NCBI RefSeq assembly: GCF_000321225.1
Contig: NW_004450323.1
Location: forward strand, 1,861,301-1,925,300
Origin: Odobenus rosmarus divergens
Taxonomy: Eukaryota; Chordata; Mammalia; Carnivora; Odobenidae
Direction: 5' to 3'
DNA length: 64,000 nucleotides
Positions 1 through 64,000 of this stretch are shown one piece after another. The notes under the pieces were generated by a model, which was given only the letters and a program-made list of their open reading frames with translations, did not search any database and had not been told where the DNA came from. The first letter of the stretch is position 1. Each line of letters begins with the position of its first letter. The translations under genes were made by a program, and so were the position numbers.

Positions 1-110
1 TAATTTGTAAAATGATAATAATAGTACCAGTACTTACTTCATAAGGACTAAAAAGATAATTACTGTTAGGTTCTTAGCACAGTGCCTGACATATAGTAAG
101 AGATCAAAAC
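1..110 (+). mobile_element. MIR fragment
   Basis: ATAATAATAGTACCAGTACT...TTCTTAGCACAGTGCCTGAC, 3' half of MIR. Confidence 0.7.
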
Positions 111-354
111 CTGATGAAAAGTATTGCCTAAAAACTAGTAATAGAAATAAAGATCAAAAAGACATCAAAATTTTAACAAATTATTTCTGGATGGTGGCAT
201 TTCAATAAATTTTTATTCTCCTTTTTATATTTTTGTTTCCTAGATTTTCTAAAATAAGCATATATTAGTTTAACATTAGTTTAAATGTTACTCAAAAACC
301 AGTAAGACATGGTCTTTCCTCTCAGAGACAGCAGCTTATTTGGCCAGAAACATA

Positions 355-560
355 GAAACAGACATTTCAAAGAGAATGTTTATTGGGCATTTAATATGTG
401 CCCCCAACCGCTAGGCAATTTACATGCATTAACTCATTTAATCCTTATAACCAATAAAGCAGGTATTGTTAAGCCAGTTTTGTACATTGCTAAGTCATTT
501 TGTACAAACGGTTTCAAAGAGATGAATTAACTTGCCAAAAGTTACTCCAAGTAACTGAAA
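355..560 (-). mobile_element. MIR, antisense
   Basis: TATTGGGCATTTAATATGTG...TTAACTCATTTAATCCTTAT then diverged. Confidence 0.65.
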
Positions 561-689
561 GGTAAGATCCCAACGTTGGGTCAGCCTGATTACCAAAAAA
601 CAGGTCACCAAACTTCACTGCCTCCTGAAGTCGGATAAAAGGAAAATTTTCACCCAGAATCCACTTTTCCTTTCTCTTTACCCACCTTT

Positions 690-845
690 ATTCTTACAGA
701 ACTTATTACCACCTGACATACCACGTTATTTGTCTGTTTCCTGTCCCTAGAATGTAAGCTCCATAAGGATGGGATTTTGTCTGTTCACGGCTGTACTCTC
801 AGCTCCAGCACACAAAAACAGACACTCAATAAGGATGTTAAAATA
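690..845 (+). mobile_element. L2 3' end
   Basis: CCTAGAATGTAAGCTCCATAAGG...CACAAAAACAGACACTCAAT, the typical L2 tail. Confidence 0.7.
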
Positions 846-854
846 AAGGACTCT

Positions 855-1300
855 GAGTAGAGAAGTGACCTGATCGTGTCTCTGTGGACACATCTGGAAG
901 CAGTGCGAAGCTTGCTGAAGAAGTTGCTTACAGGAGTCCAGGCGGGAGAGAACAAGGACACGCACTAGGGTAGATGAGCCATCACTAGAGAGGGAGAGAA
1001 GATTCCAGAAATATCCAAGGGATGGCACTGCTAGGACACGATGATCAATGGGCGCAGGACTGGAGGAAGGTCTGGTCAGGCATTTGTAGAGAGGGGAGAG
1101 AGTGGGGCCAGAGTGACCAGGATGTGCTCAGATACACAGGGAGTACGACACAATGGGAATAATCCAGCTCACCCATGAGAGCACCCGGAGAGGATCTGCC
1201 AGAGAGGCTACGCGTTAAGGGCAGGCCAGAGGTGATTCAGGAGGGCCTGGAGTTTCAGGGACTGAGTTCTGGTGCTGTAAATACCACTGTGAGTGTCTAG
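855..1300 (+). repeat. Ancient interspersed repeat, family not assigned
   Basis: AGTGACCTGATCGTG...GGAGTCCAGGCGGGAGAGAA...GGTAGATGAGCC resembles a widespread old mammalian repeat whose other part is at 2010-2420. Confidence 0.45.
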
Positions 1301-1619
1301 GCCAGGTAGGGGTCACATGCGCTCCAAGAGCTCAGCTGCCTCACTGTGGTGGTTTTCTCCTCTGTGTCCTGGGATTCTGCTCTGAACAGGCCACTGATAG
1401 TGTCAAACCCTCACAAAACTAGCCTCAAACATCCAGGCATTAAGAACTGCATATTTCAATTAACACAGCTTTCTAACTGGTCCCCTTTTAAATCTTTCCT
1501 CACACTGATGCATCTAACAGTACTACCAAATCAATATTCCTAAAAACCCTAATTTCCCAGATTTAAAAATCTCCCAATGGCTTCAAAATGAGACTCTCCT
1601 TGACCCTAATTCTACCTGT

Positions 1620-1870
1620 ACGGTGAAGTTTTAATAGCGTGAGTAGAATCAGGAAGTTCAAATCTGAATCCTGAATCTATCACTTATTAGCTGTGTGACC
1701 CCAAGCAAATAACAACCCCTCTGGGCTTCCTCAGTTCCTCATCTCTAAAATGGGGCTAGTACCCACATCACAAAGCCGTTCCTATCAAGTGAAAATTTTT
1801 ATAAAGTGCTTACTTAGCACAAAATGCTTGGATAGGAGTTGCATCCTTTAAATGTTAGCTATTATTATTA
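1620..1870 (+). mobile_element. MIR, nearly full length
   Basis: TTCAAATCTGAATCCTGAAT...TTAGCTGTGTGACCCCAAGC...CTCATCTCTAAAATGGGGCT...AAGTGCTTACTTAGCAC. Confidence 0.85.
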
Positions 1871-2009
1871 CTTCCCCTAAATAAACTTCCTACACCACCT
1901 GGGAGCATCTCTCCTTGATCATTTCTAATACACAATGCCCAACTCACGGCATCTGCTGGCAAAGTTCCCACCCATGAATCACTACTCCTTAACCACCTGC
2001 AACACCACC

Positions 2010-2420
2010 ACGAGTATTTAGTTAACATTTATACTGTATATTCAAGGTGCTGGGCTGGAAATACAGGAAAAAATACACAGTCCCAACCCACAGAGCTCAT
2101 AGTCTAATAATGAAAGACAGCCAGAGGAAGAGGTGCAATAACATGTTACAAGTGCCAAGGGAAGCTCTTCCTGGAGGCAACACAGATGCTTACACTGAAT
2201 CTTCAAAGCTTAGTGGGTGAACCAGGCAGAGTGGGTGCACATGGAGTAACAGCACCCAGGACTGTGGTCACACACACTAGCCGGACCTTGCTGGAGCTCC
2301 ACGCTGAGGGTAGGCAGAGTGGGCGGAGGGTAAAGGGCCGCGGGATCATGGGGGTCATGAAGTGTTTGGACTTTATTCCTGAGGCAACAGGCAGCCACTA
2401 AACGATGTTAAGCACGGAAG
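2010..2420 (+). repeat. Ancient interspersed repeat, family not assigned
   Basis: AACATTTATACTGTATATTC...GTGCTGGGCTGGAAATACAG...TTGGACTTTATTCCTGAGGC, related to 855-1300. Confidence 0.45.
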
Positions 2421-2832
2421 CCCTGCTTGGGTTCTGGAAGAGCTGCACCTCTGCTGCCCAACGTGGGCTCCACATGTGACTACGGAACACCTGCACTGCG
2501 CTGGGATGACGAAAGAACTAATTTTTCTATTTCAATTAAATTTAAAAACTGATATGCAATTCCATTCCTGGGAAATTTTTAAGTATGTCTGGGTATGTGA
2601 ATCGACTTTCTCAACTGTAAATTTAATGAACTCTAAATACAGATCAAATATTCCCGATGAAAATTCAGTGTCCAAACTAAGATGTGCTATACGTGTAAAA
2701 CATACTCCAAATCTGAAAACTTAATACAAAAAAAGTAAACTATTCCATTATAATCTTCATATTAACCACCTGCTGAAACATTTGAATATATTAAAGATGA
2801 TATTATAATTAATTTCACCAGTTTCTTTTTAC

Positions 2833-3160
2833 CCCCCCCTTTTTTTTTTAAGTGAGCTCCTCGGGGCGCCTGGGTGGTTCAGTCGCTGGGCGTCTGCCTT
2901 TGGCTCAGGTCATGATCCCAGGGGCCTGGGATCCAGCCCCGCATTGGGCTTCCTGCTCAGTGGGGAGCCTGCTTCTCCCTCTCCCACTCCCCCTGCTTGT
3001 GTTCCCTCTCCTGCTCTCGCTCTCTGTCAAATAAATAAACAAAATATTTTTAAAAAATTAAAAAAAATAAAGTGAGCTCCTTGCCCAGTGTGGGGCTTGA
3101 ACTCACGCCACAGAGATCAAGAGTTGCATGCTCCACCGACTAAGCCAGCCAGGTGCCTCT
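2833..3160 (-). mobile_element. Old tRNA-derived SINE, split by a CanSINE
   Basis: Poly-T, AGTGAGCTCC, then ...GGGGCTTGAACTCACGCC...ATCAAGAGTTGCATGCTC...GCCAGGTGCC, an antisense tRNA-like head. Flanked by TCTTTTTAC (2824-2832 and about 3160-3168), a likely target duplication in the DNA transposon. Confidence 0.75.
2862..3069 (+). mobile_element. CanSINE (young) nested in older SINE
   Basis: Full SINE structure with an AT-rich tail, flanked by a perfect 12-bp target duplication AAGTGAGCTCCT (2850-2861 and 3070-3081). Confidence 0.92.
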
Positions 3161-5339
3161 CTTTTTACTTTTTAACATGGCTACCAGGAAACGTAAAATG
3201 GCATATATGGCTCACATTATATTTTAGATAGCAATGACCCAATAGAACCAAAGGAAGATTACTAGAAGCAGGCAGACCAATTAAGAGACTCTTTAGTAAG
3301 AGTCCAGATGAGACACAGGCCTGAATTATCCCAATTCTACCCATGTTCATAACCTAATTCAAGACCTACTACTACTTCTAAAAGCTTGTCCAATCATAAC
3401 CATTTCTAATGAGCTGCTTTTCTCAGAACTACTGAGGCACTTAATCTTCTGTAACATTTGCTTTAGTGCTTAATTTATCACCTGCCATTTCTACTTAATT
3501 TTGGGGTGAGCTGTTTCTCAGAACCATCAGCTGCTAGGCTAAGGGCCACAACTTAGGCATCTAATTTTCCACATCGTTTGATGCATTTTCAATACTTTTA
3601 ATAAACAGAGGTACACGGCTCCCCGGATATTCTGTCACAGTCTGGATACACCCTTGTGGCTAACTTTACCTTCTACAGCAGAAGGTATTGCCAATCTCTT
3701 CCTTCAGACACCTTAGGACATGAGCTAAAATGATATAAAAGTCAACGAAGAATCCAGGCCAATGTTCCAATACAACAGTGATATCTAATCAGTGAGCAAG
3801 CACTGGTAGACTATATTGGATCTATCAGGAAAAAAAGACCAAGATGGCAGAGCAATTTAGCATTTTCACAGATTCCATTAAAAATCAAGCAAACAAAAAA
3901 TTTCTGATTATCCCTGGTTTCCACCGCCAGAGATAACCTTTGCAACCTAAGCATTAAGAACTTTCATTCAAGGGAAAGACACACAGCTTTAACATTTAAA
4001 AATTAACCCCTAAACTAATCCTTCTAACAAATAACACATTTTCCAGGTAGAGAGCCACATATTACTAGTCAATCTGCAACTCAGCCTTTTCACATCTACT
4101 TTTAAGTAGGATGAAGGAAAAAACCTTTTAAGAAAATGTTAAAAAGTATATAAATATATTTTACCGTATCATGGATAACAAAGTACTTCACCTAAAGTAC
4201 CAAGTAAATTTTCTGAGAAGAATTCTTAAAAAACACACTCAAGCAACTGGTCAGCAGAAATAGGAGCTAGCAGCAACTAGTTGCAAGCAAAGAGACACTT
4301 CGTGGTTATTAGTACTGATCTGGGAACTTTGTAGTTCTCGGATTTTTTTTTTGTCTGTCATTTAAAACATAAAGCTGACAAGTTACAACAACCTGAGAAT
4401 CGACCTTTTTTTGCATTTGTTTAATGGCTACAAAGATAATAAATATAACAAAGTGCAAATAAAGTTTCTATCTCCAAACAATCGTGCAATCAAAGATGGA
4501 GTCAGGACAGCTCAGAGGGAAAAATAAGTTAAGGCAGTTCTGTTCTGAAAGGCTGGATAAGAAATGGGGGAAACCTGTCAAAGAGCCTGGATGAAATCAG
4601 GGAGTTAAAAAGAAAGCACTCACTTCCTTCAGCACTGTGGGAAAATCCCAGCTGCTAATAGAAAGCTGAGGAAAGTTTAGTTTGGCTGATTTCATTCTGT
4701 TTTCCTTCCAACATCATCGCCGAGTTCGAACGACTGCTTTCCTCCCCTCACATTACTCAGTAAAAACGCCCCCACTGAATTGAGTTGTCTTCCGGAGCCC
4801 TGCTCCCCCGCAGCCCAGCCTGCAAACGTGCTCAGACGCCTCTGGGCGTGTTGTGGTCTCACCACTCTGCGGGCCGGCGCTCCAAACTCAATGGACAATG
4901 GGAGCTCACCCCCATCAACGCCAACTACAAAGCTCAGGAGGGCCATTTCCCTTTTCCTGCCCAGATGCTGTTTTCCCTCCTTCGAAGTAAGGCCCCGTGC
5001 TCCACTAGAGCCCCAGCATGGGCTGGGGTCGCGTGTTTCCCTCCTCACCTGCAGAGCTGCTGATCCCCTCGAACCCCAAATAAGTTGTATCTCCGCGCAC
5101 GTCCCAAAAGGGATCCCCTTCCCCAGGGGCTTGGTTGAGGGCACGGTTTTCACAGTTCAGGTAGGACGCGGAGGGGATGTCTCTGGACGCTTGGTCATGG
5201 CCCTGCAAGCTAAGCCGTCCGCACTGTCCCCTCCCTAGCCTCCACTTGTCTCCCCTCCCCCTCTAGCGAGAAGAGCGGGGAGGTGCGGGCTGGCAGCACC
5301 GCCACGTCCTCCTCCAGTGGAGCCCACGGGGACACTCAC

Positions 5340-5374
5340 CCTTTCACCACAAAGAAGGGGTCCTCCATGGACAT
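5340..5374 (-). CDS. STX6: STX6 coding exon 1 (partial gene, 5' end only)
   Basis: On the minus strand an ATG at 5374-5372 opens the codons M-S-M-E-D-P-F-F-V-V-K-G, the N-terminus of syntaxin 6. The exon ends after AAAGG at 5340 and is followed by a consensus splice donor GTGAGT (5339-5334), splitting the Gly codon after its second base. Syntaxin 6 is a Qc-SNARE of the trans-Golgi network and endosomes; its SNARE and C-terminal membrane segments are encoded by exons beyond base 1 of the window. The exon sits in a CpG island, as expected for a housekeeping first exon. A second in-frame ATG (codon 3) is also conserved. The assignment rests on an exact 12-residue match, the donor site, and the position next to MR1 and IER5 as in human 1q25.3. 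Confidence 0.93.
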
Positions 5375-5600
5375 GGCGTCCCGGCCCCCGGCTGCCTCAC
5401 GCCTGCTCCGCGCACAGGGCGCCCTCCGAGCCCCCCTCTGCCCACCTCACCGGTCTGCCGCAGCCGCCGGCGCCTCGGCCTGGGGTACCCAGAGCAGCTG
5501 GCGCGCGCTGGCCGGGGCGCACCGGACCGCCGCCGGTCCAGCACTCGATCGCCCCGCGGACCGAACCCCGGACTCAGACGCCGGCCCCCGCGCCTGCCTC
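5375..5600 (-). other. STX6: Probable STX6 5' untranslated region
   Basis: GC-rich sequence immediately upstream (minus strand) of the STX6 ATG. The transcription start cannot be fixed from sequence alone: there is no TATA box, as is usual for a CpG-island promoter. The right-hand boundary is an estimate. Open frames crossing this stretch on both strands are products of GC-rich composition. Confidence 0.5.
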
Positions 5601-6017
5601 CTCCCCCGGCTCCTCCCGGCGCGTCTGGCCGGCTTGACCCCGCCCCCGGGACCCGCGGCCTCGGCCAACCACAGACGCCGCCCGTTGCACCACTTCCGCA
5701 CCCGCGCTCACGTGACCAGGGCCGGCCCCGCCCCCCGTCGGCGGGGCTTGGGCGCCGCGTCACGCAACCCTGGAGGCGGGGCTCGGAGGCGGGGCTCGGA
5801 GGCGGGTGGGCGAGAGCCGGAGTTCCTCCCACACCCTTGCCCACTCTGCTTGTTTCCTCCTGGGGGGCGATTAGGTTTTCAAGATATGCACTAGTACCTG
5901 ATTTGTACAATCCTTTTACCTTTCCTGTACTTTTAACACTTGATTTTGATAACATGATTTATAAATCCATCTTGTCCTTGCAATAAAGCGCGCTCATGTA
6001 CGTTTTCTGACTATGAT

Positions 6018-6735
6018 AATGTTGCACAACTCCTTTATGCAGGTCCTACTATGTGTTCCGCAATGCCCTAAAGGCTGCGTGTGCGTTATCTCAATTTTCC
6101 TGGGGGAAGGTATTATTTCCAATCTGTAAATGATAAAAGTTCAGAGGTTTCAAGATTGCCTGTGGTCACACACCCTGGCTGTTTCTCTGTGCTCTCCACT
6201 AGACTGGATGTATTTTCTATTGCTGTGCATCCTGCAAGTGAGCAGTATGGTAATTTTTTTCATACCGCATACAGTGCTTCCCTGGAGAGAACTCCTTTAA
6301 GAGACTAAGAAGGGGCCAGGTATGGCAATTTCTTACCAGCTGTAGTTCAAGAGCCCTTCCAGATAGCATTTTGGTCATAGCAATTAGCCAGCTCTCATGC
6401 TATGTATGCTATAGGCTTTGTGAACTTTAATTGCTAATTATCACTGAGCACTTACTGTGTGTCAGGCACTGTGCTGTTATCTCAGTTGCTCTCATATGAG
6501 GTAATTACCACTATTATCCCCATTTTACAAATGAGAAATCTGAGAAATCTGAGATTCGTGAAGGTTAAGTGACTTGCTCAAGGTCACCAGTCCTTGTGCG
6601 GATGGAAGAGTCCTCAGGGCCAGACAAACCCTGTTTGAACCTGGAGTCTATTATTTGGTTTCTCATCTATAAAACATGAATAATAATATTTAGCTTGTGG
6701 ATTATCGTGAAGGTTAAATAATGCATGTAAACCCC
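6018..6735. mobile_element. Cluster of three MIR fragments
   Basis: Antisense MIR at about 6018-6175 and 6440-6600 (CATTTTACAAATGAGAAATC...AAGTGACTTGCTCAAGGTCA) and a sense piece at 6640-6735 (TTTCTCATCTATAAAACATG). Confidence 0.75.
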
Positions 6736-7353
6736 AAGGCCCCCAAAGAGTGGGGCAGCATTTGCAAAGGTGCAACCAAACCAATGTGAGTTTGCTCCTA
6801 AGTGAGTCAGAAACTGAACCATGTTGAGTTGTCATACAAAGAAAACTTTTATTTGCAGCAAAAAAGGAGATCACGGGGAATGGCTTCCAAAGCCCTGATT
6901 CTGCAAGAGAGGGTGAATGGGTTCCTTTTGTTTAGGATTAGGATGAATATTTAGATAGGGAAGCCTTGTTCCTATGTAGAGGTGTGCATAAGGTTGCCCA
7001 AGTGCTTTAAGGAAACATGCTTATACGTGTGTTGTATGTTATGTAAATGAGTCTAAGTCTCCTCCTTGGGCAGATATTTTAGTATTATGATGAAGTAAAG
7101 GTAGTTGTAGGTCATTCCAGAGCTCCATCTGTGCAGTCATGAGTGGGGGTTCAGCTCAAAAGGTCTACGTGGTCTGGGCTGGTGGGAGGTCTTATCAGGG
7201 CCTTCACCATCACCTGAGGGGTGGTTTTGGGTTTCATGTGCTGAGTTAAGAGGTAAGCCAGAAAGAAGAGCTTAAGGGAAAATGTAAGACAAAGATTAGT
7301 GAGTACAAGCAGGTAGGCAGGTAGGCAGTAAATTAGGCTGGGGAGGAGATGCT

Positions 7354-7545
7354 GGGATGCCTGGGTGGCTCAGTCGGTTAAGCGTCTGCCTTCTGCTCAG
7401 GTCATGATCCCAGGGTCCTGGGATTGAGTCCCTCATCCGGCTCCTTGCTCACCCAGAGCCTGCTTCTCCCTTGGGCTGCCGCTCCTCCTACTTGTGCTCT
7501 CTCTCTCTGACAAATAAATAAACAAAATCTTTAAAAAAGAAAAGA
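7354..7545 (+). mobile_element. CanSINE
   Basis: GGGATGCCTGGGTGGCTCAG head, tRNA-like body, CT-tract and AAATAAATAAAC tail. Confidence 0.92.
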
Positions 7546-7711
7546 AAGTCTCCATGTTTCTCTGAGACCCAGGACGAATAGCGAGGTCAGATGTGGGGAA
7601 AAGAAATTTTGGGGAGAGAACCATTTAATTTGGCCATGGACATATTGAGATGAGAAGGCAATAAAGGATCATTGTTCATTCATTCAACAAACACATGTAA
7701 TTGAGGGGCAG

Positions 7712-7930
7712 ATGAGAATACTGATTAACAGCCGTACTTGGAGCCAGATTGCTCAAGTTCAAATTCCAATTCTGCTGCTTCCCGACTATGGTGTCTTGGG
7801 CAAGCTGTTAAATCTCTCACTGTCCTCATCTGTGAAATGGACTGCATGGTAACACCTTCCTCATAGAGTATTACAAGGATTAAATGAATTGATGTGTGAA
7901 AGGTGCTTAGAACAGTACCCAGCACCTGTT
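7712..7930 (+). mobile_element. MIR
   Basis: GGAGCCAGATTGCTCAAGTT...CCTCATCTGTGAAATGG...AAGGTGCTTAGAACAGTACC. Confidence 0.85.
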
Positions 7931-8775
7931 GCACTCTTACTGTGTGCTAGGCACTGAGGACACAGAGATGAAAAGGCTTGGCCCTTGCCTTCAAGGGACC
8001 CTCAGACTGTGGGACAGACAGGCCCCATGGAAAGGAAAGCTATTATTAAAATGAGGGAGAAACAAAGGAAGCTACTTCTTTTTTTTTTCTTTTCTTTTTT
8101 TTTTTAAGTTTAACAGGCCCCAGGTCCTGGCATAAACAATCACTCAGGAAGAATACTCAGCAAAAAGCCATCTCCTCCCAACCCCCTGCCAAAAAAAAAA
8201 AAAAGAATAAAAAATTCTCATGGAATAAAAAATCAAAGCAGTAGTTGCCTTGGGGTGGGAGTATTGACTGGGAAAGGAAACTTTCTGAGGTGATGGAAAT
8301 GCTCTCTATCCTGATAGGAGTGTGGCTTATACAGTTATATGGCTTTGTTAGAACTTATCAAACTGTAACACTTAGATTCTGTTCATTTTGCTGGAAGAGG
8401 CTACCACTCCGCCTCTGAGTTTTCTGTACAGTCCTGAGAGGACATCCAGGAGAACCTCCAGTCCCTGAGTTAGTCTGCAAAGTTAGGAGATGAGTGACGG
8501 GGGGAGCCTGCTGGGGGCCAGGCGCAGGTCACTAGGCCACGGATTGGATGAGAATGAGGATCGGAAAGTATGGAATCACATCCTACCATTAAGGATTCCA
8601 GGGTAGGCGGGAGCCATCCCTTTCCCTTAAAAGCTGTGGGGCTCCATGACATCCCTACAAGGGAATCTCTTCTACTCCAAAATGAGAATGAAAATACCCA
8701 ACCTGCTCCCTTACAGGTTGTTTTAAGGATCAACTGGGATGTTGTATGCGAAAGCATTTTGGAAAGTAGGGGGTA

Positions 8776-8954
8776 GGGCGCCTGGGTGGCTCAGTTGGTT
8801 AAGCGACTGCCTTCGGCTCAGGTCATGATCCCGGGACTCCGGGATCGAGTCCCGCGTCGGGCTCCCTGCTCAGCAGGGAGTCTGCTTCTCCCTCTGACCC
8901 TCCCCCCCATGCTCTCTCTCTCTCAAATAAATAAATCTTTAAAAAAAAAAAAAA
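8776..8954 (+). mobile_element. CanSINE with 14-bp target duplication
   Basis: Head GGGCGCCTGGGTGGCTCAGT, A-rich tail. Flanks GAAAGTAGGGGGTA (8762-8775) and GAAAGTACGGGGTA (8955-8968) differ by one base, indicating a fairly recent insertion. Confidence 0.93.
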
Positions 8955-8984
8955 GAAAGTACGGGGTATTGTAAGTACCCTAAA

Positions 8985-10020
8985 TCCTTTTTTAAAAGTA
9001 ATTGAAAATGTTTTCCTTGTGGTAAAATACAAGTAACAAAATTTACCATCTTGACCATTTTTAAGTATACAGTTCAGTAGTGGTTAGTACACTCATAGTG
9101 TTGCTCAACCAATGTCCAGAACTCTTTTCATCTTTGCAAAAACGGAACTCTGTACCAATTAAACAACTCTCTATCCTCCCCTTCCCCCACCCACTGACAA
9201 CCAGCATCCTACTTTCTGCATCTGTGGATCTGACTACTGTAGGAACCCCATAACTGAAAGCATACAGTATTTGTCTTTTTGTGATTGCCTTATTTCACTT
9301 AGCATAATGTCCCCAAGGTTCATTCATGTTGTAGCATGTGTCAGAATGTCCTTCCTTTTTAAGGCTGGATAATATTCAGTTGTGTGTACATACCACATTT
9401 TGTTTATCTATTCATCTATCCATGGTCACTTGGGTTCCTTCTACCTTTTGGCTACCGTGGAATCATGAGGCATGACCATAGGTGCACAAATACTGCTTCA
9501 AGACCCTGCTTTCAATTCTTTTGGGTATATATCCAAAGTGGAATTGCTGGATCATATGTTAATTCTATTTTTAATTTTTTGAGAAACCACCAGACCGTTT
9601 CCACGGTGGCTGGACCATTTTACAATCCCACTAACAGTGCACAAGGGTTTCAATTTCTCCACATCCTTTCCAACACTTGTTATTTTGTTTGTTTGTTTGT
9701 TTTTAATAGTACTCATCCTAAAAGGTGTGAAGCAATATCTTGTTGTGGTTTTGATTTACATTTCCTTAATGATTAGTGATGCTGAGCATCTTTTTGTGTG
9801 CCTATTGACCTTTTGTGTATCTTCTTTGGCAAAATGTCTATTCAAGTTCTTTTTCTTTTTTAAGATTTTATTTTTAAGTAATCTCTACACCCAATGTGAG
9901 ACTTGAACTCACAACCCCAAGATCAAGAGTCACATGCTCTACCAACTGAGCCAGTCAGGCTCCCTTCAAATTCTTTGCTCATTTTTTGAGTTGTTTTTTG
10001 TTGTTGAGTTCATCCTAAAT
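8985..10020 (-). mobile_element. LINE-1 3' part, antisense
   Basis: Antisense L1 3'UTR and end of ORF2 (GTGGTAAAATACA..., CAATTCTTTTGGGTATATAT, CTCCACATCCTTTCCAACAC, GTGGTTTTGATTTACATTTC). Interrupted by an old SINE at 9848-9965. Open frames inside it are decayed. Confidence 0.85.
9848..9965 (-). mobile_element. Old tRNA-derived SINE inside L1
   Basis: TTTTTTAAGATTTTATTTTT then ...ACTTGAACTCACAACCCC...ATGCTCTACCAACTGAGCCAGTCAGGC, same family as 2833-3160. Splits the L1 at 8985-10020. Confidence 0.82.
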
Positions 10021-10360
10021 CCTTTTTGAAACAGCACAGAGTAAGGGAGAAAAGTGTTACATACATGTTAGGTATTGTATTCTTCATCATTTCCCCAATT
10101 TTTTAAAAACCCTGATACACATATGTATGTTCTAGAATACTCCAGGAAACAGTCACTTAAGTTGGTTTCCACTGATCCAACTATGGCTGTCTATGTTTCC
10201 CAGCCCCAGCCACAGGAAATATCCACACAGTTGTTATGTTTTCTTTCCTCTCCTTGGATGTTACCAACATCTCCCACTTTTACTCTCTACATACTGGTTT
10301 AAAATAAATAAGGAGGAATTCTAGTCAACTTATATAGCCCAACACAAAGAAGTGATTAAG

Positions 10361-10492
10361 GATTTTTTTTTAAGTAGGCTCCATGCCCAGCGTGGAGCCC
10401 CAAAGCAGGGCTTGAGCTCACAACGCTGAGATCAAGACCTGAGCTGAGATAAAGAGTTGGACGCTTAACTGACTGAGCCGCCCAGGTGCCCC
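10361..10492 (-). mobile_element. Old tRNA-derived SINE
   Basis: Poly-T, AAGTAGGCTCCATGCCCAGC, GGGCTTGAGCTCACAAC, ending GACTGAGCCGCCCAGGTGCC. Confidence 0.82.
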
Positions 10493-11062
10493 AGTGATTA
10501 AGAATTTGTGGAATATACATTTATGATTATCAGAAGTATTTAAAGGTGTGTAATGACAGGTATGGAAAATAGCAAGACATAAAATTGTATATATGATATA
10601 CATTTTTATATACACTGTTCATTTTTATGTATACATTTATGCACATATACACTCTTCATTTTATATACACATTTATACATATATACAAACATTTGTATAC
10701 ATAGAAAATTTTTATATGTACAAAAAAGGAAATGTATTTAAGATTGGTAATTTTTACTTGGATGATCAGAAAAACAAAAAGTAAAAAAAAAGAGAAGTGA
10801 GAAAGCCAAGTGACCACATATTTAAAAACTACATCAGAAGTTAGCAGTCTTAAATCCTTTCTAGAATAAGGCAAGTTAGGCACATATGAATGAATGGATA
10901 TTGGTAAGTATTAAAAGTTAAAATATGTTATTGGAATTCAGTGACCTCCTTGACAAAACAGTTAATTTGAACCATTGTAGGAGGGCAGGTTGACCGTTAC
11001 CATTTTCTACGAATTTGTCAGGGCACAGGGAATCTCTCCTGGTAAACGAGAGAATGCTCGTT

Positions 11063-11190
11063 TGATTGCTAACATTTACTTACTATGATTGCTCATTTAC
11101 TTACTATGTACCAGACATTGTGCTGGTAGTGATCTCCATGCATAATCTTCAGAAGAGGCTCCAGTGCATAATCTTCAGAAGAGGCTCCAG
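11063..11190. repeat. Two adjacent short tandem duplications
   Basis: A roughly 23-bp unit (GATTGCT..CATTTACTTACTAT) occurs twice at 11063-11107. A 26-bp unit beginning TGCATAATCTTCAGAAGAGG occurs twice, identically, at 11139-11164 and 11165-11190. Confidence 0.9.
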
Positions 11191-11392
11191 AATTTCTACA
11201 TAGGGCAGGTCTTAGAACTTGTTTGTACATCAGGGCTAGGAGGCTTGAACTCAGGTTACAAGATAGACCCACTGTCTTTTCTTCCACTACTGGTTTATTT
11301 GGGACAGCTCAAGAGTGCCGATGCTGATTGTGTGTGTGATAATAGTGCTCTAAACTCCCAACAAGTGACCGGTCACCTCTTGGGTCCACCAC

Positions 11393-11595
11393 TGGGGATC
11401 TCATTGAATCCTTACAACAACTCTGTAAGGAGGATAATGTTATTACCCTCCTTTTCCACAGGAGAAATCTGAGGCTTTGAGAGGTTGATAATTTGCCCAA
11501 GGTCTCATAGCTAGGAAATGGCAGAGCCCCATTTGAATACAAGTTTGTCTGACTCCTAAACCCATGTTCTTTGCTACAGTATTCTACTGCCCATT
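11393..11595 (-). mobile_element. MIR, antisense
   Basis: CAACTCTGTAAGGAGGATAA...GCCCAAGGTCTCATAGCTAG...GACTCCTAAACCCATGTTCT. Confidence 0.82.
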
Positions 11596-11927
11596 TGCAC
11601 AAGGGCTAGCCTTCTCCAAAAATTAGCAAGTGGATTTTACCTAAGCACAGAAAATGGCTCAGATTGGACTTCACACACACACCCATGCACTCACCCACAG
11701 GCACACCTGCTGGAGCACATGCACACCTATTGAATTTTTAAAAGTAGCCAAGAGGAAACTATTTATTGACTGTGATAAACTAAATTGTATGGAAAATAGC
11801 ATTATTTAACAAACAAGACCCTCCTGCTAACTTGATAATTTGTCTTTTGGTTTTTGAGGATGACCTGTCCCATTGGGTCAGATTCTTCAGATGGACTTTA
11901 TGATACATAGGTATTAAAAGCCAAGAC

Positions 11928-11960
11928 ACACGCGTGCGCGCACGCACACACACACACAGG
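11928..11960. repeat. (CA)n / CG-alternating microsatellite
   Basis: CACACGCGTGCGCGCACGCA followed by CA repeats, an alternating purine-pyrimidine tract of potential Z-DNA type. Confidence 0.85.
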
Positions 11961-12395
11961 GAGCCAAAACACAATTAAAGGGATCCATAGTAAACAAGAT
12001 AAGCACGGGACACTGAAAAGTGCAGCCTGAAATGTAAGGATAGGCATTTGCTCAGAGGGAGGGCTTGTTCTTCCCAAGGAGAATTCACAGGACTCTTCCC
12101 TACCCCAGTGATTCCCAGCTTAGTGGGTGGGGCAGGTTTCACTTGTCCTTTAGGATCTTGATTATCATCAAATCTATTTATTTAAGAATTTAAGGACTAT
12201 TGAAACGATCCCACTTTTTAAAATGTACTGTTAAATGAAGAAGAGAGGGAAGAACAAAGGAGAGAAGGAAGAAGGAAAGGAAGAATGAAATACAAAGATC
12301 TGAGAAGAGAAAGTGCTAGGAGGGGCTGAGAGGTTACCAAATATTAATTTCATTACCTGGCTTCTTTTTTCTTTGGAGAAATGAAAGACAAATAG

Positions 12396-12868
12396 TTTCC
12401 TATTGCTGCTGTAAAAATGACCATAAACTTAGTGACCTAAAACAACACAAATGTATTGTTTTACAGTTCTGGAGATCAGAAGTTTGAAAGTGGGTCTCAG
12501 GAGCTAAAATCAAAGTGTTGGGAGGGTTGCATTCCTTCTTGGGATCTTAGGGGAGAATCTGTTCCTTCTCTTTCCAGTTCTAGAGGCTATCTGCTTTCCT
12601 TGGCTTAGGTCCCCTTTCAACAATGGCATCCCTTTGACCTTGCTTCCATTGTCACATCGTCTCTGATTCTGACCCCTTTGCCTTCCTTTTATAAGGACCC
12701 TTGTGATTACATTGGGCCCACCAGATAATCCAGGATAATCTCCTATCTCAAGATTCTTAACTTAATCCTATCTGCTGAATCCCATGTAAGGTAACATTTT
12801 CACAGGTTCTGGAGATTTGGATGTGGATATCTTTAGGGTGATGGAGACATTATTCAGCCTACCACAGA
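12396..12868 (+). mobile_element. MLT1-like (ERVL-MaLR) LTR
   Basis: TTTCCTATTGCTGCTGTAAA...ACAACACAAATGTATTGTTT...TTGGGCCCACCAGATAATCC...TTCAGCCTACCACA. LTR-type start and end; no internal viral sequence nearby. Subfamily uncertain. Confidence 0.75.
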
Positions 12869-14689
12869 AGGAAATCAAATGTTTACAGTTTTGCTGCCTA
12901 CCAGGTGCATCACAAACAAAGCCTCATCTGATACCTCAACAACCTTGTGCAATACATGCCAGGATTTGCTTTTAAAAGCTGAAGAGGCTGAGCCTTGGTG
13001 CAATCTGGGATTCTGCCCAAGGCCAAGCAGCTGGGATGAAGACCCAGATCCCTGAACCCCAGCGCAAGCCAGCCTGCCTCCATTCATCTCTCCCACTCAC
13101 GTCTACTTCTTCTTTCCCATCTGGGCCGGTCCCCCAGCTCCCTGCACAAGCTCAAGCTGCTGTTTCCCAACGTGGCATGCTCTCCTGATGACAATGGTGT
13201 AGTCACAGCTTGATCCTGGGGATTTCTAACCAAGCAAGCCAAGTGGCTGCCCCTCCAGATCTTCTTTTAGGACTTTTTCTTGTCCTCCTTTATTCAACAA
13301 GCATTTTGAGCTTATTGTGCTGGATGCTAGCGCAGCAAGGAAGATAGACCTAAGCTAAAAATAACCGGACAGTCAGTGATACATACTGTATCAGACAAAA
13401 GGGGGTCTAAGATTATAGGAAGCCAGAGGAGGGAGTTCCAAGTCCTGGGAGCTTTGTGTGAATCTTTTACATTGACGCTGGGTGAAATCTAAGTTCCAGT
13501 GAAGAACCAAAGGCTCCTTTTCTTTTGAGCTTCTTAAGGGACCAGGTATCGTTAGTCTTTCTGTGCCTTGCACATAGCCATGCTCCATAAATAATTAAAA
13601 GTTGGGATTGGGGTCAAGACAGGCACACTAAAAGGAGGAAGCAGTGTGTGAGACCAATAAAGGGTTAAAAGTCACCTTGGAAGGCAGTCAGCACTGCCAT
13701 TTTGTCTCTCTATTCTACCTAGCAACTGGTGACACCAAGTATCTCTCCCTGTTTTTATAGGAGAGGGCCCTGGGTACTGCTAGGTTGTTGAGTCACTGAA
13801 AAGCAAGAGCTGATGGAGCTGTTGTAGACTTTTGATGTCATCTATGCCTTCTGAGGGGTAGAAGCCATTCTGGAAGTACCGTCTTGGTAATTTCCTCACT
13901 TTCCTTCTGAGCATTGCTACCCTTCTTTTCTGCTCATCTCCTTTCTTTCCTTTTGTTTCTCTTTACTAGCTTAGTGAATCGCGGGGGTTGGGGATGTGGT
14001 CAGAGTTTCAGGGGCACTGAATAGTGGAGGAGATCCACTGCTCAGGTTTATTTCTGGGTTTTTTTTTTTTCTCCTCAACATAAGCCCTACCTGTCACAAA
14101 AGATCCCAGAAAGATAAAACCATGGTTCTGGACTTGTTTACTGGGTGTAAAGATATATCAACTGAGTAGGAGGAATTTTTTATTTTTGACGGGATCCATG
14201 TCATTGGAAAAGCAGATGCCTTCTGTTGTCCGAAATACATGAGAAGGCCCACCTGCTGGAAGCACCAGGCTTCTCTGTCTTAAGCAACTGCTCACCCAGC
14301 AAGGGCTGGTACTCCTGAGTGGTTTGGCAGGCAATGTCTAGAACTCAGTCTGGGCCACCACCATAGGTGGTGACTCATGTACTTGACAGTCAAGAGCTCT
14401 TTCAAATCATCTGTGTATTAATTCCTCAAGTGTTGGTTGATGAGCTATTATATGCAAAGAACTTTTGGGATATGACAGTGAATAAGACATACCTAGTTCC
14501 TGTTTCTACAAAAATTTAATCCAGAAAAGTCCCACCATTCAAGTAAGAAATGGGAAGGACTAGGGGTGAAGATAAGAGACAAATGATGGAAAGATGAAGG
14601 GTGGAAGGAGGAAACAGATGATATTTCTAGAAGCTCAAAGCTTATATATCATCTACATTTGATTGTCAAAGAACTCTCCAGTAATATGA

Positions 14690-14885
14690 CCATAATATCT
14701 ACCCTACACATAATCTTTCATGCGATAGTCTCACTAACCCTTTGTGGTAGGCTGAGAAAATATCCCCATTTCAAGATGGGAAAAACGCAGGCCTAGAGTA
14801 GGGAGGCTGACTCAGCTCACATAATGAACAGAGTCCAAAGTAGACACAGGTCCTAGAGCCCATAGTCCCACGCTTTACCACAATG
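14690..14885 (-). mobile_element. MIR, antisense
   Basis: TATCCCCATTTCAAGATGGG...CCCACGCTTTACCACAATG. Confidence 0.75.
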
Positions 14886-16904
14886 TCCCAGCACCTTCGG
14901 ATGTAGATATTTGGCACATCGATCATTGGTAGAATTTGAAATAAAACCAGTCAGCTATAAAGGACAGGAAAGGTCGCTTTGTGCTGGTTATTCTCCTTTT
15001 GACTCCTCAGACTCCAATCTTTCTCTGTCCTGTCTTGTGCCATGGGAAGCTGACTGCCACAGACTGCATCACCTAGTTGCTCTTGCAGGCTGATATCTGG
15101 TTGGATTGCCCCCATGGGAGGCACTGAGAGGAGAGAGATCAGAGAACAGAGAGGAAAGAGAGGTTGGAGTATTTCCTTCTTCCTCCTTGCCCTCATTCTG
15201 CAATGCTTCTGGTGGTAGATGTGTCCCTTTGCTATATAGTTTTCCCTGAATAGTCCCTTCTTCATGGTTCTAGGTCCTGCTGAGCCTCAGTAACACTATT
15301 TGCTACTCTTATCTCTGCAAATCTAGGGGCAGTCACAGGCTTTCCATGATTACTAACTTCTGCGTGCCCCATCATCCCTCATTTATTCCCTTAACCTTGC
15401 CCATACATTGCAAAGAGTCCCTCCCTTCAGGTCTCTTCATGTGACTCACCTAGAGTGAAGGCTGTTTCCTACCAGAACCCTGACTGAGCATTCTTGAGCA
15501 TTGAGGGATGCTGACAAAGAAGGGAGGCAGGGTTATGAAAAAGACTTGGTCTGCTTGTTATTTGTGTCTAATGCGGGCCCTGAGTAGGGGCTTCTAGATG
15601 GGGAAATACAGAGAGGAGATACCAGAGTGGGGTCAGGAAATGTCAAGATAACTCCAATGTCACTTCCAGTGTATTGCTTTCATTGACTCCACAGCCTGCG
15701 GTAGACTGCTCTTCCTCTATAGTCCTATGGTGCCTGTCCACAGTTCTACGGTTTCTGTTTGCAAAACTCTTCCTTAAAGGCAGGGAGAGATCTCCTCACT
15801 TTCCTCTTCTTTATTTCCCAGGCGCTACCTAGGGACCAATAGGTACTGAATAAATGCTTCCTGAGTGAATTTTTGTTCAAAGGTAGTGTCCCTAAGAAAC
15901 TGAAGTTATCCGACTATGATGAGCCATGTAGAATCTGGGCAGCAATAATGACTACAAAATTGCACCTGGGGCTTACTGTAGTTGTAGAATTTGTCTGAAA
16001 AAAAAATATATATATATGTTTCACACTTTACAACTCATCTTGTTCTTCACTTCAGCCTCTGTGAACTTGTGACCTGGTGTGAGGGGGACATATATGAGAT
16101 CTCTCTTGCACAGCCATGTGTGGTTTGTGTGTTTAATCTTGAAATAACCAAGGTCAGTCTCTTCGTATTACAATTCTATGGTTGTATCAATCTGCTTCAC
16201 AAATGGTTGAATCCTTCACAGACAACGACTGATGGCGGATAAGCCCCCTAAGTTGCCAACCAGGCTAGTGTTAAAAGGCAGACTTGGAGATTATCTGCTT
16301 AGAAATGGCCTAGAGTTCAAAGAGTTAACATGAGAAAATGTGGGCCTTTGCTATAGACTTTATTCGACTTCAGTCTGTTTCCATGGAGCTGTTGCCAAGG
16401 TACGTGCAACCAAAATTTCTCTAAGACAATATTCCACTCCCCTAAGGCCCTCTTCTTCTTGGTTGACATTGAATCTGTCTAAATCTGAGAAATTCAGCTC
16501 ATTTGTAGCTTTTTCTTCTGACTAGTTGGAATATCTGCCTATTCTTTCTTAAAGCCCATTGACTTCAATCCTCTTACCCCAGGGGGTTACCAAGAACTGG
16601 AGAGAGGAGGCCTAAGGTAAAGATGAAGCATGTGGCTCTTTATATACTAGTTTTGTGAAACCTAAATTGAGACAGATGACAAAGGACATTCTTTCTGATG
16701 TCTGAATTTATATTTATTCTGGAAAACCTTTCAAGAGTATGCATATCAAATCACATTTTCTTACAACTTCAATGAATCATGTAAAAAGAATAAAATTCCT
16801 AAATTAGAATTCTCCTGGGAAATATGAGACATATGGTCATCATTGTATATAGAGAATACTAAGAAAAAAACCTACCAGAGCTCATTCATTAATTCTCTAA
16901 AGTT

Positions 16905-17290
16905 CTACATGGCCCTACTGTGTTCTCTTTCCTATTCCTCAAACTCATGGAATGTGCACCCTCCCAGAAGACTTGGGCTTGCTGTCCTCTCTGGAAGGTT
17001 CCTCTTCCATGGCTCACTTTCCACCCTGTATCCAAATTTCTTCTCAAATGACACCTGCTCAGAGAGGCCTTTCCTGGTCCCTCTGGCTAAAAGATCAGCT
17101 CTCTTCACACTGTTTCCTTTCTCTGCTTTACTTTTCTTCACACACTTTGTCACCACTTAATCTTGTTTAAGATATATTTATCTATTGCCTGTCGTCCTCA
17201 TAGAAATTAGCTCAGAGAAAGGGACTTTGATGTATGTGTTCGTTGCTGTGTCCCTAGCAGCTAGGACTGTGTCTACTGGAAATTCAGAAA
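16905..17290 (+). mobile_element. L2 3' end
   Basis: CAGAGAGGCCTTTCCTGGTC...GTGTTCGTTGCTGTGTCCCT...with frame remnants of the L2 ORF2 C-terminus. Confidence 0.8.
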
Positions 17291-17305
17291 AGAATAAAAT
17301 TTATA

Positions 17306-17495
17306 AGGGCACCTGGGTGGCTCAGTTAAGCGTCTGCCTCCAGCTCAGGTCATGATCCCAGGGTCCTGGGATCGAGTCCCACATCGGGCTCCTTGCTTAG
17401 CGGGAAATCTGCTTCTCCCTCTCCCTCTGCCTGCTGCTTCCCCTCCTTGTGCTCACTCTCTCTCTCAAATAAATAAATAAAATCTTAAAAAAAAA
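17306..17495 (+). mobile_element. CanSINE with 15-bp target duplication
   Basis: Full element flanked by AGAATAAAATTTATA (17291-17305) and AGAATAAAAATTATA (17496-17510). Confidence 0.92.
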
Positions 17496-18074
17496 AGAAT
17501 AAAAATTATACGAAATAAGACCTCGGTAACCTCCAAAAAAGGTAGCCTCAAAAGAGTAGCTAAAAAATTCAAATTGTCGCATTCAGCACGCACAGCAGTA
17601 TAAGTTCCTGTAGTTAGATGAGTGGTTAGGAGAGAGACTAGCAGTTCTTGTTGGGGATAGAAGCATCCACATGACTGCATGGTTTGAGAAGCGTCCAAAG
17701 ATCCTTATAACTAAAAATATCATCATCCCCTTCCCCTCCTCATTCCCACAATGCCTGAAATTCCAAAGAGTAGTTCCCAGAAATCATAATCATTTTGATT
17801 GTATTAAGGCATTGGGCCATTTGGGAGAACCAATATATAATAATCAGAATTGTGATGACCGGGTTAACCAATCAGGATGCACAGCCACTTGGAAGATCTG
17901 GAGCCTGGGCCCCCAGGGACTGGGAAATCAGGGACAATGAGTCATTGTGACACAAGGGGGCGGGAGAGAGCAGGAACAACCGGGCGAGGAGAAGACTGGA
18001 ACAGAATCTGGGTTAGGGAAGTGCCCCTACGTTAGGGCCAGTTGGGTCACATAAGGTGGAGAGACTTCACATAC

Positions 18075-18365
18075 GAGAGATCAAGAGTGTGATTCCTGGA
18101 TCCTCCACTTATGGATTCTAGGGATGATGTTAGGCAATTTTCTTCACCTCTCTGCACCTATTTTTGTCTGCGAGATGGGAATTATAAGACCTACCTCAAA
18201 GGGGTGTTTATTTATGCATTGTATTTATTTATGTTATATGCTTTAGTTCTCCAATAATACTATCACTTCCTGGACGACAGAACTGGTATCTGATTTATTT
18301 TACTGTTCCTGACATTGTCTCGCAACTCCTTGTACATCACAGCTACCCAATAAATATAAATTGCC
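18075..18365 (+). mobile_element. MIR followed by L2 tail
   Basis: MIR part AGTGTGATTCCTGGATCCTC...TGCGAGATGGGAATTATAAG (to about 18215), then an L2-like segment ending CAGCTACCCAATAAATATAA. Confidence 0.65.
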
Positions 18366-19356
18366 CCATGAATATCTGTAAACACTTGGTCAATTATTTT
18401 ATGATCCAGTGATTTTTCAACAGTCTTTTGTAAAAATGGCCCAACCAGGTCATCTACAGGTTAAAAGGGACATAATTTAGAATGTGCAGTAACCACTGCC
18501 TCTGGTCTAAGGGCTATTTGGTTGTGTTGTTCAGGCTTTTCAGCAATGTCTATGAGAGGCTGCTGGGACAGGGCAGCAAATGTCCTTTAAGAGGCAGTTG
18601 GACTGGCCTAGACAGAAGACTAAATTCTAAATTGCAGATTGCTGTTCAATAAGTGAGTTGATGCTGATAATCTGTTCATGAAAAGGGAGAGAAAAATCTA
18701 ATTTCATAATTACTGGAGTAAGAAGAGAGTATCAAAAGCTTAAACTGAATTGTATGAAATAAAAAATGGTCAGAGATAGGTTTCTTCAAATGATTCAACC
18801 TGCATAATTATACTAGAAATCTGATCACCTGGGCTACATATTGATAGGATAGAAAGCATCCTAAGGACTAATGTACCAAGAGAGAAAGGGTACCGTGGAT
18901 TTTCCCCTCTCTTCTCTGTTCTAAGTTACTGACTTCACATCTGTCAACCAACTTCCCATCACGGCTGAGGTAGCATTTTGGAAGCCCAACTCAGGAGCAA
19001 GCGTGACTTGTACTTGTGGACATAGCAGATGGGTAAGTGGGCCCATGGTGAACCAAGGGGACAGGACCATGAAGCCCCTGGAGCAGAGCCACGCTGCAGC
19101 TGGGCGAGGGGAGACGAGCAGATGACCGGCAGATGGAGGCCAGCCTTCGGGGGCAGAGCAGCCTTTGAAGTCAGGGCTGGCTGGTGCAGACAAACTGCTC
19201 TGAAATCAGGAACTGGATTGAGATCAAAGTTGGCAAAAAGGACATTACACTGTACTTGGACAGTATTGTCAACAGACCATGTTTCTATTTCCCTCTTATA
19301 AACTCCAGACAATGCAAATTTTTATGAGGTTATATTTTGGTAAGAAAGTGACATTA

Positions 19357-19572
19357 GGGACACCTGGGTGGCTCAGTCCATTAAGCACCCGCCTTTGGCT
19401 CAGGTCACGATCCCAGGGTCCTGGGATCGAGTCCCACATCGGGCTCCCTGCTCCGTGGGGAGTCTGCTTCTTCTCTGCCTGCCGCTTCCCTTGCTTGTGC
19501 TTGCTGGTGCTCACACTCTCTCTCTCTCTCTGGCAAATAAATAAATAAACTCTTTTTAGAAAAATAAAAAAA
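19357..19572 (+). mobile_element. CanSINE with 15-bp target duplication
   Basis: Full element flanked by AAGAAAGTGACATTA (19342-19356) and AAGAAAGTGAAATTA (19573-19587). Confidence 0.92.
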
Positions 19573-19707
19573 AAGAAAGTGAAATTATAGGAATTGTAAA
19601 TAATATGTGTGGAGATGATGTGGGAAAAAGACAAAATCCTCCCATTGAGCAGTAATGCCCCAAGTTGTTAATACTTTGGGGGTTTGATTTTTTTTTTTTT
19701 TGCTTGT

Positions 19708-19728
19708 TGACATGTCCTAGGCATGTAG
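19708..19728. promoter_or_regulatory. Candidate p53 response element
   Basis: Two decamers, TGACATGTCC and AGGCATGTAG, separated by one base. Both contain the core CATG and fit RRRCWWGYYY with one mismatch in the first (position 1 T) and two in the last triplet of the second. It lies about 35 kb from IER5, a known p53 target. Single matches of this quality are expected by chance in long DNA. Confidence 0.3.
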
Positions 19729-19924
19729 ACCCCAGATGTCCTAAGAAGAACCCCACCCAGATTCCAAGGGAAATTCTATACCAATCCAGCTTCGCTCAGA
19801 AACACAGTCTCTTTTTAAATCCCTTCCTCCTTCTCCTCTCCCATTCTTTGCCTGGAATTTTATTTCTGTGAGGTTTTATTCCTATGAATAAGTATGGAAG
19901 CAATTCTTACCCATTTCTTTCCTC

Positions 19925-20352
19925 CTCATTCCCTCAGCTCCAGTCACGGGTCTTCTTGCTGCTCCTGAACCATGCCAGGTTCGTCCTTTCCTCCAGGTCT
20001 TTGTACAGCCCCCTGCCTGGACTGGTGTCCCCAGATATCTGGCTGGCTCCCTCATTCCCAGCAGGCACTTGCTCTAAAGTCACCTTCTCGGGGAGGCCTT
20101 TCTTAAGCATTGCTGTTTTAAACTTCATTGCTTCATCCTTTTTGCAGCTTTATTTTTCTCCATTGCACTTTCCAAAAGACATGATGTATATTTCATGTAT
20201 TTTGTGTTGTCTGTCTTCTTCCCTTCCATCTACTAGGGTATAGGCTCCACAAGGGCAGACATTTCTATCTTTTTTGTCTGCTGTGTGCTCAGGGCCTAGA
20301 ACAGTGCCTGGCACGGAGGAAGCACTCGTATGTTTGTTGAATACACAGATGG
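19925..20352 (+). mobile_element. L2 3' end
   Basis: CAGGTCTTTGTACAGCCCCC...GGGGAGGCCTTTCTTAAGC...CTAGAACAGTGCCTGGCACG, a long L2 fragment. Confidence 0.85.
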
Positions 20353-21802
20353 ATACTGAGAAGGTGTGAGAACTAACGTTCATGACTTGTTCTTCCTTCT
20401 GCCTCCCTCTCTGAACAGTTGGGTATCTGCAGAATCGCCACAAAACCTTTCCAGATGTGGAGAAATGGAAGAGTTTCAAAATTGGTTGCAGATTCAAGCA
20501 TATACACCTTTTGCAGATTCCAGACTAGGTGTAAATGAGATTTCAGCTCTGCTCCCCATTCGCCAGCCTGCACTTTCTGAAAAGTATTTTGAAAAGTATA
20601 CATTCCAGGTTAAATAGATTCATATTCATTTCAGCATCTTTCAAAGCAGAGAAATCAAAAGCTTTGCCAACAACTTAATTCACAAATATTTACGAAGCTC
20701 CTACCATGTGCCAAGCTCCCTGCGGCAGGCCTTGGCAGGAACCACAAAAGAAAGACACAAAGTCCCAGTCCTCAAGTGCCTTAGGATTGAGACTGGAGTA
20801 GAAGGTAAACAAAGATAAAGAGAATAGAAGGCAGAATATGATAACTACTGATTTGGGAGTAGTATTTGTACCGCTGCTTCAGTCTCTGGCTCTTAGTTAT
20901 AGAAGAACCAACACTTCCATGATGACAGACTCTTATCCCCAACTTGACAGCCTTCCACTGGGTTGCTTCCTCATCCCAGCCCTTATCCACCCAACCCCCT
21001 AGGAAGGAAAAAGGGGAAGAAAAAGCTGAAAGCAATGAAAAGGGGCCTTGAAGCCTTACATTCTTCCAGGCCTGGGGAAGACCAGACTCCTCCATCTTGC
21101 TCAGTGCTGCAGCTGATATGCAGGACCCCATTCCATGTGGAGGGGCCCACAGGGCTGGGTGCCTACTCTGAACCCAGCCAAGCTGCCCCCATCCCAGCTA
21201 GAGGAGCAGGGAGAAAGGAGAGGACAGTTCTGCTTTTATAGAACCTGGCCCAATCAGGCGGAAGGGGCCCTGGCTGTACCTGGTTCAGTCTCAGGGACTC
21301 CTGTCTTCCTTCGAGGTTAAGGTAATGGTAGCCTGGCCTTGCGGTGGCCCGTTCTCAAAGACAGTCTCCAGGTAATGAATGCTTTCAGAAACAGTTTTAG
21401 AAAAAAGGAAAGAATAGACAGACTTGCATGCACCAAAGCCGACCCAACCATTTTGTGAATGATTTTTTTAATTTGATATTTTTTCTTAAATATATATTTA
21501 TAAATAAAGGGGAAGGAGTCAACATCATTAAGTAGTATTCAGCCTGGGGAATGGGAGCCTGATGCAGTCCAAGGTTCCCTGCTGTGGCAAGGGCCACATG
21601 GGAAAAAAAGGTCTGAGTGCTAGGGGAGTTCCCAAAGGGACAAGAGCATTTGGGTGGGCGATCTGGAAACACTGTGGAGAGGTGGTGTCTAGTACGGTCC
21701 TTAGGCAAGAGAAGTCCCCGGACATGGACGTGACCCCACACGGTAGATGGCTCCACTCATCCACAGCCTTCCCCATGGAGCAAGGAAAAGCACCATGCTT
21801 TT

Positions 21803-22001
21803 TTTTTTTTTTAAAGATTTAATTTATTTATTTGAGAGAGAGAGAGAATGAGAGATAGAAAGCACGAGAGGGAAGAGGGTCAGAGCGAGAAGCAGACTCT
21901 CCGCTGAGCAGGAAGCCCGATGTGGGACTCGATCCCGGGACTCCAGGATCATGACCCGAGCCGAAGACAGTCGCTTAACCAACTGAGCCACCCAGGCGCC
22001 C
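21803..22001 (-). mobile_element. CanSINE, antisense, with perfect target duplication
   Basis: Poly-T, antisense body ending GAGCCACCCAGGCGCCC. Flanked by AAGCACCATGCTTTT at 21788-21802 and 22002-22016, identical copies, so a young insertion about 0.5 kb upstream of MR1 exon 2. Confidence 0.93.
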
Positions 22002-22068
22002 AAGCACCATGCTTTTAAAACACTTTTTCTTAGGAGGCCTGTGTCCTTAAGTGGGTTCTCTGACTGAT

Positions 22069-22071
22069 CTG

Positions 22072-22099
<28 letters not shown>
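22069..22099. repeat. (TG)n microsatellite
   Basis: About 14 TG units just upstream of MR1 pseudogene exon 2. Confidence 0.95.
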
Positions 22100-22103
<4 letters not shown>

Positions 22104-22501
22104 ACACAGGGTCGGGTAGGAGCCCTCATTTACCCACGTAGAACCTTCATTCACAAAACAAGGGCGTGGGTTATCAGGGTTATCAAGCCCTCTGACAGCA
22201 CCCTAGGGGTGGTCCTGGGCACATTGCCACCCCAAGTCCAGAGCAGGGCTCTCTACTTCACTTACAAGTTAAGATTACCTGTAAAATTTTATCCTGAGGT
22301 TTCCAAACCAGGACAAAAAAGGCTCCAGGTCTTGGGCTGGAGCTCTTAGGTCCTTTCCAGGCTCCAGTTCCTGGGGTTCTGTGATTATGTAAAATGAAGC
22401 AGCAGCTACGTCCCCGGAGGAATGCAGCCAAACACAGAGCACTGATGTGGGTTGCGATTGTCCGTGACTCTAAATATCTTCCCTCTTTGCCTCCCTTCCA
22501 G

Positions 22502-22721
22502 GGACTCGCTCACTGACATATTTTCGCCTGGGCATTTCAGATCCCAGCCATGGGATCACTGAATCTCTTTCTCATCCCATCATTACATATGAGTGTCTCT
22601 TCGCAGGAGGAGCCGTGGGCTCCATGGATGGTGGAGAACCCCTTGCCTGGTCACTGGGAGAGGTACACTCAGCTGCCGAGGGGCTGGAGCTGGAGCACCT
22701 GTAGTCACCGCGATCACTCAG
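22502..22721 (+). pseudogene. MR1: MR1 pseudogene exon 2 (alpha-1 domain)
   Basis: Begins after a TTCCAG acceptor (AG at 22500-22501). The frame reads [17 protein letters not shown] near the start, matching the alpha-1 N-terminus, and [18 protein letters not shown] further on, a hallmark MR1 segment. Compared with human MR1 recalled from memory there is an in-frame loss of about 18 nt after the 'TESLS' segment (VGYVDS missing). A 2-nt deletion follows in the 'TYDSV' region and shifts frame, then about 18 nt are missing after 'RGW'. A TAG lies at 22702-22704 (Gln codon), followed by another 2-nt loss near the end. The exon is about 220 nt instead of about 270. It ends at ...CACTCAG with a weak GTGGTG donor. 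Confidence 0.95.
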
Positions 22722-23369
22722 GTGGTGAAGGCAACAGAGATGAATGCTTGCCCTCACCAGCCCCCATTGCTGCAGAGAGGTCCTTGGGCTGACAGTGAAC
22801 ATGAGCAGTTGCTGAGTTACACTCTTTTGGCAAAGCCTGGACAATCTGGTCGGTCGTGTTCAGTGTCTGCCAGCTGCCCGAAGCATCTTCCAAATCCTTT
22901 CTTCCTCAGGAGCCCTTTGTCCTTTGCCCCCCATATCCTGATGCCATCCCCATTCAGGCTTCTAACCTGTATCTTCTCCTTTCTCATTCTAAATTTGGCC
23001 ATTCTGTGTCTCATTTCCTGGTGGCCGGGCTTAGTGAGCCACTTGATTATGCACAATGGCTTACTACATTAACTTTCCCAGGATATTTCTGGCTCTTGCA
23101 TATCTTCCTCTCCTTTATTGCATTATAAAATTTATAATCGATCGTTCCTATTATCAGATAATTCCCCAAGGCAAAAATTATCATGTTCCTATGGCGTGCA
23201 AATGTCTGTTGCTAGGTGGGTTATGTCACGGGAACATCCTGGAGGCATGCCTGTGGGATGATGTAATTGGGGGGCAGAGGATGCTTCCAGCCATACCCCC
23301 AGTCATCCACCGGATGCCCACCTTTATGTCTCTGTCTAACCCCCTTCCTGAACCACATGTGTGAGCCAG

Positions 23370-23640
23370 GGTTTCACACTTACCAGAGGATGACTGGCTA
23401 GGAGTTGCTGGAGGACAGAAGCACCACATTTGTCCAGCATGCCTATGATGGACAAGATTTCATTATCTTAAATAAAGATATCATTTTCTGGATGGCTACA
23501 GATAATATGGCTCACATCACCAAGTGGGCATGGGAGGCCAATTGGCATGAGTTATAATATCAAAAGAACTAGCTGGAAGGAGAACGTATTACCTCATTAA
23601 AGAGGTTCCTGGAGTATGGGGAAGATACTTACAAGGACAG
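23370..23640 (+). pseudogene. MR1: MR1 pseudogene exon 3 (alpha-2 domain)
   Basis: Follows an AGCCAG acceptor; the first base may be 23370 or 23371. Recognisable frames are HTYQR-like at the start, [13 protein letters not shown], then [14 protein letters not shown] and later KRFLEYGEDTY, all characteristic of MR1 alpha-2. Lesions: a 1-nt loss near the first codons, TAG at 23399-23401 replacing the first alpha-2 disulfide cysteine, a 3-nt deletion before the 'F-Q-A-Y' segment, TAA at 23555-23557 and TAG at 23570-23572 (a Trp codon). The donor GTAAAG at 23641 is intact. Exon length (about 271 nt) is near the family norm, so decay here is mainly by substitution. Confidence 0.95.
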
Positions 23641-24304
23641 GTAAAGAAAAGGGAGAACACCAGGTCCCCAGAGGCCTTGGTTTTATATAGAACTTCCTCT
23701 AATCTAGCTTATAGTCACCCTATTCTGAAATCCATCTTGTGAGTTGCACTGTGGTGATCTGTAACTCCCTGTGAAAACTTCCCTTAGTTATTTTTTATCA
23801 GCATCTGGACAAGATTCAGCAATTCCACCTGTCTTGATGGTGGAGTACCTTCAGGGACACCTCTTTTTTGGGGTATCCGTTGAGACCAATCCTTCCATCT
23901 CCTGTCAATGATAAGCTGGGAAATACTTTGGGAGGTGGAGCAATCCTCATTTACCAGGGGCTCACACAAGACCAGTATGAGTGAAAATCTGGTCTTACAA
24001 AGAAGACAAATAGAGAGTCTTTGCTTTACTAAAGGATTTATGTTAAGATTTCTTTCAGTAAAAAGCTCATCAGAGATGAGACTCAATCAGTCCACTTTTA
24101 TTTAATGCAGACTTTTCACTTATAATCTTATTATTTAAAAAAAATCTTATTATTTAAAATGCATTTATGTCTGTAACATGCTATGGGTAACTCCTGGACA
24201 CAATGCGCCTTTTCCCACTGGAGTTATCTTTAATGGTGGGACTTTCCAGAGCTGTGGTGGGCCTTGGAAAGACATCTGGGTCACAGTTAACGAATGTAGA
24301 CTCT

Positions 24305-24385
24305 CTGTCTAAGGGTATCGGCTTTGGAGGCAGATGACTAGAGTTGGAACTTCAACCCTCCCACTCATTGGCTGACTTAGCCATC
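24305..24385 (+). mobile_element. MIR fragment
   Basis: GGCTTTGGAGGCAGATGACT...CTCATTGGCTGACTTAGCC. In intron 3 of the MR1 pseudogene. Confidence 0.65.
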
Positions 24386-26430
24386 TGAACTGCAATGGTT
24401 GCAGGTAACAGAAACCTACTCAGACTGGCTTAGACACAAAGAGGGAAGCTATTTGGAAGGCAGGAATCAGGGCAGTGTGAGGACCCAAGGAATTTAAACC
24501 AAGATTCAAATGAGGAGGGGATGTGGCCGCCAGCATAAAGCTCAGAGATACCTTCAGCCCTTCACCATTCCAGAAGAATGGGCTTCCCTCTCCCCGCTCT
24601 GGTTACAAAACTTTTTTTTTTCACAGGAGAACTGTGGTTGGTCTGAACTGCATCACAGGCCACCCCTCGGACTCATTGCTGTGACCATCCGGAAGAGTGT
24701 CTAAGATCGGCTGTGGGTAACAGAGTCCTGGTAAGAAGTAAGTGACATACTCAATGTGATTTAGCCGAGGAGAATTCAATGACAGGATTATGCACAGAGG
24801 GACCATCAGGATTGAGGAAACCCAAAGTCAGGTACCCAGAGGTGTGCAGCAGAGGGAAGCTGTTACATCCCCAAATCTGAAGGGGCAGGCGAAGGCAGGG
24901 GCCCTTGAAGAAGCGCCTTCTAGCAAGTCCTGTGCCTCTGGAGAAACACAGCCACTGGCAGACTGCAGTGAGATGCTTGGAGAACAGGTCCCTGAGAACC
25001 CCAACCTTTCTCTCCTCTGGCTCTCTGACGTTTGCTGAGGATGTTCCTCCTAGCCAGCGGCCAGACCCGGCCAGGCCAGGGAGCCCTGGAGGGGCAGTCT
25101 GAGGAGCACAACCTTCCAGGGCACAATACAGAGCAGAAGCTGGGTCTGGGGGCTAGCAATGAGAGAGTAACCAGTGCACGACGGGCTGTGCTTGAGTTCC
25201 AGGATTAAGATTGGTACTTCTCAACAGAAGCACACATTGGAGTCAGGAGAACTGATTTTCCAATGTATGTTATCTGTTTGTCAGGAGCAGGGGTTCCTCT
25301 TATCAGAAAAAAGTGGAGCTCATAGATGCTAAGGCGGCAAAGCAGTAATCTTGAGTAAAAGAAACAGTTGTGATAATGCCTACATCCCAGAAACTGGTGT
25401 GAAAAATGTGCATGAAAGCACTTAGTACAGATAGTTCTCTGCTTACACATTACATCTCATTATTGTTGCCAGGCTGAAGAAGTTCTGACAGCTTGGGATC
25501 TGGCTGAAATCTGTGGCCAATGTGGGGTTGTACTAGACCCTCAGTCACTGAGACATTGTAAGCCAAAGCTAGGTATGAAGTGGGGCCCTAGGAGTCTCCA
25601 CTCCCAGATCTTGATGAGTGGCATAGCCTTGGACTGCAAACAAAGAGAACCCTTCGTTGCCTGGCCTCCTGCTCTCAGGGAAGGGAGGGAAACTGGAGAG
25701 ACAGTAGGAAAACTGGAACAGAGTTGCTATCAGCTGGGATTTGAGGGTTAATACTAATCCTGTTGGTTCTCTCTGGGACGAGGAGCTCTTTGGAAGGAAA
25801 GGGGAGAACCTGGACTCCCAGGTTGTGTGGGAAGAGTATGGAAAGAATGGCTTCAGTGTATCTGCTCCCCCTCCCATTAGGACCATGAGTGTCATAATAG
25901 GCTCTCAACTCTTTGGTCAAAATCCATTCTTAGAAAAGTATCTGGGAACGATTTCTTCCGAGCACTGTCAAAAAGCAGTATCTCTCCTTGTGGCATTCAT
26001 ATTTTATTTTTCATGTTGGGAAGCCTTTTTTTCCTGCGAAATTTCATGCCTCAGGAAAAATAGAAGGAAGGTGTTGTTGAGGTAAAGCTCTTCCCTGTAT
26101 CTGACGGCCAGATAGCAAGGTGGGGGGGGGGTGGTGTGTGTGTGTGAAAAGGTGAGGCCTCCAGACGAGCAGGAGGCAGCCCTTCTAAGATGCCGTCAGG
26201 CTCTGTATGGCTCACATCTGGATGGGACCCAATTCAGAGGGAATATTAAGAACAGCACCATCTGGAAAATTAGTAGAAGAGTCCAGAGGAAGGAAGGCCC
26301 CCAAATAGACAGTTTTTTGTTGTCACTTCTAGAGCCCCTTTGTGATATGAATTTCTGGAATTCCTTCGAGGGCATAACCACAACATGATCTATTGATTAC
26401 ATATGTTTGTTTCCGATGACAGTCACTGTT

Positions 26431-26672
26431 TTAGTCCATTTGGCTGTATAACAAAACACCATAGCCTGGGGAAACCTAAAACCATAGAAATGTATTTCTC
26501 ACAGATCTGGAGACTGCAAGTCTGAGATGAGGGTGTCAGTGTGGTCGGATGGGGGCCCTCTTCTCAGTTGCAGACTGTGGGCTTCTGATGGCATCCTCAC
26601 GTGATAGAATTGGGCCAAGGATCTCTCAGAGCCTCTTCTATAAAGCACTAAGCCCATTCATGAGGGTTCCAC
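26431..26672 (+). mobile_element. MaLR-like LTR fragment
   Basis: TTTAGTCCATTTGGCTGTAT...TCACAGATCTGGAGACTGCA...CCCATTCATGAGGGTTCCAC. In intron 3 of the MR1 pseudogene; a truncated CanSINE follows. Confidence 0.65.
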
Positions 26673-26683
26673 TGGCATGACTT

Positions 26684-26776
26684 TTTTATTTTATTTTATT
26701 TTTATTTATTTGATACAGAGAGAGAGAGCACAAGTAGGCAGAGTGGCCGCAGAGGGAGAGGGAGAAAGCGCCAGCC
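26684..26776 (-). mobile_element. CanSINE, antisense, 5'-truncated
   Basis: T-rich/TTTATTTATTTGA tail complement followed by the GA-rich tract and GGGAGAAAGCG, then the match ends. Lies in intron 3 of the MR1 pseudogene. Confidence 0.75.
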
Positions 26777-26834
26777 CAAGGACACCAGGCAGCTCAGAGC
26801 CAAAGCAGAGCCGCATTGGCTGTGATATCTCTTT

Positions 26835-26975
26835 GCGCTAGCACGGAATTGAGAGTAAGGAAGCCTGAGTTCTAATCTCCAGGCTTTTGCTGAATTACTC
26901 ATCACAGTCACACACGTTGTAACTCAGTTTTCCTTTCCTGTGACTCATAAGAGTATTTCAAAGGTTAACAGTAAA
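26835..26975 (+). mobile_element. MIR fragment
   Basis: GTAAGGAAGCCTGAGTTCTA...CTCAGTTTTCCTTTCCTGTG. In intron 3 of the MR1 pseudogene. Confidence 0.6.
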
Positions 26976-27258
26976 TGATCCTGACACACTTTCCAAACAC
27001 TCAAAACTATGTGGCTTTTCCCCCGCTTGGAGGACAGAACATGGCTCAACTCCACGTTCGTCCTTCCCCAGCATGCTGCCCTGGTAGGAGGTACACAAAA
27101 AATACGTTTGTTGTTGACAGACCTGGGCTCTGGGTCATTCTTGGTTTTAGATGTTTCCTGCAATAAAGAAAATAAATTGGGAGACCCAGTTGCCAAGTTC
27201 TAGTACTGTATGCTCTGTACCTACGATACTTGCACTGAACGTTATTTCTTCTTCCTAG

Positions 27259-27531
27259 AGCCCCCACCGGTCAGAGTAAATCACAACTTTTCCAAGGATT
27301 ACAACTCCTTTCTGCAGAGTTCATGGCATGGGGAGGGGGGGCAGAAATTTGCATGATCTGGTTGAAAAATGGGGAAGAAATTTTCCAAGGAATAGTTTAG
27401 GGAGACATTCTTCCCAATGGGGATAGAATCAATCGGACATGGGTATCAGTTGAGCTGGATCCTCAGATCGGTGACCTCTACTCCTACCCAAGCAGACTGT
27501 AGCCTCTGCGTGGTTCTTCAAGTCCCCCAGG
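27259..27531 (+). pseudogene. MR1: MR1 pseudogene exon 4 (alpha-3 Ig domain)
   Basis: Starts after CTTCCTAG (AG at 27257-27258) with P-P-P-V-R-V-N-H. Frames W-L-K-N-G-E-E-I, V-S-V-E-L-D-P-Q and V-V-L-Q-V-P-Q at the end match the Ig-like alpha-3 domain. Lesions: about 5 nt lost after 'VNH' (frameshift), a G-run (27335-27342) replacing the 'GFYPPE' region, TAG at 27398-27400 (Tyr codon), loss of the second alpha-3 cysteine (TGT to TAC) and a scrambled 'CHVEHCG' region. The expected donor is AT at 27532-27533 (GATAAGG), so normal splicing to exon 5 would fail even without the stops. Length about 273 nt, near normal. Confidence 0.95.
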
Positions 27532-28108
27532 ATAAGGATGGGTTGTGGCTGTCTGGGGAGCGAGAGGGAGGGAAAGGGCAGAGCAGGAAACACTGCGTGC
27601 TTTTTTCAATCAGTGGTTCTCTCTCTCTTTGGCCTTAGAGCACCTTTATTCTTAATTATTGAGTACGCCAAAGAGCTTTTGTTTTGGTGGGTTATATCTA
27701 TTGCTATTTACTGTATTACAAATTAAACATTAAAAAGATGTTTAAGTACAAGAAAACACAAGCTCATATCTATTGACCGTCAGAGAGATGATGTCATCAT
27801 GTGTCATGTAGCCTCCAGAAAACTCCACTGGGCACATGAGAGAGATGGAGATTAAAAGAAACAGGGAAATCATGATTTAGACCTCATGGACTCCCTGAAA
27901 GGGTCTTGAGGCCCCTGGGGCATTCAGATCACACTTTGAGAACTGCCTCCTCTGTTTTCATTTATCATCCTACCCGGAGCTGTGAAGTGAGAAGTGTCAG
28001 TAAGATAAGTAGGGCTGGGCTTCCTGCAGATCACAGGGACACGTCCCTAAAAGTTGGCAGAGAAGGGGAGGAGGGCTTGTGGAGTTCTCCTCACTTGCTG
28101 GCTTTTAG

Positions 28109-28210
28109 AACCAGAAACGATCAGCCGAAGGTCCATCGTGGGAGGGGCTGGAGTTGGTGTCCTAGCGGCCGGGGGGGCGGGGGGCGGCGGGCAGAAGGCC
28201 CCATGGCTGT
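28109..28210 (+). pseudogene. MR1: MR1 pseudogene exon 5 remnant (connecting/transmembrane)
   Basis: After CTTTTAG (AG at 28107-28108) the sequence AACCAGAAACGATC resembles the start of the MR1 membrane-anchor exon. GGCTGGAGTTGGTGTCCTAG at 28145-28164 matches the codons for A-G-V-G-V-L within the transmembrane helix, and AGAAGGCCCC (28193-28202) matches the basic R-R-P segment after it. Much of the helix coding sequence between is deleted, and a G/C-rich block (28165-28191) sits where the membrane-to-cytoplasm junction should be. The right end is approximate; no clear donor is seen. Assigned by these islands of identity and by order between exons 4 and 6. Confidence 0.75.
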
Positions 28211-29391
28211 GAGGCAGGTGGAGGCGGGACTCTAGGGGCCACAGATTGTCTCTCCTGCAGCTCCACACAGTCTCATTTTCTGCACCAGCCACTCCAAGCT
28301 CCATTTACAAATGGGTTGGGCCTCACTTTGCGATCACAGGAGGACCAGGAACACCGCTCCCACGATAGAGGAAAGCACACCATGGTTAGAGCTTGCAAGG
28401 AAAGGGGCGCCTGACCATGACAAAGCCCAGCGCCCAACCAGGTGAACCACCCTCAGAGAAGCTGAGTCAGAGAAGGTATGGCGATCTTGATTGGTCTTTT
28501 TCCAAACTCTATCTTTATTATTAGTTAATATCAACTTTTGAGGGAATTTTGTCCTTGGTTTCAAGACTTTAGTAAGTTTTCCCATTTTGACACTTTTTCC
28601 TCCCAATCATGTGAAAATCCTTTTCTTTCTAAAATCATCGTTCAACACATGAAATGTTGAAGAGTAGATACCTTTGGAAAATGGGATTCAGGGGAAGGAA
28701 AAATGGGAGATATATAGGCTCTTGATACTTTGGGGGAAAATTAATTCATTCAATAACTATGTATTTAATACCTACTATGTCCTGGGCACCGCACTGGATT
28801 CTAGAATATAGCAGTGCAAAGGACAGACATGATTCCTGCTGTCAGAGAGTTTACAGGCTAGTCTTATAACATCATTCCCCTGCCTCCGGCTTGTTTAGGT
28901 GCACAAACTGATCACAGCATAATATTGATGAGACCTGGATTATGGGTTTGAACCCACTGTGGGCTAGGAGTTTGGCTTTGCTTCATAACCACAGACTTCA
29001 ATCTCAATTCAGGTGATACTGTGCAAAGCATGTTATTAGAACAAAGTAAAACCAGCCCCTTTACTAGAAAATCAACTCAGGAGTTAGTGAGTCATTGATG
29101 TTTTCTTTATAAAGTAGAGCACTAATCCCAACCCAATAAGAAATAGCTGCTGAAGAAAAAAGAAATTAGCAATGACATACCCCTTTCAAGACTGATACAC
29201 ACTGTGAGTTCCTTCTTATCTCGTGGAGTTTGTGAATTTGAGTTAAAATTTGTCAAGTACTAAGAGAATCTTGACAAAGCGGGCTAAAAATGTCAATGCT
29301 GGCTTCTCAGATTTTGCTGAACATTGCATAATTTGTTTTTGAGCTATAAGGAAAATTGCATATATCTGACTAAAAACTTTTCCTTTCAAAG

Positions 29392-29430
29392 CAAAATGGA
29401 GTCATCAACCTTTTTACACCAGATCAATGA
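29392..29430 (+). pseudogene. MR1: MR1 pseudogene exon 6 (cytoplasmic tail and stop)
   Basis: After a pyrimidine-rich tract ending TTTCAAAG the frame reads Q-N-G-V-I-N-L-F-T-P-D-Q then TGA (29428-29430). This matches the last twelve residues and the stop of MR1 with only conservative changes and no indel. It is the one exon with an open frame, probably because it is short. It anchors the 3' end of the locus. The sequence after it may include old 3'UTR, but I cannot delimit that. Confidence 0.88.
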
Positions 29431-31338
29431 TTGAAGATAGCTCTTTCCCGGTGGTTTTTCCTCTAGGAAGCATGGTCCCCTTGTCCCCTATAGACTCATG
29501 TCCAGTGCTCAACATTCTTGGCCACATCCATGATAACCTATGGATATCATAGGTTTGAGCCTTTATGGCAGAAAGATAGGGAATCATGAAATTTTCGTGA
29601 GATCAGAGAATCTCAGAGCTGAGGGGAACCTTCTGATCCAGGACAGGAAATGTCCTCTACAGTGCCTCTGACTCGAGCATCCAGCCTCCACTGGAATACC
29701 ACCAGTTCGGGGCAGCTCACTATACTATAACATGCTCTTTCTCTTCTTTCACGAGAATGTTTATTATGTAAGAGCTTTGAACATCACAGGTGCCTTTGCT
29801 GTGACGCTACGGACAGGGTTAGATCAGCCCATGAGATTAGCTAGTGAGTTTCTACAATGGCCTGTGAATGGCTGGATCATTTTACACATTTCCCGGCCTG
29901 AAAGTGAAAGTGCCCTGTTCTTATGGCAAACCTGACGGGTAGCTTGGAATCTTGGAAGTATGCCTGGTCAGATTTGTGGAAGTGATCTCATTCTTTCTGA
30001 TGTTTGTGGGAAAGTAAGAACACTAATTATCAGACATTTTACCACCTTCGGTGGCACCGCAGTGACCTGGACTCAACTGCAATCTTGAATGCAAAAATGA
30101 GAGTATGTCTCAGTCTCAGAGGGGGGTTCAATTCTTTCTCTACCGGCTTCTCATAGATGGGCCTGACTCACCTTTATACATATGCTTATTCTCCATATAT
30201 ATATGCACTGGGAATAAAGAAAAGCCTCACTAGGAGAATGAACAATCCCTCGATCCTCCTTTCCTCCCCTAAAATCCTCACCATCATTTACCTCTTGTCC
30301 TGCTGAATTGTCCTAGGATGGACAGCAGTTACGTTTATCTGTCCCACTCCTCTGACTCTGTCTGACCACACACCTCAGCCCAGACACTTACTTCGGTGCT
30401 CCCAACTTTGACAACTGGCTTTGAACATGTACCTTGGGCTTGACCTTTCCCCTCCCTTGACCATGACATTTGCCCTCTGGCTTTAGTATCACAACCACAG
30501 GTAAAGACATCCTCAGTGTGCCAGGCCTTAAAGAACCCACCCGCCAAGCCTACTTCTTGCTTCACTGTCCCCACCTGCTTCCATGGATGAAGATCCCACT
30601 GTACGTCTCTCGCTTCTGGTGCCAACTGAGTCACAGAAAAACAAAATTGTCCCTGCTTATCTTGTTTTCAGGGTTGCTACGGGCAATTTCTATGCCATCT
30701 TTTAAACAGTGTCGCACTGTGAAGAGGGCAGCTTTATGTGGGGAATGGTTTCTCACCATTAAAATAGTTAGGACTGAATATATTTCTGGATGGACACTGA
30801 GAGTCAAACAGGTGGTACGTCTATGTAAATGTCTTGTCTCTCCAACCGTGTGGTAGTCTCCTCAGAGGTGTGAATGAGCAAGGCCTCTTTGTGCTCCCAG
30901 GGCTTCACCCTACACTTCACACAAAGCGAAAATGTCCAAGTGGATGAAGAGGAAGAGGCAGGGGCAAGGTCAAGGACGTGGTGAGACCTTCTGTAATGCG
31001 CTTGCTGCGTTTCTGCTTCTCCTGGGGGGATTTTATAATCTAAGAGCTACATACATATAACATAAAGGGGTGCTTTTAAACAATACCCAACATGTTGTAA
31101 CCTTCATTTTACCAGTGGTTCAAAATTTCATGATTTCTTAATAATTATAGACCTGTCCTGGCTTTATTCACTCATGTTTGCTGATGACAGATGCTCAGTC
31201 ACTGGAATCTGTGAAATATTTGATAACATACATATCAAACACAACAAACTGTGCTGTCACCAGAATCAGGTTTGGACTTTGGGCTGTCTTTACCCTAATA
31301 TGTGGGTTAAGAACACTGGACGAGAAATCTGTTCAGCT

Positions 31339-31414
31339 CTGCCCCTCCCTCCTCTTCCTTTTTCCTCCTCCTCCCCCTCCCTCCCCCTCCCTCCCCACTT
31401 TTCCTCTTCCACTC
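31339..31414. repeat. Polypyrimidine tract (C/T-rich)
   Basis: About 75 nt almost purely C and T (CTCCCTCCTCTTCC... CCTCCCCCTCCCTCCCC). A candidate for triplex formation; in no gene. Confidence 0.85.
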
Positions 31415-32374
31415 CGCACCATTTATAATCTGTTTTCCTTTTAAGCGCATACAGACCAAGATGTAGCTTGTCTCCATGGCAGTGTAACGGGAAGGAAAGC
31501 AGTTTGGAAAGCAGTGTGAAGGTCAGGCGAGGTTTTCCTGGAGGCCGGACTGCTCTGCCCCAGGGGTCCTGAGCTGTCCCGTCAGACGGCTGGCCTCCCT
31601 CCTCTCTCTGCCTCTCTCTTCTTGGTCCCACTATTTTTTAGTTCTTCTGAGCCTTCCCTTACTTCTGAGGAGCTGCTTGGTTTTTCCTCCTCAAATTTTT
31701 GGCCCGAGACTGTTTCTGCAGTTGTGGCCGTGAAGAATAGTCATCCACTAGAGAGGCCAGTGATCACTTTCTGGCAGGGTCCCTCAGCAGGGTCACCCCT
31801 GATTTGATCACGTCTGGGGTCTTTGTCTTCACATGTGCAGGTCAGGTGGCCCCACGCGCTGATCAGATGAGTGCATAAACTCCAAGGCCAGTGGATTAAC
31901 TTACGGTGAGAAACACGAATGCCAAGTGGGTCAGATGTGTGTCTCAGCTGGTCAGCAAATTTTCTGGCAGCAGAGTCTATGTGAGACCAGCTAATCAGGG
32001 TCAGAAGAGTGCTTGGTGGCCCCAGAATCGGTGCAAAGGGACACATTCTTGCTCTTTAGCTCCTCCTTTCACACACAATTTCGCAGAGTTTCACAGTTTG
32101 CAGAGTTTTCTCCAGCAAGGAGAGGGCGCTTACCTGAAGACTCAGGCAGTGGGTGGTGGCTCTAGGAGGGAGCCCAGGTCTCCCAGCCCAGGCGTTTTCC
32201 ACTTGACTGAGGAAAAGTCCCTCACCACCCTTTCCGAATGCCTTCACTACCTCTCTTTTTGGACATTTGCCATCTTTGAGCCTTTTATCTCTCTGGGACA
32301 TCTCTGCAACTCCCTTTCCCACTGGGCTGCCTTTCTCTGATGTCCCTCTGGCTTCTGGTTGCCCCAAACCCTGC

Positions 32375-32822
32375 AGGTTGTGTAACAAATCCCAACTCTA
32401 GTGGCTTCAAACAGCAACAATCATTTTATTATCTTTTATAGTCTCTGTGAGTCAGGAGTTTAGGTAGGGCTGGGCTGGGCCTTTCTGGCTTGGGGTTGCA
32501 GTCAAATACTGGCTGGAATTTGCTCCAGGTAGACTCGGGACTCTCCACGTGGCCTCTCTGTGTAGATTAGATTGGGCTTCCTCACAGCATGGTGGCCTCA
32601 GGGCAGTGAGACGGCTTCGTGGCAGCTAGCCTCCCTCAGCTAGTATCCCAAGAGACCAAGGCAGAGGGGCATAGTATTTCTATGACCTAGCCTTGGAAGT
32701 CACATAGTGTGACTTTTGCCATTCTTAAGTTAAGAAAGTCACAAAATTTCTGCTCAGTATCAAGGGGAGGGCACATAGACCCCAACATTCAATGGGAAGA
32801 TTGTCAAAGTCACATAGGAAGA
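32375..32822 (+). mobile_element. MLT1-like LTR
   Basis: TGTAACAAATCCCAACTCTA...CATTTTATTATC...CTCACAGCATGGTGGCCTCA...CCAACATTCAATGGGAAG. No coding remains. Confidence 0.75.
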
Positions 32823-32911
32823 GCATATGGATAGGAGATACTGTGGTCAGCTTTGGCAAGATAAACCTGTCCCAATTGCCATGGCCCACCATCCTCTCCC
32901 CATTCCACCCT

Positions 32912-33325
32912 GTATTGGTTTCTTAGGGTTGCCATGACATTGTAAGGTAAACTGGGTGGCTTCTAAAACAACAGAAATTTGTTCAAAATCAAAGTGTTGA
33001 CGAGGCCATGCTCCCTCTGTAGGCACCAGGGAAAGAATTGTTCCAGGCTTCTCTCTTAGCTTCTACTAATTCCTTGGCTTGTGACTGTATAACGTCAGTC
33101 TTCACATGGTGTTCTGTGTGTGTGTGTATGTGTGTGTATGTATGTCTGAATTTCCCTTTGTTATACCAGTCATACTGGATTAGGAATCCACTCTCCTCCA
33201 GTATGGCCTCATCTTCACTAATTTACATTTGCAACAACTCTATTTCCAAGTAAGGTCATATTCTTAGGTACTGGGGATTAGGACTTGGACATGAATTTTG
33301 GAGACACAATTCAACCTGTAACACA
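32912..33325 (+). mobile_element. MLT1-like LTR with internal (TG)n
   Basis: TGTATTGGTTTCTTAGGGTT...AAATCAAAGTGTTGACGAGG...CATGAATTTTGGAGACACAA...CCTGTAACAC. A short TG/TATG tract lies at 33115-33146. Same class as 12396. Confidence 0.75.
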
Positions 33326-36300
33326 CCCCTATCAAACCTCTGCAGGATCCCATCAATCCATCAAAGCTCCCTCCGCTCCAGCAGATCAGCCAGCATTTAA
33401 GAAATCAAAGTTATTAAATGAATTCATCTTGTAGTGAGATTGAGGAGTAGTGTACCTTACCTTAACTCGCCATGAAAAGAGTTAAGTCAAATGAATCTGG
33501 TGGAGGTTTGGATGGTTCTGGGGAAATTCGGGGAACAGCAATGCTTTCTTTAAATCATTCCACTTATTTTTCTTCAATTTATAATGCTTACCACCTAACC
33601 TTGCAGAACAAGGAAAGGTGTTCTTGGCCTCTCGATGGTGAAAGGAGTTGTTCATTGGCCTACTCACTCAACAGCTTCTCCTCTTGAGCCAGAGGCTTCT
33701 GATGTCTGCCATCTTTGATTCTCAGTAAGAAGGTCATGTTCTACCAGAGGGGGGGATGCTTACGTCTTTCAGTAAGTTAAATATGAGTACAGACCCCAGG
33801 ACTCTGGACTCCCCTGGACATAAGATTTCTGGAGATACTCAGAACACGGGGACCCCCTGCTAAGAAGGAACCTCCTCCCCCGACACACACCACCAAACTG
33901 TGGCTCCAGGGGAACTCACCAGCTTTGACTGTGGCCTCCTTCTCCAACAAGGTTCCTTTTTGCTTGCCACAGTTGGCTTGGCTGAGTTAAAAAAAAGACC
34001 CAGCAGATACAGCCACTTACAGGAGTGACTTACCGCATAGCAAGCTAAATACCATTTACGTCATCAAACGTATCTTTGTTGTAGATCTTGTTTGATAAAC
34101 TCTGTAAACTCAGCAAACCCCGCCCATGTGTTCTAGTTCCGGCTCACAAAGCAACTGAGGACATGAGCAGGACTACAGCTAACCCATACGGGACATTTGT
34201 GAAAATTAGAAAATTGTTCTTTTTCTCTGGTAGACACTGACCCAGGTGGGGTCATGGCTTGGCCCAGCAGGACATTTCTACCCTGTTTGCCCTCTTGGTG
34301 GGGTATTTATTCTCATGCAGGGCTCAACCTTACATGGCAGCTCTGGTCATACCATTAGAAGACAGAAGGATATTAGCTGTAGACTAAGAAGAATGAATTG
34401 ATTCGGAAGGGAAGAGTGATGGTAGAAAAAATAGGTCAATTCATTCAAAACAGTAGAACTAGAAGCCCTGTTTGCATCTCCGAAGAGCTAAAATTATCTA
34501 AAAGGTTTTACATAATCCTATCATGGAGTTTATTTATGGCGATCTATTTTTAAAATTTTATGTCATATCACACAGTCTGTTTGCACAATGCCTTGTATGT
34601 ATTAGCGACTCAGTAAATACTTCTAGAATGAACCGGTACAGTATTTTAATTAGCTAGTCCTCACGTACTGGCGCAAAAGAACAGTGTCATCTTACAACTG
34701 AAGTCATAGAGGGGAAATATCCCACCCAAGATGGTGTGACATTCCAGGGACCCAGAATGAACACTCCAAAGGCTTGCCCGAGTTCTTCAAAGGTTTTAGC
34801 AGCATTAACATTCTTTATTTAATACTTCATCTTGTTATTGCTTTGTCTGTGACATGAGCGATCCCAAACATTCTAACTACACTCCTCCTCCCCCACACAC
34901 GTATCAGGAACAAAAACAGAATACAGATGTTCTCACACACGGCATGGTTTTTCTTGAAGGCTCTGACAAGAGGTGCCAAGAAATGAATTCCCAGCCATCT
35001 TGGGGTCCCAAATATCTGAAACCTAATGTATATCTTTTATTCTTAAGGCCAGTAGAACTGTTACATAATCTGAATTTTCCTTTCTATTGTTATGCGGGTA
35101 TTTAGTTAATGAAAGTTCTCGCAATACAAATTTCATCAATTAGTATCAATGACCTGGAAGTGTGTGAAACTGCTCCTTCTGAGCAGAACGGATCACATAT
35201 AATTTTCCCTCTCCCCTTTCCTCCCTTCAGAGTTAGCTGAACCCAACAGGAACTTCTACGTTTGTCCTTGGCGGGGGTGGGGTGTGAGAGAATGTTTGAG
35301 ACCAGAAGGTTCTGAGTCGGTTGGAGCTGGACGGTCAGAGCTGAATGGTGGCCGAGTGGTAGCTGGAGAGCTGGGTTGGCCCAGAGCCCTGGCAAGGCCA
35401 GACTGGGTCTGAGGCAAGTACCGTGGTGGCAGCCAGACCTCTGAAGGAGCAAAACAGGGGCCAGAGAGTGGGAACAACCGAGGAGAAAAACAGCTTCTGA
35501 GAAAATAGCTTCTCAAATGGAAAATACATTCAGGGAACAGGAGGCTGCAGACGAAATGGGAAGCCACCCGAACGGAAAGGAAGTGAAACGAAGAGAAAAA
35601 TGAGACATTCACCCCAAGCTAAGGCAGTTTTTGCTTTTTTTCCCTTTTGAGGTTTCAGTAGGGATTCCGAGGTGAATCTGTTATCTGAACTCAGTGAAAG
35701 CTCTATTTTTTTTTTCTTCTGAGCAACATGATGGTGGGGTAAATAGGGAATTCTGGGAACACACTGAGAAGATACAAACTCTGAAAGCTGACGACGATCC
35801 TGGGGAAATTCGAAAGATTGAAGTAATAAAAAGTAAAACCTTTGGAGTCCCATCAGCTGCGAAAACACAACCCCTTGATGCACGTTAAAAGACCTAAAAG
35901 CGTGTACTCTGCGTATTACTCACAAAAGGGCGACAAATACGTGGTCTGTGCATTACACACAACAGGAAGTTGCCAAACCAGATGTAACCCCCAGAGGCTG
36001 AGTACTCGGGCTATCCTCCACCTTACTTTTAGAAGACTGAATTAGTCATCGATCCCTGAGGATCAGGGAGGGCTGAAGACGAAGGCAAGCTACTCTAACC
36101 CAATGTCGGTCCTTGCAACTGGAACTGAGATCAAATTTCAAAGATCTGTAAACTTGCCCAGCTTCACAGACTTGAAATCACTCCACAGGATGACTTGTTT
36201 ATAGCCCCCATGATGAAATTTTCAAGGATTGTCCCCTGCCAAAAGGAATTAGCAGTTTATCTGTGTGACACTGCATACACTATATTTTCAATTAAAGCGA

Positions 36301-36384
36301 CCAATTTTGTTAACTCCAATTTCTTACTAATAATCTGCCACGGGTATTGACATTCAAATTAAATCCTTATGGCCTTCATAAGTT

Positions 36385-36482
36385 AATCAGCTATTCATAG
36401 AATGTATGTTCTATGAGGCCTCAGACTCCAGTGCCTGGCACACGGTGGGCACTCAATATGTATGCATACTGATTAAATGAAT
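36385..36482 (+). mobile_element. L2 tail
   Basis: CCAGTGCCTGGCACACGGTG then GGCACTCAATATGTATGCAT. Confidence 0.75.
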
Positions 36483-37249
36483 TTCCATAATGCCTACTCG
36501 GAGCCAGACTATAGAAGGCAATGGAGCCCAGTGACATTCTGGAAAAGTAGCAAGTGCAGAAATGGCTCAGACATACCCTTATAAGCAAATCAAGCTCACA
36601 TCAAAGAAAATGATTTTGGAGAAGGAAATCCAGAACATAATTTCTATAACATAGACCCCAGGTTTTATGTTAATAGAAGAAATACAACCCTGACAGTGAC
36701 CTTTTGTGACATGCTGAAAAACACAAGTTGGATAAAACTTCAGAGTGAACTAGGAGGGCCTGCATATCAATATTCCATTAACAAAGGGGAGGAGGGAGAG
36801 GGAATGGTTGGAAGTGCGGAGAGCTGTCTCCCTCCCCGAAGCAGCTGGGCTGGGCTTCCAGGGCCAACAGGCAGTTGTGAGGGTGACATCTAGGAACTCA
36901 GAGATGTCTGGTGACACAGAGTACGTTCTAATCCGCTAGTTTCCTTTTGCCTTCCCCATTTCCCAACTGGCCAATCCTCAGAATTAACTCCCTCTCTAAA
37001 CTCCTAAACGCTTTTTGGCTCTGCCCCTCCACTGACACTTGGTACCGTGTGTTTCCACACAGCCTGTCACTCCAGCTAGACCCTCTGGCTAGATTCTGGC
37101 TTAACCCCGGAAGAACACAGTTTGCTCGTTTGGAGGGAAAAAGAAAAAAAAAGAACACGTTTTGAATTCCATCTCCTTCACTTAAAATCAGGGTGATTTT
37201 AAATTGTTTAACTTCTCTGAGCCTCACTTTTATAAAAAACGGGGCTCGT

Positions 37250-37450
37250 CGAGGCACCTGGGTAGCTCTGTCAGTTGAGCAGCCGACTCTTGGTTTCGGC
37301 TCAGGTCATGATCTCAGGGTCGTGGGATCAAGCCCCGAGTTGGCTCGGCACTCAGCGTGGAGTCTGCTTGAGATTCTCTCTCTCCCTCTGCCCCTCCCCC
37401 TGCTTATGCTCTCTCTCTAAAATAAAATAAATAAAATCTTAAAAAACAAA
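37250..37450 (+). mobile_element. CanSINE, older subfamily
   Basis: Head GAGGCACCTGGGTAGCTCTG with the 'GACTCTTGGTTTCGGCTCAG' type body. Imperfect duplications AAAAAACGGGGCTCGT (37234-37249) and AAAAAACAGGGCTTGT (37451-37466). Confidence 0.9.
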
Positions 37451-37599
37451 AAAAAACAGGGCTTGTAAATGCCTGTCTCCCAGTGTTGCCGTGGGAACTG
37501 AATGAGCGGCCTGTGTGTGTGTATGAATGTGCAGAGCAGAGGGCATGGCACGTGCTGCATCACCCTTCATCCAGGGACACCCCCTCCCACCCCACACAA

Positions 37600-37840
37600 T
37601 CAGAGCGACCATTTACTGAGTGCTAACTGTGAACCGGCCGCTTTATGTATATGATCTCTGTGTTGTAGCAGCTTTGGCAGCAGGTGTTCTGTCCGTTTTG
37701 CTGACGTTCAGATGAGTTATGTTTCTTTACAAGGTCACAGTTGCTAAGTGGCAAAGGCATGATCAAAACCAAATCCTTCTCCACATAGAGCTTGTGCTTC
37801 TTCCCATACCCCTCCCTAGCTGCATACACTAGGCACTCAA
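37600..37840 (-). mobile_element. MIR, antisense
   Basis: CATTTACTGAGTGCTAACTG...ACAAGGTCACAGTTGCTAAG. Confidence 0.75.
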
Positions 37841-38329
37841 GTGATGCGTGATGAAAATTGTAAGGTATCATCTACTCCAAACCATGTTCTATAATGAACC
37901 CTGGGAACAAACCAAAAACAACTTTACAATGAATCGGAAAATTAATAAAGTCCCTTATCAATTTGTGAAAATGTGAATCTTTTTGTTTAGCTTTTGATAA
38001 TGTAACTTAAATGCTAAGTGAGGCCCATAGGGCCAAATGAAGCCCATAGGGGGTTCTTAAACATTTCATGGAAATGTCAGTGAAGACCATGGATAACAGT
38101 TATTACTTGTCAATGCATGGTGGATGGGAACAGCTGAGGCACAAAGGGAAAATTAAAAGCTCCTTACCTTGCAAACAAACTCACCCAAGGTAGATTCAGT
38201 GGTGCATAGAATTTTAGATTCGGAGAGTTATATAGTGAAATTCATTCTACAGATGAGAATGTTGAGGCTTAGAGGGAGTAAAATGATGTGCCAAAAGAAA
38301 CTCTGAAACCAGTTATAAACTTCATGTGT

Positions 38330-39235
38330 TTACATACATATATTCAACATCATTAGTCTTTAGGGAAATGCAAATTAAAACCACAGTGAGATATCACCAC
38401 ACACCTACAAGAGCAGCTAAAATAAAAATTGGTGACAATACCAAATGCTGGAAAGGATGTGGAGAAACTGGATCACTCACCCATTGTTGGTGGGAACATA
38501 GAATGGTACAGGTACTCTGGACAATAGTTCAGCTATTTCTTTAAAAACTAAAAATATACTTACCCAGCAACTGGACTCCTGGCAATTTACCCCAGAAGAA
38601 TAACTTATGTCCACATAAAAATCTGTACACAATTGTTCATAGCAGCTTTACTTATAATAGCCTGAAATTGGAGACAACCAAAGCATCCCCTGAGAATGAA
38701 TTGATAAACAATGGTACATCCATGCTATGGAATACTAGTCAGCAATAAAAGGATTGAACTATATGTGCAACAATTTAGATGAATCTGAAAGGCATTATGC
38801 TGAGTGAAAAAAGCCAGTTTCAAAAGGTCACCTACTATATAATTCAAACTACATAATTTCTAGAACATTCTCAAAAATGACAAAACTATAGAGATGGACA
38901 ACAGGTTGGTGGTTACCAGGGTTACGGATGGTTGCAGGGAGAGGGAAAGGTGTGACAGACAATAAAGGGGTAGCATGACAGAGATCTCTGTTGTGATGGC
39001 AGTCCTGTATCTTGATTGTGGTGGTGGTTCCATAGATTTACCCACGTGGATAAAATGACATAGAGCAATACACATATATTGTTTTGGTTTCAGCTTCTTG
39101 GTTTTGGTAGTGCATCCTAACGATGTAAGGTATAACTATGGAGAAAACTTGGTGACGGTTCATGGGATCTCTGTACTATCTTTGCACTTTCCTGTGAATT
39201 TATAATTATTTCATACTACAATATTTTTTTAAATT
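38330..39235 (+). mobile_element. LINE-1 3' part, sense
   Basis: End of ORF2 (frame fragments K-C-W-K-G-C-G-E-T, L-T-H-C-W-W-E) followed by 3'UTR-like sequence to an A/T-rich end. Many stops; inactive. Confidence 0.85.
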
Positions 39236-39957
39236 GAAGGACAGTGCAGCAAGTCAGTTCAGTTATGATACTTGTAATTATCTGGCTTACATGAAACTAG
39301 TTCCATGTAGAGTTTAGCCAAATAGTGGAACTAACAGTGTTAGCTTGTTAAAGTGATCTGTGCCTATTACTATAACTACCCAAATACTCTTATTTAGAAA
39401 AATCCCATTTAGTTTGCAATGGGTAGACTGTAAATTAAGATAGTTAAGGGGACCCATTAACAGTGGAATAATCAGAAAAATCTGTATTTTTAGAATTAGG
39501 TAATCTCATAGTAATTCGTTTGAGGAGTATTGGGGGCATTTCCACTGCTTTAAAACCCCATAGAGGAAAAAGTGCAAGGTATTTCGTGCGTGGATCTTGC
39601 TGCTGTCTTTCATAATTCGAAAGATGCCCCCACCTAAGGTTAGCATCACCTTCCTATGTGACCGAAAATCTCATCACTGGGTGGTGAGGAGCTCAAGATG
39701 ATTTGAACTTAAAGTCTCTTTGCCCCAGCAGGAGAACCACCCCTTAAGACTAACTACCCTTCAACCATTCTGATTGTTGGGTTCTCGAGCTGGTTTCCTT
39801 GCAGTAACTGTTTTCTAGAGGGTCAGAGCTGTGCCTGAATCTACAGGTAAATCAGCCATTTTTCTGGGGCTCCTAGTGACCTAAGGGGAATGACTAATGC
39901 TTCCCATTATGACAGTACTGGCCAACATAATGAATGAACTCCAGCTGTTTATTTCTT

Positions 39958-40156
39958 TTTTTTTTTTTTTAAGATTTTATTTATTTATTTGACAGAGAGA
40001 GAGACAGTGAGAGAGGGAACACAAGCAGGGGGAGTGGGAGAGGGAGAAGCAGACTCCCTGCTGAGCAGGGAGCCCCATGCGGGGCTCGATCCCAGGACCC
40101 TGGGATCATGACCTGAGCCAAAGGCAGTTGCTTAACGACTGAGCCCCCCAGGCGCC
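39958..40156 (-). mobile_element. CanSINE, antisense, 19-bp target duplication
   Basis: Flanked by CTCCAGCTGTTTATTTCTT at 39939-39957 and again at 40157-40175, identical, so recent. Confidence 0.93.
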
Positions 40157-40564
40157 CTCCAGCTGTTTATTTCTTAGGGGCAGTTCCTCATGGAATGTAT
40201 CCACGTATTTGGTTGGGCAAGATGGCCACAATCTCAACTCGCTTGGTGTGCATTTGTAAATCTAACCCTGGTCGGTTTTGTCCACAAGAGCTCTTCCAGG
40301 CTCTCTTCACTCAGGCTCCCTGCTTGACCTCACCCCATTTGCCTCCAAATTCACAGAGAAAGCTGAGGTTCTCAGAAGCTCCTTAGCTCCTAGCCCAAGC
40401 CATCTCCCCCTCACCTCCTTCCCTTCAGCCTCAGTGGAGTATTCTACTCTGTTCTGGGCTGGTCCCCCTCCAAGGCTCTAGATCCCCTCCTTTACTGACC
40501 TCCCAAGACTTTCTCCACCAATTATCCCTCTCCCTGCTGCAGCTTTAGCTTCACAGACTGGTGC

Positions 40565-40659
40565 AGATGCACAGAGAAAAGAGCAGTGATTTCACAACCC
40601 GCCAGACAAGGGTTTGAATACCACCTCCTCCATTTACTAGCTGTGCGAGCCTAAGCACT
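40565..40659 (+). mobile_element. MIR fragment cut by CanSINE
   Basis: ACAAGGGTTTGAATACCACC...ATTTACTAGCTGTGCGAGCC. Confidence 0.7.
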
Positions 40660-40872
40660 TTTTTTTTAAGATTTTATTTATTTGTTTGAGAGAGAGAGTG
40701 TGTGTGAGAGAGAGAGAGCACTCCAACAAGCAGGGGAAGTGGCAGAGGGAGAGGGAGAAGCGGACTCCCCGCTGAGCAGAGAGCCTGTCAGTTTCCGGCT
40801 TGATCCTAGGACCTGGGAATCTTGATCTGAGCCGAAGGCAAATGCTTAACTGAATGAGCCACCCCAGTGCCC
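40660..40872 (-). mobile_element. CanSINE, antisense, inserted at a MIR/L1 boundary
   Basis: Poly-T and GA-rich tract, ending GAGCCACCCCAGTGCCC. A MIR fragment precedes it and an antisense L1 with its own poly-T follows. Confidence 0.88.
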
Positions 40873-41218
40873 ACTTTTTTTTTTTTAATTGTGGTAAAAT
40901 ATACGTAACATAAAGTTCACCATCTTAATCATTTTTAAATGTACAGTTCCGTCGTGTTAAGTAATTCAGATTGTTGTGCAACCGATCTCCAGCGCTCTAT
41001 CTTATAAAACTGAAGCTCTGTACCCACTAAACAACACCCTACTCACCCCTCCCCAGCCTCTGCTAATCACCTTCTGTTTTCTGTCTCTATGATTTGACAC
41101 TTTAGGTACTTCATAGAAGGAGAATCATACGGTATTTGTCTTTGTAACAGGCTTACTTCACTTAGTCAAATGTCCTCAAGGTTTATCCATGTTGTAGCAT
41201 GTCTTAAGCAAGTTTTAA
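40873..41218 (-). mobile_element. LINE-1 3' fragment, antisense
   Basis: Poly-T then AATTGTGGTAAAATATACGT...CACTTAGTCAAATGTCCTCAAGG, the same 3'UTR type as 8985-10020. Cut by a CanSINE at its right end. Confidence 0.82.
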
Positions 41219-41400
41219 GGCATTCTTTTTAAAAAAAAATGTATTTATTTATTTGAGAGAGAGAGAGCACGAGCAGGGAGAGGGGCAGAGGGAGAGGGAG
41301 AAGCAGACTCCCTGCTGAGTGCAGAGTGATCCCAGGGGCCCCTGAGATCATGACCTGAGCCCAAGTTGGACACTCAACCGACTGAGCCACCCAGGTGCCC
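41219..41400 (-). mobile_element. CanSINE, antisense, inside the L1 fragment
   Basis: A-rich/TTTATTTATTTGAGAGA segment to GAGCCACCCAGGTGCCC. TTAAGCAAGTTTTAA occurs on both sides (about 41204-41218 and 41402-41416) as target duplication. Confidence 0.88.
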
Positions 41401-41949
41401 TTTAAGCAAGTTTTAAAAAACCAACTCCAAACTCCGGTTGCCTCGCACACGAAGTGCCACACCTTCCCCAGGGGTGTTGGGAGGGTTACATACTATGGGA
41501 ACTCAACATTGGTTGGGTCCTTTTCCTCTTACTGTCTGTGATCTTTCCCTGGATTCAGAAACCCTCCCAAGTTCCTGGATGTCTCTCTCTACTTAAAACC
41601 TTCCCTTATCTTCACAGAGTTCTGATGAGCAAGCTATCTGCAAGCTGTCTCCACTCCTCACTCCCTTGTCACTCTTCCTGCTCTGCAGAAGGACTTGTAT
41701 TATGTCACTACCCCTCCAGGCATGCTGTTGCTGGGAAAGTCACTGGAAACACCCAACTGTCCAATCTACTTCTCAGTCTAATTTCACCTGTCCCTTCTGA
41801 AATATCTGACATGAATTAAACATCACCCAATGTACTTTCATTGTTGAAAGCTCCTCCCTCGGCCTCTGTGATGGCACTGTGTAGCATTCTGAACTGGTCA
41901 AAAAGGTACTTAGGAATAACATGAGCAGAGGCTTTATTTGAATGTATTG

Positions 41950-42056
41950 TTTTATTATTATTATTATTATTATTATGTGAACTCTATGCCCAACAGGGGT
42001 TTTGAACTCATGACCCCGAGATCAAGAGTTGCATGCTCTACCAACTGAGCCAGGCT
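41950..42056 (-). mobile_element. Old tRNA-derived SINE with (TTA)n tail
   Basis: A (TTA)n microsatellite at 41952-41977 replaces the tail, followed by ...TTTGAACTCATGACCCCGAG...CATGCTCTACCAACTGAGCC. Confidence 0.82.
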
Positions 42057-42479
42057 AATGTATTCTTTTTATTCATTCAACAACTATTTTGTGAGCACCC
42101 TATGTGCCACTTACTATCCTAGGTTCTAGAGATACCTCAGTGAACCACACAGACAAATGTGGTGCCCTCGCATGCTTCAGGGGCAGATACTAGTTCATTA
42201 AGGATTGGATGGTGGCTGGAGCTCCCCCTACCCACTCCCATTTTTCTGTACATTATTCACTTCTGCACTAGAAGAAAAGGTAGCTCAAGCCTCTTTCTCT
42301 GAGACCATGAGCCTTGGCCCCCAGCTCACACCTTGCCTCCATGACCTGCATCACAGGAGGGTTGCCTGTGCCCTCTTTGATCCCAACCTTGTCCTTGCAC
42401 AGAGTCCTATTGTAGGACTGATCCCAGTAACACTCTATTATTGATGATGACGACTCTGATGATTATTTCTATTATAGAT

Positions 42480-42635
42480 GACTTTCTATTCTCACCCGCC
42501 TGTCTCCCCTATAAGGAGGTGAGCTGCATGAAGGTCCCGCTGGATGGGGCCCTACTCATCCTGCTGTTGTTCCCAGGGCCTGATACAGTGCCTAGCACAT
42601 GTAGACAATCAGTGAATGTTCACTGGATGAAGTTG
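42480..42635 (+). mobile_element. L2 tail
   Basis: ATAAGGAGGTGAGCTGCATG...GATACAGTGCCTAGCACATG. Confidence 0.75.
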
Positions 42636-45581
42636 AGTAATTTTATTTTTTTAAATGTTCATTAATGAGAATATTGCAATGGCCCTCCTGTCCTCTTATA
42701 TTTTGTTGCTTTAGAACCTGAACTGCGGGGATTTTAATAAACCCAGAAACATCCCAAATCCTTTTTCCTTTAAATAGTCCCCCACTGCCACTAATTTGGC
42801 AAATAAGGTTGGGCCGCTCAAAGTCTTTTTCATTCTTCTTTTTAAAGAGCATTGGAACTGGAAGGGACCTTAGATGAACCTCATCATTTCATAGATTGGG
42901 ATCCCGAGGACCGTGAAATGCCATGGCTGACACAGGGTCACCCAACTGGCTAGCAGCCGGAAGAGAGGCGGTCTCCTTTGGGAGAGCGGTCATGGGTGTG
43001 TGGAGATGGGGGGCATCGAATCCTTCACAGGGCCCAGAGACCACTTCCAGCCCAGCTGCTCACCTCGCGCTGTGTGCTCGCTTTTCTGAGCAGAGAAGAA
43101 AGAAACAGGCTCAGTATTTCAGGCACATATTTACAACCTTATCTTTTCTTACTCTAAAATGTTCCTGAATACGAGCTTTTGAGCCAAGAGTCTTAGTTTG
43201 CAATTCTAGTCAATACAACTTGATTTTGTAAGACAACCTCCAGAAATGCCTAGGATATTAAGTGATACAGGACTGCAGAGAATAGTCAGTAGAATTAATG
43301 TGCTAATGAGGTAGTAACACAGATTCGCTCAGGATTAACACATTCAGGAGCCAACCAATTAACTACCCTTTCTACTACCTCCCAGGCATATTCTGTGTCC
43401 AGAATTTGGTAAAGCTCCTGGCCTCTGTAAATCTCAGCTCTCCTGTGCTTTTTTTGGGGGGGGCGGGCTAGAGAGCTCGGGGAGTGGGGGAGGAGTTGGA
43501 TAAATGAATGGCCTAAAGCTAGCTGATGGCCAAATCCCAGAGTGAGCCATCTTGTATGCTAAATATTGGTTATGTACCTGCATCATCACGTATTTGCTTA
43601 GCATTATCCCAGCCCTTCCAGCACTCCAGTTTGGGCCAGAGCAGAAGCTGTGCTCTCTGGGCTGCAAGTATCCTATTTTGCCTACCTTGTCAGCGTTGAC
43701 CCTGCTCCCTCTATCATGCAGAGTCCTTCCCAAAGTAAAAAGAATGTAAGCGTCTCTGGATCCAAATGTTTAACATTTGAGTCAGCCACAAATACCTTTG
43801 AAGGAGGGTCCTTTGGAAATATCACACCACATACATACTCCCAGTCCTCTTTCTTTACTTTAGAAGCCCTTCGATAGTCTCCAAATTATCCCCCTCTCAT
43901 CATGAGGTTGTTTCTTAGGATATTTCACAGAGCTGAGGTTGGGAAGCTATGCCTCAAATGCTTTATATTTGAATCACTCTCTACTGCTCCTCCATTCTCT
44001 TTCCTGGAAACCTCTTCCTCCAGGGAGAAGAGCTATTTTTCTCCTCTCTTAATCATTAATTCAACAAACGTGTGCTGACTGTAACCCTGTGCATGCCATG
44101 TACCGTGTTAGGTGCTGAAGAGGATATTTGCGGAGCAAGCCTTGCCAGAACAAAGTCAATCCCATTGCATCTCTATCATGTGTATCTGTCAGAAGAAAGT
44201 TTGCCAATCATATGTTGCCTTTTCTGGAATATCAGGAGAAAAGGAGAAAATGTATGAGTATTCCAAGTGTCTTGCTCTACTATCTATTCTCCTCTCCAGC
44301 CATCCGTCCACTAACCCCAACACTCCGAGAGAGTCCTTCTGACACGGGAGTGCCTCCTCTAGACCAAGCGCTGTGCTAAACACTGAGGATCCACGCAGGA
44401 GACTTGCTCACTGCCCCAGGGAAGGAAGCGCCAGTTCAGAGGGACATAGTCCTATGATCAGACCATGAGCTAGAATGTCACTATTAGAGTGGAAGCATAT
44501 CTAGAATGCAAAAGGAACCAAGCCCATGGTTTCTAGCAGCTGAGGTTGACTGGGAGTTAATTCGTGAACAGGATTCTGGTTTTGATAGTGGCTTCAATTC
44601 CCGTTGGGTGTATTTTCAAGGAAATTTTAAAACAGCAAAATTTAGAATCCAATTTGATAGGTATAATCTTTTAATTCTTTGAAGGCATATCTGGTCCTTC
44701 TCTTTCTCTGCCTTCTTCCTTGATCTTCCAGCTCCCGACCTTCTGGAAGGTGCGTTGCTGGTCTGTTCCCTTTGTTTAGCGCATCGTGTGCTTTCCCTTC
44801 CCATCCACATCCCCATTCATGACAGGAGACATTTCAGGACCCCAGAGAGCCTGGGCTGGCAGAGCGAATTGACATGTGGGAGTGTGAGAGGCAGTCTTTC
44901 AGAGAAAAGGAAGGGGATGAGGTAAAAATGGCAGGCTGAGAGAGCAGAAAAAGGGGGAAAAGAAAGAAGAATGTAAGAGGACAAGACAGAGAAGGAAAAA
45001 GGAAGAAAATGGGGGAAAAGGCAACACAACCCTGATCAGATCTCCCCAGACCTGGCATTGAGCAATTTCTGCAACAGAGAGTCAGGTTTAGAGAAGGGCT
45101 GGCTGGAACAGTCCTTCCAAATATGGGGGGCGAGGTGGAGCAGAATTGCAGGAATACCAGAAGACCTGACTCATTCACTGAACTGCATCTTAAAGGGCAA
45201 TTTTGCTTTAATTATTGAACGGGGGGAAATTATGAAATTATGAACTGGGGGGGCGGTTAGAAAAACTCAGTATCCATCATGTGTTGCTTTTGAAAATTAT
45301 TATTTTGGAGCTCAAGCTGTTTCCTGTCTTAAAAGCCTATTATCTATCTCCCTTCCAGGTAGAGCCTGGGCTGCCTGCTAATTTAATCCCCTGGGTTTCC
45401 CCCTCTGCCTTCAAGATCTCACAGAGATGCAGGCTTTAAAAAGAGGGCACCTTTCTGTCTTCCTCCCCTTAAGGCCCTCCATCTACCCTGGCAGCTAAGA
45501 AGATGTTATTTTGGGAAACAGCGGCTGAGTGGGGAGGATTGTTAATTGTTTGTCAAACCCTTCTAGTCTAGTTAGATCTCA

Positions 45582-45621
45582 CCAAAAAAAAAAAAAAAAA
45601 AAGAAAGAGAGAGAGAGAGAG
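45582..45621. repeat. A-run followed by (GA)n
   Basis: About 20 A then AAGAAAGAGAGAGAGAGAGA; possibly the remains of a retroposon tail. Confidence 0.85.
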
Positions 45622-46661
45622 AATGTCATACTCTTTCCCTTCATTCTATTTTCCTCTCACATCTGTGAGAAGAGAGGGGGCCTTTTCCTCTCAAGCACGG
45701 GCACACAAACTCATTTAAAAAAATAAACCGAATTCTTCTACCCAGTTGGAAACACATAAACATAATATTGGCCCCAGAACCAATCAAAATAGTTTAAAAA
45801 TCATTTATAAACCTCAAAACAAACAAACCAACCCCAAACCGAACAAACAAAAAATTCCTATCTTAACCGAAAAGACTTCAGGGGGCTCTGCCATCCCTTT
45901 GGGACTGGACCTGCCCTGCCCGGAGCATTTATTCAAACCACTGCGGCCAAATTGACTGAGCCGATCCCCCTCTCCCCCGTAACACCCACTGACACACTGG
46001 AAAACAATCCTACCCAGGCACACTAATCGGAACATCCACTGTCACACGCACTCATTCCATCACGGCGTGGACAAATTCAAAATCAAACAGAAAAAGACCC
46101 AGACGGAGAAAAGGGTCCTTGGGACTCTGACCTCAGGAGCCCCCACGTGATTCTAAACTTCCTAAGCATTACGTCAGCCTGCGAGGAAAATGGGATGAAA
46201 AGACTGGGAACCGAATGCTTACGCTTCTTAAAAGGGCAATGCCACAAAACATTTTATAACTAGTTTTTCTCCTCTGACCAGTTCTCATAATGGAAGGATC
46301 CTAGTCCTACTTGACTTTTAAAGGACACCTTTTCCCAACCCCCACAATGATCTTTTGATATTTTCAAAGAATGGCAAAAGGAATGAGCTTTTTTAAGAGA
46401 GGAGTTGGACTCAGAGAACTTTGTAAGTGATAAAGATGCAGGGAAGGATATGAGCGTGCTGCCTATTTCAAAATCATTTTTCCTCAAAAGAGCTCAGACT
46501 GCTTTATAAACATAAATCTGCTAATCCACACACCAGCTCCTGGTTAGACAGCAGATCTGAAACTTCCTTTTACACTGCAGGATGTGTCTGTGTAAATACT
46601 TACTCAGAATTTGCTTAGTCAAAATGAACATGAGATGGGTTAGTGATTTGGGGTTTTCAAA

Positions 46662-46709
46662 ATGAATGCGCATTCATGTTAGCATTTAGATCAGCTGTGT
46701 TGATCTAAA
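46662..46709. promoter_or_regulatory. Palindrome plus inverted repeat in repeat-free block
   Basis: A perfect 16-bp palindrome, ATGAATGCGCATTCAT (46662-46677), is followed 7 bp later by an inverted repeat with 9-bp perfect arms TTTAGATCA / TGATCTAAA (46685-46693 and 46701-46709) and a 7-nt loop. The surrounding 46500-46960 has several TAAT/ATTA homeodomain-type cores. It could be an enhancer or a coincidence. Confidence 0.35.
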
Positions 46710-47640
46710 ATGGACTTGACTGATGAATTAGAATTCGCGCTATTAGTTTCAGCGATTAGAACGGGAGTGGGGAGAAGAGGCGAGATTTCCGTACTGGCTG
46801 AAGACATATAGGTTGCCCTTAAAGGAGGTGCTGATACCCAGCGGGGTTTTCAGTACATCATTAATCCATAATGAATGTTTAATCAGAACAGAGTAGGCCA
46901 GCAATTACTTTCTCAGTAATAAAATCACACATTGGTAAATAGCATGGCAGAAAAAGCAAACTATCAAAAATCAACTTATTTCATGTGAAAAAATAGCTTT
47001 TATAGGGAAAAGGTGGAGCTTAGGGTCATGAATAATAATGAGCTAGGATAAGATAAAATGTATTTGATGTGATATTTTGGTTAATATGCCACTAAAGTAA
47101 TGTATGTGGAGTACTCTTTTTTTACCCTCTTGTTGTCTATGTTTAAAGAGTTTAGCATCAGATTTGCAGAGCCCATTAAAAGCTTGTTTATCAACTAGTT
47201 ATTGATCCCTCGATATGTACATAGCAATATTCAAGCTTCTGGGTGTAGAAGAGGCAGGATACAAAGAAAGTATAATGTAGCATTTTCCCAGCACTTGAAT
47301 GTTATTGGGAAATGAGAAATATATCCACACAAAGTTAAATAGATACTATGCAAGTAAATAAAACACAGAAATACAAAGGTTATAGATAACAAGTGGTATT
47401 GTGGTTTTCAGTAACAAATGACGAGTATGTGTGCCCAAGTGAGAACACTGTAAATACCAGTGGGCATGGACGGCTTCCTGGAGGAAGTGATGGTGCAGAA
47501 TTTGGGCAGGAAGGGAGAGGGCATTCTGTTAAGGAAGTAGAAGATAGACATACACTTTTTGATTAGACCTGTCTAGCTGGGAAAGAGATGGGTCCTTTAT
47601 GTTGTTCAGGGTACTAGAAAGGTTGAAAAGGTTTGCCCAG

Positions 47641-47841
47641 GGTGTCTGGGTGGCTCAGTTGGTTAAGCGACTGCCTTCAGCTCAGGTCATGATCCTGGAG
47701 TCCCAGGATCCAGTCCCACATCGGGCTCCCTGCTCAGCAGGGGGTCTGCTTCTCCCTCTGACCCTCTTCCCTCTCGTGCTCTCTATCTCTCATTCTCTCT
47801 CTCTCAAATAAATAAATAAAATCTTAAAAAAAAAAAGAAAA
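47641..47841 (+). mobile_element. CanSINE with 16-bp target duplication
   Basis: Full element flanked by GAAAAGGTTTGCCCAG (47625-47640) and GAAAAGGTTTGCCTGG (47842-47857). Confidence 0.92.
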
Positions 47842-47925
47842 GAAAAGGTTTGCCTGGATTCATAGAATCTCGGAATTCTAGACCTGAAGTGATCCTAAAA
47901 CAATCATATCTAGTCCGCTGGTTCT

Positions 47926-48095
47926 CAAACGTGAATGCACATTGTAATCACCTATGGAGTTTAAAAAAATTCCAATACCTGGGTCTCACTCCAGAGTTTC
48001 TGATTTAAGTCATGTGCAGTGAGGTCTGGGCAGCTCCTGTATTTAAAGTCTCCCCAGGTGATTCTACTGTGCAGCCAGAGTTTGAGGGCCACTGA
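47926..48095 (+). mobile_element. MER5A-like DNA transposon
   Basis: GGTTCTCAAACGTGAATGCA...GAATCACC-type body...CCCCAGGTGATTCTACTGTGC...GAGGGCCACTG, a short non-autonomous hAT-Charlie element nearly full length. Confidence 0.85.
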
Positions 48096-48702
48096 TTTAG
48101 TCCAACTCCCCAATTTTGTAAGATAAAGAGCATGCACAGCTGGTGAAAAGCCAGGCTCTATTCACCACTCCAGGCTGTTTGTCTTTGACAGTGTATTGTG
48201 TAGTACTCCAGAGACCAGGCCAGAGGGTTGGATTTTTGCCATAAAGGTCATGGGGAGCCCCTGAAGGTTTTTGTGCAGGGAAAATGGCACGTTGGAAACA
48301 AATGGTCCTGCAGCTTCCAGGTGGACATCAGAATTTGAAAAGGATAAATGCACTCTAACAGCGCACAAGAATGGTGCTGTCCCAGTGAGTTTTTGAAATT
48401 TGTTTGCATGTTTGTATTTTGAATTTTAAAATAAAATTGTGATAATTTCTGTGTTCTCACAATCAGATACGTAGAATTGTGCTTCTCCACCTGTGTGGCT
48501 ACTTCTCAGTTCTAGAAAGAACTGTCGTCTGGCTGATTGGCTCTGTTTTTTTGCCTTTTTCTTAGATTTTCTAAGAAGCTAAGTGTTTTAACAACCATCC
48601 AAGTGTTTTATGGTTTACTTCCTTTTTACTTTATCTTCCCTCACAATATGCTCATGCATGTTTATATGTCCACACCACCCTATCCTTTTATTACCATTAG
48701 GG

Positions 48703-49268
48703 CACTGTTGTCCAATAGAAATATAATTTGAGGGGTGCCTGGGTGACTCAGTCGGTTGGGCGTCTGCCTTCTTGGGTCATGATCTGGCTCCCTGCTCGGC
48801 GGGGCGCCTGCTTCTCCTCCCTCTCCCTCTGCTGCTCCCCCTCCTTATGCTCTCTCCCTCTCTCTCTGTCAAATAAATAAATAAAATCTTTTAAAAATGA
48901 AGAAATATAATTTGAGCCATATATGTAAAAAGAAACAGGTTACATTAATTTTAATAATATATTTTATTTAAGTCAGTATATCCAAAGTTTTATCATTTCA
49001 GCATGTAACCATTCTAAAAATATGAATGAGACATTTTATGTTCTCTTTTTGATACGAAGCCTTTGAACTCTGCTCTGTATTTTATAATTGCAGCATTGAT
49101 TCAGATACTAAATTTTCAATCTTCAAAAATCATACATAATAAAGTTGGGTTTCAAAAAAAGGATTTTACCCTGTTTCAGTTTTTAGATTTGAAGTAAATA
49201 AAATTAAAAATTCAGTTCCGCAATCATCCTAGCCCCACTGGCCCTGTGGCTACTATATTGAACAGTGC
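48703..49268 (+). mobile_element. hAT-like DNA transposon remnant with terminal inverted repeats
   Basis: Left end CACTGTTGTCCAATAGAAATA and right end TATTGAACAGTGC are imperfect inverted repeats. Interior is AT-rich, no transposase. Contains a CanSINE at 48732-48900. Second copy at 2450-3236. Confidence 0.7.
48732..48900 (+). mobile_element. CanSINE with internal deletion, inside a DNA transposon
   Basis: Missing about 35 bp after 'GGTCATGATC'. Flanked by AGAAATATAATTTGA at 48717-48731 and 48901-48915, identical. It splits the DNA transposon near its left terminus. Confidence 0.92.
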
Positions 49269-49651
49269 AGGCCTAGGGTTTTATATGGTAGTGGCTTCTC
49301 ATTCTGTGGCTTGAGAGGGTGGTAGGCTCATTTTAATGAGTTTGAATACTCTATTTATGGAGGAATCTGTTCTCTAAGAGTACTAAAGGAGACAAGGTAT
49401 GACAAGGATGATTATAAAAATAACCTAAGTTTCTCTGAACCAAAATATAAAATTTAGGACAAGAAGGAGGGCTAATTTAGGAAAGGAAATGGGGAGGAGG
49501 AAAAAAAGGCAGGTTTTGGTGCCCACTCCTGGTCAAATGTTATTTGAAAATAAAGAAATTCTATAGTAGTCAAGCAGCCAAAAGGAAAAAAAAAAGATAT
49601 AAAATATGACAGAAGACTGAGAGAGAAAAAGTTGAATTAAAAAGTGGCTTT

Positions 49652-49845
49652 GGGGGGCGCCTGGTTTGCTCAGTCGGTTAGGCATCCGACTCTTGATTTC
49701 GGCTAAGGTCATGATTCTCAGGGTTGTAAGATTGAGCCCCCTCTCCCCCGTTGGGCTCCACACTCAGCTTAAGATTCTCTCTCTCTCCCCACCCCCCCAC
49801 CTGCATGCGAGCTATCTCTCTGAAATAAATAAATTAATTAAATAG
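49652..49845 (+). mobile_element. CanSINE, older subfamily
   Basis: GGGGGGCGCCTGGTTTGCTCAG head, 'CCGACTCTTGATTTCGGCT' body, diverged tail AAATAAATAAATTAATTAAA. Confidence 0.88.
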
Positions 49846-50853
49846 CTCTGTCTGTCCTCAGAAGAGCAAGAGGAGTATTGCCTACATAAAGTGCTAATAA
49901 TATATTTTTGTAGCGCTTTTCCCCTAAAGAACTCAGGATTTCATATGAATGATTATTCACTTACATAAGCAACTTTGACCCCCCAACAATTTCCAAGTGG
50001 CCTAACATGGCAAGGTAGGCTTGGTGCAGAGAACTTACTTCACCCACTCCTCTCGTTACTTCTCACAGCTCGGGCTATGGAGTGTATCATCCATGGTGCG
50101 TTTGCATTGTTCTTATACAGACTAGACTTAATTTAAGGCAATACAAGCTCTGTAATCATCTGATCATAATCCTTAGGCTTCAAGTTGTCATGCAAGAAAT
50201 AAAGAACTACAAGAAATAAAGTCAACAGCAGTGGGCACGCAGGCCCTGCTCTTAGAGGAATCCTCCAGTCAGAGGCCAGAGAGCACCTGAGTGGGAACAG
50301 GTGTGACCAACTGTCAGCATGCTAACCTGCTCGTGCGTGTCCAGGGGAGGGGATGGGGTGGAGGGATGGACCAGACTCTGTGGACATGCTCTGGCCATTT
50401 CGTCCAGAGCAGTTGCTTCCTGGGTCCTTCTCATACTGCTAGGGTTTCTCATCCTCTACCACTTCTTTTTTTTTTTTTTTTAACTGAAAAGGTCTCAACG
50501 ATTGATAACGGCAAATTTGAACTCAGTTACCTGCTTTCTAAAGCTTAGGAAAAGTTGTTCTGGATCTCTCTTTTGGTAGGGGGAGGTAAAGTTTGCTGAG
50601 CGTAAGAAATGAGTTCTCAAGGTTCCATTCTGTTGTCTCAGGATTAGAAGTCCTGATAATAGGAGTGATCAGTGGACATTTCCTGAGCAGCTATTCTGTG
50701 GTATTGTAGAAAAACCATGTACAATTCAACAAGCACTATGTGCCTGGGACTCATATGGGCACCGGTATAATAAGAACAATATCAGGAAATAGACTTAGTA
50801 AGTGCTTATATGGTGCTGGGAGCTGTACTCAGCCCCTTAGGTATTGTTATTTC

Positions 50854-50876
50854 TTTTCTTTTCTTTTTTTTAAGAT

Positions 50877-50926
<50 letters not shown>

Positions 50927-51073
50927 AGAGAGAGAGATACACACACAACGAGATAGGGAACACAAGCAGGGGGAGTGGGAGAGGGAGAAGCAGTCTTCCC
51001 GCTGAGCAGGGAGCCCGAAGTGGGGCTGAGCCGAAGGCAGATGCTTAACCGACCGAGCCACCCAGGTGTCCCA
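50854..51073 (-). mobile_element. CanSINE, antisense, carrying an expanded tetranucleotide
   Basis: Poly-T, then a (CTAT)n tract where the A/T-rich tail normally is, then the antisense body. Flanks GTATTGTTATTTC at 50841-50853 and 51074-51086, identical. Confidence 0.92.
50877..50926. repeat. (CTAT)n microsatellite within CanSINE tail
   Basis: About twelve uninterrupted CTAT units. Likely grown from the A/T-rich SINE tail and probably length-variable among individuals. Confidence 0.95.
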
Positions 51074-51079
51074 GTATTG

Positions 51080-51420
51080 TTATTTCCATTTTACACAATA
51101 GGCGACCAAGGCACAGAAAGATTGAATAACTTGGGCATGACTTTCTCATTTCACTTAGATGTGAAATAACTTTCCAAAGGTCACACAGCTAGTAAGAGGT
51201 GAAACAAGGTAACCTGGTCCCAGAACTCTGCACTCAAGCTTTAGAGCTCCATAGATTTGGAGTTCAATCCCACCCTCTCCACCCATAGCTGTATGACTTG
51301 GGGGAAATTACTTGACCTTTCAGAGTCCTAGTTTCCTGATCTACTTTCAGAACTTTTTAAGGATGACAAATAATGGCTGGAAAGTGACTAGCACAGTGCC
51401 GGATAGACAATATCATTATT
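51080..51420. mobile_element. Two MIR copies, head-to-head
   Basis: Antisense MIR at 51080-51235 (CAAAGGTCACACAGCTAGTA) then sense MIR at 51240-51420 (TAGCTGTATGACTTGGGGGA...CTAGCACAGTGCC). Confidence 0.75.
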
Positions 51421-52349
51421 CGAAATTCACTAAGCCGAGTTCATAATTGCCCAGGATACACTGGTATGGCCACCCCAGTTGTTAAAATATTGTAATGGTT
51501 CCATGCCAGTTGGCAGAACGTCTGCCCCAGCCCCCTGAGTGCACCCTTTCCTGGCCACTCAGCTGCTCCTGCAGGAATCCACCATAAACCCTTGTACCAT
51601 AAGGGCCTCCAGGATTCTGTTCTGGTGGTTACTGCCTGTGCCATACATTTGTTAAATATTCTTGCTATCTTCTGGCTACAAATATGAGATGGGCTCCTGC
51701 CTTCGATGACAGCACAATTTGAGAGGGGACCTGAACATGACAGGTGCAAGTGAGGAGAGCAGTGCTGAGGGACCATGAATGCAGGAGCAGATGGTGACAC
51801 TCCCAGCTCACGTGGGTCAGCTTCACCTAATGCTTGCTCTATCAGTGACCTGTTTGAGTGGGTGGGGACAACCCAGATCATCACTACAGTTCCTTGTGTT
51901 TCTTGTTTGGTTTTTTTTTTAATTCTTCCTACCTCCACTTAGTTCAGGCTTTCACGACCCTTTGCCCAAACTCTCACAAGAGCTTTATAATTAAGTGATC
52001 CTCTTTGTAGTTCAGTTGTAAATTAAGTGTACTGACTGTTCTAGAATCTGTTCTGTGGTTCTCTTACTCAACAACCTTAGGTAGCTCCCTGTGACCCCAT
52101 CTCCTCATTGAGGCATGCATGACCCACTGTCATATAGCTCCAGCCCCTGTTTCCAGCCTCTGGCACACCTGCCAAATGATATGCTCCCTATACCAAACTT
52201 TGTTGCTCCAGCTGCTCAGAACTTGTGGATCCTACCTCAGCGTTTTTCAACAAGCTCTTCAAGCATAGCTTCTTTCTCCTGTCTGTTTCTTCCCTCCTCA
52301 GCCTCTTCTCCTACCCCTGGGTCTTGCGTGGGGTGATATTTTCTAACTA

Positions 52350-52600
52350 ACATACATTGATAGCTTCTTATATGCCAGGCTGTTCTAAGAGCTTCACATG
52401 TGTTACCTTGTTTTATCCTCACAAAACTCTAAGAGGTGGGGACTATTATTATCTCTATTTTAAGATGGGAAAGATGAAGGCACGGAGAGGTAAAATAACT
52501 TTCCAAAGGTCACACAGCAAGTAAAAAGTGGAGCTGGGATTCCAACTCAGGAAGTTTCCCTTCAAAGCCTGCATTCTTAATCAGTGTTTTATGGTGACTA
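52350..52600 (-). mobile_element. MIR, antisense, nearly full
   Basis: CTTCTTATATGCCAGGCTGT...AAAGGTCACACAGCAAGTAA...AAAGCCTGCATTCTTAATCA. Confidence 0.85.
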
Positions 52601-52984
52601 ATAACTATCAAAGAAAGAGAAAATAGAAGAAAAATTTTCATGTTATTACTCAAAATATGTGGCTTGCCTCTGAATTATTCATGTTACTATTTTATCTCCT
52701 TTATGCAAACTGAAAACTCCTAGAGGGGAGGAACTCTGGGTCTCATGTCCTGGTGTCTCAATTACCATTAATAAGTTGTGGCATAAGTAATGTTACAGAG
52801 CCATCACATCCGCTGGAGTTCTTTTGACTGTGAATTACTCATTATCAACCCCACTTTTCACTATTTTTCCTAACCAAATATCCCACTTGGCCAAACTCTG
52901 GTGCAGGATCAGGCTAACTATTCCATGTGGATTCCAAGAAAGTTATGCTTAGTTTTATGATTCAGATGTGGCTGAGAGTTGTCA

Positions 52985-53645
52985 TTTTTAAAAAATTTTA
53001 ATTCCAGTGTAGTTAGCATACAGTGTTACATTAGTTTCAGGTGTACAATGTAGGGATTCAACACTTCCATACATCACTCAGTGCTCATCACAACAAATGC
53101 CCTCCTTTTTTTTTTTAAGATTTTATTTATTTGAGAGAGTGGGAGAGAGAAAATGAGAGAGAGAGAGAGAGGGGGAGAGCAGAAGGGGGAGGGGCAAAGG
53201 GAGAGAGAGAAGCGGACTACCTGCTAAGCAGGGAGCCTAATGATATGGGCAATCCCAGGACCTTGAGAACATGACACTGGGATCATGACCTGAGCCAAAG
53301 GCAGACCCTTAACTGAGCCACCTAGGAGTCACAAGTGCCCTCCTTAATCCCCATCACCTATTTCACCCCTTCCCCCCACCACCAACCATCAGTTCGTTCT
53401 CTAGTTAAGAGTCTTGCTTCTTGGTCTGTCTCTCTTTTTCCTTTGCTTGTTTCGTTTCTTAAATTCCACATATGAGTGAAATCATATAGTATTTGTCTTT
53501 CTCTGACTGATTTCACTTAGCATTACACTCTCTAGCTCCATCCATGTCATTGCAAATGTCAAGATTTCATTCTTTTTTGTGACTGAATAATATTCCATTG
53601 TGTGTGTGTACCACATCTTTATCCATTTATCTATGGATGGTGAGA
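52985..53645 (-). mobile_element. LINE-1 3' part, antisense, with nested CanSINE
   Basis: TTTTAATTCCAGTGTAGTTA start, then after the CanSINE ...ATATGAGTGAAATCATATAG...GACTGAATAATATTCCATTG. A younger L1 type than the copy at 8985. Confidence 0.85.
53107..53331 (-). mobile_element. CanSINE, antisense, inserted into an L1
   Basis: Poly-T, GA-rich tract, tRNA-like part with small duplication (two 'GGACCTTGAG/ACTGGGATCATGACC' segments). Flanks AATGCCCTCCTT and AAGTGCCCTCCTT. The L1 continues on both sides. Confidence 0.88.
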
Positions 53646-54349
53646 GTTGTCCTTTCTTTTTTGCATAATAGAGTAGATGTGTATGTGATTTCTCCCTTTT
53701 AGAGTTGGAGAAACTAAGGTATCCTGAAGTTCTTTACCCAGAATCATCAGGCAGGTCTGTGGTGGAGCTTAGGTGGACTAACTCAAACTGACTCTCCAGG
53801 AACCCAGTCCAGGACTCTGGACAACCCTGTGGTGATTCCACCCTAATGCCATGTACTAAGGATCACTAGATAGACTAAGTTGTTGACTGACCAGAAAAGT
53901 CTGGAACAGTCTTCCCCTATATTTTTACCTTGACACAAAATAAAATTATGACATCATGATGGGAACACAGGACTTCTCTATTTGTATTTTTAGAACTTCT
54001 TCCAAGGGTGAACTTATCAGTCCTTGTGTTGAAGAAAAATAACCGGGGAGAACTTGTACCACCTTTCATTGTAACCTAAGGGACACTTGTGTTTATTCTA
54101 GAATCTAGAGAACAAAGTGATAGATGATGGCTTTAGTAGAGAACCAATAATTTCATACCTAGTCACAATTCCTTAATAAGCAGCCAAAAACCTTAGGAAC
54201 TTTTAGAACCCCCTTTTTCTTTCTTGGGGACTAGAACTGACAGATGTTATGCTTGTGTGTGACTCTAGGAAGGCAAGGCACTCATCCAAAATCAGTATCT
54301 GCTAAATACCTTGTGGTAATACTATTTATTATCCAGGGGTATACTCAGA

Positions 54350-54359
54350 TGAAAGTTCG
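54350..54359. promoter_or_regulatory. Candidate heat-shock element upstream of IER5
   Basis: TGAAAGTTCG fits the paired inverted core nGAAnnTTCn bound by HSF1, about 330 bp upstream of the predicted IER5 start. IER5 is a known HSF1 target, which makes the match worth noting, but one paired unit is short and can arise by chance. The neighbouring third unit (GTG) is imperfect. Confidence 0.3.
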
Positions 54360-54566
54360 AGTGGTTTAGTTCCCTCTGGTTCTGGCAAGCCTGCGCACAA
54401 GCCAGAATCCTTAACTACAAACTACACTCTGGCTACGCCTCCCCGCCGTCACCCGCCGGCGGAGCACAAGCCCGGACCCGTCCGGCCAGCGCGTCCTCGC
54501 CCCCTTTAAGAGCCTGCTCCGCGGGACTAACGTTCGAATAGCCCAGGCGCCCCTCCTCGGCCTCCG

Positions 54567-54571
54567 ATTGG
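54567..54571 (-). promoter_or_regulatory. IER5: Distal CCAAT box (inverted), IER5 promoter
   Basis: ATTGG (CCAAT on the opposite strand) in the context CCGATTGGCCGC, about 110 bp before the predicted start, a typical NF-Y position and flank. A second inverted copy lies 64 bp downstream. Confidence 0.65.
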
Positions 54572-54630
54572 CCGCGCGCGGCGCACGAGGGCGCGCCGGC
54601 CTGCCCCGGAACGGTTGGCGGCCCGTCGCG

Positions 54631-54635
54631 ATTGG
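54631..54635 (-). promoter_or_regulatory. IER5: Proximal CCAAT box (inverted), IER5 promoter
   Basis: ATTGG in the context CGCGATTGGCGG, about 50 bp before the predicted start and 14 bp upstream of the TATA box. Paired inverted CCAAT boxes suggest NF-Y binding. Confidence 0.65.
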
Positions 54636-54648
54636 CGGTCGAGGGGCG

Positions 54649-55864
<1,216 letters not shown>

Positions 55865-56810
55865 GCCCCCCGGGTCCCCGTCCGAAGGAGGTTGAGCCGC
55901 GGGGTGGCCCCGACGTGAGGCCGCGAGGGCGGCCCAGGGACCGTAGGCGCTGGGCGTGTGGCGGAGCTGCGGGCGCTGCCGGGCCGCACGGACTGCCCTT
56001 GGGCTCGGCGGCCCTGCCGCGCCGAGCCTCCCTGCGGTCTCCTCTGGAGACTTGGCGGGGGGGTGGTGAGGCTTGTCGGAAGAGGACGATCGTTCGCTTT
56101 TGTGTAGTGTTATGTCTGTGTACGTTTGTTCGTCTTGTTGAATTAAGACTATTTTGTCCTGGAATGCATCGCCCCTTTCCCAGGGCTTGGGAGCTTGGGG
56201 GCAGACAGGGACTTTCCTCTGCCGGCAGCACCGAGAAGGAAGCGGCTGAGAGGGCCGGGGAGTTCCCCTTTCGTACTCGGGGGAGGAAGGGACTTTACAC
56301 ACACCCCTCACATGAAAGCTAGCATCGCACCAGTGCCAGGGGTGGCATTTCCTCACAGGATTTCCTAAGACTAGAGGGATTTAGTCTGGGGTAGAGGCTC
56401 GTATTATTTCTCTCTCCCCCCACCTTTCTGTCTCACTGAAAAAGTTTATACCCTGTGATTACTCTGAGAAAAGGAATATGAGCGGCCCTTGTCTTCCCCA
56501 CAGGGGGAAAAAAAAAGCTTGCTGAACTTCACAGAAGAGTTCAAGCTTGGAAATACGGAGTTTATAGAGAATAGATATATTTTTAAAAGCTCTAGATCAG
56601 AACTACTACACAGTGCTTTTAAAAAGTGTTTAATGAAACAAAGTTTACAGACAGAAGCCCTAAGTGGAAAGACCTTATGGTTTTGTAGATACGGTGACTC
56701 CAGTCTTTGTTGTATAAAGGTTGGGGGAGCTGACAAGGTTTTTGTACAGTATTTTCTCCTTCGTTGTATTGATTTTTGTATAAAAATGTAACTTTACGTG
56801 TCTAACACGT

Positions 56811-56816
56811 ATTAAA
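56811..56816 (+). terminator. IER5: IER5 polyadenylation signal ATTAAA
   Basis: ATTAAA in the AT-rich end of the 3'UTR (context CACGTATTAAATATTTTG), about 950 nt after the stop codon. Cleavage is expected 10-30 nt downstream. It is the commonest variant of AATAAA. Confidence 0.75.
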
Positions 56817-58349
56817 TATTTTGAAGCAACTTAATTGCCTCCTTGTCTGTAATCACCTGTCTGGGTCGGGAGAGAAGTGGGAGGAGGGAAACTATGGTCC
56901 TGGCTGGAAAAGTGTGGTTCTTAATATCAGTCATGCACAGACTGGGACATTGTTTGCTGACTTCACTGAGTATGGAGAGACACGTTTAAGGTTTCTGCCC
57001 TAGATCAGAGGATAGCTCTTAGATACTAATATCAGTGGCCATCCAGTTTCTTGAAACCTGTCACCACAACTGCCTTTTTAAAAGTCAGCTTAGCTCAATT
57101 TGATCTTCTACAGGCCAATCTGATGGTGTCTGATATTAAATAACTTTAGTGCCAACTTTTGAAGCCCTTCCCATAAGCAAAATGTTTTCGCAAAAACTTC
57201 TTTTAGTATCCTGTTAAACTATATCAACATGGGTCATCTTTCAGCTTTGTTATTGAAAAAAGCTGACACATTGAGGGAAGCTGATGAGACTGACTTGCCC
57301 AGTTGGTCAGATCCACCCTGCAGTCCAGTGGATGTCAGGATGGAATTTTCAGTGCTTTTTTTTTTTTCCTTTTATTGTTTTATCTGTAGAAAGTAAATGC
57401 ATCAGTGAAAGGAAATTGCTTGTGTCAAATTAGATAAGGAGGGAGGACTAGGCAAATTCAACTTAGCAAAACTTCCTGGTTTGCTCCGGTGTTTGGGTCA
57501 TGGTGAACACTTAGGTGATGACAGCCAAATCATCGGTTGATTTTACTATAATCACTGCATTTAAGAGAGCTTTTTGTCTAAGGCAAATATTCAGTGTTTG
57601 AAAGGTATTCACTAATCTATTTCAAAAGCAAATCAATTAGGATATCTTAAAATATTGTTGCTAGTGCTTTAAACACTGGTATTGGTCTATACCAGCTTAT
57701 AAATAGGGTGTTTAAGAGATGGGACAAATTGAGGTTAGACAAAGTTTTAAGTAAGGGTTATGACCTTTGTACAGAAGGAGCAAATGAATGGTGCTTTGGT
57801 GTTCCTAAAGTCTTGATTATGTGAACTGTCATAGCTGAGTAGGCCAGTGCTTTGATTTTTTGCAAATCTATTAGTGATTCATTAAGCATAAGGAACTTTC
57901 TGCTTTATGCTCTATCACCTTAATCATAGAATTAAACCTTGTCTGATCAGGGTCTTATTAAAATTGACGTGTTTTTCTTTCAGAGATTAGCTACTTGAGT
58001 TCTGTTCTAGCCACAAGAGATCCATTGAGTGCTGACTGCTTAAACTGAAGAGGGGGGTCCAGGGCCTGAATTTTGCAAACATTTCCTGTTGCTAGAAAGT
58101 AATTATGCGTGAACAGCTATCTCAGTGCATTTTTATATTTGAAAGGAGGTAACATTTGGTGTGTTTAAGAGAATTGATATATTTTGGATAAGACTAAAGT
58201 TCCTGTTGATTGTTGTTTTCACATTAAGATGACCCATGGAACCATGTTTCTGTTTAATTTAGAGAATGTAAATGGACATTTTTGATAGGGAGACATAGCT
58301 TTGTAGGAAATCTGAAAACATCATTGTTTTTGTTGCAGGATTGTTGCAG

Positions 58350-58595
58350 AAGCAATGTAGTGTAATGGTTAGAGCATGGGCTCTGGAGCCAGACTTCCTG
58401 GGTTTTTATCTTGGCTCTGCTACTTACTAGCTGAGGAACTTTAGACCGATTCCTTCTTCTCTGCCTCGGTTTTCCCAAATGTGAAATTGAGAACTGTATC
58501 TACCTCATAGGGTTGTGAAAATTAATGAGTTAATGCCCCTAAAGTTCCTTAGAAAAGTGAGCATAGTGAGCACTCAGTTATCATTGTTAATTTAG
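58350..58595 (+). mobile_element. MIR, nearly full length
   Basis: TGTAGTGTAATGGTTAGAGC...CTCTGGAGCCAGACTTCCTG...CTACCTCATAGGGTTGTG...GTGAGCACTCAGTTATC. Well preserved; its tRNA-like head should not be taken for a tRNA gene. Confidence 0.9.
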
Positions 58596-59205
58596 AAGTG
58601 AATTTTGTGTATAAATCAGATATATTACTGTCAAAGAATTGTGTGTATTTGTAAGAAAGGCGAGTAAGGGAGAATCTGTTTTAAACTTAGCCTATCTGTG
58701 AATGCTGGGTTTTTTTACTCTTCTCTGAACACTTGGCAGTTACAAAGCTTAGTTGCATCAGCATGGTTTTGCTGTTCTGTATGTCTCACACCAACTCTGA
58801 CTTTCCTGATTGTATCAAACAACTCTATTTTCAGGGAGGAGTAAGCAGGAGTGAAAACACTCAAGGAGCAATGATCTTGTTGAGGTACAAATGCTTTCTG
58901 TGGATGAGTAAAGAAAAAAATAGCCCACAGAGTTATTTTTAGCCTGAATTGCTTGGGCATAGAATGTTTCTTAAGCCATGTTAATTGATAGGTCCTGGAA
59001 AAGAGCCTTCCTAGTGCCAGGATGGGGTTATCACACACAACTAAATCAGATTCACCATGGCTAGAAATGAAGCTACGGTTTTAGTACCTAACCACTTCTT
59101 GACCACTCTTGAGAGGGACCTCTTCTCTTGATCAAATTAACCTTAGCTGTGGTCTAGGGAAAAAAAAAAATTGACTGCCACGTAAAAACTCGTTTAAAGT
59201 GCTTT

Positions 59206-59397
59206 AAAAATATGTATATGTATATATTTATTTATTTATTTGAGAGAGAGCATAAGCGGGGGAAGGGGCAGAGGGAGAGGGGGAGCCGACTACCGGCCAA
59301 GCAGGGAGGCCGATATGGGGCTGGATCCCAGGACCCTGGGATCATGACCTGAGCCAAAGGCAGACACCCAACTGACTGAGCCACCCAAGCATCTATG
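59206..59397 (-). mobile_element. CanSINE, antisense
   Basis: TATATTTATTTATTTATTTG tail complement to GAGCCACCCAAGC. TAAAGTGCTTT flanks at 59195-59205 and 59398-59408. Confidence 0.9.
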
Positions 59398-62300
59398 TAA
59401 AGTGCTTTTTGATGAATACTCCAAGAAGATCACATTGATAGTGAATAAGGTGATTAGTTTTGGTATAATGCTTCTTAAACATGTCACTTTAAACGTATCT
59501 TCCCTCTCAGAAATCATTGATTGTATTTGGGGAAAGGAACTCATGATGGAAAGCTTGAACTGCCCCTCCTCGGCAACTGGATTTTCTCTAAGGCACCTAG
59601 TAGAGTAATAATAACCTTTCTATCCCTATCATTCATCACTGATTGGATTTGGGGATGAGAAGTGGAAAGGAATGGGCTATTTGGTAACGTTGGTAGAATT
59701 CTCAGACTAAAGATAAAGTAAATATTGGGAACGGAATTAATAATGACAAAACTCCGTTTTATCACTGGATTGGTCTGAGTCTCTTCCCTCAACTTGCTGG
59801 CATGACAACTCAGCTTAGAGCCTGTGAAATGGGGTTGAAAGGCTAATACCCATTGTGACATGGAGTTTGATGGACATTTATTTCCTTATACTTTTTTTAA
59901 AAGTAGAGTTAGTTCAGTTCACTGAATAACCAAAGAACTTCTGATCTGCCCTAAATATTCTTGCCCTGTTTGTGATTTTTTTATTCTTGTAGGCTCGCTT
60001 TTATCCCAGCAGTTACTGAAAGAAGACGAGAATGAAAAGAAACAGTGATCCAACCCTCCCGTGACTATGAAAGAAGCCATTACTATTAGGTGTAGAACTC
60101 CGGTGGGAGTGAGGACTGCTTCCCAAGATTCCTGGCACTCTTTCCAGTAATGAGCAGTTTGTTTCTCAGCCTTTGAACCATTTATTCACATTTAAAATTC
60201 TACCCAGTGGAAAGCCTTGGGAGGAAAAATAGAGTAGAAGTAGAATCGATGTTAGGTATCATTGTGATCTTAACTCCTGTCCTTGGAGTTTTTTAGTAAC
60301 AATTCTTGAGGGTATAGAGAAGAGAATATGTGAGAGCAGAAAGTATAAAAGGATACCCACATCTAGTAGAATGCCTCCTTCCCGATCCAAACACAGTTTT
60401 TCCCAATGGCTGCCACCACCCCCTCCCCCGGCAGGAACGAGGGTTTTAAAAATAAAACTCTTCTCTAGCTCTCAGAGGAATATAGCCCAAAGCGTCTTTG
60501 CTGGACCATATCCTAGGGTTTATCTCAGACATTTGGAATCTTACAAGCAGGGAGGGAGAAGCCTCCTGGGACTGCATTCCTAAAAGGGCCTCTCCCTCTT
60601 CCCTACTCTACTGATCAGCATCTTCCAACACTGGATACTGACCGCTTATGGGCAGGTGAGCGAGTTCTGGCTATCAGCTTTTGAAAACTGCAGGAAGAAG
60701 GGCTGATCCCCGTCACTACCACTGAGCGTCTTCAGCAGGTGTTTCTCTTAAGGGTCTAACATAAAGTAGGCCCACGATATTTCTTGATAAATCTACTTAT
60801 TTATAAAATAAAGTTTTCTGGGACCTGGTCACAAGAAGCCACCATGCCTGTGTGATAAGCCACATCCCTAACTTACAGAATGAAGGTCAGACCCAGCTTT
60901 CCCCTTTCTACCCATTTAGCACCAAGTCAGCCCTGGTCTCCCTCTGCTTTCTCCGTATGAACTTGAGCCTCTCTCTGCCAGGCTGCCCTAGCCCCTCATT
61001 CTCCTAGATGCCAAGGCAAGGCTCCTTTCGGTTTTTCTAGAACTCGGATGTGCCAAACGCCATGTGTCCCCACCTGCTCGTTTTTCATTCCATTCATTCT
61101 CTCAAGTCTTGGGGCAGGGCAGGCTGCTGGAAACTTGCTTTCTCTGAGGTAAAAGAAAACCATTCTGTTCCCTCTGCTCGAAGCACTGAAGTTGTCTCTG
61201 AAGGGCAGGATTTCCTTTGGCTACTCTCCGTACTTGATCCCTTTCCTGGATCCCATTTGAGTTTTTCTCTGGGTTGATCCACCTCTGCATGGCTCTTTCT
61301 TTCTCACCAGTCACAGCATCACCCTGCCCTTGGTGGCATAGATACTTCCTTCAGTGCTGTAGTTGTCTTTCCTATCTGTCTGGGTCCTAGTCCTCCCTCC
61401 ACCATCTCCTGAGGACACTCACATTCATTGTTTACCTGGGCAAGAGTCTGAGTGCCCAGGGAAGAGTTGTGATGGGGAAAGATGGAATGGAGTTGGATTT
61501 CTTGACCTTGAGACGTGCAGAATCTCCAGAGATCAAGCACAGCTGTGGTAGCTGGTCGCCCAATCCCGGTGCCTCGCCAGACCCCCAATTCCATCATAAT
61601 AGCAGGGGGTGGGTTTGGGAGTATCCATCTAGAAACAGGAGCAGCTGCTGAAAAACAGCCTGGCTTGTGGCCAGCTGGAGGGAAGGAGAGGCAAAGCCAG
61701 GGGAGCCCAAACTTGGGCTACACAGCATTTCCACTCCCCCTTTCCTGGAACTGCATGTGCCGCTTTTTAGAACAGATAATGAATCACAGAGCTGCTCTGA
61801 TGAAGAAATCCAAAAGTGCCTCTTTGCCTTGTCTCCCCCTCCAGGCTTTGATTAATAGAAACTTTTTACAGTGGGTTACCAGAAATGAGAGTAGGGGAAT
61901 AGTAATAATCCCGCTGGAATCCTGCAACAGAGGAGACTGGTAGGAAGTGAGTTAGACCGACCCTGTGAAGAGATCCTGTGGGGTGGGGGGCAGTCATTGG
62001 GAGGAATTGCCACTGAGTCAAGTTCTGCTCTCCTGCGTGGAGCTAGGCTACTACTCTTTGGCATGCAAGGCAAAAGAGAAATGGGATGATAGCTAGAGAG
62101 GTCAGTTGAAAGGGCCTGTGCATGTCTTAAGACAGAACCAACCAGAAACAACCAAATTAAGGTGAATGGGGCTTGAATATATAAACTGCTTAAGTATGCA
62201 TCTCTTTATCAGAAGGAATAAACACTTTCTTTTCCTTCTCCTGTCAATGAATCCAGGGCAGGAGCACCCCACCCACTTTTTTCTCCCCAGCTTTTCTCAA

Positions 62301-62911
62301 GCTGCACCCATTTTCTTTAGACAATTTCCAAGTTCTATTTTTGGTTTGGAAAAGGGTGAAAGTGCCTTGGCATCTGCATTTATCAGCTTGCTCTCTCTCT
62401 GTGTGACCTACTTTAGAGACTGGAGTTGCTTTTATTTTTATGGCTATGGGAGAAATCCCTGAAAGCAAAAATCAGTTTCAGAAGCTGAACTTAAGGGACA
62501 TGGGACACTATGTTGAGGTGGTTATTACTCTATGATTTCTGTGGTTTTCTCCCCCACCCCCCGCCAACCCTACCCCACCCCACTTCCTCTTCACATATCT
62601 TTTTAAGAGGTGCTTCTAAACAGTACCGGCTAAGTTGCAGAGATGCCATGTGAGGGCGATTCTGGCATGTGGGCTGGCCCAGCTGTGTGCTTCCCAACCT
62701 TTGAGTCACCTCAGCATCAGGCATCTGGCCTCCTAACATGAAGCTTGCAGCTCCTTAAGGCTCCTGAACTTGCCTGTGAGAGAAGGAGACAGAGGGGAGA
62801 GTCTCCTATTTATTAGTCAGGAAAGAGTAAATGAGGTCCAGAAAGTGAGTAGGTCTTCTTGAGCAGTCAGGTGAGAACCCAAGCAGAGGCAGTGTTAGAA
62901 TTCACCCTGGA

Positions 62912-63108
62912 GGGTGGCTGGGTGGCTCAGTCATTAAGCGTCTGCCTTCCGCTCAGGTCATGATCCTGGGGTCCTGGGATCGAGTCCCACATCGGGCTCT
63001 CTGCTCAGCAGGAAGCCTGCTTCTCTCTCTCCCACTCCCCTTGCTTGTATTCCCTCTCTTGCTGTGTCTCTCTCTCTGTTAAATAAAATCTTTAAAAAAA
63101 AAAAGAAA
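62912..63108 (+). mobile_element. CanSINE with 15-bp target duplication
   Basis: Flanked by identical AGAATTCACCCTGGA at 62897-62911 and 63109-63123. Confidence 0.93.
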
Positions 63109-63504
63109 AGAATTCACCCTGGACCAGTCCTTGGGACCCCTCTGAGGAATACGTGGACCAGAATCTGAAATGTGACTCACTATTTGGAGAATCATTCATT
63201 TTTCTTGGTTTCTATTTATAGTCCAAAAAAAGAAAAAAGAAAAGAAAGGATCCACTTGCCTCATGATTGTGATGTGAAGATAAATTAGTGTTTGGAAAGC
63301 AAAGCTAGAAGATATAAACAACTCAGCCCTGGGTCCTATCAATTAAGTATTCACAGGAACACCCAGAAGGAATTCATCAATGGGGAACACGAAGATGCAA
63401 ACAATAGCATCCTGGTTCTCAAGTCGGATTACATTCCAGATGAGCTACAAAAACAATGCAGAAAACCCCAGGAAACCTGACAGTAGTTAAGTGTGATCTA
63501 GCCC

Positions 63505-63655
63505 CTTGCTTCTCAAAGTACTGTCTATGGACCAGCAACGTGGGTATCATCTGGGAGTTTACCAGAAATGCAGAATCTCAGGCCCTACCCCAGACCTACT
63601 GAATCTGCATTTTAACAAGGCCCCCAGGTGATTTGTCTGCACATTAACGTCTAAA
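63505..63655 (+). mobile_element. MER5-like DNA transposon
   Basis: CTTCTCAAAGTACTGTCTAT...CTACTGAATCTGCATTTTAA...CCCCCAGGTGATTTGTCTGC. Same class as 47926, more diverged. Confidence 0.7.
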
Positions 63656-64000
63656 ACGCAGATATTTCCGCTAATCTCAGGGTCAAATGGAAACTTCGCA
63701 GCCTGAGGTCACTCAAGGCCTAGCTTCCCCAAATATATTCCATCCCTCCTGATGCCTCCTGCTAGAGGGTATTGCCTGCAGGCTTGTGGGGGTGGGGGGT
63801 GGGGCTTTTCATATGCTGCTTCCTAGGGGGGCATGGCCAAGTTTAGAGATGATCCTTAGAGCTGAGAGCATAAAGAAACTCTTCAAGCTAGAGAGAAGGG
63901 CTAGAGAGAAGCAATAAAAGGGAAGCCTAGAGGTGGGGGCTGGAGTAGGAAGAGGGCACTGCTAGGAGGAACAGTTTGCGGAGAGGTGGGCTTAGAGCTA

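Follow-up and report, generated by a model that had tools for sequence, protein, structure and literature searches.

Introduction

The MR1 molecule presents bacterial vitamin-B products to MAIT cells of the immune system, and its loss is associated with that of these cells. The locus analyzed here raises the question of whether the MR1 gene of a carnivore was deleted or was inactivated where it stood, and whether such a loss took place once or repeatedly. An earlier note on the window (the whole stretch of DNA analyzed, 64,000 nucleotides) had placed five MR1 exons in it and had stated that MR1 was reported missing in carnivores together with TRAV1. The latter statement agrees with the published record: according to excerpts of PMC11514058, TRAV1 was lost in lagomorphs, armadillo and carnivores, the same species have a pseudogenized or missing MR1, and the loss of TRAV1 was proposed to have relaxed selection on MR1. 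In excerpts of PMC11190491, TRAV1 is likewise given as missing and MR1 as lost or inactivated in these three groups, PMC7991102 reports in part of its text the loss of MR1 in carnivores and lagomorphs, and a passage of PMC12562908 prints CD1 where MR1 seems to be meant. The pseudogenization or loss of carnivore MR1 is traced to Boudinot et al. 2016 in excerpts of PMC5002277 and PMC11514058; thus, the kind of finding presented here is already known, and the window is a clear but expected example of a broken carnivore MR1. The whole words pinniped, seal, walrus and sea lion are absent from the main text of most of the MR1/MAIT papers cited, "pinniped" is absent among the matches listed in the literature on MR1, pseudogene and MAIT, and a pinniped example of MR1 may be unreported.

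Structure and genomic position of the MR1 locus

Five MR1 exons, namely, alpha1, alpha2, alpha3, transmembrane and tail, were found in order on the + strand, with introns between them, and base alignment reproduced exactly the outer coordinates 22502..29430 that had been proposed earlier. Pseudo-exon 2 (alpha1, 22502..22721), pseudo-exon 3 (alpha2, 23370..23640) and pseudo-exon 4 (alpha3, 27259..27531) were recovered by tblastn with a human MR1 query (E 5e-17, 2e-33 and 1e-13, respectively) and by base alignment; pseudo-exon 5 (transmembrane, 28109 to about 28213, the 3' end being approximate) and exon 6 (cytoplasmic tail, 12 codons and a stop, 29392..29430) came from base alignment instead. 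The translated comparison with human MR1 that the earlier note had proposed thus gave clear matches, and a control search of the reversed window gave a best MR1 match with an E of 0.28. The human MR1 query agreed with PDB 8bp6 across residues 23-291. Over the exons, 711 of 859 aligned bases were identical to the human coding sequence (82.8%), with 32 of 39 bases identical in exon 6.

Both flanking genes were found. The coding part of STX6 exon 1 (MSMEDPFFVVKG) was located on the - strand at 5374-5339 (tblastn, 12/12 residues, E 0.015), with a GTGAGT donor directly after it and a GC content of 0.72 over 5100-5700. IER5 formed an intact open frame of 321 codons on the + strand at 54899..55864; its identity rests on the protein search, the tblastn match being circular in that the query peptide was the window's own ORF. 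The best IER5 matches were Neomonachus (monk seal, cluster head, 96%), Ursus (brown bear, 90%), Panthera (tiger, 87%) and Lontra (87%), and these identities, together with the tree grouping described below, bear out the carnivore origin of the DNA. It should be noted that the IER5 ranking was partly off kinship, with Canis (wolf) at 79%, below Camelus at 82%. By these matches, the source is most likely a pinniped, which need not be the monk seal itself.

In excerpts of PMC5002277, MR1 is described as embedded between STX6 and IER5, and the remnant occupies the same position, as an orthologue would. The exon–intron structure was kept: all of exons 2–6 have their AG acceptor, and exons 2 and 3 also have their GT donor. 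Since introns and STX6/IER5 synteny are present, the remnant is no retrocopy, and this reading was ruled out. Intron 3 contained a piece of a carnivore-type SINE on the - strand (26683..26762, repeat families D3 and D5), which may extend further. Among CAN-SINE words, the arctoid ones were present in the window and the canid and felid ones were absent from it; the assignment to a taxon is based on IER5. An Rfam scan of the window gave tRNA-Lys as the only match.

State of the exons

Lesions were found in exons 2–5 and none in the 12 codons of exon 6, in agreement with the claim that all coding exons but the last are disabled. Exon 2 contained an 18-nt in-frame deletion after 22572, a 2-nt deletion after 22591, a 19-nt deletion after 22684 and small indels toward its 3' end, its AG acceptor and GT donor being intact. 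Exon 3, also with both splice sites intact, had stops at 23399, 23555 and 23570 and deletions of 3 nt after 23427, 1 nt after 23627 and 1 nt after 23632. In exon 4, a 5-nt deletion after 27284, other indels and stops at 27398 and 27500 were accompanied by a splice donor reading AT, not GT. The membrane segment of exon 5 was wrecked by several deletions and a G-rich insertion, the 3' end chosen for this exon lacked a clear GT donor, and exon 6 had an intact AG acceptor. Consequently, no open reading frame runs through alpha1–alpha3 and the membrane segment, as a functional MR1 would have. As these lesions were read at the STX6–IER5 site itself, the gene was inactivated in place and not deleted, as had been claimed.

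A search for the leader exon between STX6 exon 1 and exon 2 gave nothing above shuffled controls, although a short diverged exon could escape it: the human exon 1 DNA query scored 74, below both the median of 79 and the maximum of 103 obtained with 100 block shuffles, and the best real + strand match of four leader peptides reached 16.2 bits, against 20.0 bits for the best of 20 shuffles. This result and the AT donor of exon 4 go beyond what the earlier note had claimed.

The residues at functionally important and conserved positions were also affected. Lys43 of MR1 binds the ligand as a Schiff base (excerpt of PMC11514058); the corresponding codon reads E in the window, whereas K was present in 32/32 functional rows, four of them marsupial. 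Of the 106 columns invariant in 28 placental rows (human and 27 chosen from the best 120 of 735 human-MR1 matches, 6 of the 27 being classed as placental by tree position), the window keeps 71, changes 23 and loses 12. Compared with human, the mismatches of exons 2–4 were spread evenly over codon positions 1, 2 and 3 (43, 43 and 42 of 248, 247 and 249, respectively). With the 5 stop codons among the 236 codons left out, dN was 0.162 and dS was 0.307.

Phylogenetic analysis of the remnant

The exon read-through was compared with PDB sequences, and among the best 60 of 497 matches, the top 15 were MR1 sequences (309.8–328.6 bits), whereas rank 16 was a class I antigen (142.7 bits). The stop-free piece of alpha2 gave the same picture: among the best 60 of 475 matches, 15 distinct MR1 sequences came first (59.3–68.8 bits), and a class I antigen was next (38.9 bits). 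The better match to a different class I gene that the earlier note had named as grounds for doubt was thus absent. The Pfam MHC_I domain was found in one of seven stop-free pieces, that of alpha2 (2.7e-10).

In a tree of 26 rows, the window was grouped with mammalian MR1 (100/100), inside the placental group (83/90) and apart from the class I rows of reptiles and birds and from HLA-A2; a second tree, built from 39 MR1 rows, agreed with this placement. The pairwise identity over window-filled columns was 161/234 between the window and human, compared with 199/234 between horse and human. MR1 is the class I-like molecule nearest to the remnant in sequence.

Comparison with MR1 remnants of other carnivores

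A protein search with the read-through yielded 77 proteins, of which three were named as carnivores, all of them broken or truncated models: P0241 of Lycaon pictus (African wild dog), a low-quality MR1 model with 210 bits; P0242 of Lontra canadensis (otter), a low-quality model named as an HLA-like protein with 162 bits; and P0243 of Nyctereutes procyonoides (raccoon dog), an unnamed product of 167 aa with 160 bits. The best match reached 370 bits, and full-length MR1 of other mammals stood above the three carnivore models because the latter are short. The comparison covered these three models, two from the dog family and one from an otter.

The window was grouped with Lycaon, Lontra and Nyctereutes in both trees (100/99 with a shared stem of 0.20 in the 26-row tree, and 100/98 with a shared stem of 0.19 in the 39-row tree), and its highest identity to any row of the 26-row tree was to Lycaon (76% over 153 columns). 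At the comparable invariant columns changed in the window, the derived residue was equal to that of the window in 5/13 cases for Lycaon, 5/14 for Lontra and 4/11 for Nyctereutes, and the ancestral residue was retained in 4/13, 4/14 and 4/11 cases, respectively; part of the decay is therefore lineage-specific. The alpha2 of both dog-family models is one residue short at the site of the 3-nt deletion in the window, and the INLFTPD tail of exon 6 is also present in Nyctereutes P0243. In the otter model, visual inspection showed ELEH almost immediately after RG at the site of the 19-nt deletion in the window; since this is a protein model, the junction is suggestive only. Likewise, frame-breaking lesions common to these animals could only be inferred, because the sequences compared from the dog family and the otter are protein models of broken genes. 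Within the carnivore group, the window branched with the canids instead of the otter in both trees (93/83 in the 26-row tree, 98/80 in the 39-row tree), which conflicts with the species tree.

Discussion

The window almost certainly holds the orthologous MR1 gene, dead and decayed in place, of a pinniped-like carnivore. This account builds on its orthology, position, lesions and the derived residues common to the dog-family and otter remnants, all of which were shown above; the single loss and the joint loss with TRAV1 that complete it are inferred. Once selection on MR1 had ceased, ordinary frameshifts, stops and the loss of splice sites broke the gene down in place. The loss may have occurred once, on the stem to Caniformia or to all Carnivora, and together with that of TRAV1, the TRAV1 part being taken from the literature, so the animal would be without MR1-restricted MAIT cells. 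The remnant most likely does nothing.

Exons derived from another class I gene (classical, CD1-like or HFE-like) and merely resembling MR1 are extremely improbable. HLA-A2 also aligns with exon 3 at 59.7 bits, as expected for paralogues, but MR1 gives 124 bits on the same exon, and the STX6–IER5 position points the same way; this candidate was rejected on the PDB read-through scores and both trees. Even less credible is a working gene disfigured by sequencing or assembly errors, a reading against which stand the many kinds of lesions across four exons, the number of changed and lost invariant columns, the derived residues common to other carnivores and the fact that both IER5 and STX6 exon 1 of the window read cleanly. 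A working MR1 elsewhere in the genome, in which case the copy in the window would not be unitary, is very unlikely. Primates do have a second MR1 copy, a pseudogene (excerpt of PMC5002277), members of the protein-search clusters were not all named, and the three unnamed exon-3 proteins P0244–P0246 were on a long branch and unplaced in the 39-row tree; therefore, protein search alone leaves room for an intact carnivore copy. Nevertheless, a working copy would be expected at the ancestral site, which the window copy occupies, the named carnivores among the read-through matches had only broken or truncated models, no match named as a carnivore was present among the best 120 of 735 to human MR1, as far as their abbreviated names show, and excerpts of PMC5002277 and PMC11514058 report no functional MR1 in Carnivora. 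The label "unitary" for this MR1 pseudogene thus draws on the literature and on the protein search, with its 3 named carnivores among 77 proteins.

The dead MR1 being accepted as the orthologue, it may have been lost once or repeatedly. The grouping on a long common stem and the common derived residues fit a single old loss that preceded the divergence of dogs and arctoids, and MR1 probably died once, on the Carnivora stem or at least before the dog/arctoid split; on the same reading, this death would likely have come well before the diets of living carnivores and the move of pinnipeds to the sea. Independent loss in each carnivore family after their split is unlikely: many changes are not common to the remnants, and each of the three models keeps four ancestral residues where the window changed, but the shared long stem (0.19–0.20) and the derived residues at otherwise invariant columns argue against it. 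The unconstrained share of the carnivore branch was estimated from dN and dS, with functional pairs taken to differ at 16% of amino acids and the carnivore side to account for 52% of dS. The value of 0.68 also speaks against independent losses but has a bootstrap range of 0.34–1.36, too wide for a usable date of the MR1 loss. If the single death is correct, the remnants in several families would be complete enough for the death to be ordered by common lesions, and its timing could be compared with that of the TRAV1 loss.

The accepted picture of MR1 loss is unchanged by the window, which documents, exon by exon and in pinnipeds, a gene loss that was already published. The reason for the carnivore MAIT loss was posed as an open question in an excerpt of PMC11514058. 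Dogs, described as lacking both MR1 and TRAV1, are reported to possess MAIT-like cells that use a different TRAV gene (excerpt of PMC9995359); thus, the MR1 locus bears on how the gap was filled.

Among known systems, the MR1 pseudogenes of cat, dog, ferret and panda (Boudinot et al. 2016, as cited in excerpts of PMC5002277 and PMC11514058) are the same gene in the same order, Carnivora, and in the same pseudogene state, likewise with no functional copy reported in these excerpts; the exon-by-exon lesion list comes from the present window. The Lycaon, Lontra and Nyctereutes models are alike in grouping with the window and in the common derived residues, whereas many of their changes differ from those of the window, and the Nyctereutes model has a leader-like start where the window search gave none. 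The second MR1 copy of primates (Parra-Cuadrado 2000, 2001, via an excerpt of PMC5002277) is likewise an MR1-derived pseudogene, but an extra one beside a working MR1, while the dead copy of the window is the ancestral one. Functional placental MR1 (human, horse, cattle) has the same exon order, AG acceptors and most of the GT donors, and the window remains identical to human in more than four-fifths of its aligned bases; in contrast to these genes, it has no open frame and has lost or altered K43, W69, W156 and the membrane segment.

The repeat search of the window revealed many copies of a carnivore-type SINE spread over both strands, including those at 2863–3039, 7355, 8776–8952, 17303, 19358, 21783–22016, 39940–40173, 47640–47846, 59222–59413 and 62911–63111. 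In a search with putative diagnostic SINE words for arctoids, canids and felids, arctoid-like words were present in the window, and canid and felid words were absent from it. A full match to tRNA-Lys (CTT) at 9888–9960 (minus strand, 43.8 bits) was overlapped by repeat family D10 and is possibly a tRNA-derived repeat rather than a working tRNA gene.

The protein sequence of P0243, the MR1 remnant model of Nyctereutes procyonoides, opened with the MR1-like leader MVLSLPLIIILTVKHS, and the leader-peptide search found no counterpart in the window, which suggests that the MR1 leader exon may still be present in canids. Among the papers searched, none combined MR1, MAIT and cetacean. Since two whale MR1 models, P0069 (Megaptera) and P0104 (Monodon), were labelled low quality in the protein search records and lacked stretches of the alpha domains in their sequences, and P0087 (Balaenoptera physalus) was a partial hypothetical protein, MR1 decay may also be under way in some cetaceans.
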